Assembly: GCA_013141065.1 (NCBI GenBank)
Contig: JABFRR010000002.1
Coordinates: 89,927-153,926 of the forward strand
Source of the DNA: Bacteriovoracaceae bacterium
GTDB lineage: Bacteria > Bdellovibrionota > Bacteriovoracia > Bacteriovoracales > Bacteriovoracaceae
Reading direction: 5' to 3'
Length of the DNA: 64,000 nt
Shown here: positions 1 to 64,000 of the stretch, one piece after another
How the letters are laid out: each line of letters begins with the position of its first letter
Numbering within the stretch: position 1 is the first letter of the stretch
Position numbers and translations under genes: made by a program
The notes under the pieces: generated by a model
Database searches by the model: none
What the model saw: only the letters and a program-made list of their open reading frames with translations
Told to the model about the DNA's origin: nothing

Positions 1-238
1 GTGTAAGGTGCAGGTGATAAGTGTTGGAGAGAATAATCTTAGTATCCATCTCTTCAAGAACTTGTGGCTGAAGTGCCTTTATCGCGCCATGTGTTCCCAC
101 CGGCATAAAAACAGGAGTAGGGATATCACCATGAGGAGTTGAGATCGTACCTGCTCGGGCCTTAGAGTTTTTATCTGTGTGCTCTAATTTAAATTTGAAA
201 TGTTCTTTTACTTGGTCTTGAATTCTTTCAGTACTCAT
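1..238 (-). CDS. tgt: tRNA-guanine transglycosylase, N-terminal part (runs off window)
   Basis: This frame is missing from the ORF track because it leaves the window. Read from ATG at 238 on the minus strand it stays open to base 1 (79 residues). It shows the N-terminal signature of tRNA-guanine transglycosylase: [18 protein letters not shown], then AIKALQP and [10 protein letters not shown]. The family exchanges the wobble guanine of GUN-anticodon tRNAs for preQ1 on the way to queuosine. The catalytic aspartates and zinc ligands lie outside the window. The start follows the stop of the FHA-RDD gene by 2 nt, so the two are probably cotranscribed. queE at 8402 belongs to the same pathway. Confidence 0.93.
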
Positions 239-240
239 CT

Positions 241-2127
241 TTAATCTCCAGGATTTTCCATTGGTGTGAGTTGTTTTTTTATTTCTTCTAAGGACGTTTT
301 TGTATTTTTTAAAATCATTACTGGTAAGAGTTCGTCTATGTTTGATTTAAGGGCCACTTTAAAGGCTTCTGTAAAATCCTCTTCTCGGTAAAGTATTTTG
401 TTCTCAAGTGGTTTCTTAGCTGAATTAATGTAATAAGTCAAAACGGTCTGTTCGTCTTGACGTTTGAAGGCATCTAAAATTTCAAGAAAATCAAGCCCTT
501 GATTAGCAGCGGTTTTCTCATTTATCGTCCATTTATTCAAGAGCTGGGTTGTGGCCAAAGTTTGGAGAGCACTATTTCCCGATGTTTTATCAAGTTTTAA
601 TGAAATCAATTTTTCACCTGAAAAAAGGAGTGTGTATAAAATATTTTGATTTTCTAAAGAGATAAAAGGAGCATCATTTAAAAAAGCTCTAAGGTTTAAA
701 TCGGTTTTTTCAATGTCTCTAATAATCAGATTTTTTACAAAGACATTATTGGCAAAGAAAAGTCCAAAGGTTTTTATTTGTGAAGAAATATCATCAATGG
801 AAGTTAATAATATCTTTTGAATAATTTCTTTTTGATCTTGTCTCGATTGATTTCTCAAAGGAAGTTTTTGATGAAAACTCAAAAACGGATTTGCAAAACG
901 CAAGGCCTCTTCTATCGAATCAATCAAAAGTGTGTGGTGCTCTGTGATTTCAAGATTCTTTTTTTCTTTTAGGTCATAAATCTTAATACCAAATGTTTCT
1001 GGTGCGCGTTTTTTTGCAATCGGATACACTGAGAATCGTGGAGGAATTTCGAGATTAAGTGTAAGTTTATAATTTTCAGATGTAGTCAAATAGCTAACGG
1101 TATTAAGTTCACTCAGGCCCTTACTTTCTGAAATATTAAGTTTCGTTATCGTTAATTGTGGAAGTAAAAGCGGGGATATTAAAATAAATAAAAAAAGTAA
1201 AAAAACACCAACTTTTCTTAAAGCAGAAAAAAAGAAATGATTAGACGCAATGTTTTGAGCTGGATAAAGAAATAAAGCACAAACGACTATTTTTATTCTT
1301 AGTCCAATTATTCCCAGGACAGTTGATTTCGGAATTGTTCCAAGGCCCATGAGTAGCTGACCGATGGAAGTTCCGAATAAAAGAATTTGCACTAATCTTA
1401 AAAAATAAAAAATGAAAAAAAATGGCCAAAAGGAATGAGAGGAGTAGGGCATTACTATTTCACTAAGAACTTGATAAAGGGAAAAGCTTAATTCGTGAAC
1501 ACCTGCGAGTGGACTGATTGAAGTGAGTAAAAAATAAGTGAGAAAAAAATCTAATAAAAGTGCATATAATTTTATGACTAAAAGAGAAATAATCGTTGGA
1601 GAATAGACAATTTCCACAATTGGCGTTTTGACTTTTTTTTCAAATTTCATCGAACCTGTTTCATTTTTAACATACAAGATTTTTCCATTATCAGAGCTGT
1701 TATCACTTTCACTTTCAGGAACCAGATCGTTAAGAGAGTGAAAAACAACTGATTTTGTCACATGCTCTTTGGAGTTTGCTCGATCGATTACTGGCAAAGT
1801 TGGTTTTGTTTCAATCTCTACCAGGCCAATAATAATTTCAAGTTCAGATATTTGTACATGATCTCCAGCTTCGAGTAAGTAATTTTTATTGTATTCGAGT
1901 GGCGTTGAATTTAAAAATGTTTGGTTGGCAAGGCCCATATTATGAAGAGAAAGATTTTCCCCTTTGGGTTCGAAAATTAAATGTTTTGGAAGACAATTTT
2001 TTCCGACCAAAATGATGTCGTTTCTCGGATCTCCCCCCACTGAGATAGTCTCTTTGACATCTATTTTGATTGGGTGTTGCTTATGTTTTCTGACATCTAG
2101 TCGGTAGAGAGTTTTTAGGTATGACAT
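241..2127 (-). CDS. FHA domain-RDD membrane protein
   Basis: The protein has 628 residues. The N-terminal 100 residues resemble a forkhead-associated domain ([12 protein letters not shown] near 30, PKHL near 48, NQTFLNS near 67), although the usual SxxH and NGT signatures are weak. Residues about 176-330 hold four hydrophobic segments with the pattern of an RDD-family membrane domain ([13 protein letters not shown]). About 300 mostly soluble residues follow, and I do not recognise a domain in them. FHA domains bind phosphothreonine peptides, so an inner-membrane signalling or anchoring role is inferred. It lies directly upstream of tgt, with which it has no obvious functional link. Two further FHA proteins occur at 45163 and 50826. 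Confidence 0.75.
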
Positions 2128-2270
2128 TTTTTAATTATTAAGAAAATTGTCTTATATAGCAATCAAAACCTATTCCCAACAAAAGCAATCGGACAAAATC
2201 CACTTTACAAAAATTTAAGAGGTAATAGGATTAGATAAACTCATCATTTAAATTATCAAGGAAGATTGAA

Positions 2271-3524
2271 ATGAAATTACTGAAAGTGGCATCCCTGGGA
2301 TCCCTACTTGCTCTAACTGTTTTAAGCGCAAATGCCTACGATGTCACCGAAAGATTTAAACTGATTGATGACAAATTAAAAACCGAATCACTTCTTCGTC
2401 CAATCGGACACGATTTCTTCTTTGATATCAATATTGCAGCCAATACAAATGTTACAGATGTAATTGATGATGTTGAAAAAGCGACTAAAGCTGCTACAGT
2501 TATTGCGGCCAATGAAGTGCTTTCAAAATACGATAAGACCGAACAGGCAATTAAGTTAGGAATTGGACTAGGAACACCGCTGCCTTCATTCACGGCCTGG
2601 GATGTTTCGGTTAAGCCAAATTTTAGAATTTTTCTAGATATTGGTGCTAACCTTGGAATTCGTTCAGAAATTCTCACTCTAGCAGACGTTATAAACTTTT
2701 TCCCTGAAGGTATTCCAGCGGATTTAAAATCTTTTATTTTAACTCTTACAACTCCAGGAACAGACGTTATTGTTCAATGTAAGGCGAATCCCGGGGGCGT
2801 TCTTTCCGCCAATACAGTTACTTTTTGTGGAACTCAACAAGAAGGGAAATATCTTATTCCAAGTTTAACTCAAGCCGCCCCAACTCTGGCCGTTTTTGGA
2901 AAGGCAGATGGTAAATTTGGTTTATTTAATGACTACACTTATGGTGAACATTTTTTTGGTAATTTCAATCTTTACGGAATGGGCCGGGCCGATATTTATC
3001 AATTGATCACTGCCAGACAAATTGCCAGTGGACAGTCGATTGAAGCACCAAAAAAGATGAATACTGAAACGTCAGTTCAAGCAGATTATCGATTTGGTTA
3101 TAAAAATACCAATTATACAGCTTTTTTAGGTGTCGAAGAACTGAAGCTCGCTAAACTGAAAGATGCTGATGTTGGATCAAAAACTCAAACCTATGGTTAT
3201 AAATCTCTCATTCGCGCTCACGCTGATGCGACTTATAAATATACTGTTTTAACACTTCAACCGTTCGTGGGATTTCATAAGCGTTCAGGTTATGGTTTTG
3301 GTGATGGAGTTTATGCAGGGGCCATGGCCGGTGCTTATTTATGGGGAGATCGTTTAGGTCTTCAACTTCGAGCAATGGCGGATAAGCAGTACCTTACGAT
3401 CACTCCGCGAGTAAAATTGTGGTTGATGCAGTTAGAGTACTCAATGAAAAACCCAATGAAGAGCATGGATGGTGATGTAAAGCTATCAGCTATTCATAGC
3501 GTCGACTTCCGCATTTTCTTTTAA
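2271..3524 (+). CDS. exported protein, probable outer-membrane beta-barrel
   Basis: The 417-residue product starts with a clear signal peptide (MKLLKVASLGSLLALTVLSA, cleavage after ANA). A good ribosome binding site (AAGGAAG) sits 5-10 nt upstream of the ATG. The second half alternates aromatic and polar residues as beta strands do, and the chain ends in VDFRIFF. A terminal phenylalanine is typical of BAM-inserted outer-membrane proteins. Residues 60-160 are more helical and could be a periplasmic part. I do not recognise the family; porin or TraF-like outer-membrane proteins are possible. It stands alone, with a terminator-like hairpin directly downstream. Confidence 0.65.
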   Translation: MKLLKVASLGSLLALTVLSANAYDVTERFKLIDDKLKTESLLRPIGHDFFFDINIAANTNVTDVIDDVEKATKAATVIAANEVLSKYDKTEQAIKLGIGLGTPLPSFTAWDVSVKPNFRIFLDIGANLGIRSEILTLADVINFFPEGIPADLKSFILTLTTPGTDVIVQCKANPGGVLSANTVTFCGTQQEGKYLIPSLTQAAPTLAVFGKADGKFGLFNDYTYGEHFFGNFNLYGMGRADIYQLITARQIASGQSIEAPKKMNTETSVQADYRFGYKNTNYTAFLGVEELKLAKLKDADVGSKTQTYGYKSLIRAHADATYKYTVLTLQPFVGFHKRSGYGFGDGVYAGAMAGAYLWGDRLGLQLRAMADKQYLTITPRVKLWLMQLEYSMKNPMKSMDGDVKLSAIHSVDFRIFF

Positions 3525-3537
3525 TCGTCTAATAGTC

Positions 3538-3579
3538 GTGGTAAGCTCTAAATAAATTAGCACTTACCACTTCTATTTT
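3538..3579 (+). terminator. hairpin terminator after the outer-membrane gene
   Basis: A perfect 8-bp inverted repeat (GTGGTAAG at 3538 and CTTACCAC at 3563) is followed by TTCTATTTT. It lies between two genes on the same strand. The U tract is broken by an A, so it is a modest intrinsic terminator at best. Confidence 0.45.
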
Positions 3580-3591
3580 GAGATTATCACA

Positions 3592-5142
3592 ATGAGCTTT
3601 GAAAAAATCCTGTCCCATCCTTCCGTCCTGGCCTTCTTATCTGAACAAAAAATTAAAGAGCCCACACAAATTCAGTCTCAAGTCATTCCAGATTTTATTG
3701 GTGGAAAATCAGTCAATGTCATCGCCAAGACTGGCTCGGGAAAAACATATTGTTTTGCTTTACCTATATCAGAACAATTAAAAATTATTGAAGAAAACGC
3801 TAAAGGCGGGGATCCTAAAAAGAATTTAGGAAAACCCAAAGCAGTTATTTTAGCACCAACTAGAGAGTTAGCTCTCCAATTACAAAAAGTTTTCAAATCG
3901 ATTTCTCATCACGTGAAATTGAGAGTTCGCTTACTGGCCGGCGGTGAAGCAGCAAAAACGAATCACTTACTTGCCAGAGATACGATTGATGTCTTAATTG
4001 CTACTCCTGGGCGTCTTAGCAGTGCTTTAAAACGAAAAGAGCTCAATTTAAAAGAAACTAATTACATCATCATGGATGAAGCTGATCAACTCTTAGAGAT
4101 GGGCTTTCGTCGTGACCTTGAAAACATTTATCAGTCGTGTGATGCTTCTTTAGTTCACGTTGGTCTATTTAGTGCAACTCATTCTGAAAGCCTAGATGAA
4201 TTTTGTCGCACCATTTTTTCAGAAATAGAATTTGCGACTTATAACAGTGACGATAAAAATAAACTGACACAATCAGTGAGAACTTTTAATATTTATTTAA
4301 AAGACGAAGAAAAAATTGTGATGACTGAAACTTTCCTTAAGACTCAAGCAGTAGGAAGAGGAATTATTTTTGTTAATAAGCACGACACAGTCGATATGTT
4401 GTACTCAACACTTCCCGCAAAATTTCCTAAAATGAAATTCCATGCTCTTCATGGCGAAATGGAAGCAAAAACGAGAAAGAAAAACTACGATCAATTCCTA
4501 AAAGAAGGTGGAGTTTTAATCTCTACAGATATTACTGCTCGAGGAATGGATATTGATGATTTAGTGTGGGTAATGAATTTTGATTTACCTTTTGAAGCTG
4601 TTTATTACATTCATCGCTGTGGGCGAGTAGGAAGAAGACAAAAAGAAGGTTTTGCTTATAACTTAGTGACACCTAAAGATATGAACATCATCACAAGAAT
4701 TAACGAAGCAATTAAAAATCAATCTGCCATGAAATTGACTTCTTTTGATGAAAAGAAATTTAGCGGCATGAAGGCCATCAAATCAAAGACAATGGTCACA
4801 AAGCTGGATAAAAAGAAAAAACAGCTCGATACACTAAAGAAAAAAGTTTTTGAAAAGAAGAAGCCTTCAGATCGAAAACATTTAAAGGTCATTAAAGGAT
4901 CGTCTACTCCAAGGTATAAACGTTTAGAAAAAGGTCTCCCAGAAAAGCCAGCTGATAAAGCTAAAACACTAGCAAAAAAATCAGTGCGCAATACAGATGG
5001 GCGAACTGATAAAAATGCTAAGCCTTACTCAAAGGGGAACGCTAAACCTAATGCCAGAACGAATCCAAAATCTAATACCAACACGAAAAAGCGTTCAGTA
5101 GAAGATGGATATAAAAGGGTTGTAGGAAAATCAAGGAAGTAG
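3592..5142 (+). CDS. DEAD-box ATP-dependent RNA helicase
   Basis: All core motifs of the DEAD-box RNA helicases can be read in order: Q motif (EPTQIQ), motif I AKTGSGKT, Ia PTRELALQ, GG, TPGR, motif II MDEAD, motif III SAT, motif IV IIFVNK, motif V STDITARGMD and motif VI HRCGRVGRR. The two RecA-like domains fill about residues 1-385. The last 120 residues are a lysine-rich, low-complexity tail of the kind that holds structured RNA. Such proteins unwind short RNA duplexes in ribosome assembly or mRNA decay. Which of the E. coli paralogues (RhlE, SrmB, DbpA, CsdA) it matches cannot be settled by eye, so no symbol is given. The lipoprotein gene follows after 4 nt. Confidence 0.93.
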   Translation: MSFEKILSHPSVLAFLSEQKIKEPTQIQSQVIPDFIGGKSVNVIAKTGSGKTYCFALPISEQLKIIEENAKGGDPKKNLGKPKAVILAPTRELALQLQKVFKSISHHVKLRVRLLAGGEAAKTNHLLARDTIDVLIATPGRLSSALKRKELNLKETNYIIMDEADQLLEMGFRRDLENIYQSCDASLVHVGLFSATHSESLDEFCRTIFSEIEFATYNSDDKNKLTQSVRTFNIYLKDEEKIVMTETFLKTQAVGRGIIFVNKHDTVDMLYSTLPAKFPKMKFHALHGEMEAKTRKKNYDQFLKEGGVLISTDITARGMDIDDLVWVMNFDLPFEAVYYIHRCGRVGRRQKEGFAYNLVTPKDMNIITRINEAIKNQSAMKLTSFDEKKFSGMKAIKSKTMVTKLDKKKKQLDTLKKKVFEKKKPSDRKHLKVIKGSSTPRYKRLEKGLPEKPADKAKTLAKKSVRNTDGRTDKNAKPYSKGNAKPNARTNPKSNTNTKKRSVEDGYKRVVGKSRK

Positions 5143-5146
5143 TTTT

Positions 5147-5602
5147 TTGATAAAATATTTTTTTCTTTCACTTTTACTTTTAGGAATGGGCTGTTCTAAA
5201 AAACACTCTGCTCCTGAAGCTTTTTATAAACTTGAAGATTTCACGCACATAATGGATGCCACGGGGGCCTTGCCTGATAAAGAAGTGGCCCGAGCAATTA
5301 ATTTTGCAGACTATTCACCAGGCGTGAATCGTTTGAATTCCAAAGCACTCGTCTTTTCGCGTTTAAGTTTTTACGCTATTGAATTTGAAACTGAAACTCA
5401 GGCAAAAAATGAAGCGCTCAGACTCAATCAGTATTATTCCCGCAATTGGTTATTTGATAAAGTTGATGGGGAGCCGATATTAGAAGATTTAGTCATTTTA
5501 AAATTTCAAGCACAAAACCCGAAACGCCATACTCAAAGAAAACCAGTGGGTTCAGAAAAAGAATCTAAAGCTGAGCACACCGAGCATAAAAGCGAACATT
5601 AA
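5147..5602 (+). CDS. small lipoprotein
   Basis: It starts with TTG, supported by AAGGAAG inside the 3' end of the helicase gene, about 7 nt upstream. The N-terminus IKYFFLSLLLLGMGC is a lipoprotein signal with a lipobox-like LGMGC, so the mature protein should be lipid-anchored at Cys16. The body (151 residues in all) has no family I recognise. The tail is charged and rich in Lys, Glu and His. The 4-nt spacing implies it shares the helicase transcript. Its 3' end overlaps the convergent globin gene by 4 nt. Confidence 0.65.
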   Translation: MIKYFFLSLLLLGMGCSKKHSAPEAFYKLEDFTHIMDATGALPDKEVARAINFADYSPGVNRLNSKALVFSRLSFYAIEFETETQAKNEALRLNQYYSRNWLFDKVDGEPILEDLVILKFQAQNPKRHTQRKPVGSEKESKAEHTEHKSEH

Positions 5603-6000
5603 TTAAACATTTGTGGATGGGCTTTAAAGCGTTCTTCAAAAAAGTGTATGCGCTTTTTCCATTCTTCAGAAATTAAACGAATATTTTCATAGGAACTTTC
5701 ATCGTGTTTAAAATTGGCCTCTAATTCATCTAGCGTTTGATGAAAAAGCACAATCCATCTTCCTAGTTCTCCGCGTTTGATTTTCAAACCCAAGTGAGTA
5801 AAGAGCAGTTGGAAGGGTTTTCCTTCCAAAGGAATTGATGTCTGGCCCGTGAGCTGCATTTCCCAAAATGTAGTGATTCGCTCCAAGTGATGGCCTAGAA
5901 CTACAGGGTCTTCAAATTTTTTAAAATGATAGCCAATTAAGACGTCTGATAAGGCCTTTTCGTAGAAGGTTTCTACCACTATAGCGATTAAATCTCTCAT
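5599..6000 (-). CDS. truncated hemoglobin, group III-like
   Basis: The protein has 133 residues, the normal length for a truncated globin. The pattern fits group III: VETFYEKALSDVLIG, then HHLERITTFWEMQLTG, then a probable proximal histidine in LFTHLGLKI and RWIVLFHQTLDEL. Families of this kind bind heme and O2 or NO; the physiological role of group III is poorly known, and protection against NO is often proposed. It is a single gene converging on the lipoprotein gene. Confidence 0.8.
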   Translation of the reverse strand: MRDLIAIVVETFYEKALSDVLIGYHFKKFEDPVVLGHHLERITTFWEMQLTGQTSIPLEGKPFQLLFTHLGLKIKRGELGRWIVLFHQTLDELEANFKHDESSYENIRLISEEWKKRIHFFEERFKAHPQMFN

Positions 6001-6085
6001 ATTTTTAAATACCTAGGCTGCCCGACAATATTAGTAAACTTCTAAAACAAATAACCGATAGGAATAATAAGGTAAAGAAAAACAA

Positions 6086-6739
6086 ATGCAAAAAAACGCG
6101 AGAGCTTTCGTCATTTTCCTACTTCTTTGTTCTCCAGCTTATGGAGAAGACCTCACAGTGCAGTCACTTTCAGACGGTGCTTGCTGGTTAGAAGAAAATG
6201 AAAATACGGATTCTCTAAAAATTGCCAGTTTTAACGACAAAGAAACACTTTTAATCAATAAAGAAGACATGAGCATAAAAGTAAGTGAGCTTTTGGTTAA
6301 AGGCCTAAGTTCTCCACTAGTATTGAGTGAGCGCTCACTACATTGTGGCGCTTATGGTTCCAGCATTGTGATGAAATTAGACTATCAAGGAAGAGCAGCT
6401 TGTTTATGGCTAAAAATAAAGAAAGGTCAATTAGAAGTGCGATCTCTGGGAGGCCTAGAGCCCACGAAGAGTCAGCTTTGTGATGGATATAAATGGGGTG
6501 AGTTAATCATTGGTCTGAAATCATCTTTACAAAAAAATGAGTTAATCAGTCATTTTATGCACAATACATTTAGTAATGTAGCTGTTGTCTCTACAAACTT
6601 AATCAAAGTGACCTTAAGAGAAGAATTTTTTGGAAAAGAATTAGAAGTTATAGAGAGTATTAAAAAAGAAATCGATGTGAAATATATCGAACTCAATACA
6701 ATCCAACATCCAGTTGGACTTGCAACTCCGTTAAGATAA
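6086..6739 (+). CDS. exported protein of unknown function
   Basis: The 217-residue product has an N-terminal signal peptide (MQKNARAFVIFLLLCSPAYG, cleavage near AYG-E). Four or five cysteines are scattered through the mature part, which could form disulfides in the periplasm. I recognise no domain. The gene is preceded by GGTAAAG and stands alone between two minus-strand genes. Confidence 0.55.
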   Translation: MQKNARAFVIFLLLCSPAYGEDLTVQSLSDGACWLEENENTDSLKIASFNDKETLLINKEDMSIKVSELLVKGLSSPLVLSERSLHCGAYGSSIVMKLDYQGRAACLWLKIKKGQLEVRSLGGLEPTKSQLCDGYKWGELIIGLKSSLQKNELISHFMHNTFSNVAVVSTNLIKVTLREEFFGKELEVIESIKKEIDVKYIELNTIQHPVGLATPLR

Positions 6740-6760
6740 CTAGAGTTGCAAGATTAGCAA

Positions 6761-7189
6761 TTACCTTGAAATATCGTGAAGAGCTCTTCCTAATGACTTT
6801 GATTTTTTATCAAAGAAATTATTATTTTCTGCCATTTCAGCTTCTTCTTTACAGGCGATGCACATTTCAGCAGTGAGACGAGCACTTAGTCGTTCATAAC
6901 CAATTTCACCATCGCATTCTTCGCAAAGACCGTAAGTTCCACGAGTCATTGCATCGAGGGATTTGTTAATTTTTTTAAGGTAAAAATTCTCACGATTGAT
7001 AAAACGAATATCATGTGAAGTTTGTGTATTTACACTGGCTTCATCGAGGGGATCTGAGAGTTCGTTTCTGTCGAGTTGATACTGTTCGTGTTCAAGTTTT
7101 TTATTAGCGATTCTTTCTTTTTCAGATAAGAGTTTGTCTTTTAGCAAAGTAATTTGTTTGTCGGTCAGATAAGCGTTCTCTCTTTTCAT
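6761..7189 (-). CDS. DksA/TraR-type zinc finger protein
   Basis: The C-terminal half carries CEECDGEIGYERL, then CIACKEEAE, the C-x2-C-x17-C-x2-C zinc finger of the DksA/TraR family. An N-terminal coiled coil (residues 5-80) carries acidic residues near its tip (DELSDP-like). DksA-type proteins enter the RNA polymerase secondary channel and tune transcription, often with ppGpp. The ORF track starts 19 codons earlier at 7246, but AGGAGA lies 5 nt before the ATG at 7189 (MKRENAYL). That start gives 142 residues, close to E. coli DksA (151). Whether it is the housekeeping DksA or a paralogue cannot be decided here. Confidence 0.82.
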   Translation of the reverse strand: MKRENAYLTDKQITLLKDKLLSEKERIANKKLEHEQYQLDRNELSDPLDEASVNTQTSHDIRFINRENFYLKKINKSLDAMTRGTYGLCEECDGEIGYERLSARLTAEMCIACKEEAEMAENNNFFDKKSKSLGRALHDISR

Positions 7190-7353
7190 TCTATCTCCTG
7201 AAAAATAACTGCATTGATCCTCAGTGATTATTGCAGCGGCAAACATAGTTAAGAAACCGTATTAGTTTAGTAGTCTTGAAAATCACAATACAGATAGGAG
7301 AGTAATCTAGACAATTACTAAAATCTAACAAAGCTTAACATCTTACAAATGTA

Positions 7354-7743
7354 CTATTTGTCATTTTTAGGAAAAGAGGCTTCGCAGTAAGGGCAAAAGT
7401 GCCAGAATTGCACATCTAATTCTGTCTTGCATGATGCACAAGTTAAGAGACACTCTAGGTCAATGAAATCTTCTCCACCCATAAAAAGTTCTTTTCTCAT
7501 TGCACGAATCGTGACGGGGTGAGCACGAAATTTTTTCGGTATCAGTAAATCAGGAATAAATTTAGCGGGAGCTACACTGGTATCTGGAATGATTTGAACT
7601 TGGTGCGTTTCTTGTAAGTCCATGTCAAAGAGCTGAGTGTTAGCAGCATTGTTATAACTTTTGAGTTTTTGAAATTGTGAATGTGGATCTTGTTTATTTC
7701 GTAAAAACTTTCTCATTTCTTCAAGCTCTTGTTGTTTACTCAT
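7354..7743 (-). CDS. small zinc-ribbon protein of unknown function
   Basis: About 129 residues. Near the C-terminus there are two CxxC pairs, CASC and CPYC, separated by 14 residues, which should form a zinc ribbon. The N-terminal half is charged and helical. The track begins at 7761, but the ATG at 7743 (MSKQQ) has AAGGATG just upstream and overlaps the stop of the preceding gene as ATGA, so translational coupling is likely and this start is preferred. The role is unknown; the coupling suggests it works with the product of the gene at 7740-8309. Confidence 0.6.
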   Translation of the reverse strand: MSKQQELEEMRKFLRNKQDPHSQFQKLKSYNNAANTQLFDMDLQETHQVQIIPDTSVAPAKFIPDLLIPKKFRAHPVTIRAMRKELFMGGEDFIDLECLLTCASCKTELDVQFWHFCPYCEASFPKNDK

Positions 7744-8309
7744 AATTTCATCCTTTTCCATTCTGATTCAAGATATTCGATTATTTGATGACTGGCTTTT
7801 TGGTGACGATTTAATAATTGGTAAAAGAGAGGCTTGGCTTCAAGAACTTCTTTTTGAAAGCGCAAACTTAATGGGCCTAATGTTTCAATCGTTCGCAAGG
7901 TCCATTCTTTAACTTCTGGATGCCCCTCTTTAAGAAAAGTTTTGAGTAGGTCAAAATAGTCTTGAGAGATCATTTTTCCAGACTTAAAACTCTCAGCAAT
8001 GACATGCTTTTGGGAGGCACCGAGGCAGTAAACAATAAGTTCATGATGATTAATTTTGTGAAGAATTTTGAGAGAATTAATAAAGTGATCATTAAGTTCA
8101 CTAGTCGAATTTTGGCAATGGTCAAGAATGCAAAGAATCTGTTTCAGCTTTATTTCTTCCTGACTTTTAAAATTAAGAGAATGGATAGTTTGAGGCCACT
8201 GGTCCTTGATGAGAGCAATTAACTCTGCATGAAGTTTAATTTGGGGACGCCCGCCAGACTTGAGTTTTTCGAGGGTCTCAGTGTAAATGTTGTCTAAAAA
8301 TTGATCCAT
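7740..8309 (-). CDS. helical protein of unknown function, HEAT-repeat-like
   Basis: The 189-residue sequence is almost entirely helical, with regularly spaced leucines. The segment around EGHPEVKEWTLRTIETLG has the rhythm of a HEAT repeat. No catalytic motif or signal peptide is visible, so a cytoplasmic adaptor role is an inference. It is the first gene of a two-gene unit, followed with a 4-nt overlap by the zinc-ribbon gene. It is divergent from queE, about 90 nt away. Confidence 0.5.
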   Translation of the reverse strand: MDQFLDNIYTETLEKLKSGGRPQIKLHAELIALIKDQWPQTIHSLNFKSQEEIKLKQILCILDHCQNSTSELNDHFINSLKILHKINHHELIVYCLGASQKHVIAESFKSGKMISQDYFDLLKTFLKEGHPEVKEWTLRTIETLGPLSLRFQKEVLEAKPLFYQLLNRHQKASHQIIEYLESEWKRMKL

Positions 8310-8401
8310 AAGGGTATTTTACCACTTTTTTAGCTGTTTATGGGCCAAAAAATGCTGAAAAAACTACTCATCTTTCGATATCAGTTTGACGCCCTAAGTG
8401 C

Positions 8402-9145
8402 ATGACTGGTAAAAATCGACTTATCATGATGCCAATAAAAAAAGACCACTTAATTAATTCTATTTATCGTGCCACTGAAGGGGAATGGGTTTCCCTCGGT
8501 CGCCCGCAAATATTTGTGCGCTACCAAGGTTGTGCTATTGGTTGCCTAAACTGCGACTCAAAAGACACTTGGGATTTTAGTCAAGACATGGGTATAAACC
8601 TTGAGTCTGTAATATCAAAAGTTCATTCTGAAGGCTTTGATGGCCGAATAAAGAATGTTTCTATTACAGGGGGGGATCCACTTCACCCAAGCCATGTCCC
8701 TCACGTGCTTGCCTTAGTAAAGGCCCTAAAAGAAAAAAATTATTATATTAACATTGAAGCTGCAGGTTCGAGAGTTGTTGATGAAATTTTTGATTTAGTT
8801 GACTACATCAGTTTTGATTTTAAAACGCCGTCAACTGGGGTAAAAACTCCCCTTAAAAATATTCAAAAGATGATTGGCCAGTACCAATCGAAATTCCAAA
8901 TTAAAGCTGTTATTTCAGATCGCACTGACTTTGAAGCCACACTCGAAGCGTATAAATCTCTAGAAAAGACGGAAACGTCTCTTAATTTTCCATGGGTTCT
9001 CACACCTTGCTACAACACGGAAGAAGAATTTCCTATGAGTCGATTTATGAATGTCTTATCGTGGAACGAAGAAGCAGGGGGCGTATTTAGAGTTATCGGT
9101 CAACAGCATAAATGGGTCTGGGGCCCGGATCAAAAACAAGTATAA
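8402..9145 (+). CDS. queE: 7-carboxy-7-deazaguanine synthase
   Basis: A radical SAM protein of 247 residues. The N-terminus has the QueE pattern EGEWVSLGRPQIFVRYQGC, followed by the CxxxCxxC cluster motif (CAIGCLNC). The binding motif GGDPLH and a C-terminal W-rich segment (QHKWVWGPD) follow. QueE converts 6-carboxytetrahydropterin to 7-carboxy-7-deazaguanine, the ring contraction step of the queuosine pathway that ends at tgt, seen at the window start. The ATG at 8402 lacks a good ribosome binding site. Codons 9 and 10 are also Met, so the true start may be slightly downstream. No queC, queD or queF is present here. Confidence 0.88.
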   Translation: MTGKNRLIMMPIKKDHLINSIYRATEGEWVSLGRPQIFVRYQGCAIGCLNCDSKDTWDFSQDMGINLESVISKVHSEGFDGRIKNVSITGGDPLHPSHVPHVLALVKALKEKNYYINIEAAGSRVVDEIFDLVDYISFDFKTPSTGVKTPLKNIQKMIGQYQSKFQIKAVISDRTDFEATLEAYKSLEKTETSLNFPWVLTPCYNTEEEFPMSRFMNVLSWNEEAGGVFRVIGQQHKWVWGPDQKQV

Positions 9146-9175
9146 ATAAATTCAATATCGACTTATAATTTTCTT

Positions 9176-10546
9176 ATGAGTTGCCTAAAAAAAATAATCA
9201 ATGCTCCTTTTGTTCTAATGCTTTTTTCAATTTGTTTGTTTGTGCCGAATGCTTTCGCACAAGACTGTATTCAAGAAAATATGGAGCTGGAAACTAATTT
9301 GGATAACCTGTTATCCAAACGTTTAATCTCCTATAATGATATGCAAAACATTTCAGAGAGTATGTCATCGGCACAAAATAAAAGATGCAACCTGTCTTCT
9401 CATAAAGGAAAACTTCAGGCCCTTAAAGAAAAACGTTTAGCGACTGTGAACATGTATCTTCGTAATGGAATAAAGAATGAAGGAACGATTGATCTTACTA
9501 ACGAGCAAGATTATTTAAACGGCAAGCCTGTTAAATTTAAATATGCTTTTGATAATGTATTTACAGGCAGTGCTGTCAATCCCCCCAATCAGTCGACTGT
9601 AAAAATTCCTCCCCCAACACAAAGAGTTCCAATCAAAAATATTAAACCTAGTGGCGGAAGCTGCGAAAATAAAATTAATCAAAACTTTACAGTAAATCTT
9701 AATAATACCAGAAACCAAGACAGTGTTGGTTGGTGTTATGCATTTGCCGCTAGTGATCTAGTGAGTTATCGCTTAAATAAAAAAATATCAGCTGTCTCTT
9801 TATTTGATACGTCTGATAAAACCATAGAACAGGATGTGGCGACCGGAAGTAAGATTGGAGGGGATATTAAGTACAGCATTACTTATTCGCTTTCTAAAAG
9901 AAAAGGCTTTTGCTTGGAAGCTGATTTACCTTCGAGCGATTTTAAGTTTTGCACTGATCAAGCCTACCTAGGTTTTCTCAATGATATTTTAACTCGTGCG
10001 AGAGAAAAAAGATTAGAAAGTGATTTGCAAAATGATCAATGCTTAACTCAGAATTTAAAGTCAGCTTTCCCCGGTGTTGATATTGGCCAAATGCTCAATT
10101 ACACCAAAAAAAATAATCAGTTTCGTTTTGTAGAATATCTTTATGAGTCTCAACGTAAAGTTTCACTTAAAGAAGAAGCTTCAAAAATTAGAGTTCAAAA
10201 ATTAAATGCCAAACATGTGAGTAGTGAGTTGCTTTTAAAGCGATTACACGACCAAATTAATAATAATGATGTGGCAGCAATTGGTTATGATTATAACAAG
10301 GTCAATCAAGAAAAAAATGAAGGCGCTCATGGCTCACTGGTCGTTGGTAGGAGAACTAATCCAGTAACTGGATCTTGTGAGTTTTTGGTGCGAAATAGCT
10401 GGGGAAAGGATTGTACTTTGAATGAAGGCCCTGGACTTTCATGTCACAAGGATTGTGCGGGAGGTACTTGCCGTGATACTGGGCATTTTTGGGTTGAAGA
10501 AAATCGCTTGAGTCAATCCCTTATAGATGTGACGTATCTCGAATGA
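9176..10546 (+). CDS. exported papain-like (C1) cysteine protease
   Basis: A signal peptide (LMLFSICLFVPNAFA) is followed by a 130-residue pro-like region and then a papain fold. The catalytic cysteine is in DSVGWCYAFAASDL (papain has GSCWAF), the histidine in GAHGSLVVG and the asparagine in VRNSWGKDC. Nine or more cysteines near the C-terminus suggest disulfides and hence function outside the cytoplasm. The protein has 456 residues. C1 peptidases cleave peptide bonds; in a predatory or scavenging bacterium it could degrade host protein, but this is inference. It overlaps the next gene by ATGA. Confidence 0.82.
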   Translation: MSCLKKIINAPFVLMLFSICLFVPNAFAQDCIQENMELETNLDNLLSKRLISYNDMQNISESMSSAQNKRCNLSSHKGKLQALKEKRLATVNMYLRNGIKNEGTIDLTNEQDYLNGKPVKFKYAFDNVFTGSAVNPPNQSTVKIPPPTQRVPIKNIKPSGGSCENKINQNFTVNLNNTRNQDSVGWCYAFAASDLVSYRLNKKISAVSLFDTSDKTIEQDVATGSKIGGDIKYSITYSLSKRKGFCLEADLPSSDFKFCTDQAYLGFLNDILTRAREKRLESDLQNDQCLTQNLKSAFPGVDIGQMLNYTKKNNQFRFVEYLYESQRKVSLKEEASKIRVQKLNAKHVSSELLLKRLHDQINNNDVAAIGYDYNKVNQEKNEGAHGSLVVGRRTNPVTGSCEFLVRNSWGKDCTLNEGPGLSCHKDCAGGTCRDTGHFWVEENRLSQSLIDVTYLE

Positions 10547-10974
10547 TAAAAAAATTAACCACACAATTATTTTTTTGTTTTTTAGTTTTCTCTATCGAAG
10601 CCTCGGAAAAGAGCTGTGAGATGTATAATATAAAAATCATCTTTGATAAAAAACCTATAGTCTCCAGTGAAGATATGTGCAGTTTTATTGATGAGGATAA
10701 TTCACTTTATTACATGTCGAAATCTTGTTTGTTTTATGGATGTGAAGTTTTAAAAAAGAAAAAAACGAGATTAGTTATTCCCAATTATTTGGGTAAAATA
10801 GGTTCCCCCGGATTTAAATTGTGTAATGAGCTTGGTGGGGTACCTCAAATTTTTGAATTTCAAAAAAAGTCCAATGCCTGGCAAAATACGGAACGATGTC
10901 TTTTTAATAAACGCGATTTCATTGAGATTTCTTTTTTGACCAAAGAATGGAAAGCTTATATAAAAACTGAGTAA
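10543..10974 (+). CDS. small exported protein coupled to the C1 protease
   Basis: 143 residues with an N-terminal hydrophobic signal (KKLTTQLFFCFLVFSIEA). The start overlaps the protease stop by 4 nt, so it is almost certainly translated with it. The mature part has six cysteines. I recognise no family. An inhibitor, chaperone or regulatory partner of the protease is a natural guess from the coupling, but the sequence does not show it. Confidence 0.6.
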   Translation: MIKKLTTQLFFCFLVFSIEASEKSCEMYNIKIIFDKKPIVSSEDMCSFIDEDNSLYYMSKSCLFYGCEVLKKKKTRLVIPNYLGKIGSPGFKLCNELGGVPQIFEFQKKSNAWQNTERCLFNKRDFIEISFLTKEWKAYIKTE

Positions 10975-10975
10975 T

Positions 10976-11611
10976 CTAAGTCAAACGTAAGAGAGCTCCA
11001 ACTTTTGAAGCAATGCCTGGCTTGATACTGAGGTTTTTACCCGTTTCCACTCCCGCAGCACTCGCTCCACTGTGTGTGGCCCCAGAACCAAGAGTTGTGT
11101 GTCCTATTCGTGAATAGACAATTTGTAGTTTTTTAGAGAGATTTGACTCAATCAAAATTAAGTCTGAACTCTGAGCATGAGCTTTTTTTTGTTTTTCAAT
11201 TTTTTCAACATAGCCTTTCGCCACACCTCTAAAAAATGAATTTTTTGCAGTGATGGTCTTAAACTGTGGATTATCTTTTTTAGTGATTTTCCATAAACGA
11301 TCAAGCTCACTGTCTAAAAAATTAGCGACATAATCGGCCAATTCCACACTGGTTTTATCTCCAATGACTTCCAAATAAAAAAGTCCAGTCCCATGATTAA
11401 AAACGGGTGAGACAAAAAATGTTTTGAGAATTTCATAAATCGCCACGTGCTTGGCGCTCTTTCGTTTTGCTTCGAGAACTCTTTTTACACAGACTTCTTC
11501 GTCTGTATCAAGTTTTTCTCGAGACAGTCCTTTGGTGAGGTCTAGGTTGTGTTCAAGTAATAGGGCATTGGCCTTTAAAGTTGCAAGCTCTCTTTTCATG
11601 TGGGTTATCAC
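10976..11611 (-). CDS. DUF2786-type protein, 3' part of a split gene
   Basis: The start of this frame (KRELATLKANALLLEHNL) is the second half of the conserved N-terminal helix pair of DUF2786. The first half (KLLALTSSDNPHE) is read at the end of the upstream gene in another frame. The rest matches the usual alpha/beta body of such proteins (SVELADYVANFLDSELDRLW, FFRGVAKGYVEKI). The function of the family is unknown. Either it is made separately from the ATG at about 11599, or it is the C-terminal part of a SprT-like/DUF2786 fusion that needs a +1 shift near 11600. Confidence 0.65.
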   Translation of the reverse strand: MITHMKRELATLKANALLLEHNLDLTKGLSREKLDTDEEVCVKRVLEAKRKSAKHVAIYEILKTFFVSPVFNHGTGLFYLEVIGDKTSVELADYVANFLDSELDRLWKITKKDNPQFKTITAKNSFFRGVAKGYVEKIEKQKKAHAQSSDLILIESNLSKKLQIVYSRIGHTTLGSGATHSGASAAGVETGKNLSIKPGIASKVGALLRLT

Positions 11612-12083
11612 TGCTAGTTAAGGCCAGTAGTTTTTTTAAGCGCTCTAAAAGTTTTTCTGTTTTTAAATCACCTTCTAATTTAGAGTTTTCAAGATTCAGA
11701 TTTGAATAGGCCCTTTCAACTTCAGGATCCCATCCATAACTTCGACAAACATCTTTAAATTCTTCACCATGAATGACGTGCTCCGGGCCGTGGACAATAA
11801 AGGCAATAAAGTGGGCGAGTTCGTGGCGAATGACATTTTTTAATACTCTATCGTGCGCCAGCATCATCAATTTTTTCGAAAGTCCAATTTCATAAGTGCG
11901 GTGATCGAAATATCCAAGACGATTATGGTCTTCAAAGACCACAATGTTTAAGGGATAAAGAATTCCATTATAGAGGACGCGACTGCGATCCATTTTTAAG
12001 TTCATTTCAAGATTAATAATCTCACGAACGTCTTCGCGAACTCTGGCAATGAAGGTTTTGATTGTTTTAGAATAATAAAACAT
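11553..12083 (-). CDS. SprT-like zinc metallopeptidase, 5' part of a split gene
   Basis: The SprT-like core shows HELAHFIAFIVHG with HExxH, then HGEEFKDVCRSYGW, the third ligand region. SprT/Spartan-type proteins are zinc peptidases, and the eukaryotic member acts on DNA-protein crosslinks; the bacterial role is not clear. The frame ends in PHEKRACNFKGQCPIT, where the sequence departs from the DUF2786 motif it had entered (KLLALTSSDNPHE). The natural continuation lies in the +1 frame, the next gene, with a 59-nt overlap. The coding strand at the junction reads GAAAAGAGAGC. Confidence 0.72.
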   Translation of the reverse strand: MFYYSKTIKTFIARVREDVREIINLEMNLKMDRSRVLYNGILYPLNIVVFEDHNRLGYFDHRTYEIGLSKKLMMLAHDRVLKNVIRHELAHFIAFIVHGPEHVIHGEEFKDVCRSYGWDPEVERAYSNLNLENSKLEGDLKTEKLLERLKKLLALTSSDNPHEKRACNFKGQCPIT

Positions 12084-12103
12084 TCGGCACTATAGGCTAT
12101 TTT

Positions 12104-12808
12104 TTATTGAAGGGCAATTAACTTATTGGGCACATCGTCTTGGAGCAGAAAATGACGTTTTTTGACTTCTAAAAGTCGCATTCTTTGGTCTAGTTTTGAT
12201 AAATAAATTCTTTTAAATTTCTTTGAATGCGAGTGGTAACGTGCGTACCAACGTCGATCATTTTTAGCATATTTATTTTTTAAGTGAGTTAAGATTAACA
12301 CCATTTTTTGCAGAGAATAAGCATGGTCGACTTTTAATCTTTCTACATCAAGTGGTTCTAAGTTTAGTCTTAGAAACTCTTTATTCCAAACATGGGGGTT
12401 AATTTGAGCAATTGAAAGATCTCCTGTGGATGAAACGGCACTTTGATTAAATAAGCTTTCTACATCAATGATTGAAACCATTATTTGAGGGTTAAGAGAT
12501 GTTCCCTGAAGAGCATCTGAAATCAGTTCTGCCACTTGAGTTCTATATTCAATAGGTAATTCAGGTCTTAAGATAGAGATCATTTTTTCAACAGACCGAC
12601 TATTGGTCGGCATTTTAGTTTTATCAAAATCACTGTATTGATTGTTGTAAACATTCGTTAAGTTCACACCATTAGTAGACGGATTAGAATTAGAATTGAA
12701 ATCTTTAGAATTGCAATAAATGCCAACTGCCATAAAGGAGCAAACAACCATTTTACTTAATAGTTCTTTTTGTTCTTTAGGAGTGAATATGAAATTTAAT
12801 GTTTTCAT
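12104..12808 (-). CDS. lytic transglycosylase, SLT domain
   Basis: The 234-residue protein has an N-terminal hydrophobic segment (MVVCSFMAVGIYC) that could be a signal anchor. An SLT domain follows: the catalytic glutamate is in IIDVESLFNQSAVS, followed by GDLSIAQINPHVW, as in the GLMQ-N motifs of the Slt70/MltC fold. Helices that usually line the groove follow (HAYSLQKMVLILTHLK, YARYHS). Such enzymes cleave peptidoglycan between MurNAc and GlcNAc with formation of anhydroMurNAc. It is a single gene upstream of, and divergent from, the Rhs locus. Confidence 0.75.
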   Translation of the reverse strand: MKTLNFIFTPKEQKELLSKMVVCSFMAVGIYCNSKDFNSNSNPSTNGVNLTNVYNNQYSDFDKTKMPTNSRSVEKMISILRPELPIEYRTQVAELISDALQGTSLNPQIMVSIIDVESLFNQSAVSSTGDLSIAQINPHVWNKEFLRLNLEPLDVERLKVDHAYSLQKMVLILTHLKNKYAKNDRRWYARYHSHSKKFKRIYLSKLDQRMRLLEVKKRHFLLQDDVPNKLIALQ

Positions 12809-12996
12809 ATATCCATTATAAGGGGCATATGGTTTGGTAAATCTCCTAATTTAGCCTGTTGTCGATATACCAATAAGTTAAAAAAATAAAGGGATTTTTA
12901 AGCAGTTGAATTTGCATTTATATCACTTAGATAAAGACCTAATGACTGTCCAATATTCAAGGCGATTGTTTTGTAATTTGTTGAAATGTGAAGAGC

Positions 12997-13025
12997 AAAA
13001 TTGACTCACTTATTTGGTCAATTTT
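12997..13025. promoter_or_regulatory. perfect inverted repeat upstream of the Rhs gene
   Basis: AAAATTGAC (12997-13005) and GTCAATTTT (13017-13025) form a perfect 9-bp inverted repeat with an 11-nt spacer, about 110 bp before the Rhs start. It lies in a 328-bp gap between the divergent SLT and Rhs genes. It could be an operator; without a T tract it is not a terminator. A TATAAT-like box occurs at about 13041. Nothing else is evident in this gap. Confidence 0.35.
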
Positions 13026-13136
13026 AAATCTTAAGATAAGTATAATTTATATTCTTTTAGGAATATTTCTCTTGTTTGTTTTAAATTTGCCGTTAACCTT
13101 CTGTAATACATTTTGAATGTCAGGGAAGGAAGTTCG

Positions 13137-16100
13137 ATGAAGTATTTATTTGTCACATTTTTATTTTTTTCATTAAGTTTTCTCAGTAATGCTCAAGATA
13201 ACTGTACTGGTGTTCGTATTAATATGAATTTCTATTACAGTGAGTGTGCACGAATACAAGCTGAATCAATTGAGCAGGGTGCAGAGGGGCTGGTGTTAAC
13301 CCCTACAAAAAAACTCGTATACGTAGATGATAATGGACAATCATACTCGAATATAGAATGCGTTAGTAAATGGGAGCACTTAATATTTGGTTATATTTCT
13401 GAGCCATTTTTAGATACATGTGGTGTGAATCCTCCTGGGCCCAAAATTCAAAACGCAAACTCATGCGGAGTCCCTGGCTCAATAATCGAAGTTTCTAATC
13501 AAGTTGTCGGAGAAGTCATTCCCGTGGTCGGAGCCCCATTTGAATTAATTTATTATTCTAATAAAGTTATTGGCAGAACAGAAGACTATATTTCAAGAAT
13601 TCCATTAACAGCTCAGACTTATTCATCTGCAGTTATACATTTAGGATTACTAATAAAAAATGAAATTGATGCCACAGTCCTTAGTACGAGTTACACCCCT
13701 TCTTCAAATATTATTTATAATTATCAGTGGGATGGGTTCGACGCAAGTTTGAATGAAACGTGGGGAAAAATAAGACGAAATGTTACAATTTCTGAAACTG
13801 CCATGGATTTATCATTTCCACCAGAACCAAGGGACATCTATCTTGGTAATTTGAAAGCTAAAAAATTAGGAATAGGAGCATGGCTTCCGAGTATCTGGCA
13901 TTTTTATGACCAGGTTTCCGGCACACTTTTTAAAGGAGACGGGTCCTATAGAGAAATCAAAGGAAAAGTAATTGGTGCCTACACAGAAGTAGCAGATGAA
14001 TCTGGCCTGGAAGTTTATTATTTTGATAGCACTGGTAAAATCTCTCATACAAAAACAGGACTTACTGGGGCGACGATTTTTACTTTTTTATACGATGGTG
14101 CCGGCAGAATAACGAGCATTACACAAGCATTTGGGCAAGTGACAACTTTTTCTCGAGATGGCTCAGGACAACTTCAGTCAATTGTTGCTCCCAACGGAAA
14201 AGTAACTAATGTGAGTTTTAATACGAATGGATATTTATCAGAAGTTTCTAATCCCAACTCAGAAGACTATCTAATGACCTATTATGGAACGACGGGGGGG
14301 CTACTTCATACATTTACTAAACCTTCAGGTGATGTGACAACTCTTACCTATGATAGTTATGGAAATTTAACAAGTGACACTCACACCAATGGTTTTTCTT
14401 TGACGCTTAGTAAAGTTGACGGTGTCGTTTCTTCAGTGAGTTCTGAAGGTGTCACCAATTTTAGTAAATATACACCATGGGATTTTACAGAAAAGAGCAC
14501 TTCGGCAACAGGCCTAGTTAATTATGTCAGTACAACACCTACGTCAACTGCCATTAGTTCACCTTTTGTAAGTCGCAATTATACTTATGAAGCCGATTTA
14601 CGTTTTGGAGATCAAGTCAAAAATATTTCAAATTCATCTATCTCTAACTATGGAGTCCGAAATACAAGTATCACACGAAGTCTGAATTTAAATACACCAA
14701 ATGACCCTTTTTCAATTGATACATATTCAATTCTAGAAACGGTTGGCCCTTCTGAAACGACTTCAGTTTATTCAGGCAGCAATAATTCTTGGGTGACAAC
14801 TAGTAAGCTTGGAAGAACACTGACGAAAACTTTAGATACTTATGAAAGACCAATTTCCGTGCAGAAAGGAAATTTGACTGCCACAAATTTTACTTACACT
14901 AATGAGTTGTTAACAAAAATTTCTCAAACGTCTGCGAGAGAAACAAGCTTTACATATTTTACAAATAAACTTTTAAAAGATGTGACTAATGCTCTCAATG
15001 AAGTCACTAGCTACACTTATGATAATGCCGAAAGACTTTTAACGAAAACACTACCTGACTTAAGAGTGATTACTTATAGCTATGATTCAAACGGAAATAT
15101 AACTAGTATCACTCCACCGAGTAGACCGGTGCACACTTTAACATACGGGTTGAATGAAAAACTTGTCGATTACACTCCTCCAAGTTTATCCGGTGTGAGC
15201 ATCGTTAAAACAGAATATACTTATGACTTGGATAAGAGGTTAATAAAGATCACTAGACCCGATGGAAAGGAAATTGATTTTACTTATAGTACAGCGAATG
15301 GACTTCTTGATACGACGTCAGGTTTGTTTGGAACTATTACTCATGGTTATAATTTGGGAAGTCTCACAAGTATTGTGGACCAATTTGGATCAACTCTTAA
15401 TATGAATTATACCGGCAATACAGTGACTTCAAGTGATCTCAGTGTCACGGCGGGAGCAGTATATAGTTATTCACGAACTCCAAATGCCACTGCTGGCGAA
15501 AAAACTGCAAGTGAAACGATTAATGGTTTGGGAGCAAGTTCTGTTAATAGAACGGTTGCCTATACTTATAACGATGACGAATTATTAACTGGCGCTGGAA
15601 CAATGAGTCTCGTTTATAATGTACCCAACGGACAATTGACGGCAACGACCTTAACGAATATTAAGGATTACACTTATTATAATTCTTTCGGCGAAGTCAT
15701 TCAGTATGTAGTGAAAAAAGGCACACCCGTTATTTATCAATATGACTTAATCAGAGACAATCTCGGACGAGTCACTAAAAAAACAGAACTCTTAAATGCC
15801 GTGACAACAATTTGGGACTACCTCTACGATAGTGCTGGAAGACTGACTCAGGTAAGTAAAAACTCTGTCGTCGTTGCCACTTATAGTTATGATAATAATA
15901 GTAATCGCACGGGTGGAATAATTCGAGGTGTGAGTACTACTGCCATCTATGATAATCAAGATCGACTGACTACATATAACGGTATTGCTCGAAGCTATAA
16001 TGCCAATGGTGAACTGTTAACACTCGGAACGGCCGTCCTTACTTATGATGTCTTTGGAAATTTAAATCAATTTGTGAATGGTTCAACAAATGTGACTTAC

Positions 16101-16913
16101 GAAGTTGATCCACTTCAAAGAAGATTGGGACGCACGATAAATGGAGTGGGATCATCGCGAACGAGATATATTTACAATCCAGAAAATCAGGTTATCGGTG
16201 AATTAAATTATCAAAATAAATTAGCGAAGACTTTTATTTATGCGACTAAGAGTCACGTGCCAGATTATTATATTGATAGCGGTGGAAATAAGTTTAGAAT
16301 AATAACTGACCATCTTGGATCTGTCAGAATGGTAGTGAACGCGAGCACGGGGACTGTTTCACAGTACATGGAGCACGACGAGTTTGGAGTGGTGTTGACG
16401 GATACAAATCCAGGCTTAACACCATTTGGTTTTGCGGGAGGGCTTTATACTCCACAGTCTGGGCTGGTTAGGTTTGGGGCGCGTGATTATGATCCATTGG
16501 TTGGTCGTTGGTTGAGTAAAGATCCGATTAGGTTTGATGGTGGGGATACTAATTTGTATGGGTATGTTGAAAATGACCCCATAAGTTTTATAGATGAGGA
16601 TGGTTTAAATAGAAATAGACCTGGTGAAAAGAGGGAAGTTGGAGGTAGCGTTGGCGGCGGAGGTGTTATTTATGTTGCACCTAACGGACAAGCAGCTTTC
16701 GCTCCGACAGGCTCATTTGTTTCACCAACAAAGTATGCAGATGGGTTGAAAATTAATACGCCTAATGGTGCTCAAATTCGATTAATGGACCCAAAACCTA
16801 TGAGCCCCAATGGTTATGGTGTAATTAATATAAACGGTAAATTTTATAACTCTGGAGGTCAAGTTGTTCCAAAGAGCTCACCAGAAGCACACATACAACC
16901 AACATGTAAGTAG
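13137..16913 (+). CDS. Rhs/YD-repeat polymorphic protein, full length
   Basis: The track starts at 13113, but GGAAGGAAG precedes the ATG at 13137, which opens directly into a signal peptide (MKYLFVTFLFFSLSFLSNA); this gives 1258 residues. A long array of YD repeats follows (TYDSYGNLTSDT, YTYDNAERLLTKT, YSYDSNGNITSI and others), the sort that builds a beta-cocoon shell. It ends with the Rhs core ([29 protein letters not shown]). After the core comes a 102-residue variable tip rich in Gly and Pro that ends PTCK; I recognise no toxin fold in it. The Sec signal suggests export by Sec rather than by a type VI system. The partner gene follows 9 nt later, with further tips downstream. Confidence 0.9.
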   Translation: MKYLFVTFLFFSLSFLSNAQDNCTGVRINMNFYYSECARIQAESIEQGAEGLVLTPTKKLVYVDDNGQSYSNIECVSKWEHLIFGYISEPFLDTCGVNPPGPKIQNANSCGVPGSIIEVSNQVVGEVIPVVGAPFELIYYSNKVIGRTEDYISRIPLTAQTYSSAVIHLGLLIKNEIDATVLSTSYTPSSNIIYNYQWDGFDASLNETWGKIRRNVTISETAMDLSFPPEPRDIYLGNLKAKKLGIGAWLPSIWHFYDQVSGTLFKGDGSYREIKGKVIGAYTEVADESGLEVYYFDSTGKISHTKTGLTGATIFTFLYDGAGRITSITQAFGQVTTFSRDGSGQLQSIVAPNGKVTNVSFNTNGYLSEVSNPNSEDYLMTYYGTTGGLLHTFTKPSGDVTTLTYDSYGNLTSDTHTNGFSLTLSKVDGVVSSVSSEGVTNFSKYTPWDFTEKSTSATGLVNYVSTTPTSTAISSPFVSRNYTYEADLRFGDQVKNISNSSISNYGVRNTSITRSLNLNTPNDPFSIDTYSILETVGPSETTSVYSGSNNSWVTTSKLGRTLTKTLDTYERPISVQKGNLTATNFTYTNELLTKISQTSARETSFTYFTNKLLKDVTNALNEVTSYTYDNAERLLTKTLPDLRVITYSYDSNGNITSITPPSRPVHTLTYGLNEKLVDYTPPSLSGVSIVKTEYTYDLDKRLIKITRPDGKEIDFTYSTANGLLDTTSGLFGTITHGYNLGSLTSIVDQFGSTLNMNYTGNTVTSSDLSVTAGAVYSYSRTPNATAGEKTASETINGLGASSVNRTVAYTYNDDELLTGAGTMSLVYNVPNGQLTATTLTNIKDYTYYNSFGEVIQYVVKKGTPVIYQYDLIRDNLGRVTKKTELLNAVTTIWDYLYDSAGRLTQVSKNSVVVATYSYDNNSNRTGGIIRGVSTTAIYDNQDRLTTYNGIARSYNANGELLTLGTAVLTYDVFGNLNQFVNGSTNVTYEVDPLQRRLGRTINGVGSSRTRYIYNPENQVIGELNYQNKLAKTFIYATKSHVPDYYIDSGGNKFRIITDHLGSVRMVVNASTGTVSQYMEHDEFGVVLTDTNPGLTPFGFAGGLYTPQSGLVRFGARDYDPLVGRWLSKDPIRFDGGDTNLYGYVENDPISFIDEDGLNRNRPGEKREVGGSVGGGGVIYVAPNGQAAFAPTGSFVSPTKYADGLKINTPNGAQIRLMDPKPMSPNGYGVININGKFYNSGGQVVPKSSPEAHIQPTCK

Positions 16914-16922
16914 GATATAAAA

Positions 16923-17297
16923 ATGAAAAGTTTTGAGAGTGTTAATAAACTAATTAATGAGAAGCTAAGTTTTCCTATAAAAGTAACTATTAAGTGTGAA
17001 AATCAAGAATACAATATAGAAAACGATGAAATAAAAATTGCTTTAGGTGATATCTTTTATTTTTCATCAAATGAAGGTGAAACGCTTGTTGCAAAAGAAA
17101 ATATTTTTTCTATGTTAAATATAAATGAAATAACAATACTTAATATGCAAGTAGATGAATTGAATATATTAAAAATCGAATGCAAAGAATGTATCATATT
17201 AGGTTTTCCTAGAGAGTATGAGGGCTGGGGTATTTATGTAAAAGGTAAACAATTTGCAGCTCATTATGGGTGGCAAAATGATTTGGATTGGGAGTAG
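16923..17297 (+). CDS. putative immunity protein for the first Rhs tip
   Basis: A 124-residue acidic, soluble protein that begins 9 nt after the Rhs stop. No signal peptide or membrane segment is visible. It is rich in beta-type hydrophobic residues (NEITILNMQVDELNILKIEC) with Trp/Tyr near the C-terminus. Its position directly behind an Rhs tip is what supports an immunity role; the sequence itself matches no family I know. AT content is high, as in all the cassettes downstream. Confidence 0.55.
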   Translation: MKSFESVNKLINEKLSFPIKVTIKCENQEYNIENDEIKIALGDIFYFSSNEGETLVAKENIFSMLNINEITILNMQVDELNILKIECKECIILGFPREYEGWGIYVKGKQFAAHYGWQNDLDWE

Positions 17298-17420
17298 CTA
17301 TTTTCAACTACAATTGGTTTTTAATATAGATTGAAGAACTAGCTAAAGGCTGCCACTTAATGCGTTTTAAATGCAAGCTAGAACGCTGAGATTTTGATTT
17401 TGGAATATAAAATTAGAGAA

Positions 17421-17437
17421 TGGCCAGAAAATGGCCA
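17421..17437. repeat. TGGCCA-pair repeat, copy 1
   Basis: TGGCCAGAAAATGGCCA: two palindromic TGGCCA units 5 nt apart, followed by AGGATT. Five more variants lie in this array, at about 17585, 20273, 21193, 22092 and 22549. Confidence 0.6.
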
Positions 17438-17523
17438 AGGATTGCACCAAATTTCTTAAAATACTGTCAAATGAGGCATCGGGTGCAGGGCCGCAAAGAT
17501 TCTTGCTCTCTAATATTTAAGAA

Positions 17524-17583
17524 TTATGGATGAGTAAAGATCCAGTGCCATTTGCGGGAAATTATCACTGGGTCTTTAAATAG
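17524..17583 (+). pseudogene. relic of an Rhs core
   Basis: One frame reads LWMSKDPVPFAGNYHWVFK and then stops. This is the Rhs core motif [13 protein letters not shown] in decayed form. It shows that another cassette once lay between the first partner gene and the AIPR gene. No partner gene remains. Confidence 0.6.
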
Positions 17584-17698
17584 GTGGCCAAAAAGTGGCC
17601 AAATATTTAGAAAAATTCCAAAAAAAGTGCTTTAAATGAGCACTTTTTTGGAACGGCCAACTGGCACTGACGTTGGGAATTTTCCACTTAAAGACCCA
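17569..17698. repeat. nested palindromic element with a 15-bp hairpin
   Basis: The outer arms TGGGTCTTTAA (17569) and TTAAAGACCCA (17688) are perfect inverted repeats of 11 bp. Inside lie TGGCCA-pair copy 2 (17585-17601) and a strong hairpin (17618-17651: CCAAAAAAAGTGCT, 6-7 nt loop, AGCACTTTTTTGG) that would work as a terminator in both directions. It lies in a 516-bp stretch without genes. It may be a MITE-like element or a cassette-end structure. Confidence 0.6.
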
Positions 17699-17813
17699 AT
17701 TTAATTGTATTTTCCAAGGTTGTGAGAGCTCTTTGATAAAGGCTAGTTTTGTAAGAGAGTTTTTCATACAAAAATGAAGTTTAAATATTAATTCTGATAT
17801 AAGGAATATTAAA

Positions 17814-19517
17814 ATGCATCGAATTGTAAAATCTCACTTAGACAATTTTTCTAAAAATTTTGGACTAGAAAAACTTAGTGAATCATATCAGTTTGAAGTT
17901 TTTTGTAATTACTCATTACTTTATTCTAGAGTAAGTGGTGATTTAGATGCAACTGATGTAACGACTAGTACAGGTGATGATGGTATAGATGGTATCGCAA
18001 TTATAGTAGATGAAGAATTGTTGATATCAGACGAAGATGCAAAAAATATTTTTTCGACAGAAAAGAAAAATCATGAAGTTGAATTTGTTTTTATTCAGGC
18101 AAAAAGAAGTGAATCTTTCGACTTGGGAGATTTTTTAAAGTTTAAAGAATCAATATTGAGATTTATTACCTCTGAAAAATACGATCCTTTGGATGACGTT
18201 CAAGTAAATACGAGAAAAGTTTTTGATATATGTATAAGTAATGTCCCGAAGATTAGAGGAGGTAAACCTAGCTTAACAGCTAGATTCGTTACAACTGGAA
18301 ATTATCAATTTCCAACAGCCCTGGAGACAGCACTTAAAGATTTTAAAGTACAGCTTGAAGAGCTTGGATACTTTTCTAATGTAGATATCAGTTTTATTGG
18401 AAGAGATGAATTAACTACTCTATGGGTAAGTACATATTCAGGAATAGAAGCCCAGTTAACTATATTTAGCAATGCTCCCTTACCTCCCATCTCAGGAATT
18501 GAAGAAGCATATCTCGTTGTCGCTAAAGCTAAAGACGTAGTATTTAATCTACTTCAAAATAAGGATGGTACTCTTAGAACTCAAGTCTTTGAAGAAAATG
18601 TTAGATCATTTTTAGGGATAGAAAACCCTGTTAATAAATCTATTGCAAACACTATTCATACGACTAATTCCTCTACAAGGTTTCCAGTCTTAAATAATGG
18701 TATAACGATTGTAAGTCCTGATGTTAGAGTGCAGGGTAATACTTTGCATTTATTAAACTTTCAGATTGTTAATGGATGTCAAACATCAAACGTATTATAT
18801 GAAAATCGCGAATATTTAAGCGACGACATTATGGTAAATTTAAAAATCGTAGAAACCTTAAATGAAGATGTTTTTTCTGAGCTGGTTAGGGCAACAAATA
18901 GTCAATCAGAAGTAAAAGAGAATCAATTTTTTTCCTTAAGACCGATTGTAAAAAGAATTGAGCAATATTTTGATTCTTTTGATGGACTGGAAAATCGATT
19001 ATACTTTGAGCGCCGTCAAAGACAATTTGTAGGAAGAGACATTCAGGATGTTAGAATATTTTCAGTTCATAATACTGCTAAATGTGTAGGTTCAATGTTC
19101 CTGAGAAGACCAGATTTGGCTTATAGGTACCCAAGACAGGTTTTTGATAAACTCGGTGCCGATGTATTTTCAGAAGATAATAAAGAAATTATTTATTATA
19201 CCTCATGTCTAGCACTTTATCGTTTTCAATTATTTGTTTCTAATGCGCAAATTTCCCAAAATATGAAAAAATATAAGTGGCATATACTAGCTCTATTTCG
19301 TGCAATCGTTTGCGATAAAAATATCCCACCATTAAACTCAAAACAAATTGAAATTGATTGTACTAATCTAGTTAATGTTTTATCTGCTAACGATGCTTCT
19401 GCTCTTGCACCATTCTTGGAAGCAGTTTTTATAATTGATTCTATGGGCGCTATTACTGATGACAGATTAAAGAGACAATTAGTTTTAGATGAGATGTTTG
19501 CCAAAATTAAAAATTAA
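17814..19517 (+). CDS. AIPR-family abortive infection protein
   Basis: A 567-residue protein. The N-terminal part has an Mrr-like nuclease pattern: TGDDGIDGIAII, then VEFVFIQAKRSES, which could supply D and QxK catalytic residues. The middle and C-terminal parts match the AIPR family: NTIHTTNSSTRFPVLNNGIT, FQIVNGCQTSNVLYEN and RATNSQSEVKENQF. AIPR proteins are known from plasmid-borne abortive infection systems against phage, so a defense role is inferred from the family. It sits alone in the Rhs array, with TGGCCA-pair repeats on both sides, and its low GC content fits acquisition by transfer. Confidence 0.82.
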   Translation: MHRIVKSHLDNFSKNFGLEKLSESYQFEVFCNYSLLYSRVSGDLDATDVTTSTGDDGIDGIAIIVDEELLISDEDAKNIFSTEKKNHEVEFVFIQAKRSESFDLGDFLKFKESILRFITSEKYDPLDDVQVNTRKVFDICISNVPKIRGGKPSLTARFVTTGNYQFPTALETALKDFKVQLEELGYFSNVDISFIGRDELTTLWVSTYSGIEAQLTIFSNAPLPPISGIEEAYLVVAKAKDVVFNLLQNKDGTLRTQVFEENVRSFLGIENPVNKSIANTIHTTNSSTRFPVLNNGITIVSPDVRVQGNTLHLLNFQIVNGCQTSNVLYENREYLSDDIMVNLKIVETLNEDVFSELVRATNSQSEVKENQFFSLRPIVKRIEQYFDSFDGLENRLYFERRQRQFVGRDIQDVRIFSVHNTAKCVGSMFLRRPDLAYRYPRQVFDKLGADVFSEDNKEIIYYTSCLALYRFQLFVSNAQISQNMKKYKWHILALFRAIVCDKNIPPLNSKQIEIDCTNLVNVLSANDASALAPFLEAVFIIDSMGAITDDRLKRQLVLDEMFAKIKN

Positions 19518-19702
19518 GTAAAATATTATTATTCTTTAAAGTTGAAAATAGTGGTGAAGTGGAGATTCGATGTTTTGAACACTTTTACGAGTGAATTGTT
19601 TATTCAAAAATGCTTAAAGATCCAGCGATGAATTTCTGGAGATGTTTTTGATAATTACAGACTCAAGTAGATTACTAGCTTTTTCGTATAGGAAAAATTT
19701 TT

Positions 19703-20161
19703 ATGAATGAAAATAAAATTAGAGCTTGGGGATATTTTCTAAATAGAGTTCTCCTGGGAATAGCAGCAATCGTTGGAGCTTGTAAAGCACCTCAGGCGAT
19801 TTCTGATTATGCAATTAATGTTAAGACTGAGCAGATTATTAATAATGCGATGTCGACTGTGGTAAAGATTGCTTCAAGTATAAAGAATGAGAATCACAAC
19901 ACCATCGTTAATCAGTACAAAGAAAAACTTCAAAGTTCTTTAAACAATCCAAGTGAATTTAAAAAAGAGATTGCAGGTATTCCGGAACCAGTTCTTCAAC
20001 AATTAGGCTTAAAGACTTCAAAAGCTGATCTTTCACATGGCTTGGAAGATAAAAAAACTACCGAAGACGTTAGAAAATTTTTAAATGAGAAATTACCTAA
20101 TTTGCTTTTAGATGCAGCAGGAAAGCCTTTTCTTTTGGATAGGAGCAAGCCTGGCCAATAA
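19703..20161 (+). CDS. protein of unknown function with an N-terminal hydrophobic segment
   Basis: 152 residues. A hydrophobic stretch (FLNRVLLGIAAIVGACKAP) near residues 13-31 could be a signal anchor or, with GAC at the cysteine, a weak lipobox. The remainder is helical and polar. No family is recognised. It lies between the AIPR gene and the second Rhs tip and may be cargo of the same cassette. No clear ribosome binding site is seen. Confidence 0.45.
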   Translation: MNENKIRAWGYFLNRVLLGIAAIVGACKAPQAISDYAINVKTEQIINNAMSTVVKIASSIKNENHNTIVNQYKEKLQSSLNNPSEFKKEIAGIPEPVLQQLGLKTSKADLSHGLEDKKTTEDVRKFLNEKLPNLLLDAAGKPFLLDRSKPGQ

Positions 20162-20272
20162 TAAAATTTAAGATGAAAAGTAGTTCTCAACTCAGCTTTC
20201 TGAAATATGGATAATAAGTTTAAGAGAATGTGATTCTAAAAATAGGGTCTTAGGAAAAATGGGTTTAAGAAA

Positions 20273-20289
20273 TGGCCAAAATATGGCCA
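20273..20289. repeat. TGGCCA-pair repeat, copy 3
   Basis: TGGCCAAAATATGGCCA, followed by AAAATTCTCAAAAATACAAA, which resembles the start of the longer repeats at 21184 and 22083. It precedes the orphan tip at 20387. Confidence 0.6.
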
Positions 20290-20386
20290 AAAATTCTCAA
20301 AAATACAAAAAATTGAGGAAAAACGAGGGCCGCTTGAAGAATAAATATATTTTTATTTTTAAAGACTTAGAGAGATTTTCGATCTT

Positions 20387-20875
20387 ATGATGCCACAGTC
20401 GAATAGTCATTATGATCCATCGGTTGGTCGGTGGTTATCAAAAGACCCTATTAGGTTTGCAGCTGGTGATAGTAACCTTTATGGCTATACATTTAATGAT
20501 CCAATTAACTTGATTGATCCTTCTGGCCTGGATGTAACTTTTTATATTGTTCCTCCTTATCATTCTATGATTGGTGTTACTAATCCTGCTTCACCATCAG
20601 GTATGACTTATGGTGAATTTTATCCTCGTGGAAATGATATTGGCTTAACAGGACCAGTCCCAGGAAGAGTAAATATCACTTCAAGTTATCCTTTACCAAA
20701 GATTCCATACAATACAATTCAGACTACTCCAGCACAAGATAGCCAGGTTCTTCAAAACATGAAAAACTTAAGAAACATGGCAAACGAAGGATCATTTGGT
20801 TATTCGGTTACTGAACAAGGTGGTAGCAATTGTTTTGGATTTTCTTCACAAGCTTGCGGAGGAGCGTGTAAATGA
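20387..20875 (+). CDS. orphan Rhs tip with permuted papain-fold (NlpC/P60-like) domain
   Basis: It opens with Rhs core ([38 protein letters not shown]) but has no YD repeats or signal, so it is a silent cassette. The tip after the core resembles a common Rhs-associated domain: YHSMIGV supplies a histidine, then GEFYP, PGRV, TTPAQDSQVLQNM, and finally GGSNCFGFSSQA with the cysteine. The order His then Cys is that of circularly permuted NlpC/P60-type enzymes. It ends GGACK. The start codon in the track is ATG, but independent expression is doubtful; a fusion to the main Rhs gene by recombination is more likely. Confidence 0.7.
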   Translation: MMPQSNSHYDPSVGRWLSKDPIRFAAGDSNLYGYTFNDPINLIDPSGLDVTFYIVPPYHSMIGVTNPASPSGMTYGEFYPRGNDIGLTGPVPGRVNITSSYPLPKIPYNTIQTTPAQDSQVLQNMKNLRNMANEGSFGYSVTEQGGSNCFGFSSQACGGACK

Positions 20876-21117
20876 ATATAGCAGGAACTTTCGTAATATT
20901 TTGGTTTTATATCTATTGGGCACTTATTATAACCTGTCCAATTGTTCTCGCAGTAACGATATATGTTTGGCTTAGGAAAAAAGGGACAATCAAGCAAAGA
21001 CGTTTGTTGATTATTTTTTCAGCATTGCTTTTGATTCTTTCAATATATCAAATAGCATTTTCTGCTTATAAGAAAAACTTAATAGAGAAAATGCCAGAAG
21101 AAGAAATTTACAAATAA
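20872..21117 (+). CDS. two-TM protein, putative immunity partner of the second tip
   Basis: 81 residues, overlapping the tip gene by ATGA. There are two membrane spans (TFVIFWFYIYWALIITCPIV and LLIIFSALLLILSIYQIAF) around a basic loop (RKKGTIKQRR). Position after an Rhs tip implies immunity. A membrane immunity protein would suit a tip acting in the periplasm or cell wall. It is not matched to a named family. Confidence 0.6.
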   Translation: MNIAGTFVIFWFYIYWALIITCPIVLAVTIYVWLRKKGTIKQRRLLIIFSALLLILSIYQIAFSAYKKNLIEKMPEEEIYK

Positions 21118-21183
21118 GTAAGCGAACAGATTTCGAAGTCACTTTTTGATTAGATTGTGACTTTAAAATTTTATAATTTATTC

Positions 21184-21318
21184 AGTTTTTGATGGCCAAA
21201 TATGGCCGAGGATTTATTAAAATACAAAAAATTCTCGAATTTTGTAGAAGTAGTAAAAAAAGAGATTGCTTAAATATTGAAGATTTAAAGTCGGTTCTAC
21301 TATTTGTCGGCCGCGATA
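21184..21318. repeat. long intercassette repeat, copy A
   Basis: About 135 bp beginning AGTTTTTGATGGCCAAATAT and ending TTTGTCGGCCGCGATA. It is nearly identical to 22083-22217. It contains the TGGCCA-pair core and ends exactly where Rhs core coding resumes (AGGTTTGGG). It is the best candidate for the recombination substrate that moves tips. Confidence 0.8.
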
Positions 21319-21319
21319 G

Positions 21320-21730
21320 TTGAGGTTTGGGTTGCGTGATTATGATCCATTGGTTGGTCGATGGTTATCAAAAGATCCGATTAGGTTTGATGGTGGTGAT
21401 AGCAATCTTTACGGATATGTATTGCAAGATCCAGTAAATCTAATTGACCCTACCGGTCATATATTTGCCAATGTAGTCGGAGGTATTTTTGGGGCTGCGT
21501 ATACTGCTGCAACTGGTGGTTCTGCTAAAGAAATAATTGGGTATGGAATACTTGGTTTCGCAACTGCTGGTTTAAGTATTCCTGTACAGATTGGTATTGA
21601 ATACTTCTCTAACCCTAATGTTACGGCACCAGATGCTGATAAGGTTCCAAGAGCTCCTAAGCCAAAGAGTCCTTCGTGTGTACCGTCTATGCAATCATGT
21701 CAACCTGCTAAAAATGCTTGTGGAGTCTAA
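21320..21730 (+). CDS. orphan Rhs tip cassette
   Basis: 136 residues from a TTG codon. The core ([38 protein letters not shown]) is nearly the same at the DNA level as the core of the full gene at 16470-16580, which gives the homology for replacing one tip by another. The tip has a glycine-rich pre-toxin segment ([32 protein letters not shown]) and a short cysteine-containing tail ending NACGV. It has no toxin domain I can name. It is probably silent until recombined, since no ribosome binding site or signal peptide is visible. Confidence 0.7.
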
Positions 21731-21732
21731 GA

Positions 21733-22035
21733 ATGAAAATTGCCAAATATAACATAATTGAATTTTTTCCTATGTTTATAGCTTTAGGAATTTTAATAAT
21801 TTTAAGAACTTTTTATCCAGGTTGTGTTAGTAAAAATTGCTTGGGGAATGCAATACTTATATCTTCAGCGATCGCAGCAGTTTTAAGTTTTTTTATTTAT
21901 AGAAATACTCAAAAAATAGATAGCAAAATATACTATTACTCTAAATTACAAAAAGTAAGAATTCTGCTTGGTTCTTTTTTATGGATAGTGCTTTTTATAA
22001 TTATTTTGCTTGATAAAATATTTGTGCTTTTTTAA
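21733..22035 (+). CDS. membrane protein, putative immunity partner of the third tip
   Basis: The track starts at 21718, but ATG at 21733 follows GGAG and lies 2 nt after the tip stop, giving 100 residues. Three or four membrane spans are visible (IIEFFPMFIALGILIIL, NAILISSAIAAVLSFFIY, ILLGSFLWIVLFIIILL). Its place behind an Rhs tip suggests immunity. No family is recognised. Confidence 0.6.
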   Translation: MKIAKYNIIEFFPMFIALGILIILRTFYPGCVSKNCLGNAILISSAIAAVLSFFIYRNTQKIDSKIYYYSKLQKVRILLGSFLWIVLFIIILLDKIFVLF

Positions 22036-22082
22036 AGCCGATAGCTTCTGAACTAGAAGAAGTTTAGAAAGACTTTTGTTTA

Positions 22083-22217
22083 AGTTTTTGAAGGCCAAAA
22101 ATGGCCGAGGATTTATTAAAATACAAAAAATTCTCGAAATTTGCGAAAGTAGTAAAAAAAGAGATTGCTTATATATTGAAGATTTAAAGAGGGTTGTTTT
22201 ATTTGTCGGCCGCGATA
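22083..22217. repeat. long intercassette repeat, copy B
   Basis: Nearly the same sequence as 21184-21318 over about 135 bp, with a handful of substitutions, again ending in TTTGTCGGCCGCGATA. It contains AGGCCAAAAATGGCCG (22092-22107), the fifth TGGCCA-pair variant. Confidence 0.8.
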
Positions 22218-22221
22218 TTTA

Positions 22222-22337
22222 GATCTGGGGCGCGTGATCGATTTACTAATAAAGAAATGATGATTTTAAATAATAAGACTATTTTTGTTGAGATGATAAA
22301 GAAACTTGCAAATACTAAAGCATCCATAAGAGCCTAG
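22222..22337 (+). pseudogene. Rhs core stub
   Basis: Directly after repeat copy B one frame reads RSGARDRFTNKEMM and continues to a stop at about 22337. GARD is the start of the Rhs core motif ([12 protein letters not shown] in the full gene). The rest is unlike a core, so this is a deleted or fused cassette remnant. Confidence 0.5.
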
Positions 22338-22548
22338 GATTGATTTTTATTGAAAATGAAGGCCATCGGTAAGGGCCGTAGTTTTGAATGGATTTAAACG
22401 CGAAATTTTGATCTAAAAACACTTAACTGCGTTGTTTTTGATAAATTCAATGAAAGAATTTCGATTAGATTTTTAACTTTCAATTCATCGGATCTTGAAA
22501 AGAGCACTGCGTAGTTTTACTTCTTTCTTCATCAAATTTTCAATTTGG
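22338..22548. other. stretch without a recognisable gene
   Basis: Low-GC sequence with stops in all frames. I see no gene, hairpin with T tract or strong repeat here. Confidence 0.5.
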
Positions 22549-22650
22549 TGGCCAAAAAATGGCCAAAAATTTGTAAAAGAACTCAAAATTCAGCCTAAAT
22601 AAGGCATTAATTTTGGCTAGCCAACTTACACTTGGTTTGCTCGTTGGCTG
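22549..22650. repeat. TGGCCA-pair repeat copy 6 with hairpins
   Basis: TGGCCAAAAAATGGCCA is followed by a hairpin (AAAATTCAGCCT, short loop, AGGCATTAATTTT) and by AGCCAAC with GTTGGCT as an inverted pair near 22619-22650. The layout repeats that of 17585-17675, where GGCCAAC and GTTGG also flank a short spacer. Its place just downstream of a recombinase gene also fits an attachment-site region. Confidence 0.5.
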
Positions 22651-22671
22651 CTTAAGAATCGGATTTATACA

Positions 22672-22697
22672 CAAAAAAAAAGCGCCCTAAGGCGCTT
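22672..22697 (-). terminator. intrinsic terminator of the recombinase operon
   Basis: On the minus strand AGCGCC, TTAG loop, GGCGCT is followed by a run of eight or nine T. It lies 10 bp past the stop of the recombinase gene at 22707. Confidence 0.85.
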
Positions 22698-22706
22698 AAT
22701 AGAAAA

Positions 22707-23729
22707 TTATTCAAATGGGTTTATAATATCGTTAGTAATTTTTTTCCCTACAGCTTCGGCATAAAGTCTCTTTGTATCGTAAACACTTTTATGCCCGAGA
22801 ATTCTTTGAAGCTCCAAAATATCTCCTCCATTAGATAAAAAAATTACTGCGAAGGAGTGTCGAAGATCCATAGGGCACCATTCTCCTATGTACATTTTTT
22901 TTGCTTTAAATTCATTAATGATCCTAACTAATTTAAAGTTTGTGAATGGCTCCTTATAATAAGTTTGAAAAACAATTTCAGAAACTCGCTTTTTCATTGA
23001 TAAGATTTTTACTAGCTCACTTGATATTTTCAGCGTTCTGTCTTGGCATTGTAATTTTGTATTTAGTCTAACAATGCCATTATCCAAATTAATTTCATCC
23101 CATCGTAGCTCGACAAGCTCAGATGTTTTCATTCCTGTTTCAGCAAACATTTTAATAATAGGATAAAGATATCCGGGAGAATATAATTTTATAGAATTTA
23201 ATAATTTTTTGATGTCAGATTCAGATAGCAGATTTCTAGCTTTTAATGGTGGAGCAATTTGATCATAGTAAATTCTTCTAAGTGGTGACTCTGAAATAAT
23301 TTCTTTTTCTTCAAGAAAGGTAAATAACGAGTCCACATCACCCTTAATGTGTCTCATTGTTATGTCTTTTAAATTATTTTCAGCTTGAATTTGATCAAGC
23401 CACATTTTAAGAGAGTTATGAGTAATGTTTTCGACATAAAATTTTCCAAAAGTGTCGATAAAATCAATTAAATGGCAATGGGTTTTTGAAAATTTATTAT
23501 ACTTTGGTTTTTCTATCAAAAAATAAATAATCAATTCTTCTATTGTTAGATTACTAAATTTGTTTTTAGGCCCAACCTTGTACATAGTTTCAGTGCTTTT
23601 TTTAAAAACTTGGGCATCTTCTTTTGTAGAAAAACAACGGCGAACTTTTCTTTTGGTTAAAGGATCAACAAAGCTTGTTAAAAAATTGTTCTCTTGAGAT
23701 GTGAAAATGTTAACTTTAAATTCTTGCAT
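22707..23729 (-). CDS. tyrosine recombinase with altered active site
   Basis: A 340-residue phage-integrase-type protein. The catalytic domain is clear (AETGMKTSELVELRWDEI, DLRHSFAVIFLSNGGD, LQRILGHKS, and tyrosine about 323 in KRLYAEA). Two conserved residues differ: the first arginine is lysine (GMKTSEL for GxRxSEL) and the histidine of HxxR is methionine (MDLR). It may therefore be weak, or work only beside the neighbouring recombinase. GGAG lies 6 nt before the ATG, 18 nt after the stop of that gene, so the two are cotranscribed. The N-terminal 160 residues form the usual SAM-like DNA-binding part. Confidence 0.88.
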   Translation of the reverse strand: MQEFKVNIFTSQENNFLTSFVDPLTKRKVRRCFSTKEDAQVFKKSTETMYKVGPKNKFSNLTIEELIIYFLIEKPKYNKFSKTHCHLIDFIDTFGKFYVENITHNSLKMWLDQIQAENNLKDITMRHIKGDVDSLFTFLEEKEIISESPLRRIYYDQIAPPLKARNLLSESDIKKLLNSIKLYSPGYLYPIIKMFAETGMKTSELVELRWDEINLDNGIVRLNTKLQCQDRTLKISSELVKILSMKKRVSEIVFQTYYKEPFTNFKLVRIINEFKAKKMYIGEWCPMDLRHSFAVIFLSNGGDILELQRILGHKSVYDTKRLYAEAVGKKITNDIINPFE

Positions 23730-23747
23730 GGTTTACTCCAATAATTG

Positions 23748-24785
23748 TTAAGGTTCATATGGCGAGGGGCATTCGATATCTTGAGCTTCTAGTTGACCAT
23801 AAAGATCAACAGTCACATTAATTGAACTGTGTCCCAGGATTGCTTGAAGCTGGTACATTTTGCCACCCTTTTTTAAAAAGTTGTAAGCAAATGAATGACG
23901 TAAGGCATGTGATCCCCATTCATTTTTTACCATTGGAAAAAATTCCTTAAATTTCTTCATGAGTTTTGATAGATCTCCATCAGAGCTAGAATTGTTATCA
24001 TGTCCAAATGTGGTGAAGAGCATGTGATGATTATGACTAGCAAGGTGATCTCTCAAGACTTTTTCAAGGATAGGAGAGATTCGAACAAATCTCTCTTTAC
24101 CATTTTTTGTTTTTCTTAAATGGATAAGTCCTGTTTCAAAATCTACATCCTTTCTATGAAGACTTGTAATTTCTTCTTTTCGAGCACCTGTATGAGCGAC
24201 ACAAGAGAGATAAGGATAAAGTGTCTCAGAAGAAAATGTTTTAGAATTTTCCAAAATTTCTCTTACTTCACCTATCGACAAAACAACTCGGGATCTTTTA
24301 GGAGGAGCGTTACGATTAAAACGTATTCCTTGAATTGGATTTTTTGTGAGATAGTCTTCCTCAATTAAATATTGAAAGAATCCAAAAAATTGTGACCGAA
24401 TATTATTTAATGTTTTGTCACTTAAATCACCTTTTGATTTTGTATCTAAGAGCCATTGCCTTAAATCTGTTTGACTTAACTCTACAACTTTATAAATACC
24501 AAAGGTATCAATGAAGGATTTAAAATAACTAGGTCTTTTTCTTACTTTGGTTCCAGGAAATCTTTCAATAAAGTTTTGCATAGCTTGAGAAATTCTCAAA
24601 TCAGAAAATACATTTTCTCCTTTACTAAGAACTTGAGTTTCAAGTGATTTTTTAAATACCCTTGCATCCTTCAAGGATGGGAAACGCTTTCTAATTCGAG
24701 TGCTTGTTTTAGGGTCAAAGAATTTACATTGATAAAATCCTGATCCCATCTTATGAATTTTCACTTCAAATTGATTTATGCTCAT
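23748..24785 (-). CDS. tyrosine recombinase, complete active site
   Basis: 345 residues. The catalytic set can be read in full: Arg in HTGARKEEITSL, Lys in the beta turn KTKNGKE, HALRHSF for HxxR, LGHSS for the second histidine, and tyrosine about 329 in TVDLYGQL. It cuts and rejoins DNA through a 3'-phosphotyrosine link and is the probable integrase of the element between about 22.6 and 31 kb. It overlaps the upstream acetyltransferase gene by ATGA. Both recombinases share the N-terminal pattern of a marker basic hairpin (TSTRIRKRFPSLKDARVFKK), so they look like old duplicates. Confidence 0.92.
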   Translation of the reverse strand: MSINQFEVKIHKMGSGFYQCKFFDPKTSTRIRKRFPSLKDARVFKKSLETQVLSKGENVFSDLRISQAMQNFIERFPGTKVRKRPSYFKSFIDTFGIYKVVELSQTDLRQWLLDTKSKGDLSDKTLNNIRSQFFGFFQYLIEEDYLTKNPIQGIRFNRNAPPKRSRVVLSIGEVREILENSKTFSSETLYPYLSCVAHTGARKEEITSLHRKDVDFETGLIHLRKTKNGKERFVRISPILEKVLRDHLASHNHHMLFTTFGHDNNSSSDGDLSKLMKKFKEFFPMVKNEWGSHALRHSFAYNFLKKGGKMYQLQAILGHSSINVTVDLYGQLEAQDIECPSPYEP

Positions 24786-25987
24786 AACTTAACTCTCATT
24801 AGCTCATTTGAACTTGGAAGATTATGATCTTTTAAAATTAATTGATGGCTTCGACTTGCTAACCATTTATCAAAAAGTTCAAGTTGAATTAAAAAATGTT
24901 TTTTTATTCCAATATTAACGCTTGGAAACGTTGGGTCTGATTTTATGTGGCGATAAATTAACCACTGACTAATTCCATACATACTGGCAACCTCCTTGAT
25001 TGAGTACAATTTTTTTAATGGAAATTTTTCCATACTTGTAGGCCAACATGTTGTCGGCCGTTCAGTCAATGGCCGTTCTTCAGAATTTAATTTTTTTGGA
25101 ACTCGCTCTTTGGGATATCTGAGGTTTACAAGCGTCGGATTAAGATCGCAGAATTTTTTCTTTAAGTATTTGGTCTCCCTTTTATCGGTTCCTAAAATAT
25201 AAAGATATTTATGCTTTTTAGGCAAAGGACGCTTTAGACATCTAGATTGGTGATCTGTAGAAGCTTGATAAAGAACCTCTTTAATTTTTTCTGGGATTTT
25301 ATTCCAGAAAATTTTGTCACGATAACTCCAGGCCAATTCCCATTTAATACCAAGGTCATGGGCATAATATTTGTAGCTTGTCGTTTTTCTAAAAAGGCGA
25401 TCACAAAACCAATTTTTTTCTGGGAAGGCTTCATCGAAGTATTCAAAGCGTGCTCCCGAATTTTGGCCGAGGTAAGTAAAATTACATGCCTGATAAATAG
25501 TTCCAAGCTCTCTAGCCGTAGTGTCTGAGTAAGCAGTAAAAAATCTAAAAGGAGTATTTTTTACCATCCATTTAATAGAAAACATTAAAAGTGCACTCGC
25601 AAGATTCTTCGGACTCCATGAGATGCATGCACCTCGAGAGATTAATTTTTCTAGATCTCTTTCTTTTTCTCCTAGCAGATTAGAAAATGCATTAGGTGTA
25701 GCCATTACAATAACGCCCGCTAGATTTCCTTTGTAGGTTGCAATGAATCGCTGTGTTGGTCTATGAGGCATTTTTCCAAGCCATTCATGACGTGTGATAA
25801 AATTTCTAACTCTTTCACACATTAATTGGTCGGTTTTATCTATGTATGAAAATGTAAAATCAGAAATTTTTAAAGAGCTAATCTCTTCCTTAATAAGCCC
25901 TGATTCAATAAGATCGAGCTTTAGATTCTTAAGTCTAACGTCATATTGGTAACAGTGATCTTTATTATATTCGTTCCGGTGATCCAA
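24782..25987 (-). CDS. Mom-like GNAT acetyltransferase fused to an HTH
   Basis: 401 residues. About residues 70-210 form a GNAT fold resembling phage Mu Mom: GNLAGVIVMATPNAFSNLL, EKLISRGACISWSPKN, then AYSDTTARELGTIYQACNF and TYLGQNSGARFEYF. Mom modifies adenine in DNA to a carbamoylmethyl form that blocks restriction. Residues 325-378 look like an excisionase/MerR-type helix-turn-helix (YSIKEVASMYGISQWLIYRH). The stop overlaps the start of the recombinase gene, so it is part of the same operon. A role in protecting or targeting the element DNA is an inference; it could instead be an unrelated acetyltransferase. Confidence 0.65.
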   Translation of the reverse strand: MDHRNEYNKDHCYQYDVRLKNLKLDLIESGLIKEEISSLKISDFTFSYIDKTDQLMCERVRNFITRHEWLGKMPHRPTQRFIATYKGNLAGVIVMATPNAFSNLLGEKERDLEKLISRGACISWSPKNLASALLMFSIKWMVKNTPFRFFTAYSDTTARELGTIYQACNFTYLGQNSGARFEYFDEAFPEKNWFCDRLFRKTTSYKYYAHDLGIKWELAWSYRDKIFWNKIPEKIKEVLYQASTDHQSRCLKRPLPKKHKYLYILGTDKRETKYLKKKFCDLNPTLVNLRYPKERVPKKLNSEERPLTERPTTCWPTSMEKFPLKKLYSIKEVASMYGISQWLIYRHIKSDPTFPSVNIGIKKHFLIQLELFDKWLASRSHQLILKDHNLPSSNELMRVKL

Positions 25988-26054
25988 GCGAGAGGAGTGT
26001 TCTATAGGTTGTCCTTGATGAATGTTTAATAATTGGAAGTGTCTATAAATACGT

Positions 26055-26393
26055 TTATAGCTTTTTAGGCTTTTCAGTTTTGTACTTCATTTTTTTAGAC
26101 TTCATCTGAATCTTCTCCAATGCTGCCGTTAAAAGAATGGCGGCATCATCAGAGTTCTGGATCTTAGTAGCTAGATCTCTTAAATACTCTTTGGAGTTAA
26201 AATGTTCTTGGATAATTTGATTCTTATGCTTTTCGAATGATTCAGTTCTAAACTTAGTAATTATCCAAGATAACAATCTTGAGGGGGTAATCCTTACAAA
26301 GTTGCCATTTCCTTTTAGATTTATAAGCATTTCATCTAAGGACTCTTGTGCATCTGTTTCGATCAGAACTCTTAATGGATTTTTATTTTTCAT
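26055..26393 (-). CDS. small basic protein of unknown function
   Basis: 112 residues, rich in lysine, with a helical C-terminus. The N-terminal VLIETDAQESLDEMLINL and RITPSRLLSWIITKF have some look of a ribbon-helix-helix or relaxosome accessory protein, which would suit a plasmid-like element, but this is weak. It begins 2 nt after the stop of the lipoprotein gene upstream, in the same operon. Confidence 0.45.
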   Translation of the reverse strand: MKNKNPLRVLIETDAQESLDEMLINLKGNGNFVRITPSRLLSWIITKFRTESFEKHKNQIIQEHFNSKEYLRDLATKIQNSDDAAILLTAALEKIQMKSKKMKYKTEKPKKL

Positions 26394-26395
26394 TT

Positions 26396-27166
26396 TTACC
26401 TCGTTAAATTTTCAACAACGACACTAACTCTATATTCAATCCTTTCTTGGTTCAGGACTTGGTCTGAAGCCGTAGGTCCACCAGATTGAAAAGCTGGTTT
26501 GCCAGTACCAGCACAATTCCCAAGTCCTAGGAATCCAACCGGAACCATTCCTTGATTTGGCTCTGCGGTTACCTCTAGGAAGATTTCATTTGATTCAAAT
26601 TGCATATCTTTAGCTAATGTAAATCTCGTTACTAAGGTTTCACCTTGGTTATCCACTACCTCACCCAAGGAATAACTTTTTTGGCCTATCCTAATTTTAA
26701 TAGAAAGTTGATCAATGCTTTTATTAAATAGAAGTGGGGCGATTAGATCTTCCGTTCTTTCTCGATATTGATGGATGCATTGACCGTGTAAGTCCTCATC
26801 AAAACATTCAATAAATCTTGTGCATGTTTTGCAGCTTTCACTAACACAATATCTTCTCGTCCAGCTTGATTGATAAGCCTGATCAAATACCGCTGTAAAT
26901 TGAGGCGAGGTCCTTGTTCCCATTAGACTGATTTCAATTGCTGTAGCATTAGACTCAATACGACCAAGAGATAACTGACTCACAACCGTCTGTGACTCAA
27001 TTAGGATTTTTCTTTGAAGGCTCGGAGTCCTTTCTGTATTTGTTTCATTTGTCTCATTTTTATCATTAATCTTTTTAACCTCAGGTTCTTTTGGATTCCA
27101 AAAGTCACCGCATCCAAAAAGAACTAAGGCCAATAGAGTCAGCAATCCTAAGTTTAGTTTATTCAT
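26396..27166 (-). CDS. lipoprotein of the integrated element
   Basis: The track starts at 27196, but the ATG at 27166 overlaps the TAA of the preceding gene (TAATG) and has AGAGGA upstream. It opens with a lipoprotein signal (LLTLLALVLFGCGD), giving 256 residues. Eight cysteines cluster in the middle (CVSESCKTCTRFIECF), suggesting disulfides. I recognise no family. Coupling to the glycine-zipper lipoprotein suggests both belong to an envelope structure of the element. Confidence 0.65.
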   Translation of the reverse strand: MNKLNLGLLTLLALVLFGCGDFWNPKEPEVKKINDKNETNETNTERTPSLQRKILIESQTVVSQLSLGRIESNATAIEISLMGTRTSPQFTAVFDQAYQSSWTRRYCVSESCKTCTRFIECFDEDLHGQCIHQYRERTEDLIAPLLFNKSIDQLSIKIRIGQKSYSLGEVVDNQGETLVTRFTLAKDMQFESNEIFLEVTAEPNQGMVPVGFLGLGNCAGTGKPAFQSGGPTASDQVLNQERIEYRVSVVVENLTR

Positions 27167-27621
27167 TATTTTGTCCTCTGTGAATTTGGCACCCACTGAG
27201 CATCTTCAGTAATGACCCAAATCCTATGTCCTTCAATTAGTTTCTTTCCTTGAACCTGTGTCTCAACCCATTGAGCATCAACTCTTGGGACCGTTAGTCC
27301 TGGTCCGTTAGTTGTTGGAGCAGTTTGAAATTTGGAGGGAGCTGAGACATTAAATTTTTCAAGATTAAAAAGTGTATCTCTTCTAGTTCGATCATCTCTT
27401 TGTTCTAAACTATTATGTAAAAAGTAACTTGCGATTCCTCCGATCGCTCCACCGACTAAAGCTCCTTGAATCGCGGCCGATCCCTTGTTTCTTTGTGCCA
27501 TTGCAGATGCACTAATTCCGCCTAAAGCAGCACCAGTTCCAATCCCTAATACCATTGATCCTTTCATCGTCGAACAACTCGCTAGCGTTGCCATCAATAC
27601 AATCAAAATCAATTTATTCAT
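27166..27621 (-). CDS. glycine-zipper lipoprotein
   Basis: 151 residues with a lipobox (LMATLASCS) and a glycine zipper of the 17 kDa antigen type (MVLGIGTGAALGGISASA, then AIQGALVGGAIGGIASYF). The C-terminal part resembles small surface antigens (QGKKLIEGHRIWVITEDAQW). Such proteins insert in or stabilise the envelope. In plasmid-like elements they can form part of the transfer or entry apparatus. It is translationally coupled to the lipoprotein gene downstream. Confidence 0.7.
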   Translation of the reverse strand: MNKLILIVLMATLASCSTMKGSMVLGIGTGAALGGISASAMAQRNKGSAAIQGALVGGAIGGIASYFLHNSLEQRDDRTRRDTLFNLEKFNVSAPSKFQTAPTTNGPGLTVPRVDAQWVETQVQGKKLIEGHRIWVITEDAQWVPNSQRTK

Positions 27622-27694
27622 GAAAATTCTCCTTAACGTAATACACGTGATTGAAATCCAAAATATCAGTGCCTCGAATAGTTAAAACAGCTAA

Positions 27695-28291
27695 TTACAA
27701 TTCTATTGCTGCCTGTGTACTGAAGTGGTGATGGCAGTTCCCTGAATGGAAATTTATGGTGAAGAGTTTGCCATTTGTATTTGATAAAATGGCCATAGCC
27801 TTATTTGATTTAAACTCTTCAAGAGTGCAGAAAAATACTTTTCCAGAAAATTGTTTAGCTAGATTTTCTTCAGTTTTTATCAATCCGTTTTTAATGTAAT
27901 TGTCACTACAAATATAGAGGACCGCATCTATGGATTCCTCTAAGTGGTAGTTAAGTAAATGCTTAGTCCAACGATCTGACTTTTTCTGACTTCTTTCAAA
28001 TTCAACAGCGATTTTATATTCTCTCTCTTTAACTAGCAGAGAGAAGTAAATATCTGTATTCAGTCTTCTTAAGGCTTCGTAGTGCGAATCATTATCACCA
28101 AATACAATTGACTGAATTTCATTTTCGGTTTTGATTTCTACCAAATTTCTTGCAAGTGAAAGTTGATCAAATATTCCAGCAAGCTCAATGTCATGTTCAA
28201 TATTTGAACTTTTTAGTTCTTTTCTTATGAGTTGCCCAGAGAGCAAATCCAATATTGCAGTTAAACCTTTTGGTGAGATCGGTAAATTCAA
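27695..28291 (-). pseudogene. replication-relaxation family protein, 3' fragment
   Basis: The part LPISPKGLTAIL, then YKIAVEFERSQKKSDRWTKH and IDAVLYICSDN matches the C-terminal half of plasmid replication-relaxation proteins (Y-L-T-x-x-G, then a nuclease-like strand with ExExS). The frame opens next to the IS1111-type end at 28291 (TTG), so it is probably the 3' half of a gene cut by that element. The 5' half is at 29828-30067. Confidence 0.6.
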
Positions 28292-28382
28292 AAAAGTCTC
28301 CTCAGTGCTCTAAAGCACGAATGTTGTAAAATAAGTTTGCGTACATTTTTTAGCAACATTCAAACATTTGAAGGAGACCAGT

Positions 28383-29398
28383 ATGTTTAATCATTATGTA
28401 GCAGTGGATTGGGCAATTGCCAATATGGCAATCGCAAGAATGACGGAAAAATCTGATGATATAAAAGTCATAGATGTTCCATCAAGTATTAAAGAAATGC
28501 AGATATACTTAAAAAACTTAAAAGGAACAATTTGCTTAACCTTTGAAGAAACATCGACTTCACAATGGCTATATACTGAGCTGAAAGAGTACGTTGATAA
28601 ATTAGTTGTTTGTGATCCCTATCGAAATAAATTACTAAGTGAGGGACCTAAAAATGACAAAATTGATGCAAAGAAATTAGTAATGCTACTTAGGGCTGGA
28701 CTCCTAAAAGAAGTTTTTCATTCCAGTGATAAATTTATTGAATTGAGAAAAATAGTAAGTGGTTACGAAGACACAATAAAGGCCGGTGTAAGACTTAAAA
28801 ACCAAAGATCATCAATGTTTCGATCAGTAAATAAAGATCACAAAAAGAAACAGAGCTGATAATAGATGCGGATAAATTTGTACTTGGTGGTGTTGACATG
28901 CAAATTAAATACTATGAAGCTGAAAAATTAAGATATAAAAATGAATTTGCACGACTAAAAAAAAGCACATCCTGAAATAAAAGATTATGTGATATTCCAG
29001 GAATAGCAGACATATCTGCAGTTAAATTAGTTGCAAGAATTGTTGATGCGAATAGATTTCCCAATAGAAATAGCTTTTTGAGTTACTGCGGGCTCATTAA
29101 ACTTGAAAAAATGAGTGGTGGAAAAAGCTATGGGAAGAAAACACCTCGTTTTTGTCGTCCATTAAAAGCTGTTTTTAAAACAGCAGCATTGGCAGCAATT
29201 GATGGAGACAACGAATGTGGAGATTATTGCAAATACCTTATAGAGACAAAGAAATATTCTGACAGAAATGCAAGACATGCTTTGTCGAGACGAATTGCCA
29301 CAATCACTTATGGAGTAATGAAAGGAAATATAAAATATGATGCTTTAAAACGAAGGAACAACATAGAACGAAACAAGATGGATACAAGTAAAACATAG
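28383..29398 (+). pseudogene. IS110/IS1111-type transposase, frameshifted
   Basis: The N-terminal DEDD domain is read from ATG at 28383 (AAGGAG upstream): YVAVDWAIANMAIARM, FEETSTSQWLY, GPKNDKIDAKKL. The frame stops at 28859. The C-terminal Transposase_20 part (IPGIADISAVKLVARI, FLSYCGL, KAVFKTAALAAI, YKYLIE-like) is read in a different frame from about 29000 to 29398, and the linker between needs at least two further frame changes. So this copy is inactive. DEDD transposases use a RuvC-like nuclease and, in IS110 elements, a bridge RNA. Confidence 0.8.
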
Positions 29399-29539
29399 AT
29401 CTATAAGTTTATTTTTGAATAATTTATTTTAATAATAGTTGTTGATAATAACCTTATAGATGGGAAGAGATTGCTCATTTTATATGATAGCATTTAATAG
29501 CTCAGGAGATCGGTTAGCACCTTCCCTTTTTCTTAAATT

Positions 29540-29821
29540 TATAATGCGGCCAAATTTATAGCCAATGTAGGGGGATATTTAAAAATCCCCTACACATTGG
29601 CAAATTAGAGAGCCCAGATAGACGTGTTGGAAAAACTATAAAATATCCAATTGAAAAACTTATAAAGAAAAGGTTATTAACGTTAAAAGTGGAACAGATA
29701 AATTGTAAAAAATACTTTAAAACCAGGCAGGATTTTGTCATCATTCCCAACATAAGTTAATGTGTGGTGCGAAGTCCGGAGACCGTAAGTCAAGAATTTC
29801 TTGTAATGGGAGACTTTTTTT
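29540..29821 (+). ncRNA. candidate bridge-RNA region of the IS1111-type element
   Basis: The non-coding right end holds a strong hairpin at 29561-29601 (GCCAATGTAGGGGGAT, A/T loop, ATCCCCTACACATTGGC) and a near-palindrome CAAGAATTTCTTG at about 29791. IS1111-group elements encode their bridge RNA in the right end. This is an inference from position and structure; loops pairing with target and donor could not be worked out by eye. Confidence 0.35.
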
Positions 29822-29827
29822 CTTGAC

Positions 29828-30067
29828 CTACTTTTTGATAGACGTATAAATGATCTGACTCGTGCTCCTTTCGGTAAAAGCTCCTTTGTTTATATATTTT
29901 CCATCATACAGGCGGTTCATTCTTTTAATTACTGTGGTCTTGTGGCCATCTTTAAAATATCTATTGAGAATTATTTCAAGGTTCAGGCCTTTGCTATAAA
30001 AAAGATCACGCAATATCAACTTATCTCTTTGAGATAAAAATACCTTCCAATTTTTTATATTTTTCAA
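29828..30067 (-). pseudogene. replication-relaxation family protein, 5' fragment
   Basis: 79 residues that form a winged-helix domain: FLSQRDKLILRDLFYSKGLN, ILNRYFKDGHKTTVIKRMNR, LYDGKYI. This is the N-terminal domain of replication-relaxation proteins; it breaks off at the IS1111-type end. Together with 27695-28291 it would make one protein of about 275 residues. It follows the FtsK-like fragment by 11 nt, as is usual in small integrative elements. Confidence 0.6.
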
Positions 30068-30078
30068 TTTAGTTCAGC

Positions 30079-30714
30079 TTAAATTCCAATAAAGATTTCT
30101 TTCTCATTATTTTCAGTATTATCTGAGTTTATTTCTAGCATATTATTTCTACATGGGTATTTGGCATTAAATTTCTCCTGAATAAGTTCAATTTCTGCTT
30201 TTAATTCGTCTTCATCAATAAATGGACATTGAAGTTCTAAAAATTCATTTCCAGATGCCGAAATGGCCCGACCTTTTATATCTGGCAAATCAAATGCCTT
30301 TTTATTTCCTAAGACAGTAATCGAGTTGACCATTGTGTTCATTCTAAAACAGACTCGACCGCCAATGTTTTCTTGAACTTTGGTATCAATGGTTTCTTTC
30401 GAGACTTTTTGAGTTGCTAGAATTAAATGCATTCCTGCTGCTCTTGCCAATTTTGCTAATTCATCTGTGTATTCTCTAGCGGAATTAATTAAGTGAGCTT
30501 TAGTGTCGTTGGATCTGACCTTTGTGTAGAGAACAGAAGCTTCATCAATTCCGATCACGATTTTGTCCATTCCATCCCTTTGAGGAACAATTTCTTTGTG
30601 ACCTGATTTCTCTAAATATTTAAATCGCCGATCCATTTCATCCTTAAGCTTCTTTAACATTTTGCAAGCTTCTTCTTCGGTTTTGGCAATTCTCACATTA
30701 GATATACTGCTCAT
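30079..30714 (-). pseudogene. FtsK/TraB-like DNA translocase, C-terminal fragment
   Basis: Walker B and later parts of an FtsK-type motor are clear: KIVIGIDEASVLYTKV, then LAKLARAAGMHLILATQKVS, NIGGRVCFRMNTMVNS and LGNKKAFDLPDIKGRA. The Walker A half is missing. A stop lies just upstream and the IS630 relic begins within 60 bp, so the gene was cut there. In mobile elements such proteins pump DNA during conjugation or replication. Confidence 0.75.
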
Positions 30715-30775
30715 GATTTAATTTTCTAGTAAAAATTATTTGGCCTATTGTTATGGCCGTACTATTATACTTTTC

Positions 30776-31783
30776 ATGTATAAATTTCTTAACAAAGACC
30801 AAAGACAGGAACTACTTGACGAGCTACAAATTGAGCGTTCAAAAAGATACGCTGATAGGATTCGGGTTATTTTACTCTTAGATGATAATCAGACGTACAA
30901 AGATATTTCTAAATTTTTATTTCTCGATGAAGGATCCATTGCCAATTACAGAAAACGCTATATGGAAGGTGGAATCGAAGGCCTAATTCTGGATGAATAC
31001 AGCACCAAAAGAACAAAGTTAAATCTTGTTGAAGAATTTCAACTTGCCAATGAACTTGACGATAGAATCTTTGCTTCAACTAAAGAAGTTGTTAATCATA
31101 TTTTTAAAAAATATAAAGTAAAATTCTCTATTAGTGGCTGCAACAACCTTCTTCACCGGCTTGGATTTTCGTTCAAAAGCAAAAGGCGTACCTGGTAAAG
31201 CAAAGAAAAAGACCAAGAAGAATTTATAGAAAAATACAATTCTCTCAAAGGAAAAGGAAAGATTTACTTTGGCGATGCAACTCATCCACTTCATAATACA
31301 ATCCTTTCTGCTGGGTGGATTAGAAAAGGCGAAGAAAAAGAAGTTTTCACCAATTCAGGTCGAAATCGCGTCAATGTCTTCGGGGCAATTTCTATTGACG
31401 ACTTAGATATCGTAACTCGTAGCTACGATATAATAAATCAAATCTCAGTATGTAATTTTCTAAAAGCATTAAGAGAGAGAAATCCTAATGGTGAGAAAAT
31501 ATATTTTATTTTAGATCGTGGACCAAGCAATAAGGCATTATCCGTAAGAGAGCTGGCGAAAAAATTAAATATTGAGATAGTGTTTTTGCCCGCCTATAGT
31601 CCAAACTTGAATCCTATAGAACGTTTATGGAAATTTTTTAAGAAAAAAGTTTTATACAATCAGTATTATGAAAAATTTAAAGATTTTAAATTAATTTGCG
31701 CCTCATTTTTTCGAGGAATACGAAAGTATGAATTAGAGCTTGCAACTTTAATTACTGATAATTTTTCAGCAGTAGGCACTTGA
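30776..31783 (+). pseudogene. IS630-type transposase, frameshifted
   Basis: The HTH half is read to 31198 (YKDISKFLFLDEGSIANYRK, GIEGLILDEY). The DDE half lies in another frame: YFGDATHPLHNT for the first Asp, YFILDRGPSN for the second, PAYSPNLNPIERLWKFFKKK for the Glu. Joining the two needs two small frame changes between about 31165 and 31220, so it is decayed rather than merely a programmed frameshift. Terminal repeats were not found by eye. It separates the FtsK-like fragment from the Rhs tail at 31792. Confidence 0.8.
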
Positions 31784-31791
31784 AAACTTAA

Positions 31792-31986
31792 CTGGCTTCA
31801 GTATATCATACGCATGCAGGTTATGATCCTAGATACAATAACGAAAATTTTTCATCAACCGATACAAGATTTTCAAAAGGTAGAGGATTAGGATCTTATC
31901 TAGGAACCCCCTCTGGAAGCACTCAATATCAAGGACCGAATGGGAACACGACAAATATGTCAGGCCCTAATAGTTGTGGAAGGTAA
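31792..31986 (+). pseudogene. tail of an Rhs-type tip, truncated at 5' end
   Basis: A short open frame reads HAGYDPRYNNENFSSTD and continues as a Gly/Ser/Asn-rich sequence ending GPNSCGR. This resembles the ends of the other tips in composition and in its cysteine-containing last residues. The Rhs core is missing, cut by the IS630 relic. The exported protein gene at 31990 follows 3 nt later, as partner genes do elsewhere in the array. Confidence 0.5.
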
Positions 31987-31989
31987 CAA

Positions 31990-32406
31990 ATGAAACTAAT
32001 CTTTTTTTTTCTCTTTTTCTTATTGGCAAATGTAGCTTTAGCGGGTGGCAATTCGGTAAATACAGATTTTATAGAGCTGTTAAAAAATCCAGAAAAGTAC
32101 GATGGAAAAGTGGTAGAGATTATAGGTTTTGCGACCATTGAATTTGAAGGAAATGCATTATACATGGATTCAAAATCTCAAAAGAATGCCTCTTATGAAA
32201 AAGGAGTGTGGCTTGAAATTGCAAAGACACCCTTTGAGCTAAAAAAATATAACGGCTCAAAGGTTTTAGTTAAAGGAATATTTAAACTAAGTAATAAAGG
32301 TCATATGGGATTATGGAGAGGCGCTTTGGAACAAGTGTCAAAAGTAGAATTAGTGAAAACGGAGCCTGTCAAGATAGTTGTCGCCTCTGGCTTAAGCGAA
32401 TTTTAA
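31990..32406 (+). CDS. exported OB-fold-like protein, putative immunity partner
   Basis: 138 residues with a signal peptide (KLIFFFLFFLLANVALA). The mature part (LKNPEKYDGKVVEIIGFATI, then GVWLEI and GSKVLVKGIF) resembles small OB-fold exported proteins. It starts 3 nt after the truncated tip, so an immunity role in the periplasm is inferred from position. It is the last gene of the accessory array on this strand. Confidence 0.6.
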   Translation: MKLIFFFLFFLLANVALAGGNSVNTDFIELLKNPEKYDGKVVEIIGFATIEFEGNALYMDSKSQKNASYEKGVWLEIAKTPFELKKYNGSKVLVKGIFKLSNKGHMGLWRGALEQVSKVELVKTEPVKIVVASGLSEF

Positions 32407-32499
32407 AATTTCTCTTTTCTTATTGGATTGAAATCACATGAAATCTCATCATATTGATAATATTATTTGAATAATATTGAAGCTAAGTTAAAATAAAAA

Positions 32500-32549
32500 C
32501 TGGTGGATGTCGGTAGAAAAAACTTGCAGGTTCTTTTTTCATCCACCAG
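32500..32549. repeat. 10-bp perfect inverted repeat
   Basis: CTGGTGGATG (32500-32509) and CATCCACCAG (32540-32549) pair perfectly around 30 nt that include A- and T-rich arms. It could be a structured RNA, a transposon relic or a terminator for the gene at 31990. Nothing else stands out between 32407 and 32673. Confidence 0.45.
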
Positions 32550-32673
32550 AAAACTTCTTAAATTCTTAATAAGCCTTTTCAGGCTTTCTAACATCAAATT
32601 TACACTTTACTCTTTAAAGCCATAACTTGATCAGACGATTTTTCGTTATTGAAATCTAAGGGATAAAAAAATC

Positions 32674-32949
32674 CTAATTCACACTAATAACTTTGCACGT
32701 CTTAGCTTCAAGGATAACACCGACAGACACTTTTTCACCTGTTTCAAGGTCATCGATAATAATCGAATGAGCCTCCTGTCCGTTATAAACAACTGGCTTA
32801 CCAAGGAACCTGACATTAATTATTGAATCAGAAAATTCGTATTGGTATCTCTCGTAAGCGGCCCTTTGAGCTTCAGATTTACAAGACTTATCTTGAGCAA
32901 ATAGTGGTAAAGCCAATGAAAGAGAAAGAGTAAAAATAATTGATTTCAT
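32674..32949 (-). CDS. small exported protein of unknown function
   Basis: 91 residues with a signal peptide (KSIIFTLSLSLALPLFA, cleavage before QDK). GAGGACTGA-like sequence precedes the ATG. Two cysteines (SCKSE and TCKVI) could pair in the periplasm. No family is recognised. It stands alone between an inverted repeat and the Tn5-like relic. Confidence 0.55.
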   Translation of the reverse strand: MKSIIFTLSLSLALPLFAQDKSCKSEAQRAAYERYQYEFSDSIINVRFLGKPVVYNGQEAHSIIIDDLETGEKVSVGVILEAKTCKVISVN

Positions 32950-33190
32950 AATCAGTCCTCAAGGATAAGGAATTTTTAGTTTCTTTGAATATGCTAGGGG
33001 GATTTTTTCTAAAAAGCCTGACTTTTCCCCATAATTACATGGTCGAAAATAAAGTGTAAAAAGATTGGTCGGCCTCAGCGAGGATAACTGGCTAAAAAAT
33101 CATAAAACTAACTGATTCGCTTCTTAAAGGGTGCTACTCGGTTTGTAAATTACTTATTGATTGGTGTTGTATCGGGAAGATTTATTAGAA

Positions 33191-34531
33191 TTAAAATTGA
33201 TATTTTTCTTTGAGGTATCTGAACATTTCTACTTTTGCTTCAAGCTTTATTAATCCTCGCCAAATACTAACCGTCCCGGGCTCTCCGTCGCTTTTACGGC
33301 CATTAAAGCCCCCCATCTTAGCGACAAATCGTAGGGCCTCTCTAATCGTTATTCTTTGATCATCAGATATCTTATTTTCTATTTTCAAAACGAGTGATTC
33401 TTCTTCTGAAAAAAGAAAGACTTGAATCTTCATCTGGAGCTGCTTCTGCTAAATGTTTAACGTAATAAATTCTCCACGCAATAACTGAAAATAATGTGAT
33501 ATATTTTTCTAGTCGCTCAAATGTTCTTAATGATGCTCTCTCAACTTTGCATCCGCCATCTTTTAAAATTTTAAAATAATTTTCAATGTGCCAGCGTTTC
33601 TTATAATAATCAATGACTCTAGAAGCATCTCCAAAAATTTTTCAATGGCAAACTTGTCAGCAAGATCCAGTGCAATCGATCTTTCTCTGCAACTTCCCCA
33701 GTCGTACTTATTTCTAATATATTTAACACCACTTTTCTTTTTACAGAAGTAAGTCCATTAAGTTTGAAGCTAGGATCAAAAAATTCTATCTCACCGTACT
33801 TTACAATTGCATCCACATCTTTTTAACTTCGTATGAAATATTTTGAATTCATGATCAGTTTTCTTTTTGTTCAAATGCCAGCGAAGATAATGATCTCCAT
33901 TTTCGATTATTCGATCGTGCTTGGATCTAATTATAAAATCTTTATTATTTTTTATTAAAGTAAATAGAACTTCAAACTGATCTGCCTCCCTGTCAGCGAC
34001 GTGAATGAGTTTTGTGCCTTTAGGACAATGCTTTTCTGTTTCTAAAATTGCCTCTGCCCAACGATCACTTTCTTTCTCCCACATATCATCGTATGCACGA
34101 CTCCATGTTGATAAGGCCATAACTCCTAGAGGTAAATCATTGATATTTACAGCTAAACTATAATGTCCAATAAAACCATGAGTCTCTTGATCTCCAGCTT
34201 TTCCACCAATATTACCTAAGCCTTTTATAGATCTTTTTGAATTGAAGCTAAAAAAGCTAGAATCATGAATCATCAAAGCTACAGATTCATTTTGAAGTCT
34301 CGAAGAAGTAGACTCACGATGCTCAAATAATATTTTATCTGACGAGAAATTCTTGTGACTGAAGAGACGATAAGTTGCTTTTTTATCTGCAAAGTTAACT
34401 ACCGCTTTATTAATAGTTTCGTCAGGACGTCGTGAAAAAATATTCGCCATAGAGAAAAAGCGATCGCGAAGTCTTTTATCTCCAAATTCAATATTCTTAA
34501 ATTCTTTTTCTAGCCAATCGCTTTCACTCAT
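33191..34531 (-). pseudogene. Tn5-like (IS4-family) transposase, frameshifted
   Basis: The N-terminal part (34531-33791) carries WLEKEFKNIEFGDKRLRDRF, the Tn5 DNA-binding region, then MIHDSSFFSF and HVADREADQFEVL with the first two acidic catalytic residues. The middle is read in other frames (33619-33816; KRWHIENYFKILKDGG with the Glu near 33570). The C-terminus (33433-33191) has the hallmark MGGFNGRKSDGEPGTVSIWR. At least two frame changes make it inactive. Terminal repeats were not identified. Confidence 0.85.
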
Positions 34532-34671
34532 TTAATAAAAATAATTGCAACGATGTGGATGGCCAAGCAAAAAAATCTAACAGGGCCTTACATTTGAAAA
34601 TGTCAACGAGTTAAAGAAAACTTGTGGGTAATTGTTAGTAAAAAGCTTTGGAGTTTGTAAAATCTATAGAG

Positions 34672-34710
34672 GAGAATAAAAAATAGGCACTTCAAAAAAG
34701 AAGTGCCTAT
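34672..34710 (-). terminator. intrinsic terminator of sdhCAB
   Basis: ATAGGCACTTC (34683-34693), six-base loop and GAAGTGCCTAT (34700-34710) form a perfect 11-bp stem; on the minus strand it is followed by TTTTTTATTC. It lies about 20 bp past the sdhB stop. Confidence 0.9.
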
Positions 34711-34728
34711 GCAAGTCTTTTGTATTTA

Positions 34729-35499
34729 CTAACGGCCTGAAAATAAACCTTTAGTGACCGCGCGATTCATACGAGCGATGTTTTCAAGTTTAATTCCTTT
34801 CGGACATTGGGCTTCACATTCAGCTTCATTAGTGCAATTTCCAAATCCTAATTCATCCATTTTTTCGACCATGGCAATGGCCCGAGATTCAGCTTCGACT
34901 TGGCCTTGTGGTAACAGTGCCAATTGAGAAATTTTAGCTGAGACAAAAAGCATAGCAGAAGCATTTTTACAACTTGCTACACATGCCCCACAACCGATGC
35001 AAGCAGCAGCATCCATGGCGAGCTCAGCATTTTCTTGTCCGATTAAAATAGCGTTAGCATCAACGGCATTACCTGTGTTGACATTGACGTATCCTCCAGC
35101 GGCCATGATTTCATCAAAAGCTCCGCGGTTAACCATGAGGTCCTTTACTACTGGAAAAGCTTTTGCTCTCCATGGCTCAATGACAATGGTGTCGCCATTT
35201 TTAAATTTTCTCATGTGAAGTTGGCATGTCGTTGTAAGTGCTTCCGGGCCGTGGGCCTGGCCATTGATCATCATTGAACACATTCCACAAATACCTTCAC
35301 GGCAATCGTGGTCGAAAGCGATTGAGTCACCTTGCTCTTTGACTAGTTTAGTATTGAGAGTATCCATCATTTCAAGAAAAGACATGTCAGGTGAAACACC
35401 ATCAAGGGTGTAGTCGACCATTTTACCTTCGTCTTTACTATTTTTTTGTCTCCAAATTTTTAATTTTAAAGACATATTGTGTGCACTATTTCCGCTCAT
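34729..35499 (-). CDS. sdhB: succinate dehydrogenase/fumarate reductase iron-sulfur subunit
   Basis: 256 residues. The plant-type 2Fe-2S site is [15 protein letters not shown] and a later Cys; the bacterial ferredoxin-type part is [11 protein letters not shown] and CEAQCPKGI. SdhB passes electrons from the flavin subunit to quinone in the membrane. The long form with NASAMLF is like that of the di-heme, type B enzymes (Bacteroidetes, epsilon- and delta-type bacteria). It is last in the sdhCAB operon, 13 nt after sdhA, and a strong terminator follows. Confidence 0.94.
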
Positions 35500-35512
35500 A
35501 TTATATCCTCGC

Positions 35513-37450
35513 TTATTTGTAACTTCTTTGGGTTAATTTAACGAACTCGAACTTTAATTCTTCTATGTGGCGCAGAGGTTTTTGGTCTAAACCTTGGTAC
35601 TCCCAAGCAGCGACGTGACAAAACTCTTCATCATTTCTCATTGCTTCGTTTTCTGGAGTTTGAGACTCTTCTCTAAAGTGGCCACCACATGACTCTTTTC
35701 TTTCAAGCGCATCGAGGGCCATCAGTTCACCAAGTTCTAAAAAGTCTGCCACACGTCCAGCTTTTTCAAGCTCAGTGTTAACATCCACATCAGTTCCCGT
35801 GACTTTTACATTGCTCCAGAATTCTTTTTTAAGTTCTTGGATAGTGCTAATGGCACTGATTAAGCCTTTTTCATTACGGGCCATACCGACATGGTCCCAC
35901 ATAATTTTTCCAAGCGCACGGTGAAATTCATCGACTGTTTTTTTCCCATTAATCGCGAGAAGTTTTTGGTATTTTTCTTTAGAGTCAGTTAATGATTTTT
36001 CAAATTCAGGGTGAGCAAGATCAATTTTGTCGAACTTGTTAGTCGCAAAATAATCCCCGATCGTATATGGAATAACGAAATAGCCATCAGCGAGTCCTTG
36101 CATAAGTGCTGAAGCCCCTAGGCGATTGGCCCCATGGTCAGAGAAGTTTGCTTCTCCTAAGACAAATAATCCTGGAATATTACTCATCAAATTGTAATCA
36201 ACCCAAAGGCCACCCATTGTGTAGTGAATTGCCGGATAAATCATCATAGGTGTTTTGTAAGGATTTTGATCTGTAATTCGCTCGTACATATCAAAAAGAT
36301 TTCCGTACTTCGCTCTGATTTTATCTTCGCCATCTCGTTTAATGGCATCAGCAAAATCCAAATAAACGGCCATTCCTGTTTGAGAGACTCCACGTCCTTC
36401 ATCACAGACAAGTTTAGCATTTCTTGAAGCCACATCTCTTGGGACTAGATTTCCAAAAGAAGGATAAATTCGCTCTAAGTAATAATCTCTTTCTGCTTCC
36501 GGTATTTCAGTAGGATTTCTTTTGTCACCTTTTACTTTTGGTACCCAAACGCGGCCATCATTTCGAAGAGACTCAGACATTAAAGTCAGCTTTGATTGAT
36601 GGTCTCCAGAGACGGGGATACAAGTCGGGTGAATTTGAGTGAAACATGGGTTTCCAAAATAAGCACCTTTTTTATAGGCCCTAAAAGCAGCCGAGGCGTT
36701 TGAAGCTTTGGCGTTTGTAGACAAGAAATACACATTTCCATATCCACCAGTTGCTAATAAGACAGCGTCTGCAGTGTGTTTTTCGAAGGCACCCGTTGAA
36801 AGGTTTCTCATGATTACACCACGAGCTTTTCCGTCAACGATCACGAGCTCGACCATCTCACGACGTGTATAACTTTTAATTTTTCCGTTATGCACTTCTT
36901 TCATCATGGCCGAATAGGCACCTAATAAAAGTTGCTGACCAGTTTGTCCGCGGGCATAAAACGTTCTTGAAACTTGAGCACCACCAAAAGATCTGTTGGA
37001 TAATGTTCCACCGTATTCACGAGCAAAGGGAACCCCTTGGGCCACACACTGATCGATAATGTTATTAGCGACTTCTGCCAATCGGTGAACGTTTGATTCA
37101 CGAGCGCGGTAGTCACCACCTTTAACTGTGTCATAAAAAAGCCGGTAAACAGAGTCACCGTCGTTAGTATAATTTTTAGCAGCGTTTATTCCCCCTTGGG
37201 CCGCGATTGAGTGAGCGCGACGAGGAGAATCTTGAATACAAAAAGTTGTGACGTTATAACCAAGCTCTGCCAAAGAAGCAGCAGCTGAGCCTCCCGCTAG
37301 ACCTGTTCCAACGATGATAACAGAATATTTTCTTTTGTTAGCAGCATTGACGATTTTGAGATTAAATTTATGCGTACTCCATCTTTCACCGATAGGGCCC
37401 GCCGGAACTTTGCCATCTAATTTTTTAATTTTATCATTTAATGGAGACAT
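35513..37450 (-). CDS. sdhA: succinate dehydrogenase/fumarate reductase flavoprotein subunit
   Basis: 645 residues. The FAD-binding Rossmann motif is [20 protein letters not shown]; the histidine for covalent FAD is in [17 protein letters not shown]; the active-site arginine region is [17 protein letters not shown]. The enzyme oxidises succinate to fumarate in the TCA cycle, or the reverse. The length and the two subunits around it fit a type B, di-heme complex. It follows sdhC by 1-2 nt, so translation is likely coupled. Confidence 0.96.
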
Positions 37451-37451
37451 A

Positions 37452-38126
37452 TTATTTTACTCCTTGTAAGTAACAGAAGATTGGAAAACTTGAAAATCCT
37501 ACCGCCACAATTATTCCAAAAGCGAACGAAGCGAATTTTATTTTAGGCATATACTTCGGGTGATTTAATCCGAGAGATTGAAACGCTGACCAAAAACCAT
37601 GGCTGACGTGAACACCCAAAGTGGCAACACAGACAATATAAAAAAGCACATGTAGTGGATCTTGGAAGTACTCGACCGTTGTACGGTACATGTCTCTCAT
37701 TATAATCCCACCAACTTCAGTATCGTAGTGAGTTCCAAATTTTAAATTGATTATGTGTAAAACCAAAAAGAGAAGTGTAATGGCACCTGAAATAGGCATT
37801 GTTGAAGAAGCGAGTGTTGATCCTCTTCCTGATTTTGTTCGCGAGTGATATTCCACAGGCCTTGCTCTTTTATTTTCCAAAACAAGTTTTACGGCCATAA
37901 AAATATGCGACAGAAAAATCAGCCCGAGAATCAGTTCAGCCAAATAAATAAGCGGATTACTTGTAAGAGTGTACGAATACTTATTAAAAGCATCAGGACT
38001 AACAAACAGTAAAAAGTTTCCAAGCATGTGAGTTAAGACAAAACCGCATAACAATAAACCAGTGATACCCATAATCTGCTTTTTGGTCACAGAGTTAAGA
38101 GGTGAGGACGAACTTTTAGAACTCAT
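37452..38126 (-). CDS. sdhC: succinate dehydrogenase cytochrome b subunit
   Basis: 224 residues with five membrane spans ([98 protein letters not shown]). Histidines in spans 1, 2, 3 and 4 can bind the two hemes of the b558-type anchor. This single large anchor replaces the SdhC/SdhD pair of E. coli. It is the first gene of the operon, with a 155-bp divergent gap to rimB that should hold both promoters. Confidence 0.93.
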
Positions 38127-38281
38127 AAGAAATTGCCCCTTTGAAAGTTTAGATAAAATTGTGATCTGAGTTTATAATAACTGATCGACATCGTTAGGTT
38201 AAGAAGAATTAAGAGCTGCAAAAGAGAAATCTAATTCATAAATAAGTTCTTTTTTGCCTCATTTAAATCACTTTTCAAATC

Positions 38282-38776
38282 ATGAATCAAAGCTATATCC
38301 TAGCTAAGGAAATTAGAGAACATAGGATCGATGTGAAAGAGACCAAACAGGATTGTGAATTTGTAGGATGGCGCGAAGAAGTCAGCTTGCCGGACTTTAA
38401 ATTAAAAAACTTGAAAGCGAAGATTGACACAGGGGCAAAAACATCGGCCTTACACGCTGATAATATTGAGATTGTTTCTGTTAAAGGAAAAAAGTTTGTA
38501 AAGTTTACGTTCACCTCCGAAAGTGGAGAACACCATACTATCAAATCACCCTTTATAGTAGAACGCTCAATCCGTAGCTCAAACGGAGACAAGACCATAA
38601 GGCCCGTGGTGAAAACAGAGATAAAAATGGGAAAACATTGTTTTGATATTGAAGTCACATTGATCAATAGAGGAATGATGGGTTTTAAAATGCTCATAGG
38701 CCGTGAGGCTTTAATTGGGAGATTCCTGATAAACCCGGCCAAGCACAATCTCCTCAAACCTAAAAAGGAAAGCTAA
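38282..38776 (+). CDS. rimB: RimK-associated retropepsin-like protease
   Basis: 164 residues. The aspartic-protease motif [15 protein letters not shown] and the later LIGREAL mark the DUF785/RimB family of retropepsin-like proteins, often annotated as ATP-dependent zinc protease. In Pseudomonas RimB trims the poly-glutamate added by RimK to ribosomal protein S6. It lies 2 nt upstream of rimK, which supports that role. The start used is the ATG at 38282; the first 25 residues are not conserved and a later start is possible. Confidence 0.85.
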
Positions 38777-38778
38777 TC

Positions 38779-39681
38779 ATGAAAATCGCGATTTTATCCC
38801 GCAGCACTAGCTTGTACTCTACAAAAAGATTAATGGAAGCTGGTAAGGCCAGAGGTCATGAGATCGAAGTCATTGATACTCTAAAATGTTACATGGACAT
38901 CACCTCTACCAAGCCTTTAGTTCATTATCAAAATAGAGTTCTCGATCAATTTGATGCGATTATTCCTCGAATTGGTGCGAGTGTGACTTTTTATGGAACT
39001 GCCGTCATCAGACAATTTGAAATGATGGGAGTTTTTTCTCTCAATGAAAGTGTGGCCATTTCTCGCTCGAGAGATAAACTTCGCTCACTTCAACTTCTCT
39101 CGAGAAAAGGGCTAGGTTTACCCATAACAGGTTTTGCTCATTCGACAAAAATGACAAGTGATCTCATTAAACTTGTTGGTGGATCCCCCCTAGTGATTAA
39201 GCTTTTAGAAGGAACTCAAGGTAAAGGTGTTGTTCTTGCTGAAACAGACTCAGCAGCAGAATCGGTTATTGATGCATTTCGCGAGATGGATGCCAATATT
39301 TTAGTTCAGGAATTTATTAAAGAAGCCAGAGGAACTGATATTAGATGTTTTGTGGTTGGTGACCAAGTTGTGGCATCAATGCAAAGAACTGCTAAGCCCG
39401 GTGAATTCAGATCTAATCTGCATCGTGGTGGAACAGCAAAAATTATAGAAATTACTGCTGAAGAACGTCAGGCTGCCCTCGATGCCACAAAAGCATTAGG
39501 TCTCAACTTGGCCGGAGTAGACATGCTTAGGTCTAGTAGAGGCCCGCTCATTATGGAAGTTAACTCAAGTCCCGGACTCAATGGAATAGAGACGGCCACA
39601 GGTAAAGATGTCGCCGGTATGATTATTGAGTATCTCGAAGCGATGGATAAAAATTCCACTGCGACCAAAGGCAATGGTTAA
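38779..39681 (+). CDS. rimK: ribosomal protein S6 glutamate ligase
   Basis: 300 residues with an ATP-grasp fold: [40 protein letters not shown] (ATP loop), [37 protein letters not shown] and [14 protein letters not shown] for metal binding. RimK adds glutamate to the C-terminus of ribosomal protein S6 and alters the ribosome; the length and motifs fit RimK proper rather than LysX. It is coupled to rimB upstream. Two small genes follow closely and may belong to the same operon. Confidence 0.93.
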
Positions 39682-39686
39682 TAATT

Positions 39687-39941
39687 TTGCAAATAAAAGA
39701 GTTTCCCGCCGAATATTTTATTAAACTCGAAGGCCAAGATTTTCTCTTAGGAAGACTGTCGATTAATAAAATGAATTCTAGTTTTTGGGTCGAAATAGAT
39801 ATTGTAACCAAAGAATCAAAAAAAATTTATGCCCATGTCGGCAACCTCTATAATATGTCTGATGTCGATGAAGCAATCACCAATTCAGTTCAGATGTTAT
39901 CAAGTTACTTGACTAAAAAAACTAAGCTTCAGACTTTCTAA
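39687..39941 (+). CDS. small protein of unknown function
   Basis: 84 residues from a TTG codon 6 nt after rimK, so the start is not certain. It is acidic, with beta-like first half and helical end (VDEAITNSVQMLSSYLTKK). No motif or signal is recognised. The short gaps on both sides suggest it is in the rimBK transcript. Confidence 0.45.
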   Translation: MQIKEFPAEYFIKLEGQDFLLGRLSINKMNSSFWVEIDIVTKESKKIYAHVGNLYNMSDVDEAITNSVQMLSSYLTKKTKLQTF

Positions 39942-39942
39942 G

Positions 39943-40536
39943 ATGAATAAGTTATTATTAATAATTGTTGCAGCTTCATTTATATTTTTTTTAAATAAAA
40001 ATAAATTTAGCCATTATCAAGCTGCAGGACCTTTTCTTGCTCCTAAACAAGTCGTTCTTGAAATTCCTAAAAAATTAATGGCGCCACCAAGTTTTCAAAT
40101 CATGGCCACACATAGTTATGAACTCACTGCCATGATAATGTCGAAAAGTAGATACTGGTTAGATGGGCCTTCTAAATTATCTCCAGTTGATTTTGTTTTA
40201 GCCTGGGGGCCACTTACAAAAAAAAATTACCTTTCAAAAATAAACTACTCTCAGTGGGGGAGATGGTATTATTTTAATTATAGAGAGTCTGAAGATTTCA
40301 TGATTAATGAAGAAGATATTACGAGTAATAGTGCGAACACTCATATTATTCCTGATTTTTCTAAACCTTTTTTGAAAAAACAAATATTGAATTTTAAAGA
40401 AGGACAAGTCGTGAGATTAATTGGATATCTTGTCACTGTTACCAGAGAAGGGGAAACACTTTGGGAGTCTTCGACAGTAAGGACAGATACTGGAGCAGGT
40501 GCCTGTGAAGTTTTCTATGTCACTGGTGCCTATTAA
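39943..40536 (+). CDS. membrane-anchored protein of unknown function
   Basis: 197 residues with one N-terminal hydrophobic anchor (KLLLIIVAASFIFFLN) and a soluble remainder that ends with CEVFYVTGAY. It contains SPVDFVLAWGPLTKKNYLSK and INYSQWGRWYYF. I have seen similar sequences described only as hypothetical proteins. It begins 1 nt after the preceding gene and ends overlapping the convergent hemN gene by 4 nt. Confidence 0.5.
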   Translation: MNKLLLIIVAASFIFFLNKNKFSHYQAAGPFLAPKQVVLEIPKKLMAPPSFQIMATHSYELTAMIMSKSRYWLDGPSKLSPVDFVLAWGPLTKKNYLSKINYSQWGRWYYFNYRESEDFMINEEDITSNSANTHIIPDFSKPFLKKQILNFKEGQVVRLIGYLVTVTREGETLWESSTVRTDTGAGACEVFYVTGAY

Positions 40537-41891
40537 ATAGACTGGCTGAATTTTGTTTTGTTAATTTGTTGTCTCAAGTGATAATCAAAGCTCATTGCTA
40601 CATTTCTGACAAAACCCATTCCTCGTGGTGAAATTGTAATGAGATCATCATCTATTTCAATGATTCCATCTTTTTCTAATAATGAAAGTTCTTGCTTTAT
40701 CTCGTCCCAAAAAGGAAGACTTTCTTTGTTTAATAACGAAACTTGATTATTGCACATCAGTTCTGAAATAATTCTCTGAATATTGATATCATCTTCATTG
40801 TGACTATGACCTAATTCCAAGGGAAGCTCACCTGCAGCTATTTTATCTTTATAAGATTTTAGGTCTTTCATGTTTTGCACAAAACTCATCGAAGAATCAG
40901 AAATAGAAGTTGGCCCCAGTCCAATCAAAATTGAGGATTTTTTGTCGACGTAACCCATAAAGTTTCGCTGTAATTTATTTTCCACTTTGGCACGGTAGAG
41001 ATAGCTGGAAGGAAGTGCAAAGTGATCCATCCCCACATCTTCGTAGCCATTTTCCAAAAGAAGTTTTTTTCCAGATTCATAAAGATCTCTTTTTAATTCA
41101 GGAGAAGGAAGGTCAATCTCATGAATTAGCCTTTGATTTTTAATTTTATCAGGCAAGTGAGCGTAGCTGTAAAAAGCAATCAAGTCTGGTTTCATGATTG
41201 CTACTTTTTTTATAGTTTGAGAAATTGTGGTCAGTGATTGTTTGGGAAGTCCGTAAATGAGATCAAAATTGAGTGAAGAAAAATTAAGGGCCCGAAGACT
41301 TTCAACAAGTGCAGAGACCATTTCAGGAGACTGATCACGGTTAATAGATTTTTGAACGTCTGGATCAAAGTCCTGTATTCCGAGAGACACTCTTGCGATG
41401 CCGTTTTGAGAAAGAACTTCCAAGTGTTCACTTTGGCAAGTTCTGGGGTCAATTTCAATAGAGCCAATAAAAGAAGGAGATTTATTTATAAGTAAATTCT
41501 TCAATAAAACTTCTAAATTTTTGGGTGATAAAAAAGTGGGAGTTCCACCGCCAAAATGAAGAGAATTGATTTTCGGTGAAAAGCCCAATTTATTTTTATA
41601 AATTTGCCATTCATTTAAAAGTGCTTCCAAGAACGAATCTTCATTTTTGTGATTTTTAGTAATAATCCTATTACAGGCACAATAATAACAAAGGCTCTCG
41701 CAAAAAGGGACGTGTACGTAGAGATCGACTCCAACATCATCAAGATAGTTTTTTTTAATATGAGAAATCCAGTCTGTAGAACTTGGAGGATTAATCCAAA
41801 AGGGAACGGGGGGATAACTCGTATACCTCGGAGCTGGGCGGTTGTATTTTTGAACTAATTCTTGTTGGTTTAACATATATGGATTATGCAT
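40533..41891 (-). CDS. hemN: oxygen-independent coproporphyrinogen III dehydrogenase
   Basis: 452 residues. The radical SAM motif with the extra cysteine is CESLCYYCACNRIIT, followed by LHFGGGTPTFLSP and the SAM-binding part IEIDPRTCQ. The C-terminal HemN domain is present (AKVENKLQRNFMGYVDKKS). HemN decarboxylates coproporphyrinogen III to protoporphyrinogen IX without oxygen, in heme synthesis. The FMGY motif and the length favour true HemN over HemW. It is a single gene; the globin and di-heme SdhC nearby need its product. Confidence 0.93.
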   Translation of the reverse strand: MHNPYMLNQQELVQKYNRPAPRYTSYPPVPFWINPPSSTDWISHIKKNYLDDVGVDLYVHVPFCESLCYYCACNRIITKNHKNEDSFLEALLNEWQIYKNKLGFSPKINSLHFGGGTPTFLSPKNLEVLLKNLLINKSPSFIGSIEIDPRTCQSEHLEVLSQNGIARVSLGIQDFDPDVQKSINRDQSPEMVSALVESLRALNFSSLNFDLIYGLPKQSLTTISQTIKKVAIMKPDLIAFYSYAHLPDKIKNQRLIHEIDLPSPELKRDLYESGKKLLLENGYEDVGMDHFALPSSYLYRAKVENKLQRNFMGYVDKKSSILIGLGPTSISDSSMSFVQNMKDLKSYKDKIAAGELPLELGHSHNEDDINIQRIISELMCNNQVSLLNKESLPFWDEIKQELSLLEKDGIIEIDDDLITISPRGMGFVRNVAMSFDYHLRQQINKTKFSQSI

Positions 41892-42123
41892 TTTAAAATT
41901 TATAATAAGGATGATTTCAATCAGCTAAGGAGAATTTATTTCGGGTGCTGATAATTCACTGACAAGTGTAAGAAGTAGTTAGGTTATACTGTCATTTTAA
42001 TGACTTAGAACTTGGAAAATACGTCAAATTAGTGACTTAGGCAATGTAAGTTTAGTTATGAGATATCAAGCACATAGTTCACTTGTCCACACAGTAAGTA
42101 CTCTAAAAGGGGCTTTGAAAACT

Positions 42124-42139
42124 TGGCACGATCTCTGCA
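42124..42139 (+). promoter_or_regulatory. sigma-54 (-24/-12) promoter
   Basis: TGGCACGATCTCTGCA matches the RpoN consensus TGGCACG-N4-TTGCW with one mismatch (C for the first T of the -12 element) and the required 10-bp spacing between GG and GC. Predicted start of transcription is G42150. No enhancer-binding protein gene lies in this window. Confidence 0.75.
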
Positions 42140-42149
42140 ATGTATACTA

Positions 42150-42243
42150 GTGTGTGTGGAGAATCTATTAAAAGGATTTTTTTAGACCTCCTGTGAATGT
42201 CTCTCAAAAAGCCCATTGCTGAAATATGCACTGGGCTTTTTTG
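42150..42243 (+). ncRNA. candidate sigma-54-dependent small RNA, about 94 nt
   Basis: Between the predicted sigma-54 start and a strong terminator lie about 94 nt without a convincing open frame. The 5' part can fold (GGAGAATCT with AGACCTCC around an A/T-rich loop) and contains CCTCCT, which could pair with Shine-Dalgarno sequences. The whole stands 180 bp before the MotB-like gene, so it may also be a leader with an attenuator for that operon. It belongs to a 533-bp stretch (41892-42424) that otherwise holds no gene. Confidence 0.55.
42206..42243 (+). terminator. strong intrinsic terminator
   Basis: AAAAAGCCCA, 16-nt loop region, TGGGCTTTTTT. The 10-bp A-T flanked stem and T tract are typical. 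It closes the candidate small RNA. Confidence 0.85.
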
Positions 42244-42424
42244 TTTGTGCTTCTTCGCGAGTCACCTAATCTTTTTATTTCCCAATTATTCAGTCAACTA
42301 ATGTTTAAATCGTTTTTGTTTTCAAAGTGTTAAAAAATTCCCCTGTCCAAAATTATTTTAAAATTATGTCACAATAAGAGGATATATAATTTGCGCTCGT
42401 TATTTTTATTGAAAAAGGAATTTT

Positions 42425-44188
42425 ATGTCTTTTAATTATAAAAAAAATTCACATGATTCAGGTGATAGCTTCTGGACATCTTATTCAGATTTGTTCTTAG
42501 GCTTAAGTTCAATATTCTTACTCCTCTATGTTGTCTCTAGCATGAGGCAGGGGGCAGATACAATTAAGCAACAAGTAGTCAATGAGCAACTTGAAACGCA
42601 AGTCAGTGATTTAAAAAATCAGCTCAAAGCATATGAAGATATAAAGAATCAATACATGAAAGATTCTGCCAGTGATTCTGAAAAAGACGAATATAACGAA
42701 CTCGTTGATAAGCTTTCTTTGTTACAAGAAGAAACACAGTCTGAGAATGATAAGCTTAAAAGACAATTACTCGATAACCAAAAAAAAGAAGTCTCACTTA
42801 ATAAGTACCAACAAATGGTACGTAATATGCTTAATGCCAATAAACTTGCCAAAACAAAAATCAATACTAGGGAAGTTGTCATTGAAGAAAAATCTCAAGT
42901 TATTGCTGAAAAAGAAGATCAAGTTAATGACTTAGAAAAAGAAGTTCAGTTAAATGAAAAAAAGATTGCTGAAGGTGAGCAACAAATTCGTGAAGCTAAA
43001 GGTCAACTTGTAGACAAAGTAAAACAATTAAAAGGATTGTTTAAGGCCAACAAACTTTCTAAAGCTGCAATGGAAAAAAAGATCGCCCAAGCTAACGAAG
43101 AAAATCAAAAAAGACTTAAGGCCTTGGCCGCCGAAAAACAACAGTACCAAGCACAACTTTCTGGTGTTTCTCAAAAACTTCAAGAAGTGGCTTCAGACCT
43201 AGATCAAACCAAAGAACAACTTGATCAAAAAGCAGCTGAAGCAAGTCAGCTCGCAGGCAAGTTAACCCAAACACAAGCAGACGCTGCAGCAAGAATAGCA
43301 GGATTAAAATCAAAATTTGGAGCAGAGCAGGCGCGATTAGCGGCTGATGCAGAATCAAAAATTTCAGGAATGAAAGCGGCTTTCGGCGCCCAACAAGATA
43401 AAATGGCCGCAGATGCAGAAGCCAAAATTGCAGGCATGAAGTCAGCCTTTGGTGATCAACAGGCACGTGAACGAGCTGCTTTTCAAGGAGAGCTTGGCAA
43501 ATTGAAACTAGGTGCTGCTGAAAGAGAAAGAAGAGAAGGAGAGTTTAGAGCTGCTGCTGCTGCCAAAGAAAGAGACATGAATAACCAAATGTCTGGCCTA
43601 CAAGGCCAACTTGCTAAGGCCAAAGCTGAAATTGAAGCTCGCCAAGCAGTTGCCAAAGATATTCGCCAAAGTTTTGCTAGGGCCGGAATTAAAGCAGAAG
43701 TTAATGATGAAACTGGTGAAGTTGTCTTAGATTTTGGACAGTCATATTTTGATAGTGGTTCTGCTCAGTTAAAAAATGAAATGAAAGCCGTCATTGAAAG
43801 AGCAGTTCCAGTCTATGCAAAGTCACTTTTAGGAAATGCGAAAGTTTCTGATAAGGTTTCTGCTGTAGAAATTATCGGATTTGCTTCGCCTACCTATAAA
43901 GGTAGATTTGTTGATCCAAAGAGTAGTTCTAAAGAAGATCAAGAAGCGCTTAAATACAATATGGATTTGAGTTATTCTAGAGCTAAATCAATTTTTAATT
44001 ATATCGTTGATAATCAAAATGATCAGTCACCAACTCAAAAAAGCTTAATGTCATTGATGAAAGTCTCAGGACGAAGCTTTTTAGAAGTTGCAAAAGTTAA
44101 AGATGTTTCACCAAAAGATTTTTGTAAGGTGAATGATTGTAAAAAAGCACAGAGAGTTGTTATTAGATTTAGTATGGATAAGAAATAA
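42425..44188 (+). CDS. MotB-like stator protein with long coiled coil and OmpA-like domain
   Basis: 587 residues. The N-terminus is MotB-like: FWTSYSDLFLGLSSIFLLLY, with an Asp at 22 in the place of the proton-carrying Asp of MotB. Residues about 50-425 are predicted coiled coil, which MotB does not have, and include three 22-residue repeats (see 43277). The C-terminal part is an OmpA-like peptidoglycan-binding domain (VVLDFGQSYFDSGSAQLKN, then NMDLSYSRAKSIFNYI). By family logic it is an ion-driven wall-anchored stator, working with the MotA-like protein 40 nt downstream. No flagellar genes are near. A TATAAT box at 42385 may serve the operon besides the sigma-54 site. Confidence 0.8.
   Translation: MSFNYKKNSHDSGDSFWTSYSDLFLGLSSIFLLLYVVSSMRQGADTIKQQVVNEQLETQVSDLKNQLKAYEDIKNQYMKDSASDSEKDEYNELVDKLSLLQEETQSENDKLKRQLLDNQKKEVSLNKYQQMVRNMLNANKLAKTKINTREVVIEEKSQVIAEKEDQVNDLEKEVQLNEKKIAEGEQQIREAKGQLVDKVKQLKGLFKANKLSKAAMEKKIAQANEENQKRLKALAAEKQQYQAQLSGVSQKLQEVASDLDQTKEQLDQKAAEASQLAGKLTQTQADAAARIAGLKSKFGAEQARLAADAESKISGMKAAFGAQQDKMAADAEAKIAGMKSAFGDQQARERAAFQGELGKLKLGAAERERREGEFRAAAAAKERDMNNQMSGLQGQLAKAKAEIEARQAVAKDIRQSFARAGIKAEVNDETGEVVLDFGQSYFDSGSAQLKNEMKAVIERAVPVYAKSLLGNAKVSDKVSAVEIIGFASPTYKGRFVDPKSSSKEDQEALKYNMDLSYSRAKSIFNYIVDNQNDQSPTQKSLMSLMKVSGRSFLEVAKVKDVSPKDFCKVNDCKKAQRVVIRFSMDKK
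43277..43474 (+). repeat. three tandem 66-bp repeats in the MotB-like gene
   Basis: Units at 43277, 43343 and 43409 each code for 22 residues of the form ADAEAKIAGMKSAFGDQQ. The period of 22 fits two 11-residue (hendecad) turns and so a right-handed rather than a heptad coiled coil. Tandem units may vary in number among strains. Confidence 0.85.
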
Positions 44189-44227
44189 TAATAAGAGAAT
44201 ATCGAGATCGTAATAAGGAGTAAATTT

Positions 44228-45136
44228 ATGTCTGACCAAATTAACACTGCCCATTGGATAACATGGTTTATTACAAGTCTTCCTTGGATTATCGGAGGAG
44301 TCTTTTTCGTGGCAGCGTTTACCAGATACATCATTTTTTACACCGTTCAAAGGCATGAATGGTTTTCTGTAGAATTTGAAAAAAGAGTAAACCGCTTTGT
44401 TGAGTCTCAGAACCCTGGAGATGTAAACGATGTTTCGTTCTATGTTCTTTCTAAAAAATGGTTAGAAAAGACTTATTATGAAATTTTTGAATTGCGTGAC
44501 AGAATGCAAAGAAGAAGATCTGATAAAGTCATGAGACTGGCAGATCGAGTTTTTCTCATAAAGCAAGGATGTGCTTGGCTAGTTAAAGATATTTTGAAGC
44601 AATTAAAGTTTTTGAAGTGGACTCAAGATACACCTAAAATGCTTAACATTACAAAAACTACATTTAATCACAACCCATGCTTTAATCGTATCTTTGGAAT
44701 CTTTCCGATAAACGTTGTGAACGATCTCATTTCAATTCTTCCAGGTTTATTCGTTGTTGGTGGGGTTCTTGGAACATTCCTTGGTATTAGAGGAGGTTTA
44801 ACAGCTCTTGGTAGCATGAACATGGAAAATCTTGATGCCACAAAAAGAGTTATGGATAGCTTCTTAGCTGAAATTGCTCACGCCATGGGGGCATCAATTG
44901 TGGGTATTACTTTTTCTCTAGCAATGCACATAGTGAACACATTGTTTAACCCTGAAAGAGTTTTTGGCTCAATGATTGATAGATTTGAAAGTGCACTAGA
45001 TTTATTATGGTACAGAAGTGACAACAATCGCTTTCCAAGTAACTCAGTGGCATTTGATGAACATAAAGATCCTTCAGAGGCATTGGCAGAAGAAGCTATT
45101 AAATTAGAAACTTCTAAAACGCCTGTCGAGGCATAA
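44228..45136 (+). CDS. MotA/TolQ/ExbB-family proton channel protein
   Basis: 302 residues. There is one membrane span near residues 15-38 (WIIGGVFFVAAFTRYIIFY) and a pair of spans at about 175-245: LPGLFVVGGVLGTFLGIRGG and IAHAMGASIVGITFSLAMHI, the core of the MotA/TolQ/ExbB family. A cytoplasmic helical region of about 130 residues separates them. Members form pentamers around two MotB/TolR-type subunits and are driven by the ion gradient. The MotB-like gene is directly upstream (40 nt) and an FHA-coiled-coil gene 26 nt downstream, so one operon is likely. Confidence 0.85.
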   Translation: MSDQINTAHWITWFITSLPWIIGGVFFVAAFTRYIIFYTVQRHEWFSVEFEKRVNRFVESQNPGDVNDVSFYVLSKKWLEKTYYEIFELRDRMQRRRSDKVMRLADRVFLIKQGCAWLVKDILKQLKFLKWTQDTPKMLNITKTTFNHNPCFNRIFGIFPINVVNDLISILPGLFVVGGVLGTFLGIRGGLTALGSMNMENLDATKRVMDSFLAEIAHAMGASIVGITFSLAMHIVNTLFNPERVFGSMIDRFESALDLLWYRSDNNRFPSNSVAFDEHKDPSEALAEEAIKLETSKTPVEA

Positions 45137-45162
45137 TGATAACTGGGATGTAATGCACGGGT

Positions 45163-46557
45163 ATGAATGATTCAAGTGCTAATTTACTATTAAGAATTTC
45201 AGAAAACGAAAATGAACAGACTCTCTCCCTGAATGGGCGAGAGTTTGTCTTTGGCAGAAGCCAAGACTCTCAAGTTGTATTAAATGACCAGGCGTTCAGT
45301 CGATCTCACTTTAAGTTTACGGTAGTTGGTGAGAAGCTATTTTTATCAGATCTCAAATCTTCAAACGGAACCTATCTTAACGACAAAATAATAAAATCTA
45401 AAGAAACGCCTGTATTTGTTGGTGATGTTATTTATACTGCCAATTCTGATATAAAAATTTCTATACAGTCGATTGAAATCGAGACTCCTTATGATCCTGA
45501 CAATGAACCTACTCAAAGCAGTATAAATCTTGGGAAATTTAATCTCACTCGAACACAATATGATGAAGACGATGAGGCTTTTGAAGAAGAGATCGCACCA
45601 GAATCGGAAGAAATGTCAGATGCTGACAATGAAGAATTCAGTGAAGAATCCAGTGAAGATGAAAGTGAAAATGAGGGAGACTTTAACACGGCCATCTTAA
45701 CTGACAGAATATTTGCAGCCGCCAATCAGCAAGTCAGTGAAATATTGATAAATGCCAATAAAAAAGCGGAAGAGATAATTAAATCAGCACAGCTTGATCA
45801 TGACATAAAAATCAGTGAAAATGAAAAAATTTCAAAGTCAGATTTGCTTTCTAGAAAAAAGATAATTGAACAAGAAATTGAACAATACAGAGAGGCCCTT
45901 GAAGCAGCGACGCTCAAAGCTGTTGAACTCGACAAAACAAAAAAAATCGAAGAGCTAGAACTTGAATTAAGTCAGAGGCAAATAGAAAATGAAAGACAAT
46001 TAGAAGCTGAAGCTAGAAGAAAATCCTCTGAGTTTGATGTTGAATATAATGAAATGCGAGAGCGTTTTTCTCATGAATCTAGAGAGCTTACAGAACAAAA
46101 TCACGAAAAAAGTTTAGAGCTACAAAAACAAATTTCGGTAATAGAGAGTCATCTTCGATTAAAAAATGAAGAATATTTAAAGTTAGATGCAAAATTAGCT
46201 GAAAAAATTCAATCAATCGAAAAAGAAATTGACCTGCAGTTAAAAACTAAGAAAAAAGAACTTCAATTATTGCAATCCAACTTTGATAAAGAACAAGAAA
46301 AACAGCAAAGAGAAATCGACGCAACAATAATTGAAAAGAAAAATGAACTTTCGAGAGTCTCGAAAGAAATGAGTGAGACAATTGCTCATAAACAAAATGA
46401 AATTAATAAAATGATTGCGATGTATGAAGATCAAAAAAAGCTTCAAATACAGATGCTCGAATCAGATTTGGAAAAAAAGAAAATATTTTATGAAGATCAA
46501 ACAAATCAATTAGAAAAAAAGGTTGCGGCTACTCAAGTTGAACTCTACTTTGATTGA
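45163..46557 (+). CDS. FHA domain-coiled-coil protein, 5' part of a split gene
   Basis: A canonical FHA domain is at residues 1-105: FVFGRSQDSQVVL, FSRSHFKF and SSNGTYLN hold the phosphothreonine-binding residues. An acidic linker (EESSEDESENEG) and a long coiled coil to residue 464 follow. The frame then ends (TQVELYFD), but the coiled coil goes on without a break in the +1 frame from 46523. If joined, the product has about 925 residues with FHA, coiled coil, one membrane span and a C-terminal domain, the same plan as the protein at 47938-50826. An A7 run at about 46510-46517 is a likely place for the change. It follows the MotA-like gene by 26 nt. Confidence 0.8.
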   Translation: MNDSSANLLLRISENENEQTLSLNGREFVFGRSQDSQVVLNDQAFSRSHFKFTVVGEKLFLSDLKSSNGTYLNDKIIKSKETPVFVGDVIYTANSDIKISIQSIEIETPYDPDNEPTQSSINLGKFNLTRTQYDEDDEAFEEEIAPESEEMSDADNEEFSEESSEDESENEGDFNTAILTDRIFAAANQQVSEILINANKKAEEIIKSAQLDHDIKISENEKISKSDLLSRKKIIEQEIEQYREALEAATLKAVELDKTKKIEELELELSQRQIENERQLEAEARRKSSEFDVEYNEMRERFSHESRELTEQNHEKSLELQKQISVIESHLRLKNEEYLKLDAKLAEKIQSIEKEIDLQLKTKKKELQLLQSNFDKEQEKQQREIDATIIEKKNELSRVSKEMSETIAHKQNEINKMIAMYEDQKKLQIQMLESDLEKKKIFYEDQTNQLEKKVAATQVELYFD

Positions 46558-47932
46558 AAATTATGACATTAAGAAAAAAGAAGAAATGCAGACCATTTCT
46601 GAACTTAAAGTTAAAAATGAACAGTTGAAAAATAGTGTTTTACGTTATCAAGATGATCTAAAGAAAAAAAATGAAGAAAATCAGCATTTAATTGATGAAA
46701 TTAAAAGTGAAATTGATGGATTGACCAAAAAGAAGAATGAATCGACTAAAGAGGCCATTCAGCTTAAAAAAGAAGCCGATGATCTTTTATTAAAAAATAA
46801 AGAATTAACTGATATTAATATTTCTGTAGAAAATAAAACAAAAGAATCTCGCAACATTAGGGCAGAATTAGAAAAAGAAGCTAAGAGTTTTATTACTCAA
46901 AAAGAAGCTTTAATTCCAGAGATAGAAAATTTAAAGGCACAAGTTAATGAAGCTCGTAAAAAATTAGATGATATCTCAAGGCAGGCAGTTCATATCCAAA
47001 AAAATCATGAAAAAGAAATTGCAGGTCTGGATATTGTTTTCGCTCAAAAGAAAGAAAGTCTCGATGCAGAAATTAGAAAGTTGCGAGATATTGAAGAAAA
47101 GAAAATACAAAATTTAGTACTTCAAGAAATTAACCAAATTAACAAACTGAAAGAAGAATCACTAAAGATGGTTCTAGACTTAGAAGATTCAATTACAAAA
47201 GAATTGGTTAATTCTACGATGACAGTATTTGCCAATACGATTGGTGCTTCGAAATTTAAAGAAATAGCTCCTCATTATGAACAAAGCATCAGGACCTCTC
47301 TTCAAGGTGGAGTTCTCAAGTTATTAAAGAATGAATTAAATCCTTCAAAATCACCAAATGCTAAAAAATTGTCGTCTAATCCTAGAGTGATGAAACCGGT
47401 GATTATAAGTTCACTTATCAGTGCATTTATATTTGGGGTCATTCCTCATATTTATAGACAAATTGAAGATCAAAATGATCCTGTACGTCTCGAGATGGCA
47501 GCTAGAGCGCGTGCAGCCGCCATTGTTCCGAAGCGAGTTTTTACACCGATGAAAGTTGCTGAATTAAAGCCGACATTTGTTGATGCTGTCATTTACACTG
47601 AGGGCTTTACCGACGTTTATGCTAAAGAAGAATTTCGCTCTGAACTTATGAAAAAGGGAAGTGAGTATCTTTATAAACAATGGCAAATAGACGAAGAAAA
47701 ATCGATTGAGGCCTACGCAATGATTTTTTCAATGATTGATCTATTAAAAGATAAAACATTGAAAGTTGATCCTGATAATGAACAAAAAGACATCCAGAAA
47801 ATGGTTCAAATTGAAAAAGAGACATTAAAAAAGTTAGAAAAAATATTGGGTAATGAAGTCAGACTAGAAGCTGCCCTTAAATTTCAAACTCGCTACTATA
47901 AAGAATTTATTGGTGATACTTCGGTAGAATAA
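46523..47932 (+). CDS. coiled-coil membrane protein, 3' part of the split FHA gene
   Basis: 469 residues in the track, from an internal TTG. The first 230 residues are coiled coil continuing that of the preceding frame. One membrane span follows (PVIISSLISAFIFGVIPHIY at about 292-311), then about 150 residues that are mostly helical (EGFTDVYAKEEFRSELMKKG) and by topology would be periplasmic if the FHA part is cytoplasmic. I recognise no family in that last domain. No ribosome binding site supports an independent start. It ends 5 bp from the stop of the convergent FHA gene. Confidence 0.7.
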   Translation: MRLLKLNSTLIENYDIKKKEEMQTISELKVKNEQLKNSVLRYQDDLKKKNEENQHLIDEIKSEIDGLTKKKNESTKEAIQLKKEADDLLLKNKELTDINISVENKTKESRNIRAELEKEAKSFITQKEALIPEIENLKAQVNEARKKLDDISRQAVHIQKNHEKEIAGLDIVFAQKKESLDAEIRKLRDIEEKKIQNLVLQEINQINKLKEESLKMVLDLEDSITKELVNSTMTVFANTIGASKFKEIAPHYEQSIRTSLQGGVLKLLKNELNPSKSPNAKKLSSNPRVMKPVIISSLISAFIFGVIPHIYRQIEDQNDPVRLEMAARARAAAIVPKRVFTPMKVAELKPTFVDAVIYTEGFTDVYAKEEFRSELMKKGSEYLYKQWQIDEEKSIEAYAMIFSMIDLLKDKTLKVDPDNEQKDIQKMVQIEKETLKKLEKILGNEVRLEAALKFQTRYYKEFIGDTSVE

Positions 47933-47937
47933 TTATG

Positions 47938-50826
47938 TTATGGTGCTATGAGTGCTTTAATTTCTTTAAATGCACTTTCATAAAAATTCGGATACTCGAC
48001 TATTGAATAAACAATGCCAGCAAGCAGACAAAAAATGAGTGTATTTTTCTTAATCGCTTGAAAGTTAATTTTTCGTCTCGGAAAGAGTGTACGCATGTCA
48101 ACATTCTTTCTTTCGATTTCACCTTGAATGGCCTCTAAAACGACATTTTTAAATTTAAAATGTAACTTTTTAATCAAAGTTTCTGTTAATGGTAAATTTT
48201 TAGATTTTGTAATTTCTAAAGTGAGATGATCTTGAGCAATCAGTGCAAATGCCTCTGCCATTTCATGATTTTTCTTGTCAGCGTACCGCTCAATAGTTTC
48301 TTTCATCTCTTGGAATTTTTCTTCTTCTACTCTTTTTAATTCAGACATTTCGAGTTGATACCTTTCTTTACTTCGTTGGGCATCTAATTCAATGTCTTTA
48401 GCTCTTTTTTCAGCACGTAAAATAGTTTCACGAATCTTTTTTTCATTGGCGAGGTAATTGTCATTCATTAAACTATCTGATTTTCGAATTGATTCTTCCA
48501 AACTTCGTTTTAGTTTTTGATTTTCCTCGCTCTCGAGTTTATTTTTTTCTTTTTCTAGGATCACTTCATTTTTTAGTTTTTGAACTTCGGCCATTCCCCT
48601 TTGATGGAAACTGTGTGATTCCTTCAGCATGGCCTCTTTTTGTTTTGCAATATCAATTACTAATTGCTCTTTTTTCTTTTGTATATCGAGTTTTGTTTGG
48701 TTAGTGGCATTGAATATAGTTTCTTTCGCTTGATTTTGAATTGCGAGGGCCTCTTTTTTTGCATCATTTATTATTGTTTCGGCCTGCTTATTAGCAGCAA
48801 CAACAATTTCATGCCCTTTCTTCTGAGCATTTTCTTCTATCCAGTTGAGTTCACTTTTAATAGTTTCTTTTTGTTTGTTAAGTTTAGCTAATTCTTCAAG
48901 ATGAATAAGTTTTTCTTTTTCGTTTTCTTCATGGGCAGTTTTAAGCACTTCCTCTCGTTTTAAAAGAGAATCTTCTTCTGCTTTAATTTTCTTCTGATCT
49001 ATGTCTAAAAGAGCCGCTTTAATCTTTTTAATTTCTATTTGATTCTTTTGGTTTGCTTCCAATAAGATTTCTTTACTTTGAGCTTGCGCCTCCAAAATAA
49101 TGGTCTCAGCCTCTTTTTGAGTCTTTTCCCTCATTTCGTTTATTAACTTTTTCTCTTTTTCTATCGTTTCAAATTCTTGCTTAAAGTTTTCACTTTTACT
49201 CTCAATTTCTTTTGATACTTGAATGAGTGTTAATTGAATTCTCTCTAATTCAGATTTTTTTTCATTTTGGAGTTGGTCAATTTTATCAGCTTCAAATTGC
49301 AATTTTTTGCAATTTATATCAAGCTGGTTAATTTCTCTTTCAATTTTATTTTTCTCATTTCTAAGTTCTTGAATTTCTGGTTGTAGAGCATCTTTAGTCG
49401 CGAGAGCTTTTTCGGCCTCTGCAAACATTTTTGCTGTTTTTCCTTGAGCTTCATAAAACTCAGTTTCAATTTTCGCCTTAACTTTTCTTTCTTCTATCGC
49501 TAGTTCTTCTAGTTTTAGTTCACCACTTCGCTTAAGTGTTTGATGATAGCTTTTAACTTCATCGAGATTTTGATTTTCATTTCTTATTCGTTCTTTAATC
49601 GCCTCGACATCATCATTAAATTGTTTAATTTTTTGATTGTGCCTAGATTCTGCATTTTTAAGACTTGCTAGCCGCTCTTCAAAGGTTCTTAAAAGCTTAT
49701 CTTGCCTTGATTTTATCTCATGCGTTTCTTTTTCAGTTTTATTAAGTTCTTCATTGGCACCAAAAAGCAATTCTTCTAGTGCTTTTTTTCGAGTTTCTTC
49801 TTCATAAGAAATCCGATCTAATATTTCTTTTTCTTTTAATTGAACACTCTCTAGAATTTCTTTTTCAATTGATTTGGCATTTTCTATCATCTCTAATTCA
49901 GAGAGTTTGGCAGTGTCGAGCATCTTTTTTTCTACGGCCCTAGCATTTCCAATAATTTCTCTTTCAAATGACTTTGCATTTTCAATTATTTCGTGTTCAT
50001 GGGCCATGGCCCTTTCTATTATTTCTTTTTCTTTCGCTCTGGCTTTCTTTAAAATTAAATTTTCTTCTTCTAATGCATGCTTTTTAATTTGCTGAGCTTT
50101 TTTAAGAGAATTTTCTTTAAGTTTGAGTGATTCAGTACTAATAAATTGCTTGACCTGATTGTCTAGACTAGGGGCATCTTCAGGCATAACAGCTTTAAGT
50201 TTTGGTGCAGCTTTCTTTTCGGTTGCAGTTGAAGCCGGAGTCGGAGTCGGAGGTGGATTTTTGTAAGTCACTATTGAGCTGGATCCATTGGCAACTTTTA
50301 GCTCGACGACTTCAGGCATATTTGATTTTGCCATTGGTTTAACGAATGCCTTTACATTATCTTTTACAATGACTTTGGTACTTGCCTGGACATTGGTCTT
50401 TGCCAGTTCTTTGGTCACAACTTTGTTTTTATCTTTTATCAATTTTGTGGCATCAAAACTAAGTGTTCTATCTGATTGTTTGACATCGGCCAGTGGTTTT
50501 TTTTCAATCTGAGTTTCCGCGATGATACTTACTGAAGGTCCATTTTTTCCACCTAAGAGTAAGATGTCGTTGGCATGAAAAATTTCGGGTTTGCCTTTTA
50601 TGAGTTTGACATCATTTAAGATTGTGCCATTGGTAGATCCCATCTCTTCAACAACAATGCCATTATTATTTTTTGAAATTTTAAGATGATTTCTACTGAT
50701 GAGTTCGTGATTAAAAATAATGTTACAGTCTCGGCCTCGACCGATGACACATTGATCCCCATCAACTTTATGCGAAGTTAATTTTCCTTTTTCGTTAATG
50801 GTTATTTTAAATCTATTTTTACTCAT
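47938..50826 (-). CDS. FHA domain-long coiled-coil-membrane protein
   Basis: 962 residues. The FHA domain is at residues 1-100 (VIGRGRDCNIIF, ISRNHLKIS, GSTNGTILN, all binding positions kept). A Lys/Ala/Pro-rich linker follows to about 220 and includes a PPPTPTPAS stretch. Then about 600 residues of coiled coil have the style of F-type ATPase subunit b or DivIVA proteins (EREIIGNARAVEKKMLDTAK and many similar lines). A single membrane span lies near the C-terminus (TLIFCLLAGIVYSIVEYPNF). Together this is a scaffold about 90 nm long tied to the inner membrane with a phosphopeptide-reading head. It is convergent with, and has the same plan as, the split FHA gene. Confidence 0.85.
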   Translation of the reverse strand: MSKNRFKITINEKGKLTSHKVDGDQCVIGRGRDCNIIFNHELISRNHLKISKNNNGIVVEEMGSTNGTILNDVKLIKGKPEIFHANDILLLGGKNGPSVSIIAETQIEKKPLADVKQSDRTLSFDATKLIKDKNKVVTKELAKTNVQASTKVIVKDNVKAFVKPMAKSNMPEVVELKVANGSSSIVTYKNPPPTPTPASTATEKKAAPKLKAVMPEDAPSLDNQVKQFISTESLKLKENSLKKAQQIKKHALEEENLILKKARAKEKEIIERAMAHEHEIIENAKSFEREIIGNARAVEKKMLDTAKLSELEMIENAKSIEKEILESVQLKEKEILDRISYEEETRKKALEELLFGANEELNKTEKETHEIKSRQDKLLRTFEERLASLKNAESRHNQKIKQFNDDVEAIKERIRNENQNLDEVKSYHQTLKRSGELKLEELAIEERKVKAKIETEFYEAQGKTAKMFAEAEKALATKDALQPEIQELRNEKNKIEREINQLDINCKKLQFEADKIDQLQNEKKSELERIQLTLIQVSKEIESKSENFKQEFETIEKEKKLINEMREKTQKEAETIILEAQAQSKEILLEANQKNQIEIKKIKAALLDIDQKKIKAEEDSLLKREEVLKTAHEENEKEKLIHLEELAKLNKQKETIKSELNWIEENAQKKGHEIVVAANKQAETIINDAKKEALAIQNQAKETIFNATNQTKLDIQKKKEQLVIDIAKQKEAMLKESHSFHQRGMAEVQKLKNEVILEKEKNKLESEENQKLKRSLEESIRKSDSLMNDNYLANEKKIRETILRAEKRAKDIELDAQRSKERYQLEMSELKRVEEEKFQEMKETIERYADKKNHEMAEAFALIAQDHLTLEITKSKNLPLTETLIKKLHFKFKNVVLEAIQGEIERKNVDMRTLFPRRKINFQAIKKNTLIFCLLAGIVYSIVEYPNFYESAFKEIKALIAP

Positions 50827-50937
50827 AAACCTACTGTTTCTTTAGGGATAATCGGTTTTTGAGTAAAAAAGTTGAATCAATCTCAAGACAAATACGTTTG
50901 CTATTTTTAATGATTGAGTGTTTTGGTTTTTTTGTAA

Positions 50938-51861
50938 TTAGGTCAGTGAAGTATCCATAATTTGATAAATTAAACTCGAGAGAATTCGTGCCCCTTTTTG
51001 AGAGAGATTATCAAAAATGGGGTTGTATTCATAGAATCCAAAGTGTTTTACTCGGAGATTATTGATTGAGTAGTTGAGTAATTCATCAACAAAAGTGTAG
51101 GGAAGTCCACGATGATTGACAGCGCTTACTCCTTCCATTACTCCCGCTTCAAGTGCGTCGGCATCTAAACTAAAAATATAAAGGGTGTCTCTTTCATAAG
51201 GGATCATTCGTTCAAAAACTTTTCTATTTTGAGTGAAATTTATAGTCAAGTGTCGAAGGTCATCGTAAGTGGCAACAATTTCTCGGGCCGAGCCTAATTC
51301 ATTCATAGTTGATTTGCTGTTGGCAAAATCATGAATACCTAATTGAATTAATTTAAATGTCCCTTCGAACTCATTGGCGAACTGCCGAAAGGGTGTGCCG
51401 GAATTATGAAAATCATCTATTCTCGTATCAAGGTGAGCATCAATATTTATGACAACAATTTTTTTATGGATGGTATTTAAAGATTTTAAAACAGGATAGA
51501 TATGGTCGTGACCTCCACCAAGATAAATGAATTTTTGAGCACGATGGTAGGTTTCATAAAGAGTTGTTAATTTTTGTATGTATTTTTTTTGAGAAAAATC
51601 AAAATCTTCCAATTCTAACTGTGAATCGGACAATTCAATTTCAGACCAAGTTTCTCTGGTATGTAGGGCCAATTTTTTTACGATAGCAATGAGGGCCTCT
51701 GGCCCAAAATTTGCTCCTCGCCGGCCAGCATTTCTTATTGCACCTATATCACTTGATGATTTGATAAAAAGCATATCAGCTTCACTAGGCATGGTCTTAT
51801 GATGAATAATTCTTTCGCGGTCTCTAGTGCTGGCATTATGAAGTATAGAATCTATTTTCAT
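50938..51861 (-). CDS. ureohydrolase (arginase/formiminoglutamase family)
   Basis: About 307 residues from the ATG at 51861, which has AAGGAA upstream; the track's GTG start is one codon earlier. The two-metal site is complete: GGGHDHIYP, INIDAHLDTR and SLDADALEAG. The family hydrolyses guanidino or formimino groups; arginase, agmatinase and formiminoglutamase (HutG) share this fold. The NHRGLP near the C-terminus and a first motif of GGGHD leave the substrate open, though HutG-like is my first guess. No hut genes lie nearby. Confidence 0.82.
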   Translation of the reverse strand: MKIDSILHNASTRDRERIIHHKTMPSEADMLFIKSSSDIGAIRNAGRRGANFGPEALIAIVKKLALHTRETWSEIELSDSQLELEDFDFSQKKYIQKLTTLYETYHRAQKFIYLGGGHDHIYPVLKSLNTIHKKIVVINIDAHLDTRIDDFHNSGTPFRQFANEFEGTFKLIQLGIHDFANSKSTMNELGSAREIVATYDDLRHLTINFTQNRKVFERMIPYERDTLYIFSLDADALEAGVMEGVSAVNHRGLPYTFVDELLNYSINNLRVKHFGFYEYNPIFDNLSQKGARILSSLIYQIMDTSLT

Positions 51862-51899
51862 CACTCTTCCTTATATTAGCAGTTTACCTAAGTGGCACT

Positions 51900-53297
51900 G
51901 TGAGTATATCATTAAATGATCAAATGAATAAAGAGTGGTTTATATTTAAAGGCACCCATCACACTGGCCCGTACAGTGTTAGTGAACTGCGTACATTTTT
52001 TGTCAATGGTGAGATCACCATGCAGTCTTTACTTTGGAAAGAGGGAACAGAAAAATGGGAAGCCCTTAGTCGCATTGACGTATTGAGACCTGTACATCAA
52101 TTAAGTGAAAGTTCAACTCCAGATATTCCTCCATTGCCCACACCGACTAAAAAAGTCTTACCTAAATTAACTCCTGCGCCTCTACCTGCGCCGCCTATAG
52201 ATGCTGACGAACCACCTCCCATTCCACTCGATGCACTCTTAAATCCTGCTGGAGATAAAGAGTTATTTAAAGCAGCACCACCGGCTTATAAGAAATATAT
52301 TTCAAAAATTCTTTTTGGATTTATGCTCTTGGTTTTTGCTAGTGTCATAGCTTGGTTCACACTCAATGAACAATCATCTCAAGTTCAAATAAAAATACCT
52401 GGGGTCATGCCCATTTATGTAGAAAAGTTACAGGAGCTTGCCTCGCAAAGACTTCCAGGGATTTCTCTTGGAATGGCGCTTTCAATCGATAAAAGTAAAC
52501 TTTATGCGGCCATTAATCAATCCGGTGAAATTTTATCAACCATTAAATTAATTTCTGTTCCAAAACGAATTTTAGGATCAAGTGATATTGAGTTGCAAGT
52601 CAGAGGAGTCATTAAGGATCATCTTGGATCTTTTGAAAGAATGTCGATGATTAAAGGTGAGAGGCTTATTCCGGGAGAATACGAAATTCAATTTTCTGGT
52701 AAAAAAATTCATTATCTCAATTCACAATTTAAATTCTTGCGAGCGATGAATGTATTTAATAATCTCAATACAAATTATACATATAAAACAGTTGCTTTAA
52801 TTTATCCTGGAACACCAAGAGACTTTGAACTCAAACTCAGCGAGTTTAAAAAAGCCGTATTAAATGAAGCACTCAAGCCTTTTGGTGATAAACTTGAGCG
52901 TCACCAAACCTTCCTATCACTCCTCAATAAAATAATGGAGATGTACTTACTGACTTTAGAGAAAATTTCGAAGCCACTTGAAATTAATGCTTTTGAAAAA
53001 ATGTTAATTAAAGAAGTCTCTCCCATTATTCAATCTTTAATTATTGAAGCGAGTGAACGATCAAATGAAGTTGTAACTGACGATTTGGGATCTTACAAAA
53101 ACCAAGTTTATATCGGCAAGCAAATCGGTGAACTAGCGAGTGATATGATAACGCTCACTCAAAAGTCCCCGAAGTTGGCATTTGCCGACAAGACGGCACT
53201 CAAAGCAAAATTTGAGACTCGTTATAAATTTGTCAAATCTCAATTGGATACAGTGATTCAAGAAATTCAGACAAAAATAGAAGTCTTATCTAAGTAA
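51900..53297 (+). CDS. GYF-domain membrane protein
   Basis: 465 residues from GTG; an ATG at 51924 (MNKEWFIF) is also possible. Residues 10-60 form a GYF_2 domain (EWFIFKGTHHTGPYSVSELR, LLWKEGTEKWEAL), a bacterial proline-peptide-binding type. A proline-rich stretch (PPLPTPTKK, PAPPIDADEPPPIP) and one membrane span near residue 140 (ILFGFMLLVFASVIAWF) follow. The C-terminal 300 residues would be periplasmic and have no family I know. GYF_2 could bind proline-rich segments of other proteins, including the one in the FHA protein nearby, which is speculation. Confidence 0.7.
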   Translation: MSISLNDQMNKEWFIFKGTHHTGPYSVSELRTFFVNGEITMQSLLWKEGTEKWEALSRIDVLRPVHQLSESSTPDIPPLPTPTKKVLPKLTPAPLPAPPIDADEPPPIPLDALLNPAGDKELFKAAPPAYKKYISKILFGFMLLVFASVIAWFTLNEQSSQVQIKIPGVMPIYVEKLQELASQRLPGISLGMALSIDKSKLYAAINQSGEILSTIKLISVPKRILGSSDIELQVRGVIKDHLGSFERMSMIKGERLIPGEYEIQFSGKKIHYLNSQFKFLRAMNVFNNLNTNYTYKTVALIYPGTPRDFELKLSEFKKAVLNEALKPFGDKLERHQTFLSLLNKIMEMYLLTLEKISKPLEINAFEKMLIKEVSPIIQSLIIEASERSNEVVTDDLGSYKNQVYIGKQIGELASDMITLTQKSPKLAFADKTALKAKFETRYKFVKSQLDTVIQEIQTKIEVLSK

Positions 53298-54174
53298 AAA
53301 TTCTGTAGACTGGTTTTTTTTCATAATCCATTTTTTGATCACAAACAAAATCATTTTTTTCATTTAATTTGATAGTTGAGCCAAAATAAAGTGGATCGTG
53401 TTCAAAAATGATGGTCAAATTTTCTTTTTTTATAAATGACAGAAAGTGTTTTTTGTCTTGTGTCGTTACACCGGGTGAAATGTCATAACCCATGACCCAA
53501 GGAATATGAATATGATTAGAGGTGGGTATGAGATCGGCCATATAAATAAATTTGTCGTCATAAGCATGTAGTAAATACGGCGTATGTCCCATTGAGCATT
53601 TAAACTTGAGACCTGGGAGAATTTCTCCTTCCATTTCATCAAGAAAATGGACTTGATTTTTTTCTAAATACCAATTGAGTACCGGCTCAAAATATTCAAT
53701 TTGAAAAGATCCCGTATCGCGGTCAGTTGGATTAAGTGAATATTCATAATGTTTTTTATGAAGATGAATTGTGGCATTAGGGAGAACGGCACTCATTTGA
53801 CCGTCTACCATTTTACCAATGCCACCCACGTGATCAAAATGCAAATGAGAGAGCACGAGATCCGTTATATCAGTTGGACTTAACTGAGCTTCTTTGAGCG
53901 CTAATTCAAGCGGAGATTGCGGGCCTAAAATTCCAAAGCGGCTTTCAAATTTATCACCGTGATAATCACCTATGCCCGTGTCGATTAAGATATTTTTTTT
54001 ATTGTCTTCATCCTTTATTAAAATAAGTCTCAAGGCCAATTCAATTCTATTTTGATCGTCTGCTGCATGGACTTTGCTCCAAAGTGGTTTAGGGATGATG
54101 CCAAACATCGCTCCGCCATCAAGTTTAAAGCGGGCAGGTTCTAGGCAAAAATATTTTTTCATAAAATGTCTCAC
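53290..54174 (-). CDS. metallo-beta-lactamase-fold hydrolase
   Basis: 294 residues with the two-zinc motif VLSHLHFDHVGGIG, later GHTPYLLH, MADLIPTS and FEHDPLYFG. The layout is that of the lactonase-type MBL proteins (AttM/AhlD-like), which open homoserine lactone rings, but glyoxalase II-like or other substrates are possible. The start is uncertain: the track uses GTG, with ATG (MKKYF) four codons later. It overlaps the GYF gene at its 3' end by 8 nt. No signal peptide is seen. Confidence 0.8.
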   Translation of the reverse strand: MRHFMKKYFCLEPARFKLDGGAMFGIIPKPLWSKVHAADDQNRIELALRLILIKDEDNKKNILIDTGIGDYHGDKFESRFGILGPQSPLELALKEAQLSPTDITDLVLSHLHFDHVGGIGKMVDGQMSAVLPNATIHLHKKHYEYSLNPTDRDTGSFQIEYFEPVLNWYLEKNQVHFLDEMEGEILPGLKFKCSMGHTPYLLHAYDDKFIYMADLIPTSNHIHIPWVMGYDISPGVTTQDKKHFLSFIKKENLTIIFEHDPLYFGSTIKLNEKNDFVCDQKMDYEKKPVYRIFT

Positions 54175-54308
54175 TTAATTTATATTTTATTTCATTATTT
54201 TGACTTGTATATTGGCCCAATCGTCCTGGAAATGCCATTTTCTCTTAATTCTCATTAGGACGCATATTCCTGAGCGCAAATAATGAATTTATTTGGGTTA
54301 TTTTGGGC

Positions 54309-54328
54309 GATGTTCCTTTAAGGACATC
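54309..54328 (+). promoter_or_regulatory. hairpin in the sucC leader
   Basis: GATGTTCCTTTAAGGACATC folds to an 8-bp stem with one bulge. It lies about 75 bp before sucC. It could be an operator or leader structure; no T tract follows, so it is not a terminator. Confidence 0.3.
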
Positions 54329-54403
54329 ACTGGGACTATTAAGATGATCACGTTTCATTTTATTGTTTCAAACACATCACAAACTCTTGAATTAGGAGAA
54401 GCT

Positions 54404-55570
54404 ATGAACGTCCATGAGTATCAAGCGAAAGAATTGATGCGCAAATTTGGTATTAAAGTTTTAAACGGCGCCGTCGCAAAAACAGTTGATGAAGCTGTCG
54501 AAGGAGCAAAAAAACTCGGTGGAAATATTTGGGTTGTTAAAGCACAAATTCACGCGGGTGGAAGAGGGAAAGCCGGCGGTGTTAAACTCGCTAAATCTCT
54601 TGATGAAGTAAAAAAATATGCCAGCGAAATTTTGGGGGCAACACTTGTCACTCACCAAACAGGACCTGAAGGAAAAAAAGTGAATACACTTTTAATCGAA
54701 GAAGGCTGTAACATTAAATCGGAATTTTATTTGGGAATTGTTCTCGATAGAAATAATTCAAAAGTCACATTCATGGCCTCGCGTGAAGGTGGGGTAGAGA
54801 TTGAAGAAATAGCTCACAAAAATCCAGAAGCCATCGTAAAAGTTGCCGTAGATCCTTCTACTGGATTCCAACCATACATCGGAAGAAAATTATCAAACGC
54901 ACTTGGATTAGATGCAGCTCAAGCGAAAGAAGCTGATAAATTCTACCAAGGTCTTTACAATCTTTATACGCAATCAGATTGTTCAATTGCCGAAATTAAT
55001 CCTTTAGTCCTAACTGCTGATGGAGCAATCATCGCTCTTGATGCTAAATTGAATTTTGATGAAAACGCTCTTTTTAGACACCCAGAGATTGCAGCGTACA
55101 GAGATTTTTCTGAAGAATCAGAAAAAGAAGTGGAAGCCTCAAAGCACGGACTTTCTTATATTGAACTCGACGGAAACATTGGCTGTCTTGTTAATGGTGC
55201 AGGGTTGGCAATGGCAACTCTCGACATTATTCAACTTCATGGCGGAAACGCTGCCAACTTTCTTGACGTAGGCGGTGGAGCAACAAAAGAAGCTGTAGAA
55301 AAAGCATTCAGAATTATTCTTTCTGATCCAAACGTTAAAGCAATTCTCGTTAATATTTTTGGTGGAATTATGAAATGTGACATCATCGCAGAAGGTGTCA
55401 TTGCTGCTGCTAAAGCAGTTTCTTTAAAAGTTCCTCTAGTTGTTCGCCTCGAAGGAACAAACGTTGAATTAGGAAAGAAAATTTTAAGTGAATCAGGTTT
55501 AGCAATTACAGCAGCTGGGGATCTCGGCGATGCTGCAAAAAAAGTAGTCGCTGCAGCGAAGGGAGTATAA
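54404..55570 (+). CDS. sucC: succinyl-CoA synthetase, beta subunit (ADP/GDP-forming)
   Basis: The track starts at 54293 but the family N-terminus [19 protein letters not shown] is at 54404, preceded by AGGAG; this gives 388 residues, the usual length. ATP-grasp residues are clear ([20 protein letters not shown]) and the CoA-ligase part is [18 protein letters not shown] with [10 protein letters not shown]. The enzyme makes succinate and NTP from succinyl-CoA in the TCA cycle, before SdhCAB. It is followed by sucD after 4 nt and then ndk, which can equilibrate the nucleotides formed. Confidence 0.96.
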
Positions 55571-55574
55571 TTAT

Positions 55575-56459
55575 ATGGCAATCATGATAGATAAAAATAC
55601 ACGTTTAATCACAATAGGAATTACCGGGAAACAAGGAACATTTCACACTAAGCAATCTGAAGCCTATGGGACAAAAGTTGTTGGTGGTGTAACTCCAGGT
55701 AAAGGCGGAACAGTTCACGAAGGCTGGCCGGTGTTTAACACCGTCACTGAAGCAGTTAAGAAGACAGAGGCCAATGCTGCCATGGTATTTGTTCCACCTC
55801 CTTTTGCAGCTGATGCAATACTAGAATGTATCGATGCAAAACTTCCAATCATAATTTGTATTACAGAAGGGATTCCTATTTTAGATATGGTTAAAGTTAA
55901 AGGAGCTCTTGCTCGTTCACCTGAAACCCGCTTAATTGGCCCAAACTGTCCGGGAGTAATCACGCCAGGACAATGTAAAATTGGAATTATGCCAGGACAC
56001 ATTCACTTGCCTGGTCGAATCGGAATCATTTCTCGTTCAGGTACATTAACTTATGAAGCTGTCGGACAACTGACAGCCAGAGGCATTGGTCAATCGACAT
56101 GTGTCGGTATTGGTGGAGATCCGGTTAATGGAACGAACTTCATTGATGCTCTTGATATGTTTAATAAAGACCCAGACACAGATGCTGTTATTATGATTGG
56201 AGAAATCGGTGGAACGGCCGAAACTGATGCAGCAAGATGGATCAAAAAGAATATGAAAAAGCCAGTCGTAGGCTTTATTGCTGGAGCTGCTGCCCCAAAA
56301 GGGAAGAGAATGGGCCATGCTGGAGCGTTAATTTCTGGAGAAGATGATACTGCTGCAGCAAAGTTTAAAATTCTCGCAGAGTGTGGTATCACTGTGGCGA
56401 ACTCACCAGCGGACTTAGGATTAAAGTTAGAAGAAGCAATGAAGAGTATTAAGAAATAA
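55575..56459 (+). CDS. sucD: succinyl-CoA synthetase, alpha subunit
   Basis: 294 residues. CoA-binding Rossmann part [20 protein letters not shown], then [20 protein letters not shown], and the phosphohistidine loop [14 protein letters not shown]. The alpha subunit carries the phosphohistidine and CoA site of the SucCD complex. It is 4 nt after sucC and 47 nt before ndk, so all three probably share a transcript that ends at 56994. Confidence 0.96.
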
Positions 56460-56506
56460 GAAATAAAAAAATAAGAAGACCGTCATCTTTCAAGGAGATT
56501 TACCAA

Positions 56507-56929
56507 ATGGAAAGAACATTCTCAATTATTAAGCCAAACGCAGTAGCAGATAACAACATTGGAAACATTGTTGCCCGATTCGAAAAAGAAGGACTTCGTA
56601 TTGCCGCTTTAAAACTAACTCATTTATCAAAAGAAAAAGCCGAAGGATTTTACATTGAACACAAAGAAAGACCTTTCTTTGGTTCACTTGTTGGCTTCAT
56701 GACTGAAGGCCCAGTGGTTCTTATGGTTCTTGAAGGTGATAACGCAGTTGAAAAAAATAGAAAACTTATGGGTGCAACTAATCCGGCAAACGCTGAAGAA
56801 GGAACTCTAAGAAAGCTTTATGCTAAGTCAATCGAAGCTAACGCAGTTCATGGATCTGATTCTCAAGCAGCAGCAGAAAGAGAAATCAATTACTTCTTCG
56901 ATAAAAATGAAGTAAAAGCAAGATACTAA
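56507..56929 (+). CDS. ndk: nucleoside diphosphate kinase
   Basis: 140 residues, the family's normal size. [20 protein letters not shown] at the start and the catalytic histidine in [16 protein letters not shown] are diagnostic. Ndk passes phosphate from ATP to other nucleoside diphosphates by way of that histidine. AAGGAGA precedes the ATG. Its position after sucCD is common and links NTP from succinyl-CoA synthetase to the nucleotide pool. Confidence 0.97.
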
Positions 56930-56957
56930 TCACTGACTTGAAATTTGATATTTATAG

Positions 56958-56994
56958 AAAGCTCCAACCCTCAAAAGGCTGGAGCTTTTTTTTT
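56958..56994 (+). terminator. intrinsic terminator after ndk
   Basis: AAAGCTCCA, about 13-nt loop, TGGAGCTTT followed by a run of T. It ends the sucC-sucD-ndk unit. Confidence 0.9.
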
Positions 56995-57075
56995 ATTTAG
57001 ACACTTGTCGTACGAATTTGAACTTGATAACTATAAGACTCTTAAAAGATGTCTTATTTTTGTTGAGGAATATTT

Positions 57076-58320
57076 ATGAAATTTCTAGTGGCACTTTTTT
57101 TATTAGTTTGCACACCATCACTAATGGCCAACGAAGTTTTGAAGTGGAATTCACTTTTACTTCAAGCTATAAAAATAAATAAAACCCCACCGCCTATTGC
57201 CGCTCGAAATCTAGCGATTCTTCATACTGCAATTTTTGATACAACAAACTCTTTGTCATCGCAATATCAACCTTACCAAGTAAAAATTTCTCCGCAAGGA
57301 AAGATTTTTAGCAGTGTTGCCATTGCTCAAAGTGCCGCATATGTCTTGGAAAAAATTTATCCTCAACAGGCATTAACTTGGGAAAGTGAGCTCGCCAAAG
57401 CTAAGGCATTATATCCTTCGGGACCTCTATTAAATGCTTCTTTAGAACTGGGATTAGAAATTGCAAAAGTCATTTGGACAAGTAGATCAAATGATTTGAA
57501 CAAATCTAAATTGAATGAAGACTATGATTCAGTAGGATTTACCGACATCGGAATTTGGATTCCCACACCACCTAAATTTGAACCAGGACTTCTACCTTAT
57601 TGGGGATTAGTGAAACCATTTGGACTTCAAAGTGGAAGTCAATTTAGACAATCAGGTCCTCCTGCTTTTTCATCAAAGAGGTATGCAAAAGATTATAATG
57701 AAGTTTTGAAATTTGGTTTAAAAGATTTGAGTTCACGAACAGATGAAGAAACACTTATCGCAAAATTCTGGGCAGATGGAGGTGGAACTGTGACTCCTCC
57801 AGGACATTGGAACGTGATTGCTCAAGGGATTTCTTCAAATAAAAAGCTGTCACTCTTAGAAACGAGTAGGCTTTTTGCTTTATTAAATATTGCCTTAGCC
57901 GATGCTGGAATTTCTGCTTGGGATATGAAGTATACTTACAATTGCTGGAGACCAATTACTGCCATTAGCGAAGGAAGTGCTGATGAAAATCCAAATACAG
58001 AGGTTCATAATAATTGGGAGCCGCTATTAACGACTCCACCTTTTCCGGATTATGTGAGTGGACACAGTACTTTTAGTTCTGCAGCTGCAACAATTTTAGA
58101 AAACTTTTTTGAATCAGATAAAATGCATTTTACAACTCACTCCGATGACCTTCCAGGAGTAAGTAGAACTTTTACTCGCTTTTCTCAAGCAGCTTATGAA
58201 GCAGGAAGAAGTCGAATTTTTGGAGGCATTCATTTTGAATTTGCCAACAGAGATGGGGCCCGCGCAGGAAGAATGGTCGGAGACTACGTTTATAGTCATT
58301 TGCTTCTTAAATTAAATTAA
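57076..58320 (+). CDS. exported vanadium haloperoxidase/PAP2-type protein
   Basis: 414 residues with a signal peptide (MKFLVALFLLVCTPSLMA). The vanadate/phosphate-binding residues are all there: KYTYNCWRPI, then YVSGHSTFSSAAA, then SRIFGGIHFEFAN. The N-terminal half (AARNLAILHTAIFDTTNS) is the helical part found in bacterial vanadium-dependent haloperoxidases. Such proteins oxidise halides with H2O2, or act as phosphatases, and the two cannot be told apart from sequence alone. The NUDIX gene follows 3 nt downstream. Confidence 0.85.
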   Translation: MKFLVALFLLVCTPSLMANEVLKWNSLLLQAIKINKTPPPIAARNLAILHTAIFDTTNSLSSQYQPYQVKISPQGKIFSSVAIAQSAAYVLEKIYPQQALTWESELAKAKALYPSGPLLNASLELGLEIAKVIWTSRSNDLNKSKLNEDYDSVGFTDIGIWIPTPPKFEPGLLPYWGLVKPFGLQSGSQFRQSGPPAFSSKRYAKDYNEVLKFGLKDLSSRTDEETLIAKFWADGGGTVTPPGHWNVIAQGISSNKKLSLLETSRLFALLNIALADAGISAWDMKYTYNCWRPITAISEGSADENPNTEVHNNWEPLLTTPPFPDYVSGHSTFSSAAATILENFFESDKMHFTTHSDDLPGVSRTFTRFSQAAYEAGRSRIFGGIHFEFANRDGARAGRMVGDYVYSHLLLKLN

Positions 58321-58323
58321 AAA

Positions 58324-58761
58324 ATGAAGCAAAAATGTAAAGTTCTCGCTTACATTTTTAGAGTCACAGATTTAACTCTTGAAATTTTAGTTTTCACTCA
58401 CCGAGGTATGCCCGATGCTGGTATTCAGGTAGTAGGGGGAACAGTGGAAAATGGCGAAGACTTAATCTGTGCACTCAAACGAGAAATTAGTGAAGAAAGT
58501 GGACTTATTTTTGATGAAAGCACTAGTTTCCAAAAAATTGGAGAGTCTTTATATCAAAGAAAAGACATTGCTGAGCTCAACATAAGGCACTACTTTAGTG
58601 TTTATACGAGTGATCTAAAAGATTCATGGTCTCACAGAGTAGAATCCACAGGAGAAGACAATCAACTATTATTCGATTTTTTCTGGTTGCCCGTAGATGA
58701 AGCTTGTCTGAAATTGACAGGTAATATGGGTGAGTTTTTAAAACCGATGGAATTGCTTTAG
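58324..58761 (+). CDS. NUDIX hydrolase
   Basis: 145 residues. The NUDIX box is nearly perfect: GTVENGEDLICALKREISEE, then SGL. Members split nucleoside diphosphates linked to another group, such as oxidised nucleotides or dinucleotide polyphosphates. The N-terminal KVLAYIFRV and HRGMPDAGIQVVGG are typical for the fold. It follows the haloperoxidase-type gene by 3 nt and is probably cotranscribed with it. The substrate is not predictable from here. Confidence 0.87.
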   Translation: MKQKCKVLAYIFRVTDLTLEILVFTHRGMPDAGIQVVGGTVENGEDLICALKREISEESGLIFDESTSFQKIGESLYQRKDIAELNIRHYFSVYTSDLKDSWSHRVESTGEDNQLLFDFFWLPVDEACLKLTGNMGEFLKPMELL

Positions 58762-58840
58762 TTTTTATCATTTACTAATTTTTTTTACATAAATTCCGAT
58801 CACTGTTAAAATCTTATAATTATTACGATGGAAGTGATTA

Positions 58841-60172
58841 GTGCAAATCCTCTTTATTGAAAAAGATGAATCGCAAAGAGTCTTATTTAAGGCCAATGCC
58901 ATTAAGTCACTTGGCGTAGAGGTCATAGAACGGGCATCAACAGATGAAGCTGTCTCACTTATTCAGTTATTGCCAACACTCGATCTCATTATTTGTAAAG
59001 AAGACTTAGAAGGCAGTCAAGATGTTGTCAGTTGTTTACATGATGATGGTTTATCCATCCCACTACTTTGGTTAGGTGAAGCTACACCTAAATATAAAAA
59101 TTCGAATCTCATCTCTAAAAATGTTCCCTATGATAAATTGCTAATAGAAATTAAAAAAATTCTTAAACTGGAAGAAGTTCTCACACAAGATTTAAGTGGT
59201 GGCTATCAGCCAGTTGATTGTCGTTATTTTCTCTATATCAACTCAACAAGTCTCGGATGTGATGTCTTTATTAAAATTAAAAAAGAAGGCAAAGATCATT
59301 TTATAAAATGTTTTCATAGCACCGATCATTTTAATCGTGCTCAGGTAGAAAAATACACACAATCTGGGCTTAAAGAGTTTTACGTGCCTTCTACTCATTA
59401 CGTGCAATTTATCAACTTTGTCACAGATAAACTTGTTTTAAAATTAGATGATTCCAGACTTAATTCAGAAGAAAAGGTCAGTTTAAATGCTGAGGCTTAT
59501 AGAATCAGTGTGGAGCGTATTCAATCATTAAGAGTAGATGATTTCACTGTAGAAGTCGTTCAGGCCAGTGTCAATGCGATGATGGCGGCAGTAAGTGAAA
59601 ATAATGCTCTTGGAAATTTCTTAAAGTCGATGAGTAGTGATAATTTGTCTTACTCTTATGCCAATGCTCACTTGATGAGTTTAGTTCTTCATAAAATTGT
59701 CGATCACTTTGAATGGTCGTCTGATCAAATAAAATCAAGACTGACATACGCTGCTTATTTTCATAACATCTCTCTTAAAGATGAGGGCCATATGAAGGTT
59801 CGTTCTATGGAAGCTCTGATTAAATTAAATCTGACAGGTACAGAAGCAGATGCAATTTTAAAACACGCCTATCAGTCCTCGGTTCTCATCGATTCATTTA
59901 AAGAAATTCCAGATGGTGTAAAGTTAGTTATTAAAGAACATCACGGGATGAAAAATGGTGTAGGCTTTGCTGAGACTCCCAATATTTCGCTTACACCTCT
60001 CAGTATGATGTTTGTAGTTGTAGAAGATTTCGTTGATGAATTCTTGAGTTTTCCCGGCAAACCGCTGAGGGTTGACTACGAGGCAATGCTCTCTCGATTA
60101 GAAAAACGCTACACGAAACTGGCCTTTGCAGAGACAGTTAAGGCACTTTCAAAAATGGTTTTGGGTAAGTAG
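58841..60172 (+). CDS. receiver-like and HD-GYP-like regulator
   Basis: 443 residues from GTG. Residues 1-115 have the pattern of a CheY-type receiver (ILFIEKDESQRVLF, DLIICKED, then ISKNVPYDKLL), although the acidic pocket looks changed. The C-terminal 190 residues resemble an HD-GYP or HDOD domain (NAHLMSLVLHKIVDHF, AAYFHNISLKDEGHMK, VIKEHHGMKNGVGF), with HHGMKNGVGF in the place of HHE-x-x-x-GxGYP. So c-di-GMP phosphodiesterase activity is possible, but some metal ligands seem to be replaced and a binding role is as likely. It stands alone. Confidence 0.7.
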   Translation: MQILFIEKDESQRVLFKANAIKSLGVEVIERASTDEAVSLIQLLPTLDLIICKEDLEGSQDVVSCLHDDGLSIPLLWLGEATPKYKNSNLISKNVPYDKLLIEIKKILKLEEVLTQDLSGGYQPVDCRYFLYINSTSLGCDVFIKIKKEGKDHFIKCFHSTDHFNRAQVEKYTQSGLKEFYVPSTHYVQFINFVTDKLVLKLDDSRLNSEEKVSLNAEAYRISVERIQSLRVDDFTVEVVQASVNAMMAAVSENNALGNFLKSMSSDNLSYSYANAHLMSLVLHKIVDHFEWSSDQIKSRLTYAAYFHNISLKDEGHMKVRSMEALIKLNLTGTEADAILKHAYQSSVLIDSFKEIPDGVKLVIKEHHGMKNGVGFAETPNISLTPLSMMFVVVEDFVDEFLSFPGKPLRVDYEAMLSRLEKRYTKLAFAETVKALSKMVLGK

Positions 60173-60363
60173 TTTTCACTGGGAAGCTTGCTTTTTTTCC
60201 TTACCTTAAGGCCATTTTAAAAAAAACCAGACATGCAGGAATTCCCGGTGTAAATATCTTCCTCTCAAAATATGATAATAAATTTATTTTTTCGTAATGT
60301 TTTTGTGGTTTCTGGCCTTCACAATTCATCCTTGGCCATCTAAAATACTTTCAGAGGTATTTT

Positions 60364-61503
60364 ATGGGGCGGCAAGCAAATAAATTAAAGGTAGAAGAAT
60401 GTCATGAGATTATTTTGAAAGAATTTTCAAAATTTAGGGAAAAAAGACCAATTTTTGAAATTCCGCTCAATAATTTTTTAATGTCGAGTTTTGCAGTTTT
60501 TGCGCTGAAGTCACCATCCCTCTTGCAGTTTGAACAACACTTTACAGAAGAAAAAACAAGAAGACATAATCTCAACTCACTTTTTAAAATTGATCGAGTT
60601 CCATCGGACACACATTTACGAGATGTTTTAGAAACGGTAGAATACGCTCAATATCGCCCTGTTTTTCAACGATTATTTTCATACATTCAAAGATCAAAAA
60701 CTCTTGAACAGTTTGAGTTTATGAAAATAAATGGTCAATCACATTATTTATTAGCAACAGATGGCTCTGGCTATTATCGCTCAGAAAAAGTCGTTTGTGA
60801 TTGTTGCATGATCGAAGAACATTTTGATGAAAATAATAAACTGACACTTAAGTTTGGCCACAACATCTTAGCAGGTTCAATTGTTCATCCAAATTTTAGA
60901 CAAGTCATTCCAATGTGTCCTGAACCTATCATGAGGGTTGATGGCCGAAGTAAAAACGATTCGGAACAAACAGCATTTAGAAGATTTTTAGAGGATTTTA
61001 AAAGAGAGCATCCTAAGTTGAAAATTATTTTTTTACTTGATGCTCTGTATGCCAATGGGCCAATTATCAAATTGCTCCGAGAGTATAAATATGAATTTAT
61101 AATTGCGGTAAAGGAAACGAAAAGTCTTCTATTTATGCTTGTCAAAGAAGGAGAAACCACTGGGGAAACTCAATTTTTGGAAACAAGTTTTGAATTTGGT
61201 GAAAAAGTTATCAAAACAACTAAAATGAATTATAGATTTGCAAACAACGTAAGGCTTCATCAAGACAAAGACAGTCCATTTATAAATTTTGTTCAAGTTA
61301 AAGAAGTTACCGAATGGATTGGAAAAAAAGGCAGACCTGAAAGAATCGAACGTAATTTTACATTTATTACCGACATACTAGTTACTAAAAATAACATTGC
61401 ACAACTTGCAAAAGGAGGCCGTACTCGTTGCGATGTGTCTCAGAAATTAGTGCAGTTTGAAGGAAGGTTGAAAAACTTTTCTGCTACAAGATTCACTTTC
61501 TAA
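60364..61503 (+). pseudogene. ISNCY (ISDol1-like) transposase, 3' truncated
   Basis: 379 residues. The N-terminal part (LMSSFAVFALKSPSLLQFEQ, IDRVPSDTHLRDVLE) and the DDE core (LLATDGSGYYRSEKV, GRSKNDSEQTAFRRFLEDF, FLLDALYANGPIIKLL, FIIAVKE) match a transposase type filed under ISNCY/ISDol1. The C-terminus departs after AKGGRTR, where the family continues with WKIENETFNTLKNQGY and the catalytic Glu, so the end seems replaced. Some frames around 61440-61500 do not restore it. It is probably inactive. Confidence 0.75.
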
Positions 61504-61611
61504 TTCAATTTAATTATCAAGTCAAAAAATATTTCATGCTAAATTCAAATCAACACGAGACGAGTTTATTAAAACTTCAGTCTTATAATATTTTTTATTT
61601 TGGAGATGTAT

Positions 61612-61935
61612 ATGACTTGGTCAAAGGCAGCTGATAGCGAAAAAGTTTTATTTCGAGCGATCTCTTTATTATTTTATCGTAACGAAAACCTTTTGCATCT
61701 TATGCTTAATCCTGATTATCCTAAACTCATGGCGCCACCAGAAGTCATTAAAAGGCGGGCGCAAGGCTTTTCATCATCAGAACAACTCCTAGTAAGGATT
61801 GCCCTTGATGCTTGGAATGGATCGGGAGGCATCCACTTTAATGAGTTGTATGAAAAGCTAGATCCACACAATTTTCAAAAAATGCTTTTAGTTCTTAATT
61901 ATTTATATTCTCCACAACAGGCCGTACATTTCTGA
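61612..61935 (+). CDS. small protein of unknown function
   Basis: 107 residues from the ATG at 61612, with GGAG about 10 nt upstream; the track starts at a TTG four codons earlier. It is soluble and mixed helical, with many hydrophobic residues (RAISLLFYRNENLLHLML, LLVRIALDAWNGSGGIHF). No family or signal is recognised. It is surrounded by IS remnants, but its frame is intact and it has a normal ribosome binding site, so it is probably a real gene. Confidence 0.5.
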   Translation: MTWSKAADSEKVLFRAISLLFYRNENLLHLMLNPDYPKLMAPPEVIKRRAQGFSSSEQLLVRIALDAWNGSGGIHFNELYEKLDPHNFQKMLLVLNYLYSPQQAVHF

Positions 61936-61956
61936 CTTTGTCGTAAGTGCATTTAG

Positions 61957-62391
61957 TTAATTTTCACCTCTACTATAGGGAGAAAACTCTTTGCATTTTT
62001 TGGTATATCGATGAGAATGAGTTTCATAAAATTTTTTAATCGTTTGATTTCTTGAATCTAAAATTTTCTTCTCCTCGCCATAATGCCTTTCTGCCGGTGT
62101 TATGAATTGGATACCTGAATGTTTATAAGAGTAATTATATTCATGGAAATATCCTACAAAATAATTTCGGCCACTTTGTAAATCAACGAAGCTTCCTGGG
62201 AATGTTCTAAAGGTTTTTATTGTTCCAAATAAACTTTCTGAAAAAGGGTTGTCATCCGATACCCCGGCCCTAGAATAAGAATCGACCATCTGGGCATCTC
62301 GGACAAATTTGATCATCTCATGCGAAGTCATTATTGCTCCGTTGTCTTTGTGATTGGTCAGTCCCTTGCCTGTTATAAATTGTAAATCATC
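61957..62391 (-). pseudogene. IS3-family transposase (OrfB), C-terminal fragment
   Basis: The frame is open from about 62391 and reads HKDNGAIMTSHEMIKFVRDA, then SDDNPFSESLFGTIKTFRTF (with the catalytic Glu) and YFHEYNYSYKHSGIQFITPA. That is the rve_3 end of an IS3-type OrfB transposase with the second Asp and the Glu. The first Asp and the whole N-terminus are missing, and no OrfA or ends are seen. It is a relic. Confidence 0.85.
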
Positions 62392-62487
62392 ACAACTCTA
62401 CGTTGAAAATGTTTTAAATATATTGATGTGAGGCCATGTAAGTATTTTTTTGTGGGCCAAATCATTTTTTAATGGCATCTTTCTCCT

Positions 62488-63962
62488 ATGAAAACTGTTG
62501 TAAAAATAGATCCAGAACTTGAATATGAAAAAGCTAAAAAAATTATTGACCTAGTCAGTAAGCAAATTCTTGATCCTGACCAAGTATCCTCTCTCGATTC
62601 TTCCGTTTCAAATCTCGCAACAGTTGCCAGAGTTTTACTTGAAAGAAGCCCGTAGACGTGGACCACCAAAACCTAATCCCAAAAATAAAATACCAAAAAA
62701 TAAAAATAAAAAAAAGCGTGAGATTTCAAGCAAACTTCCCTCTGTAAAATATCCGGATCTTGAACTTCGCGAAGAAGTAATTCGTCCAGATGTTACCCCA
62801 ATCTGTCCATGTTGTAGCTCTGAAATGAAAGAGTCTGGATTATTTGATCTTAGTGAAAAACTAGAAGTTGAACCTAAAAAATATTATATTCAAAGATCAA
62901 AACGAATTAAGTTTAATTGTTCTAAGTGCTATGGTGCCATAATCAATACTCCCTCAACTCCAAGTATTGTTCAAACTTCTAACTACGGTGATATCTTATT
63001 ATTGACGTAGTATTATCTAAGTACTGTGACCTTATTCCCATTGAAAGATATGCACAAATAGCAGTCCAGGCCGGTTTAATGGGAGATTTACCACCTCATA
63101 GTTTGATCGGTCTTACACATCACCTGGCGATTTTAAGAATAGTTTACGAGAGGTTGGTTAATGAAGTTTTATCGTCAAGGTTCTTCATGCCGATGAAACT
63201 CCCCATAAGATGCTAGAGGAGATGAAATTATCATTGGTATTTATGGGGATTTTTTTTCACTACTAAGGGTTGTTATTTTGAGGCTCATGGAACGAGATCT
63301 GGAGATGTAGCCTTTAAAAATTTAGAAAAATCCGCTGCAAGAATTTTTACTTACAGACGGATTTGCTGGTTATGGAAAAGCTGTTAAAGATTTAGAAAAA
63401 AAGAACGGTAAAAAATAACAGAAGTACATTTGCAACTCCCCACGCATATCGCTATTTCAAAAGATGCCAGTACAACATGGGAAAGTGAATGTCAGATTTT
63501 CTTTCTTTATATGGCAAGATCTATGAGCTAGAAGATCAGCGAAAAGTAGCAGCAATTGAACATCAACTAGAATTTAGAAAGAAGATGTTACCATTATTTG
63601 CAGAAATAAAAAGTAATTGTGAAGAACTTTCAAAGTGCCATGCCAAATAGTTTCTTATTGAAGAGTCTGAATTATTTTTTAAATCATTATGAAGGATTAA
63701 TTGTTTGTACTCGGCATATTGATGTCCCCCTCGATAATAATCTTGCAGAAAAGAGAGTTTCGTGCACCAGTTGTCGGAAGAAAAACGTGGATTGGAACCC
63801 ACTCCAAAAGAGTGAGAAACAATGGCGTATTATTTAGTATAGAGAAGTTGCATGATGAATAAAATTAATCAAGAAATTATTTTCCTTGGATCGTTAACCA
63901 AATACATGCAGGCAAGTACTCACCCCTATGAGTATTCAAAATTCATTGGGGTGACTCAATAA
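62488..63962 (+). pseudogene. IS66-type transposase relic with several frameshifts
   Basis: Pieces of one IS66 transposase lie in order in different frames: MKTVVKIDPELEYEKAKKII to VARVLLERS (62488-62655); a zinc-ribbon part CPCCSSEMKE and KFNCSKCYG (62570-63010); HADETPHKM with a catalytic Asp near 63195; LLTDGFAGYGK near 63350; and HIDVPLDNNLAEKRV near 63720 followed by VVGRKTWIGTHSK in another frame. A short frame to 63962 (QASTHPYEYSKFIG) may be the C-terminal end. At least five frame changes show it is dead. Confidence 0.8.
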
Positions 63963-64000
63963 ATCTTTTTATTGATACTTGCACCCTCGAAAAAAGGTGC

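Follow-up and report, generated by a model that had tools for sequence, protein, structure and literature searches.

The window, i.e., the whole 64,000-nucleotide stretch of DNA analysed, comes from a member of the Bacteriovoracaceae, a family of relatives of predatory bacteria. On its forward strand, a sigma-54 promoter, TTGGCACGATCTCTGC (42123-42138, with the -24 GG and the -12 GC), precedes a predicted transcript of ~94 nt (42150-42243), whose 5' end at ~42150 was placed from the promoter spacing. The RNA is predicted to begin with a single-stranded segment, GUGUGUGU (42150-42157), followed by hairpin 1 (42158-42191), whose apical loop presents a GGA in an AAAGGA context (42174-42176) and is a candidate CsrA site. 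A single-stranded linker carrying the motif GUCUCUC (42199-42205) leads to an intrinsic terminator (42206-42243), in which a strong hairpin at 42206-42241 (MFE -25.9 kcal/mol, z -3.4) is followed by a U-run. On the same strand, ahead of the promoter, lie two upstream activating sites: GTCATTTTAATGAC (41991-42004), a GTCA-N6-TGAC palindrome, and GTCAAATTAGTGAC (42023-42036), 32 bp from the first, that is, about three helical turns.

A DNA search recovered the element, at 76-93% identity, from 13/13 same-genus relatives, whose flanks have diverged. A covariance model of the transcript alone (17 sequences, no promoter included) matched 97 of the 129 Bacteriovoracaceae genomes, usually in single copy; the carriers represent 33 of the 48 genera and 62 of the 73 good-quality genomes of the family. 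The same search in a phylum sample of 369 genomes returned no match outside the Bacteriovoracaceae, and of the 58 matches of a separate, independent pattern scan, which covered 84,980 species genomes, nearly all were titled Bacteriovoracaceae, Halobacteriovoraceae, Bacteriovorax, Halobacteriovorax or related groups. No Rfam family matched the sRNA at either gathering or permissive thresholds. The sRNA was undetected in 32/129 family genomes, where a promoter-plus-UGUGUGUG pattern was likewise absent, a pattern that also misses a known divergent carrier (G081). In two genomes the sRNA was seen twice, or with a further partial copy (G047, loci L057 and L072; G012, loci L011 and L020); these extra copies may be artefacts, as G047 has 9% contamination and L020 lies at a contig end.

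The -24/-12 element is retained in all 64 homologues for which upstream DNA was available, with TGG and TG invariant and the -12 C present in 63 of them, and the gap from this C to the UGUGUG of the transcript measures 10-15 nt throughout. The loss of the element in close relatives, which the initial annotation had named as a finding that would speak against its reading, was therefore not observed. The window genome encodes sigma-54 itself (PF04552, E 1.3e-62), and the pattern TTGGCA-N7-TGC occurs in it 37 times vs 4 for the reversed control pattern, from which we conclude that promoters of this type are probably in use.

When upstream regions were scanned without bias for every 4-mer palindrome, GTCA-N6-TGAC ranked first, with occurrences in 40 of 52 regions against 0.6 in shuffles. 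Upstream of the sRNA it is perfect in 52/64 homologues and has at most one mismatch in 58/64, often as two copies set 31-33 bp apart, again about three helical turns. The tandem pair was found solely before the sRNA in 13/13 same-genus genomes; in G012 it occurs at two places, one of them adjoining the partial sRNA copy at the contig end. When 30 sigma-54-like sites were examined, only the sRNA promoter had a perfect GTCA-N6-TGAC upstream, and the other 29 were without one.

In the 65-row model-fitted alignment the stems were out of register, and RNAalifold returned no structure for this reason; pairing was therefore assessed in 54 distinct homologues by counting from the GGA outwards. The seven levels of hairpin 1 next to the loop contain 95% canonical pairs, a share that drops to 79% or less if one side is shifted, and several levels show two-sided changes in several lineages, i.e., the stem covaries. 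The AGGA loop is present in 54/54 distinct homologues and apical in 53/54 predicted folds, with the AAAGGA context in 49/54. Both single strands are similarly constrained: GUGUGUGU is kept in every distinct homologue, GUGUGUG (model positions 3-9, at the 5' end) is found in 54/54, with an invariant UGUGUG predicted to be unpaired, and the GUCUCUC linker, also predicted unpaired, is found in 48/54. The terminator hairpin is likewise present in 54/54, while its stem sequence varies freely across genera. In two loci (L084:4001-4089 and L088:4001-4090) the apical stem has been rebuilt as AAUC...GAUU with the AGGA loop kept, a natural compensatory experiment.

The initial annotation had proposed a sigma-54 promoter driving a short, terminated RNA, to be judged by the conservation of promoter, hairpins and terminator and by covariance in relatives; all of these are kept among the family homologues, and the upstream sites in most of them. 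It had also suggested that a CCTCCT stretch could pair with Shine-Dalgarno sequences, a suggestion that did not hold: positions 42187-42192 belong to the paired 3' side of hairpin 1, and an exposed anti-Shine-Dalgarno was rejected, given that other genera swap the sequence and retain the pairing. Its failure to find a convincing ORF was confirmed. A single short frame, MCVENLLKGFF, begins near the 5' end within the window's genus, but a TGA breaks it in the same-genus homologue G007, where a compensatory change preserves the hairpin. AUGUCUCU would provide a possible start in 44/54 homologues but is absent in 10/54, and what lies downstream is the terminator, free in sequence and length. A coding function was rejected, as reading frames are not conserved among homologues, and it is extremely unlikely that the unit encodes a small protein.

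The surroundings of the sRNA bear on a second proposal of the initial annotation, which left open whether the RNA was a sigma-54-dependent sRNA or an attenuated leader of the stator operon downstream; the first half is strongly supported, while the second is contradicted by synteny. The next gene in the window (42425) does share its strand with the sRNA, but this stator-like gene is missing from the relatives' loci, so that there is no conserved same-strand linkage. Elsewhere, one recurring downstream neighbour is instead an arginase-family gene in opposite orientation, and a terminator hairpin is invariably there. In 44 loci the sRNA has a homologue of the window's arginase-family gene nearby, oriented oppositely wherever this was checked. 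A recurring neighbourhood comprises sdh genes/rimK on one side and, on the other, the arginase-family gene, an MBL-like hydrolase and sucCD; the hydrolase, sdh and suc names were assigned by reading the sequences and not by a family search. It is thus most improbable that the RNA serves as a leader or riboregulator of a downstream stator-like operon.

In the window, the cluster at 42425-50826 separates the sRNA from the arginase-family gene, which at other loci is often found next to it. The cluster encodes a coiled-coil OmpA-like protein, FHA-domain coiled-coil proteins and a 302-aa protein that has no Pfam match and may be MotA-like. Further away, a large RHS/YD-repeat-like protein (13113-16913) is followed by shorter ORFs (20387-20875 and 21320-21730), which repeat its conserved end motif with different tails and resemble orphan RHS tips.

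As read from the sequence, the gene unit, its promoter, upstream sites, structure, terminator and conservation are established, and we consider it highly probable that 42150-42243 is an autonomous sigma-54-dependent sRNA gene, its transcription being deduced from these signals.

An activator encoded beside the sRNA was considered and rejected: no GAFTGA-type ORF, i.e., no enhancer-binding protein adjoining the sRNA, was found in the sRNA loci examined. The enhancer-binding proteins of the window genome include a response regulator with receiver, AAA+ and HTH_8 domains, whose gene lies near flgB, flgC, fliE and fliF. Among PDB structures, FleQ matches its HTH region best (E 2.6e-9), the two having RTTL-EKM in common, and the C-terminal region of the regulator was found in 123 of the 129 family genomes, including genomes without the sRNA. 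The consensus proposed for FleQ in P. aeruginosa is GTCaNTAAAtTGAC (PMC6120874), and the same study reports it to be unreliable in P. fluorescens (PMC6120874). GTCA-N6-TGAC fits the P. aeruginosa consensus and a protein with a FleQ-like HTH is present, which suggests that this response regulator is the likeliest activator of the sRNA, although a match between protein and site is no proof. The candidate carries a receiver domain, and identity with FleQ itself is not claimed. From a flagellar activator more target promoters would be expected, yet in the 13 same-genus genomes the tandem site was found only at the sRNA, and the 29 other sigma-54-like sites lack a perfect palindrome upstream; the regulon and target searches across the genome were pattern searches only. 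In genome C13, a second EBP-like HTH_8 protein (L259:16030-16980), which the GAFTGA-type motif does not match, is encoded directly upstream of flgB-flgC-fliE-fliF, and a sigma-54-like site (C13:76174) lies inside the gene preceding it.

With regard to a partner of the RNA, CsrA was present in 24/24 genomes tested, including family genomes without the sRNA, and Hfq was detected in 0/24. The window genome has csrA followed by fliW, beside flgK-flgL. In Campylobacter jejuni, a FliW organism, CsrA selects (C/A)A(A/T)GGA, with AAGGA in hairpin loops (PMC4894983). The sRNA is predicted to present such a GGA in a hairpin loop in 53/54 distinct homologues; several GGA sites, however, are not a general property of the family, the number per RNA being 1 in 13, 2 in 32 and 3 in 9 of the 54 distinct homologues. 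The upstream GGA occurs in 40/54 and is paired. As only one GGA is universal and the upstream one is paired, the RNA does not fit a classical multi-site CsrA sponge.

Considering that: (i) CsrA and FliW are present, (ii) Hfq was undetected, and (iii) the AAAGGA loop resembles the C. jejuni CsrA site, we favour a CsrA-binding RNA. We propose that sigma-54 RNA polymerase would be activated by an enhancer-binding protein, most likely the response regulator encoded beside flgBC-fliEF, bound to the tandem GTCA-N6-TGAC sites, which lie ~115-160 bp ahead of the predicted start. The transcript would end at its own terminator and fold so that the hairpin loop displays AAAGGA between two conserved single strands; it would bind to CsrA, which it may titrate or by which it may be held, and flagellar sigma-54 output would in this way be coupled to CsrA-controlled translation. 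Such an action would probably serve flagellar control. For the full chain, from FleQ-like activator and sigma-54 to a CsrA-binding sRNA, in which expression, activator, partner and process are all deduced, we put the chances at about even. The proposal leaves GUGUGUG and GUCUCUC, which are about as conserved as the loop, unaccounted for, and both CsrA and the activator occur also in family genomes that lack the sRNA.

The near-invariance of these two single strands, predicted unpaired and seed-like, is what speaks for the main rival, namely a sigma-54-dependent, trans-acting sRNA that would pair with mRNAs independently of Hfq through GUGUGUGU and/or GUCUCUC, with the hairpin serving structure or stability. 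Base-pairing is the mode of action of known sigma-54 sRNAs, for example Qrr. A pattern search of same-genus genomes for mRNA targets complementary to both segments in order found, however, none that was conserved across the genus, and only one site shared by three related genomes; pairing would also have to proceed with Hfq undetected, and it leaves the invariance of the AGGA loop unexplained. We regard this explanation as possible, if less probable than CsrA binding. The sequence GAGAGACGATTTAA(C/T)TATGAGTACACAC, complementary to both single strands of the sRNA, was seen in L274, L276 and L277, from three same-genus genomes (G009, G012, G007). That three elements are conserved family-wide, while the stems and terminator are free, is typical of protein-binding RNAs, and a dedicated, as yet unrecognised RNA-binding protein other than CsrA might read the three jointly and hold the sRNA as a structural or sensor RNA. 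No candidate for such a protein was found, and the AAAGGA loop is already an expected site of CsrA, which is present; we consider this reading rather unlikely.

Small RNAs transcribed by sigma-54 from promoters with enhancer sites are a kind already known (Qrr; PMC10162802). The Qrr RNAs of the Vibrionaceae, controlled by LuxO/SypG and sigma-54 (PMC10162802), resemble the RNA described here in being stand-alone sRNAs with a TGGCA-N7-TGC promoter, two palindromic upstream activating sites and a response-regulator enhancer-binding protein, here a candidate. They differ in the sites themselves, TTGCAWWWTGCAA in Qrr and GTCA-N6-TGAC here, in the conserved RNA segments, and in that Hfq was undetected here; the Rfam Qrr model (RF00378) scored the sRNA at 17.9 bits, below its gathering threshold of 50 bits. 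Further sigma-54 sRNAs are CrcZ/CrcY and GlmY of Pseudomonas and Enterobacteria, of which CrcZ sequesters an RNA-binding protein. These too are sRNA genes under a sigma-54 activator, but no Rfam family matches the present RNA. The CsrB/RsmZ-type sRNAs and the C. jejuni CsrA-FliW network (PMC4894983) share with it AAGGA in a hairpin loop, CsrA together with FliW, and a flagellar context; CsrB/RsmZ-type RNAs, however, carry many GGAs whereas one is universal here, and the CsrA antagonists described in C. jejuni are FliW and the flaA mRNA, with no sRNA among them (PMC4894983). The C. jejuni small RNAs CJnc230 and CJnc170 are likewise tied to the RpoN/FliA flagellar hierarchy (PMC11187230), but CJnc230 is processed from the flgE mRNA (PMC11187230) and is not a stand-alone gene with enhancer sites. 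Non-coding RNAs of a predatory relative, the attack-phase RNAs of Bdellovibrio, include merRNA (PMC3627812), which is a c-di-GMP riboswitch RNA reported only from the Bdellovibrio lineage (PMC3627812), whereas the sRNA described here was undetected outside the Bacteriovoracaceae.

Judged against Rfam and open-licence papers, there appears to be no precedent for the sRNA family, for the GTCA-N6-TGAC promoter in front of it or for its setting in bacteria where Hfq goes undetected: no report of the sRNA was found in the open-licence literature, and the small-RNA work found for the group concerns Bdellovibrio. A bolder proposal, which we regard as doubtful, is that the family possesses a CsrA-antagonist sRNA in a FliW-type system outside the Gammaproteobacteria. 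A FleQ-like regulator of the flagellar cluster would devote a tandem-site sigma-54 promoter to a single family-wide sRNA, which would control CsrA through one AAAGGA hairpin and might time the switch between motile and non-motile states without Hfq.

The sRNA occurs in 33 Bacteriovoracaceae genera with unusually clear control signals, which makes its activator, sigma factor and RNA partner directly testable. Binding to CsrA, if it occurs, would bear on the question of how FliW-type bacteria devoid of CsrB/RsmZ-type sRNAs control CsrA; and, if the proposed chain is true, a small RNA would be tied to sigma-54 flagellar control in bacteria where Hfq goes undetected.

Follow-up and report, generated by a model that had tools for sequence, protein, structure and literature searches.

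The DNA analysed here, referred to as the window, is a 64,000-nucleotide stretch (C2:89927-153926). The assembly comprises 3.58 Mb in 21 contigs, with a completeness of 92%. An ORF check across the 64-kb window bore out a cassette at positions 42425-50826 (Table 1). The initial annotation had described a MotB-like gene and a MotA-like gene followed by two genes for FHA coiled-coil proteins. All four kinds of gene are present, with 39 bp between B and A and 26 bp between A and FHA protein 1. However, the gene for FHA protein 2 is on the minus strand and lies outside the operon, converging on that of FHA protein 1 with 5 bp between their ends.

Table 1. Features of the cassette, in window positions
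Feature	Position	Strand	Evidence
B subunit (MotB/ZorB-like), 587 aa	42425..44188	+	PADLOC, AlphaFold model, structural ranking, invariant residues
A subunit (MotA/TolQ/ZorA-like), 302 aa	44228..45136	+	PADLOC, NCBIfam, profile comparison, invariant residues
FHA protein 1, first half: FHA domain (residues 29-90) and start of coiled coil, stops at frame change	45163..46557	+	PF00498 E 6.1e-14; frame analysis
FHA protein 1, second half: coiled coil, membrane span (ORF residues 289-307), C-terminal helical domain, other frame	46523..47932	+	41-47% identity to C-terminal part of single-ORF congeners; hydropathy; tblastn frames
Frame-change interval in FHA protein 1, with a run of seven A	46514..46557	+	Stops in two frames at 46511 and 46555; sequence
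FHA protein 2, 962 aa: FHA head, long coiled coil, C-terminal membrane anchor	47938..50826	-	PF00498 E 1.6e-15; heptad periodicity; adjoins cassette in L013, L014, L015

The cassette is surrounded by genes of central metabolism and others, namely, those for a succinate dehydrogenase-type flavoprotein, RimK, a zinc protease, a radical SAM protein, a member of the arginase family, a GYF-domain protein, a metallo-beta-lactamase, and succinyl-CoA ligase. In agreement with the initial annotation, no flagellar, Tol, Ton, or ZorC/ZorD-type genes were found among the window neighbors tested, and the same was true of Pal and division genes. The GYF-domain protein, which has one membrane span, is encoded near the cassette at 51900-53297; in Bdellovibrio bacteriovorus, according to the available text of one study, Bd0474, an FHA protein, is bound by Bd0075, which combines GYF and TPR (PMC12034629). 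A further FHA protein of 628 aa with several hydrophobic stretches is encoded at 241-2127 on the minus strand.

Each of the two FHA proteins had been described as an FHA head, a long coiled coil, and one membrane span. The FHA residues, long helices, and span were indeed seen, but FHA protein 1 is encoded here by two overlapping ORFs. Its first half aligned to the congener proteins in one frame, with an end point that varied from 46464 to 46545 among congeners, and its second half aligned in the next frame, starting between 46472 and 46565. In three congeneric loci (L013, L014, and L015), the protein is a single ORF of 820, 840, and 931 aa, respectively, and in L016 it is one ORF of 778 aa cut by the contig end. 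The DNA alignment across the break was very gappy. Either a recent mutation or an error in the sequence or assembly accounts for the break in the window genome. A programmed frameshift was considered and rejected: the in-frame heptamer A AAA AAG would give a -1 shift, which does not fit because the second ORF is in the +1 frame. Heptad periodicity was reached by 1 of 300 shuffles for the second half and by none of 300 for FHA protein 2; for the first half, it was not clear (74 of 300).

FHA protein 2 is an extra specific to the window's genus. By profile labeling, it was found in 2 of 80 loci, both from congeners, and it adjoins the cassette in all four congeneric loci that could be judged, including the window and L014. 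In L015/L038, it lies upstream and is divergent. In L014, its FHA domain (13880-14260, minus strand) is in frame upstream of the first ATG/GTG/TTG, so its start codon is probably unusual or the sequence contains an error.

The A and B subunits and their solved relatives

As the initial annotation had proposed, the B subunit combines a membrane Asp with a predicted wall anchor of the OmpA type. It has one N-terminal membrane helix with Asp22, a periplasmic helical stalk of approximately 375 residues, and an OmpA/MotB-like C-terminal domain. In PADLOC, B matched ZorB1 (E 3.1e-27) and ZorB2 (E 1.2e-15), and both models matched all 59 B proteins of the relatives. Against Pfam, the window B and A stayed under the curated cut-offs for OmpA, MotB_plug, and MotA_ExbB (PF13677/PF00691/PF01618); NCBIfam agreed with the Zor assignments of both subunits by PADLOC, with scores under the NCBIfam cut-offs. 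Coiled-coil matches aside, B matched family models of OmpA, MotB, and ZorB, and not the ExbD/TolR type. When the B profile was compared with solved structures, the two matches at an E value of ≤1e-4 were ZorB of types II and I, with coiled coils also matched at looser E values.

When the AlphaFold model of B was aligned by VIA, ZorB structures came out on top (8vvi, Z 17.2, 207 residues aligned, rmsd 4.3; 8qyd, Z 15.4, 161 residues, rmsd 2.4; 8vvn, Z 15.1, 206 residues, rmsd 6.8), followed by the periplasmic domains of MotS (Z 13.7) and MotB (Z 12.6). In plain Foldseek, ZorB was not first, and the only two matches under E 0.001 were MotB. Judged from the model, the periplasmic domain of B is MotB/ZorB-like, and the preference for ZorB comes from VIA and the sequence.

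Asp22, Ser488, Asn512, Arg519, Cys567, and Cys572 are invariant in all 59 B proteins, and Asp22 aligns with the ZorB Asp in the profile alignment. At the position of the peptidoglycan-binding His of ZorB, 56 of the 59 proteins have Phe and 3 have Tyr, while the Ser and Arg positions are kept; thus, wall binding by B is suggested by the fold, Ser488, and Arg519. Directly outside the membrane, Tyr90, Leu93, Tyr128, and Gln129 form a patch that is likewise invariant in 59 of 59, and for this reason the stalk is probably more than a mere spacer.

In the AlphaFold model (single chain, mean pLDDT 77.8, pTM 0.47, which is middling confidence), the stalk consists of helices at 18-80, 84-207, 213-297, 302-359, and 364-419. 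A straight alpha helix rises 0.15 nm per residue, so that 375 residues in one straight helix would span about 56 nm; the periplasm is 20-30 nm deep. Residues 130-293 of the model aligned in VIA with antiparallel coils, including FtsX/EnvC among many unrelated ones. These structures are antiparallel hairpins, so the stalk probably folds back on itself. Heptad periodicity of B was reached by 5 of 300 shuffles.

The proposed MotA/TolQ-type channel gene was also recovered, as the MotA/TolQ/ZorA-like A subunit. It matched ZorA1 in PADLOC (E 2.7e-9) and a ZorA subfamily in NCBIfam (E 1e-9, under its cut-off), and a ZorA1 model matched 76 of 78 A proteins of the relatives. A profile (A5) was built from these 78 proteins, whose lengths were 290-440 aa by selection. 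At an E value of ≤0.1 it matched six solved chains, all carrying a ZorA or MotA/TolQ/ExbB name in the ZorAB entries 8vvn and 8vvi, with no match to MotA among the solved structures. By hydropathy, the span layout of A is TolQ-like. The last hydrophobic peak is at 222-240, which leaves a short C-terminal tail, and most relatives are about 300-370 aa without a long tail. Thr82, Thr183, and Ser223 are invariant in all 78 A proteins, and Thr183 and Ser223 align with the Thr/Ser of ZorA.

Among solved structures, both motor subunits come closest to ZorA and ZorB of the Zorya phage defense system. The initial annotation had drawn on the MotAB/TolQR/ExbBD families; an ion-path stator pair is present, but it is closest to ZorAB in sequence and predicted fold. 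A plain MotAB or TolQR pair was rejected on the ranking of ZorA/ZorB in the profile comparison and VIA, the Foldseek result for B notwithstanding.

The FHA partner and other signal-reading genes

FHA protein 1 keeps the residues GR...SRxH...SSNGT. From 54 third proteins that passed a length and C-domain filter, 50 were scanned, and Pfam found an FHA domain in 48 of them. Gly27 (48/50), Arg28 (42/50), Ser42 (44/50), His45 (44/50), Asn64 (42/50), and Gly65 (45/50), which are presumably phosphothreonine binding, were largely kept. The FHA fold was also backed by structure comparison, and no TonB domain was found in the 50 proteins scanned.

In the AlphaFold model of the 783-aa FHA protein 1 of B. 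bacteriovorus kdesi (single chain, mean pLDDT 76.2, pTM 0.32, again middling confidence), an FHA fold (1-103) is followed by helices from 146 to about 583 and a membrane span at about 604-626. The last part, about 650 to 782, is a helical domain modeled with confidence. Because there is a single membrane span, the FHA head would be cytoplasmic and the C-terminal domain periplasmic. The 50 structural matches listed, which the FHA domain filled, held no fold match to the C-terminal domain. Because FHA matches took up the list, this result does not speak for a new fold.

Control of the cassette by a Ser/Thr kinase is plausible; the window genome has nine FHA stretches and one PF00069 kinase, which does not lie near the cassette. 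In the same genome, four FHA stretches lie within 3.6 kb at C6:159138-162756, possibly the counterpart of the Bd0470-0475 predation operon. In more distant relatives (G020, G021, and G022), stator pairs at L018:7039-11256, L019:9281-13161, and L020:8733-12670 adjoin a small protein of 160-164 aa with a cNMP-binding domain and have no FHA protein. The gene for this protein is on the same strand in L018 and L020 and convergent in L019. A cNMP reader beside the distant stator pairs fits a signal-gated stator.

Conservation and distribution of the cassette

Among the best 80 of 182 relatives in a search with the A profile A1, the same-strand order B-A-FHA was found in 71. In the other 9, the contig ended after A (3) or before A (1), the next ORF had no FHA label (3), the upstream ORF had no B label (1), or no A was called (1). 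In one locus (L097), an ORF of 3164 aa without an FHA label follows the A gene at the expected place of the FHA protein. The 80 relatives were picked by A similarity and include near-duplicate loci, such as L070/L071, L076/L077, and L084/L109. Nearly all are Bdellovibrionota, including a strain of B. bacteriovorus, and the closest named ones among them are Bacteriovoracaceae/Bacteriovorax metagenome genomes. The order recurs far more than expected by chance. A four-gene order had been described, and this holds only inside the window's genus; elsewhere, the conserved unit is the three genes B-A-FHA.

Two observations that could have spoken against a joint system were looked for. Scattering of the genes was not seen in the related genomes, where they stand together in the proportion given above, and the flagellar-type MotA and MotB matches of the window genome adjoin each other on contigs C9 and C11. 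By the conserved order, the idea of a stator pair and an FHA coiled-coil partner as one system is strongly supported; the ion-path residues are also invariant. At least two flanking genes were shared only inside 12 groups of close relatives, which indicates that the three genes stay together while their neighborhoods change.

Of the 368 genomes of the phylum, 186 had a match to the B profile, as did 20 of the 24 genomes of the genus g65; a search of 72,556 plasmids gave no match. In the window's genus, the A gene is present in only 5 of 14 members, so the cassette is dispensable there. FliG was found in 333 of the 368 genomes. Two near-complete genomes (G261, 97%; G263, 99%) kept the B match and had no FliG found, which makes them useful for separating the B-A-FHA stator from flagella.

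Sequence identities and a tree suggest that the window's genus acquired the cassette by lateral transfer from the Bdellovibrio lineage. The window A is 58-70% identical to copies of another family (f6), but the best copies from the rest of its own family (f1) reach 41-52%. For the window flavoprotein, used as a control, identities were 72-78% within f1 and 69-71% in f6; for G090 and G048, two of the eight genomes of f1, no full-length match was obtained. In a tree built with a quick method, the window and its congeners nest inside a Bdellovibrio-type clade, away from other Bacteriovoracaceae, with support of 98, 99, and 96 for the starred sets of 4, 5, and 11 rows. Old paralogy is a possible alternative because one genome (G106) has two copies.

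In general, B-A-FHA is a real, conserved ZorAB-type stator operon with a dedicated FHA-coil partner. No description of it was found in the open-licence literature searched, and nothing relevant to the operon was found in the literature on Bd112-Bd117. Bd0510-0513 was considered as the counterpart in strain HD100 and proved wrong, as Bd0512 is RecA.

Possible function and comparison with known systems

The operon most likely works as a signal-gated or signal-coupled ion-driven motor. As a more specific explanation, to which we give slightly better than an even chance, it would be a ZorAB-type ion-driven stator with the cytoplasmic tail supplied by a separate FHA protein, which gates or couples the motor in envelope or predation biology. 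A and B would form an inner-membrane stator of the ZorAB kind, most likely with five A around two B. The OmpA-like domain of B, carried on a folded helical stalk of unusual length, would tether the subunit to the cell wall. The gene order suggests that the third protein acts with A5B2, contributing a long cytoplasmic coil tipped with FHA, one membrane span, and a small helical domain in the periplasm. A ligand phosphorylated on threonine could, on binding to the FHA head, switch or anchor the coil and in this way gate ion flow through A5B2 or couple its rotation to a cytoplasmic or envelope load. Gliding, predation, or constriction, as proposed initially, may be that load, and the role is probably in normal Bdellovibrionota cell biology (surface movement, prey entry, or envelope remodeling) rather than defense. 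The lack of a detected FHA domain in 2 of the 50 third proteins and the frameshift in FHA protein 1 of the window were counted against this explanation.

The relationship to ZorA and ZorB, the patchy occurrence in the window's genus, and the lateral acquisition would also suit a Zorya-like anti-phage system with another effector, in which a disturbance of the envelope, sensed by the stator, would be passed on by the FHA-coil protein. This is quite unlikely, as the unit has no nuclease or helicase and A lacks the tail needed by Zorya. In addition, no ZorC-, ZorD-, or ZorE-like family was present beside the window cassette or among the 25 of 32 families listed for 137 flanking proteins, where matches to other defense models were scattered, with at most two members each. 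Also against it are the high frequency in g65, the lack of plasmid matches, and the conservation of flanks among close relatives, the last being as for ordinary chromosomal genes. A motor like Tol-Pal for envelope maintenance or division, pulling or remodeling the wall at constriction, is improbable to a similar degree. The predicted wall-anchored B, long periplasmic stalk, and ion-driven core are consistent with it, as is the resemblance of the stalk model to FtsX/EnvC. However, these coil matches are generic, the window neighbors tested included no Tol, Pal, or division genes, and 9 of 14 congeners lack the cassette. Four more MotA/TolQ/ExbB-family matches, which may serve Tol/Ton, lie elsewhere in the genome besides two beside MotB matches.

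An additional flagellar stator is very improbable. Although B has a MotB-type anchor, FliG is widespread in the phylum, and extra MotAB pairs are common in these bacteria according to the available part of one report (PMC11323537), the subunits are closest to ZorAB rather than MotAB, no flagellar genes were found among the window neighbors tested, and G261 and G263 retain the operon without a FliG match. A doubtful but possible form of the preferred explanation, that of a ZorAB-type stator with an FHA tail, is that gliding or prey entry is driven by this operon, either alone or as one motor among others. The lineage distribution fits this; the motor and force transmission of Bdellovibrio gliding are called unidentified in the accessible sections of a 2026 review (PMC13104615), and the predation regulator DgcB is under FHA control, with the kinase described as unidentified in the text available (PMC6733907). 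On the other hand, the current candidates are AglRQS-like genes (Bd0828-0838), and attachment fails in mutants of AglS, as stated in the portions available of two papers (PMC3169522, PMC6561027). A bolder version is rather unlikely: a non-defense ZorAB branch with a split-off phosphothreonine-reading tail would be a lineage-wide Bdellovibrionota envelope motor that a Ser/Thr kinase turns on at prey contact and that powers part of gliding or prey entry. If so, the Zorya stator would have been recruited from an older signal-gated motor, which would also have cousins gated by cyclic nucleotides within this phylum.

The Zorya motor is known from phage defense, and a chromosomal ZorAB-type motor outside defense shows other possible uses. 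The fixed signal-reading partner and the conserved operon also offer a direct genetic target in a model predator.

Compared with ZorAB of Zorya types I and II, the cassette is alike in both subunit sequences, the B Asp, the Thr/Ser ion path of A, the OmpA-like B domain, and the predicted B fold. In Zorya, mutation of the ZorB Asp abolishes defense, and both the Asp and wall binding are needed, according to the available text (PMC11890865). Where ZorAB stands in relation to MotAB and TolQR is described as open in the accessible part of another paper (PMC12505986). The cassette differs in its order (B then A), the length of the B stalk, the replacement of the ZorB His, and a nearly tail-less A where ZorA has a long cytoplasmic tail. 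It also has an FHA-coil-membrane third protein and no ZorC/ZorD seen at the locus; Zorya proper was rejected on the missing A tail and on the lack of ZorC/ZorD beside the window cassette and among the families listed for the flanking proteins. MotAB/PomAB/MotPS share the membrane Asp and the OmpA-like wall anchor of B, with MotS and MotB the next structural matches. Unlike them, the cassette has an A that is TolQ-like by hydropathy, is not with flagellar genes, and is kept in two near-complete genomes without a FliG match. The Bd0470-0475 FHA proteins and DgcB of B. bacteriovorus are FHA-containing predation proteins from the same phylum, but their architecture is TPR or GGDEF, and no stator pair is described in the available text of the two reports (PMC12034629, PMC6733907). 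TolQR/ExbBD and AglRQS resemble the cassette in the span layout of A, whereas its B is of the OmpA type rather than the ExbD/TolR type and its FHA partner has a very long cytoplasmic coil. The AglRQS gliding machinery also has an FHA-containing partner, GltG, as described in the part of that paper available (PMC3169522).
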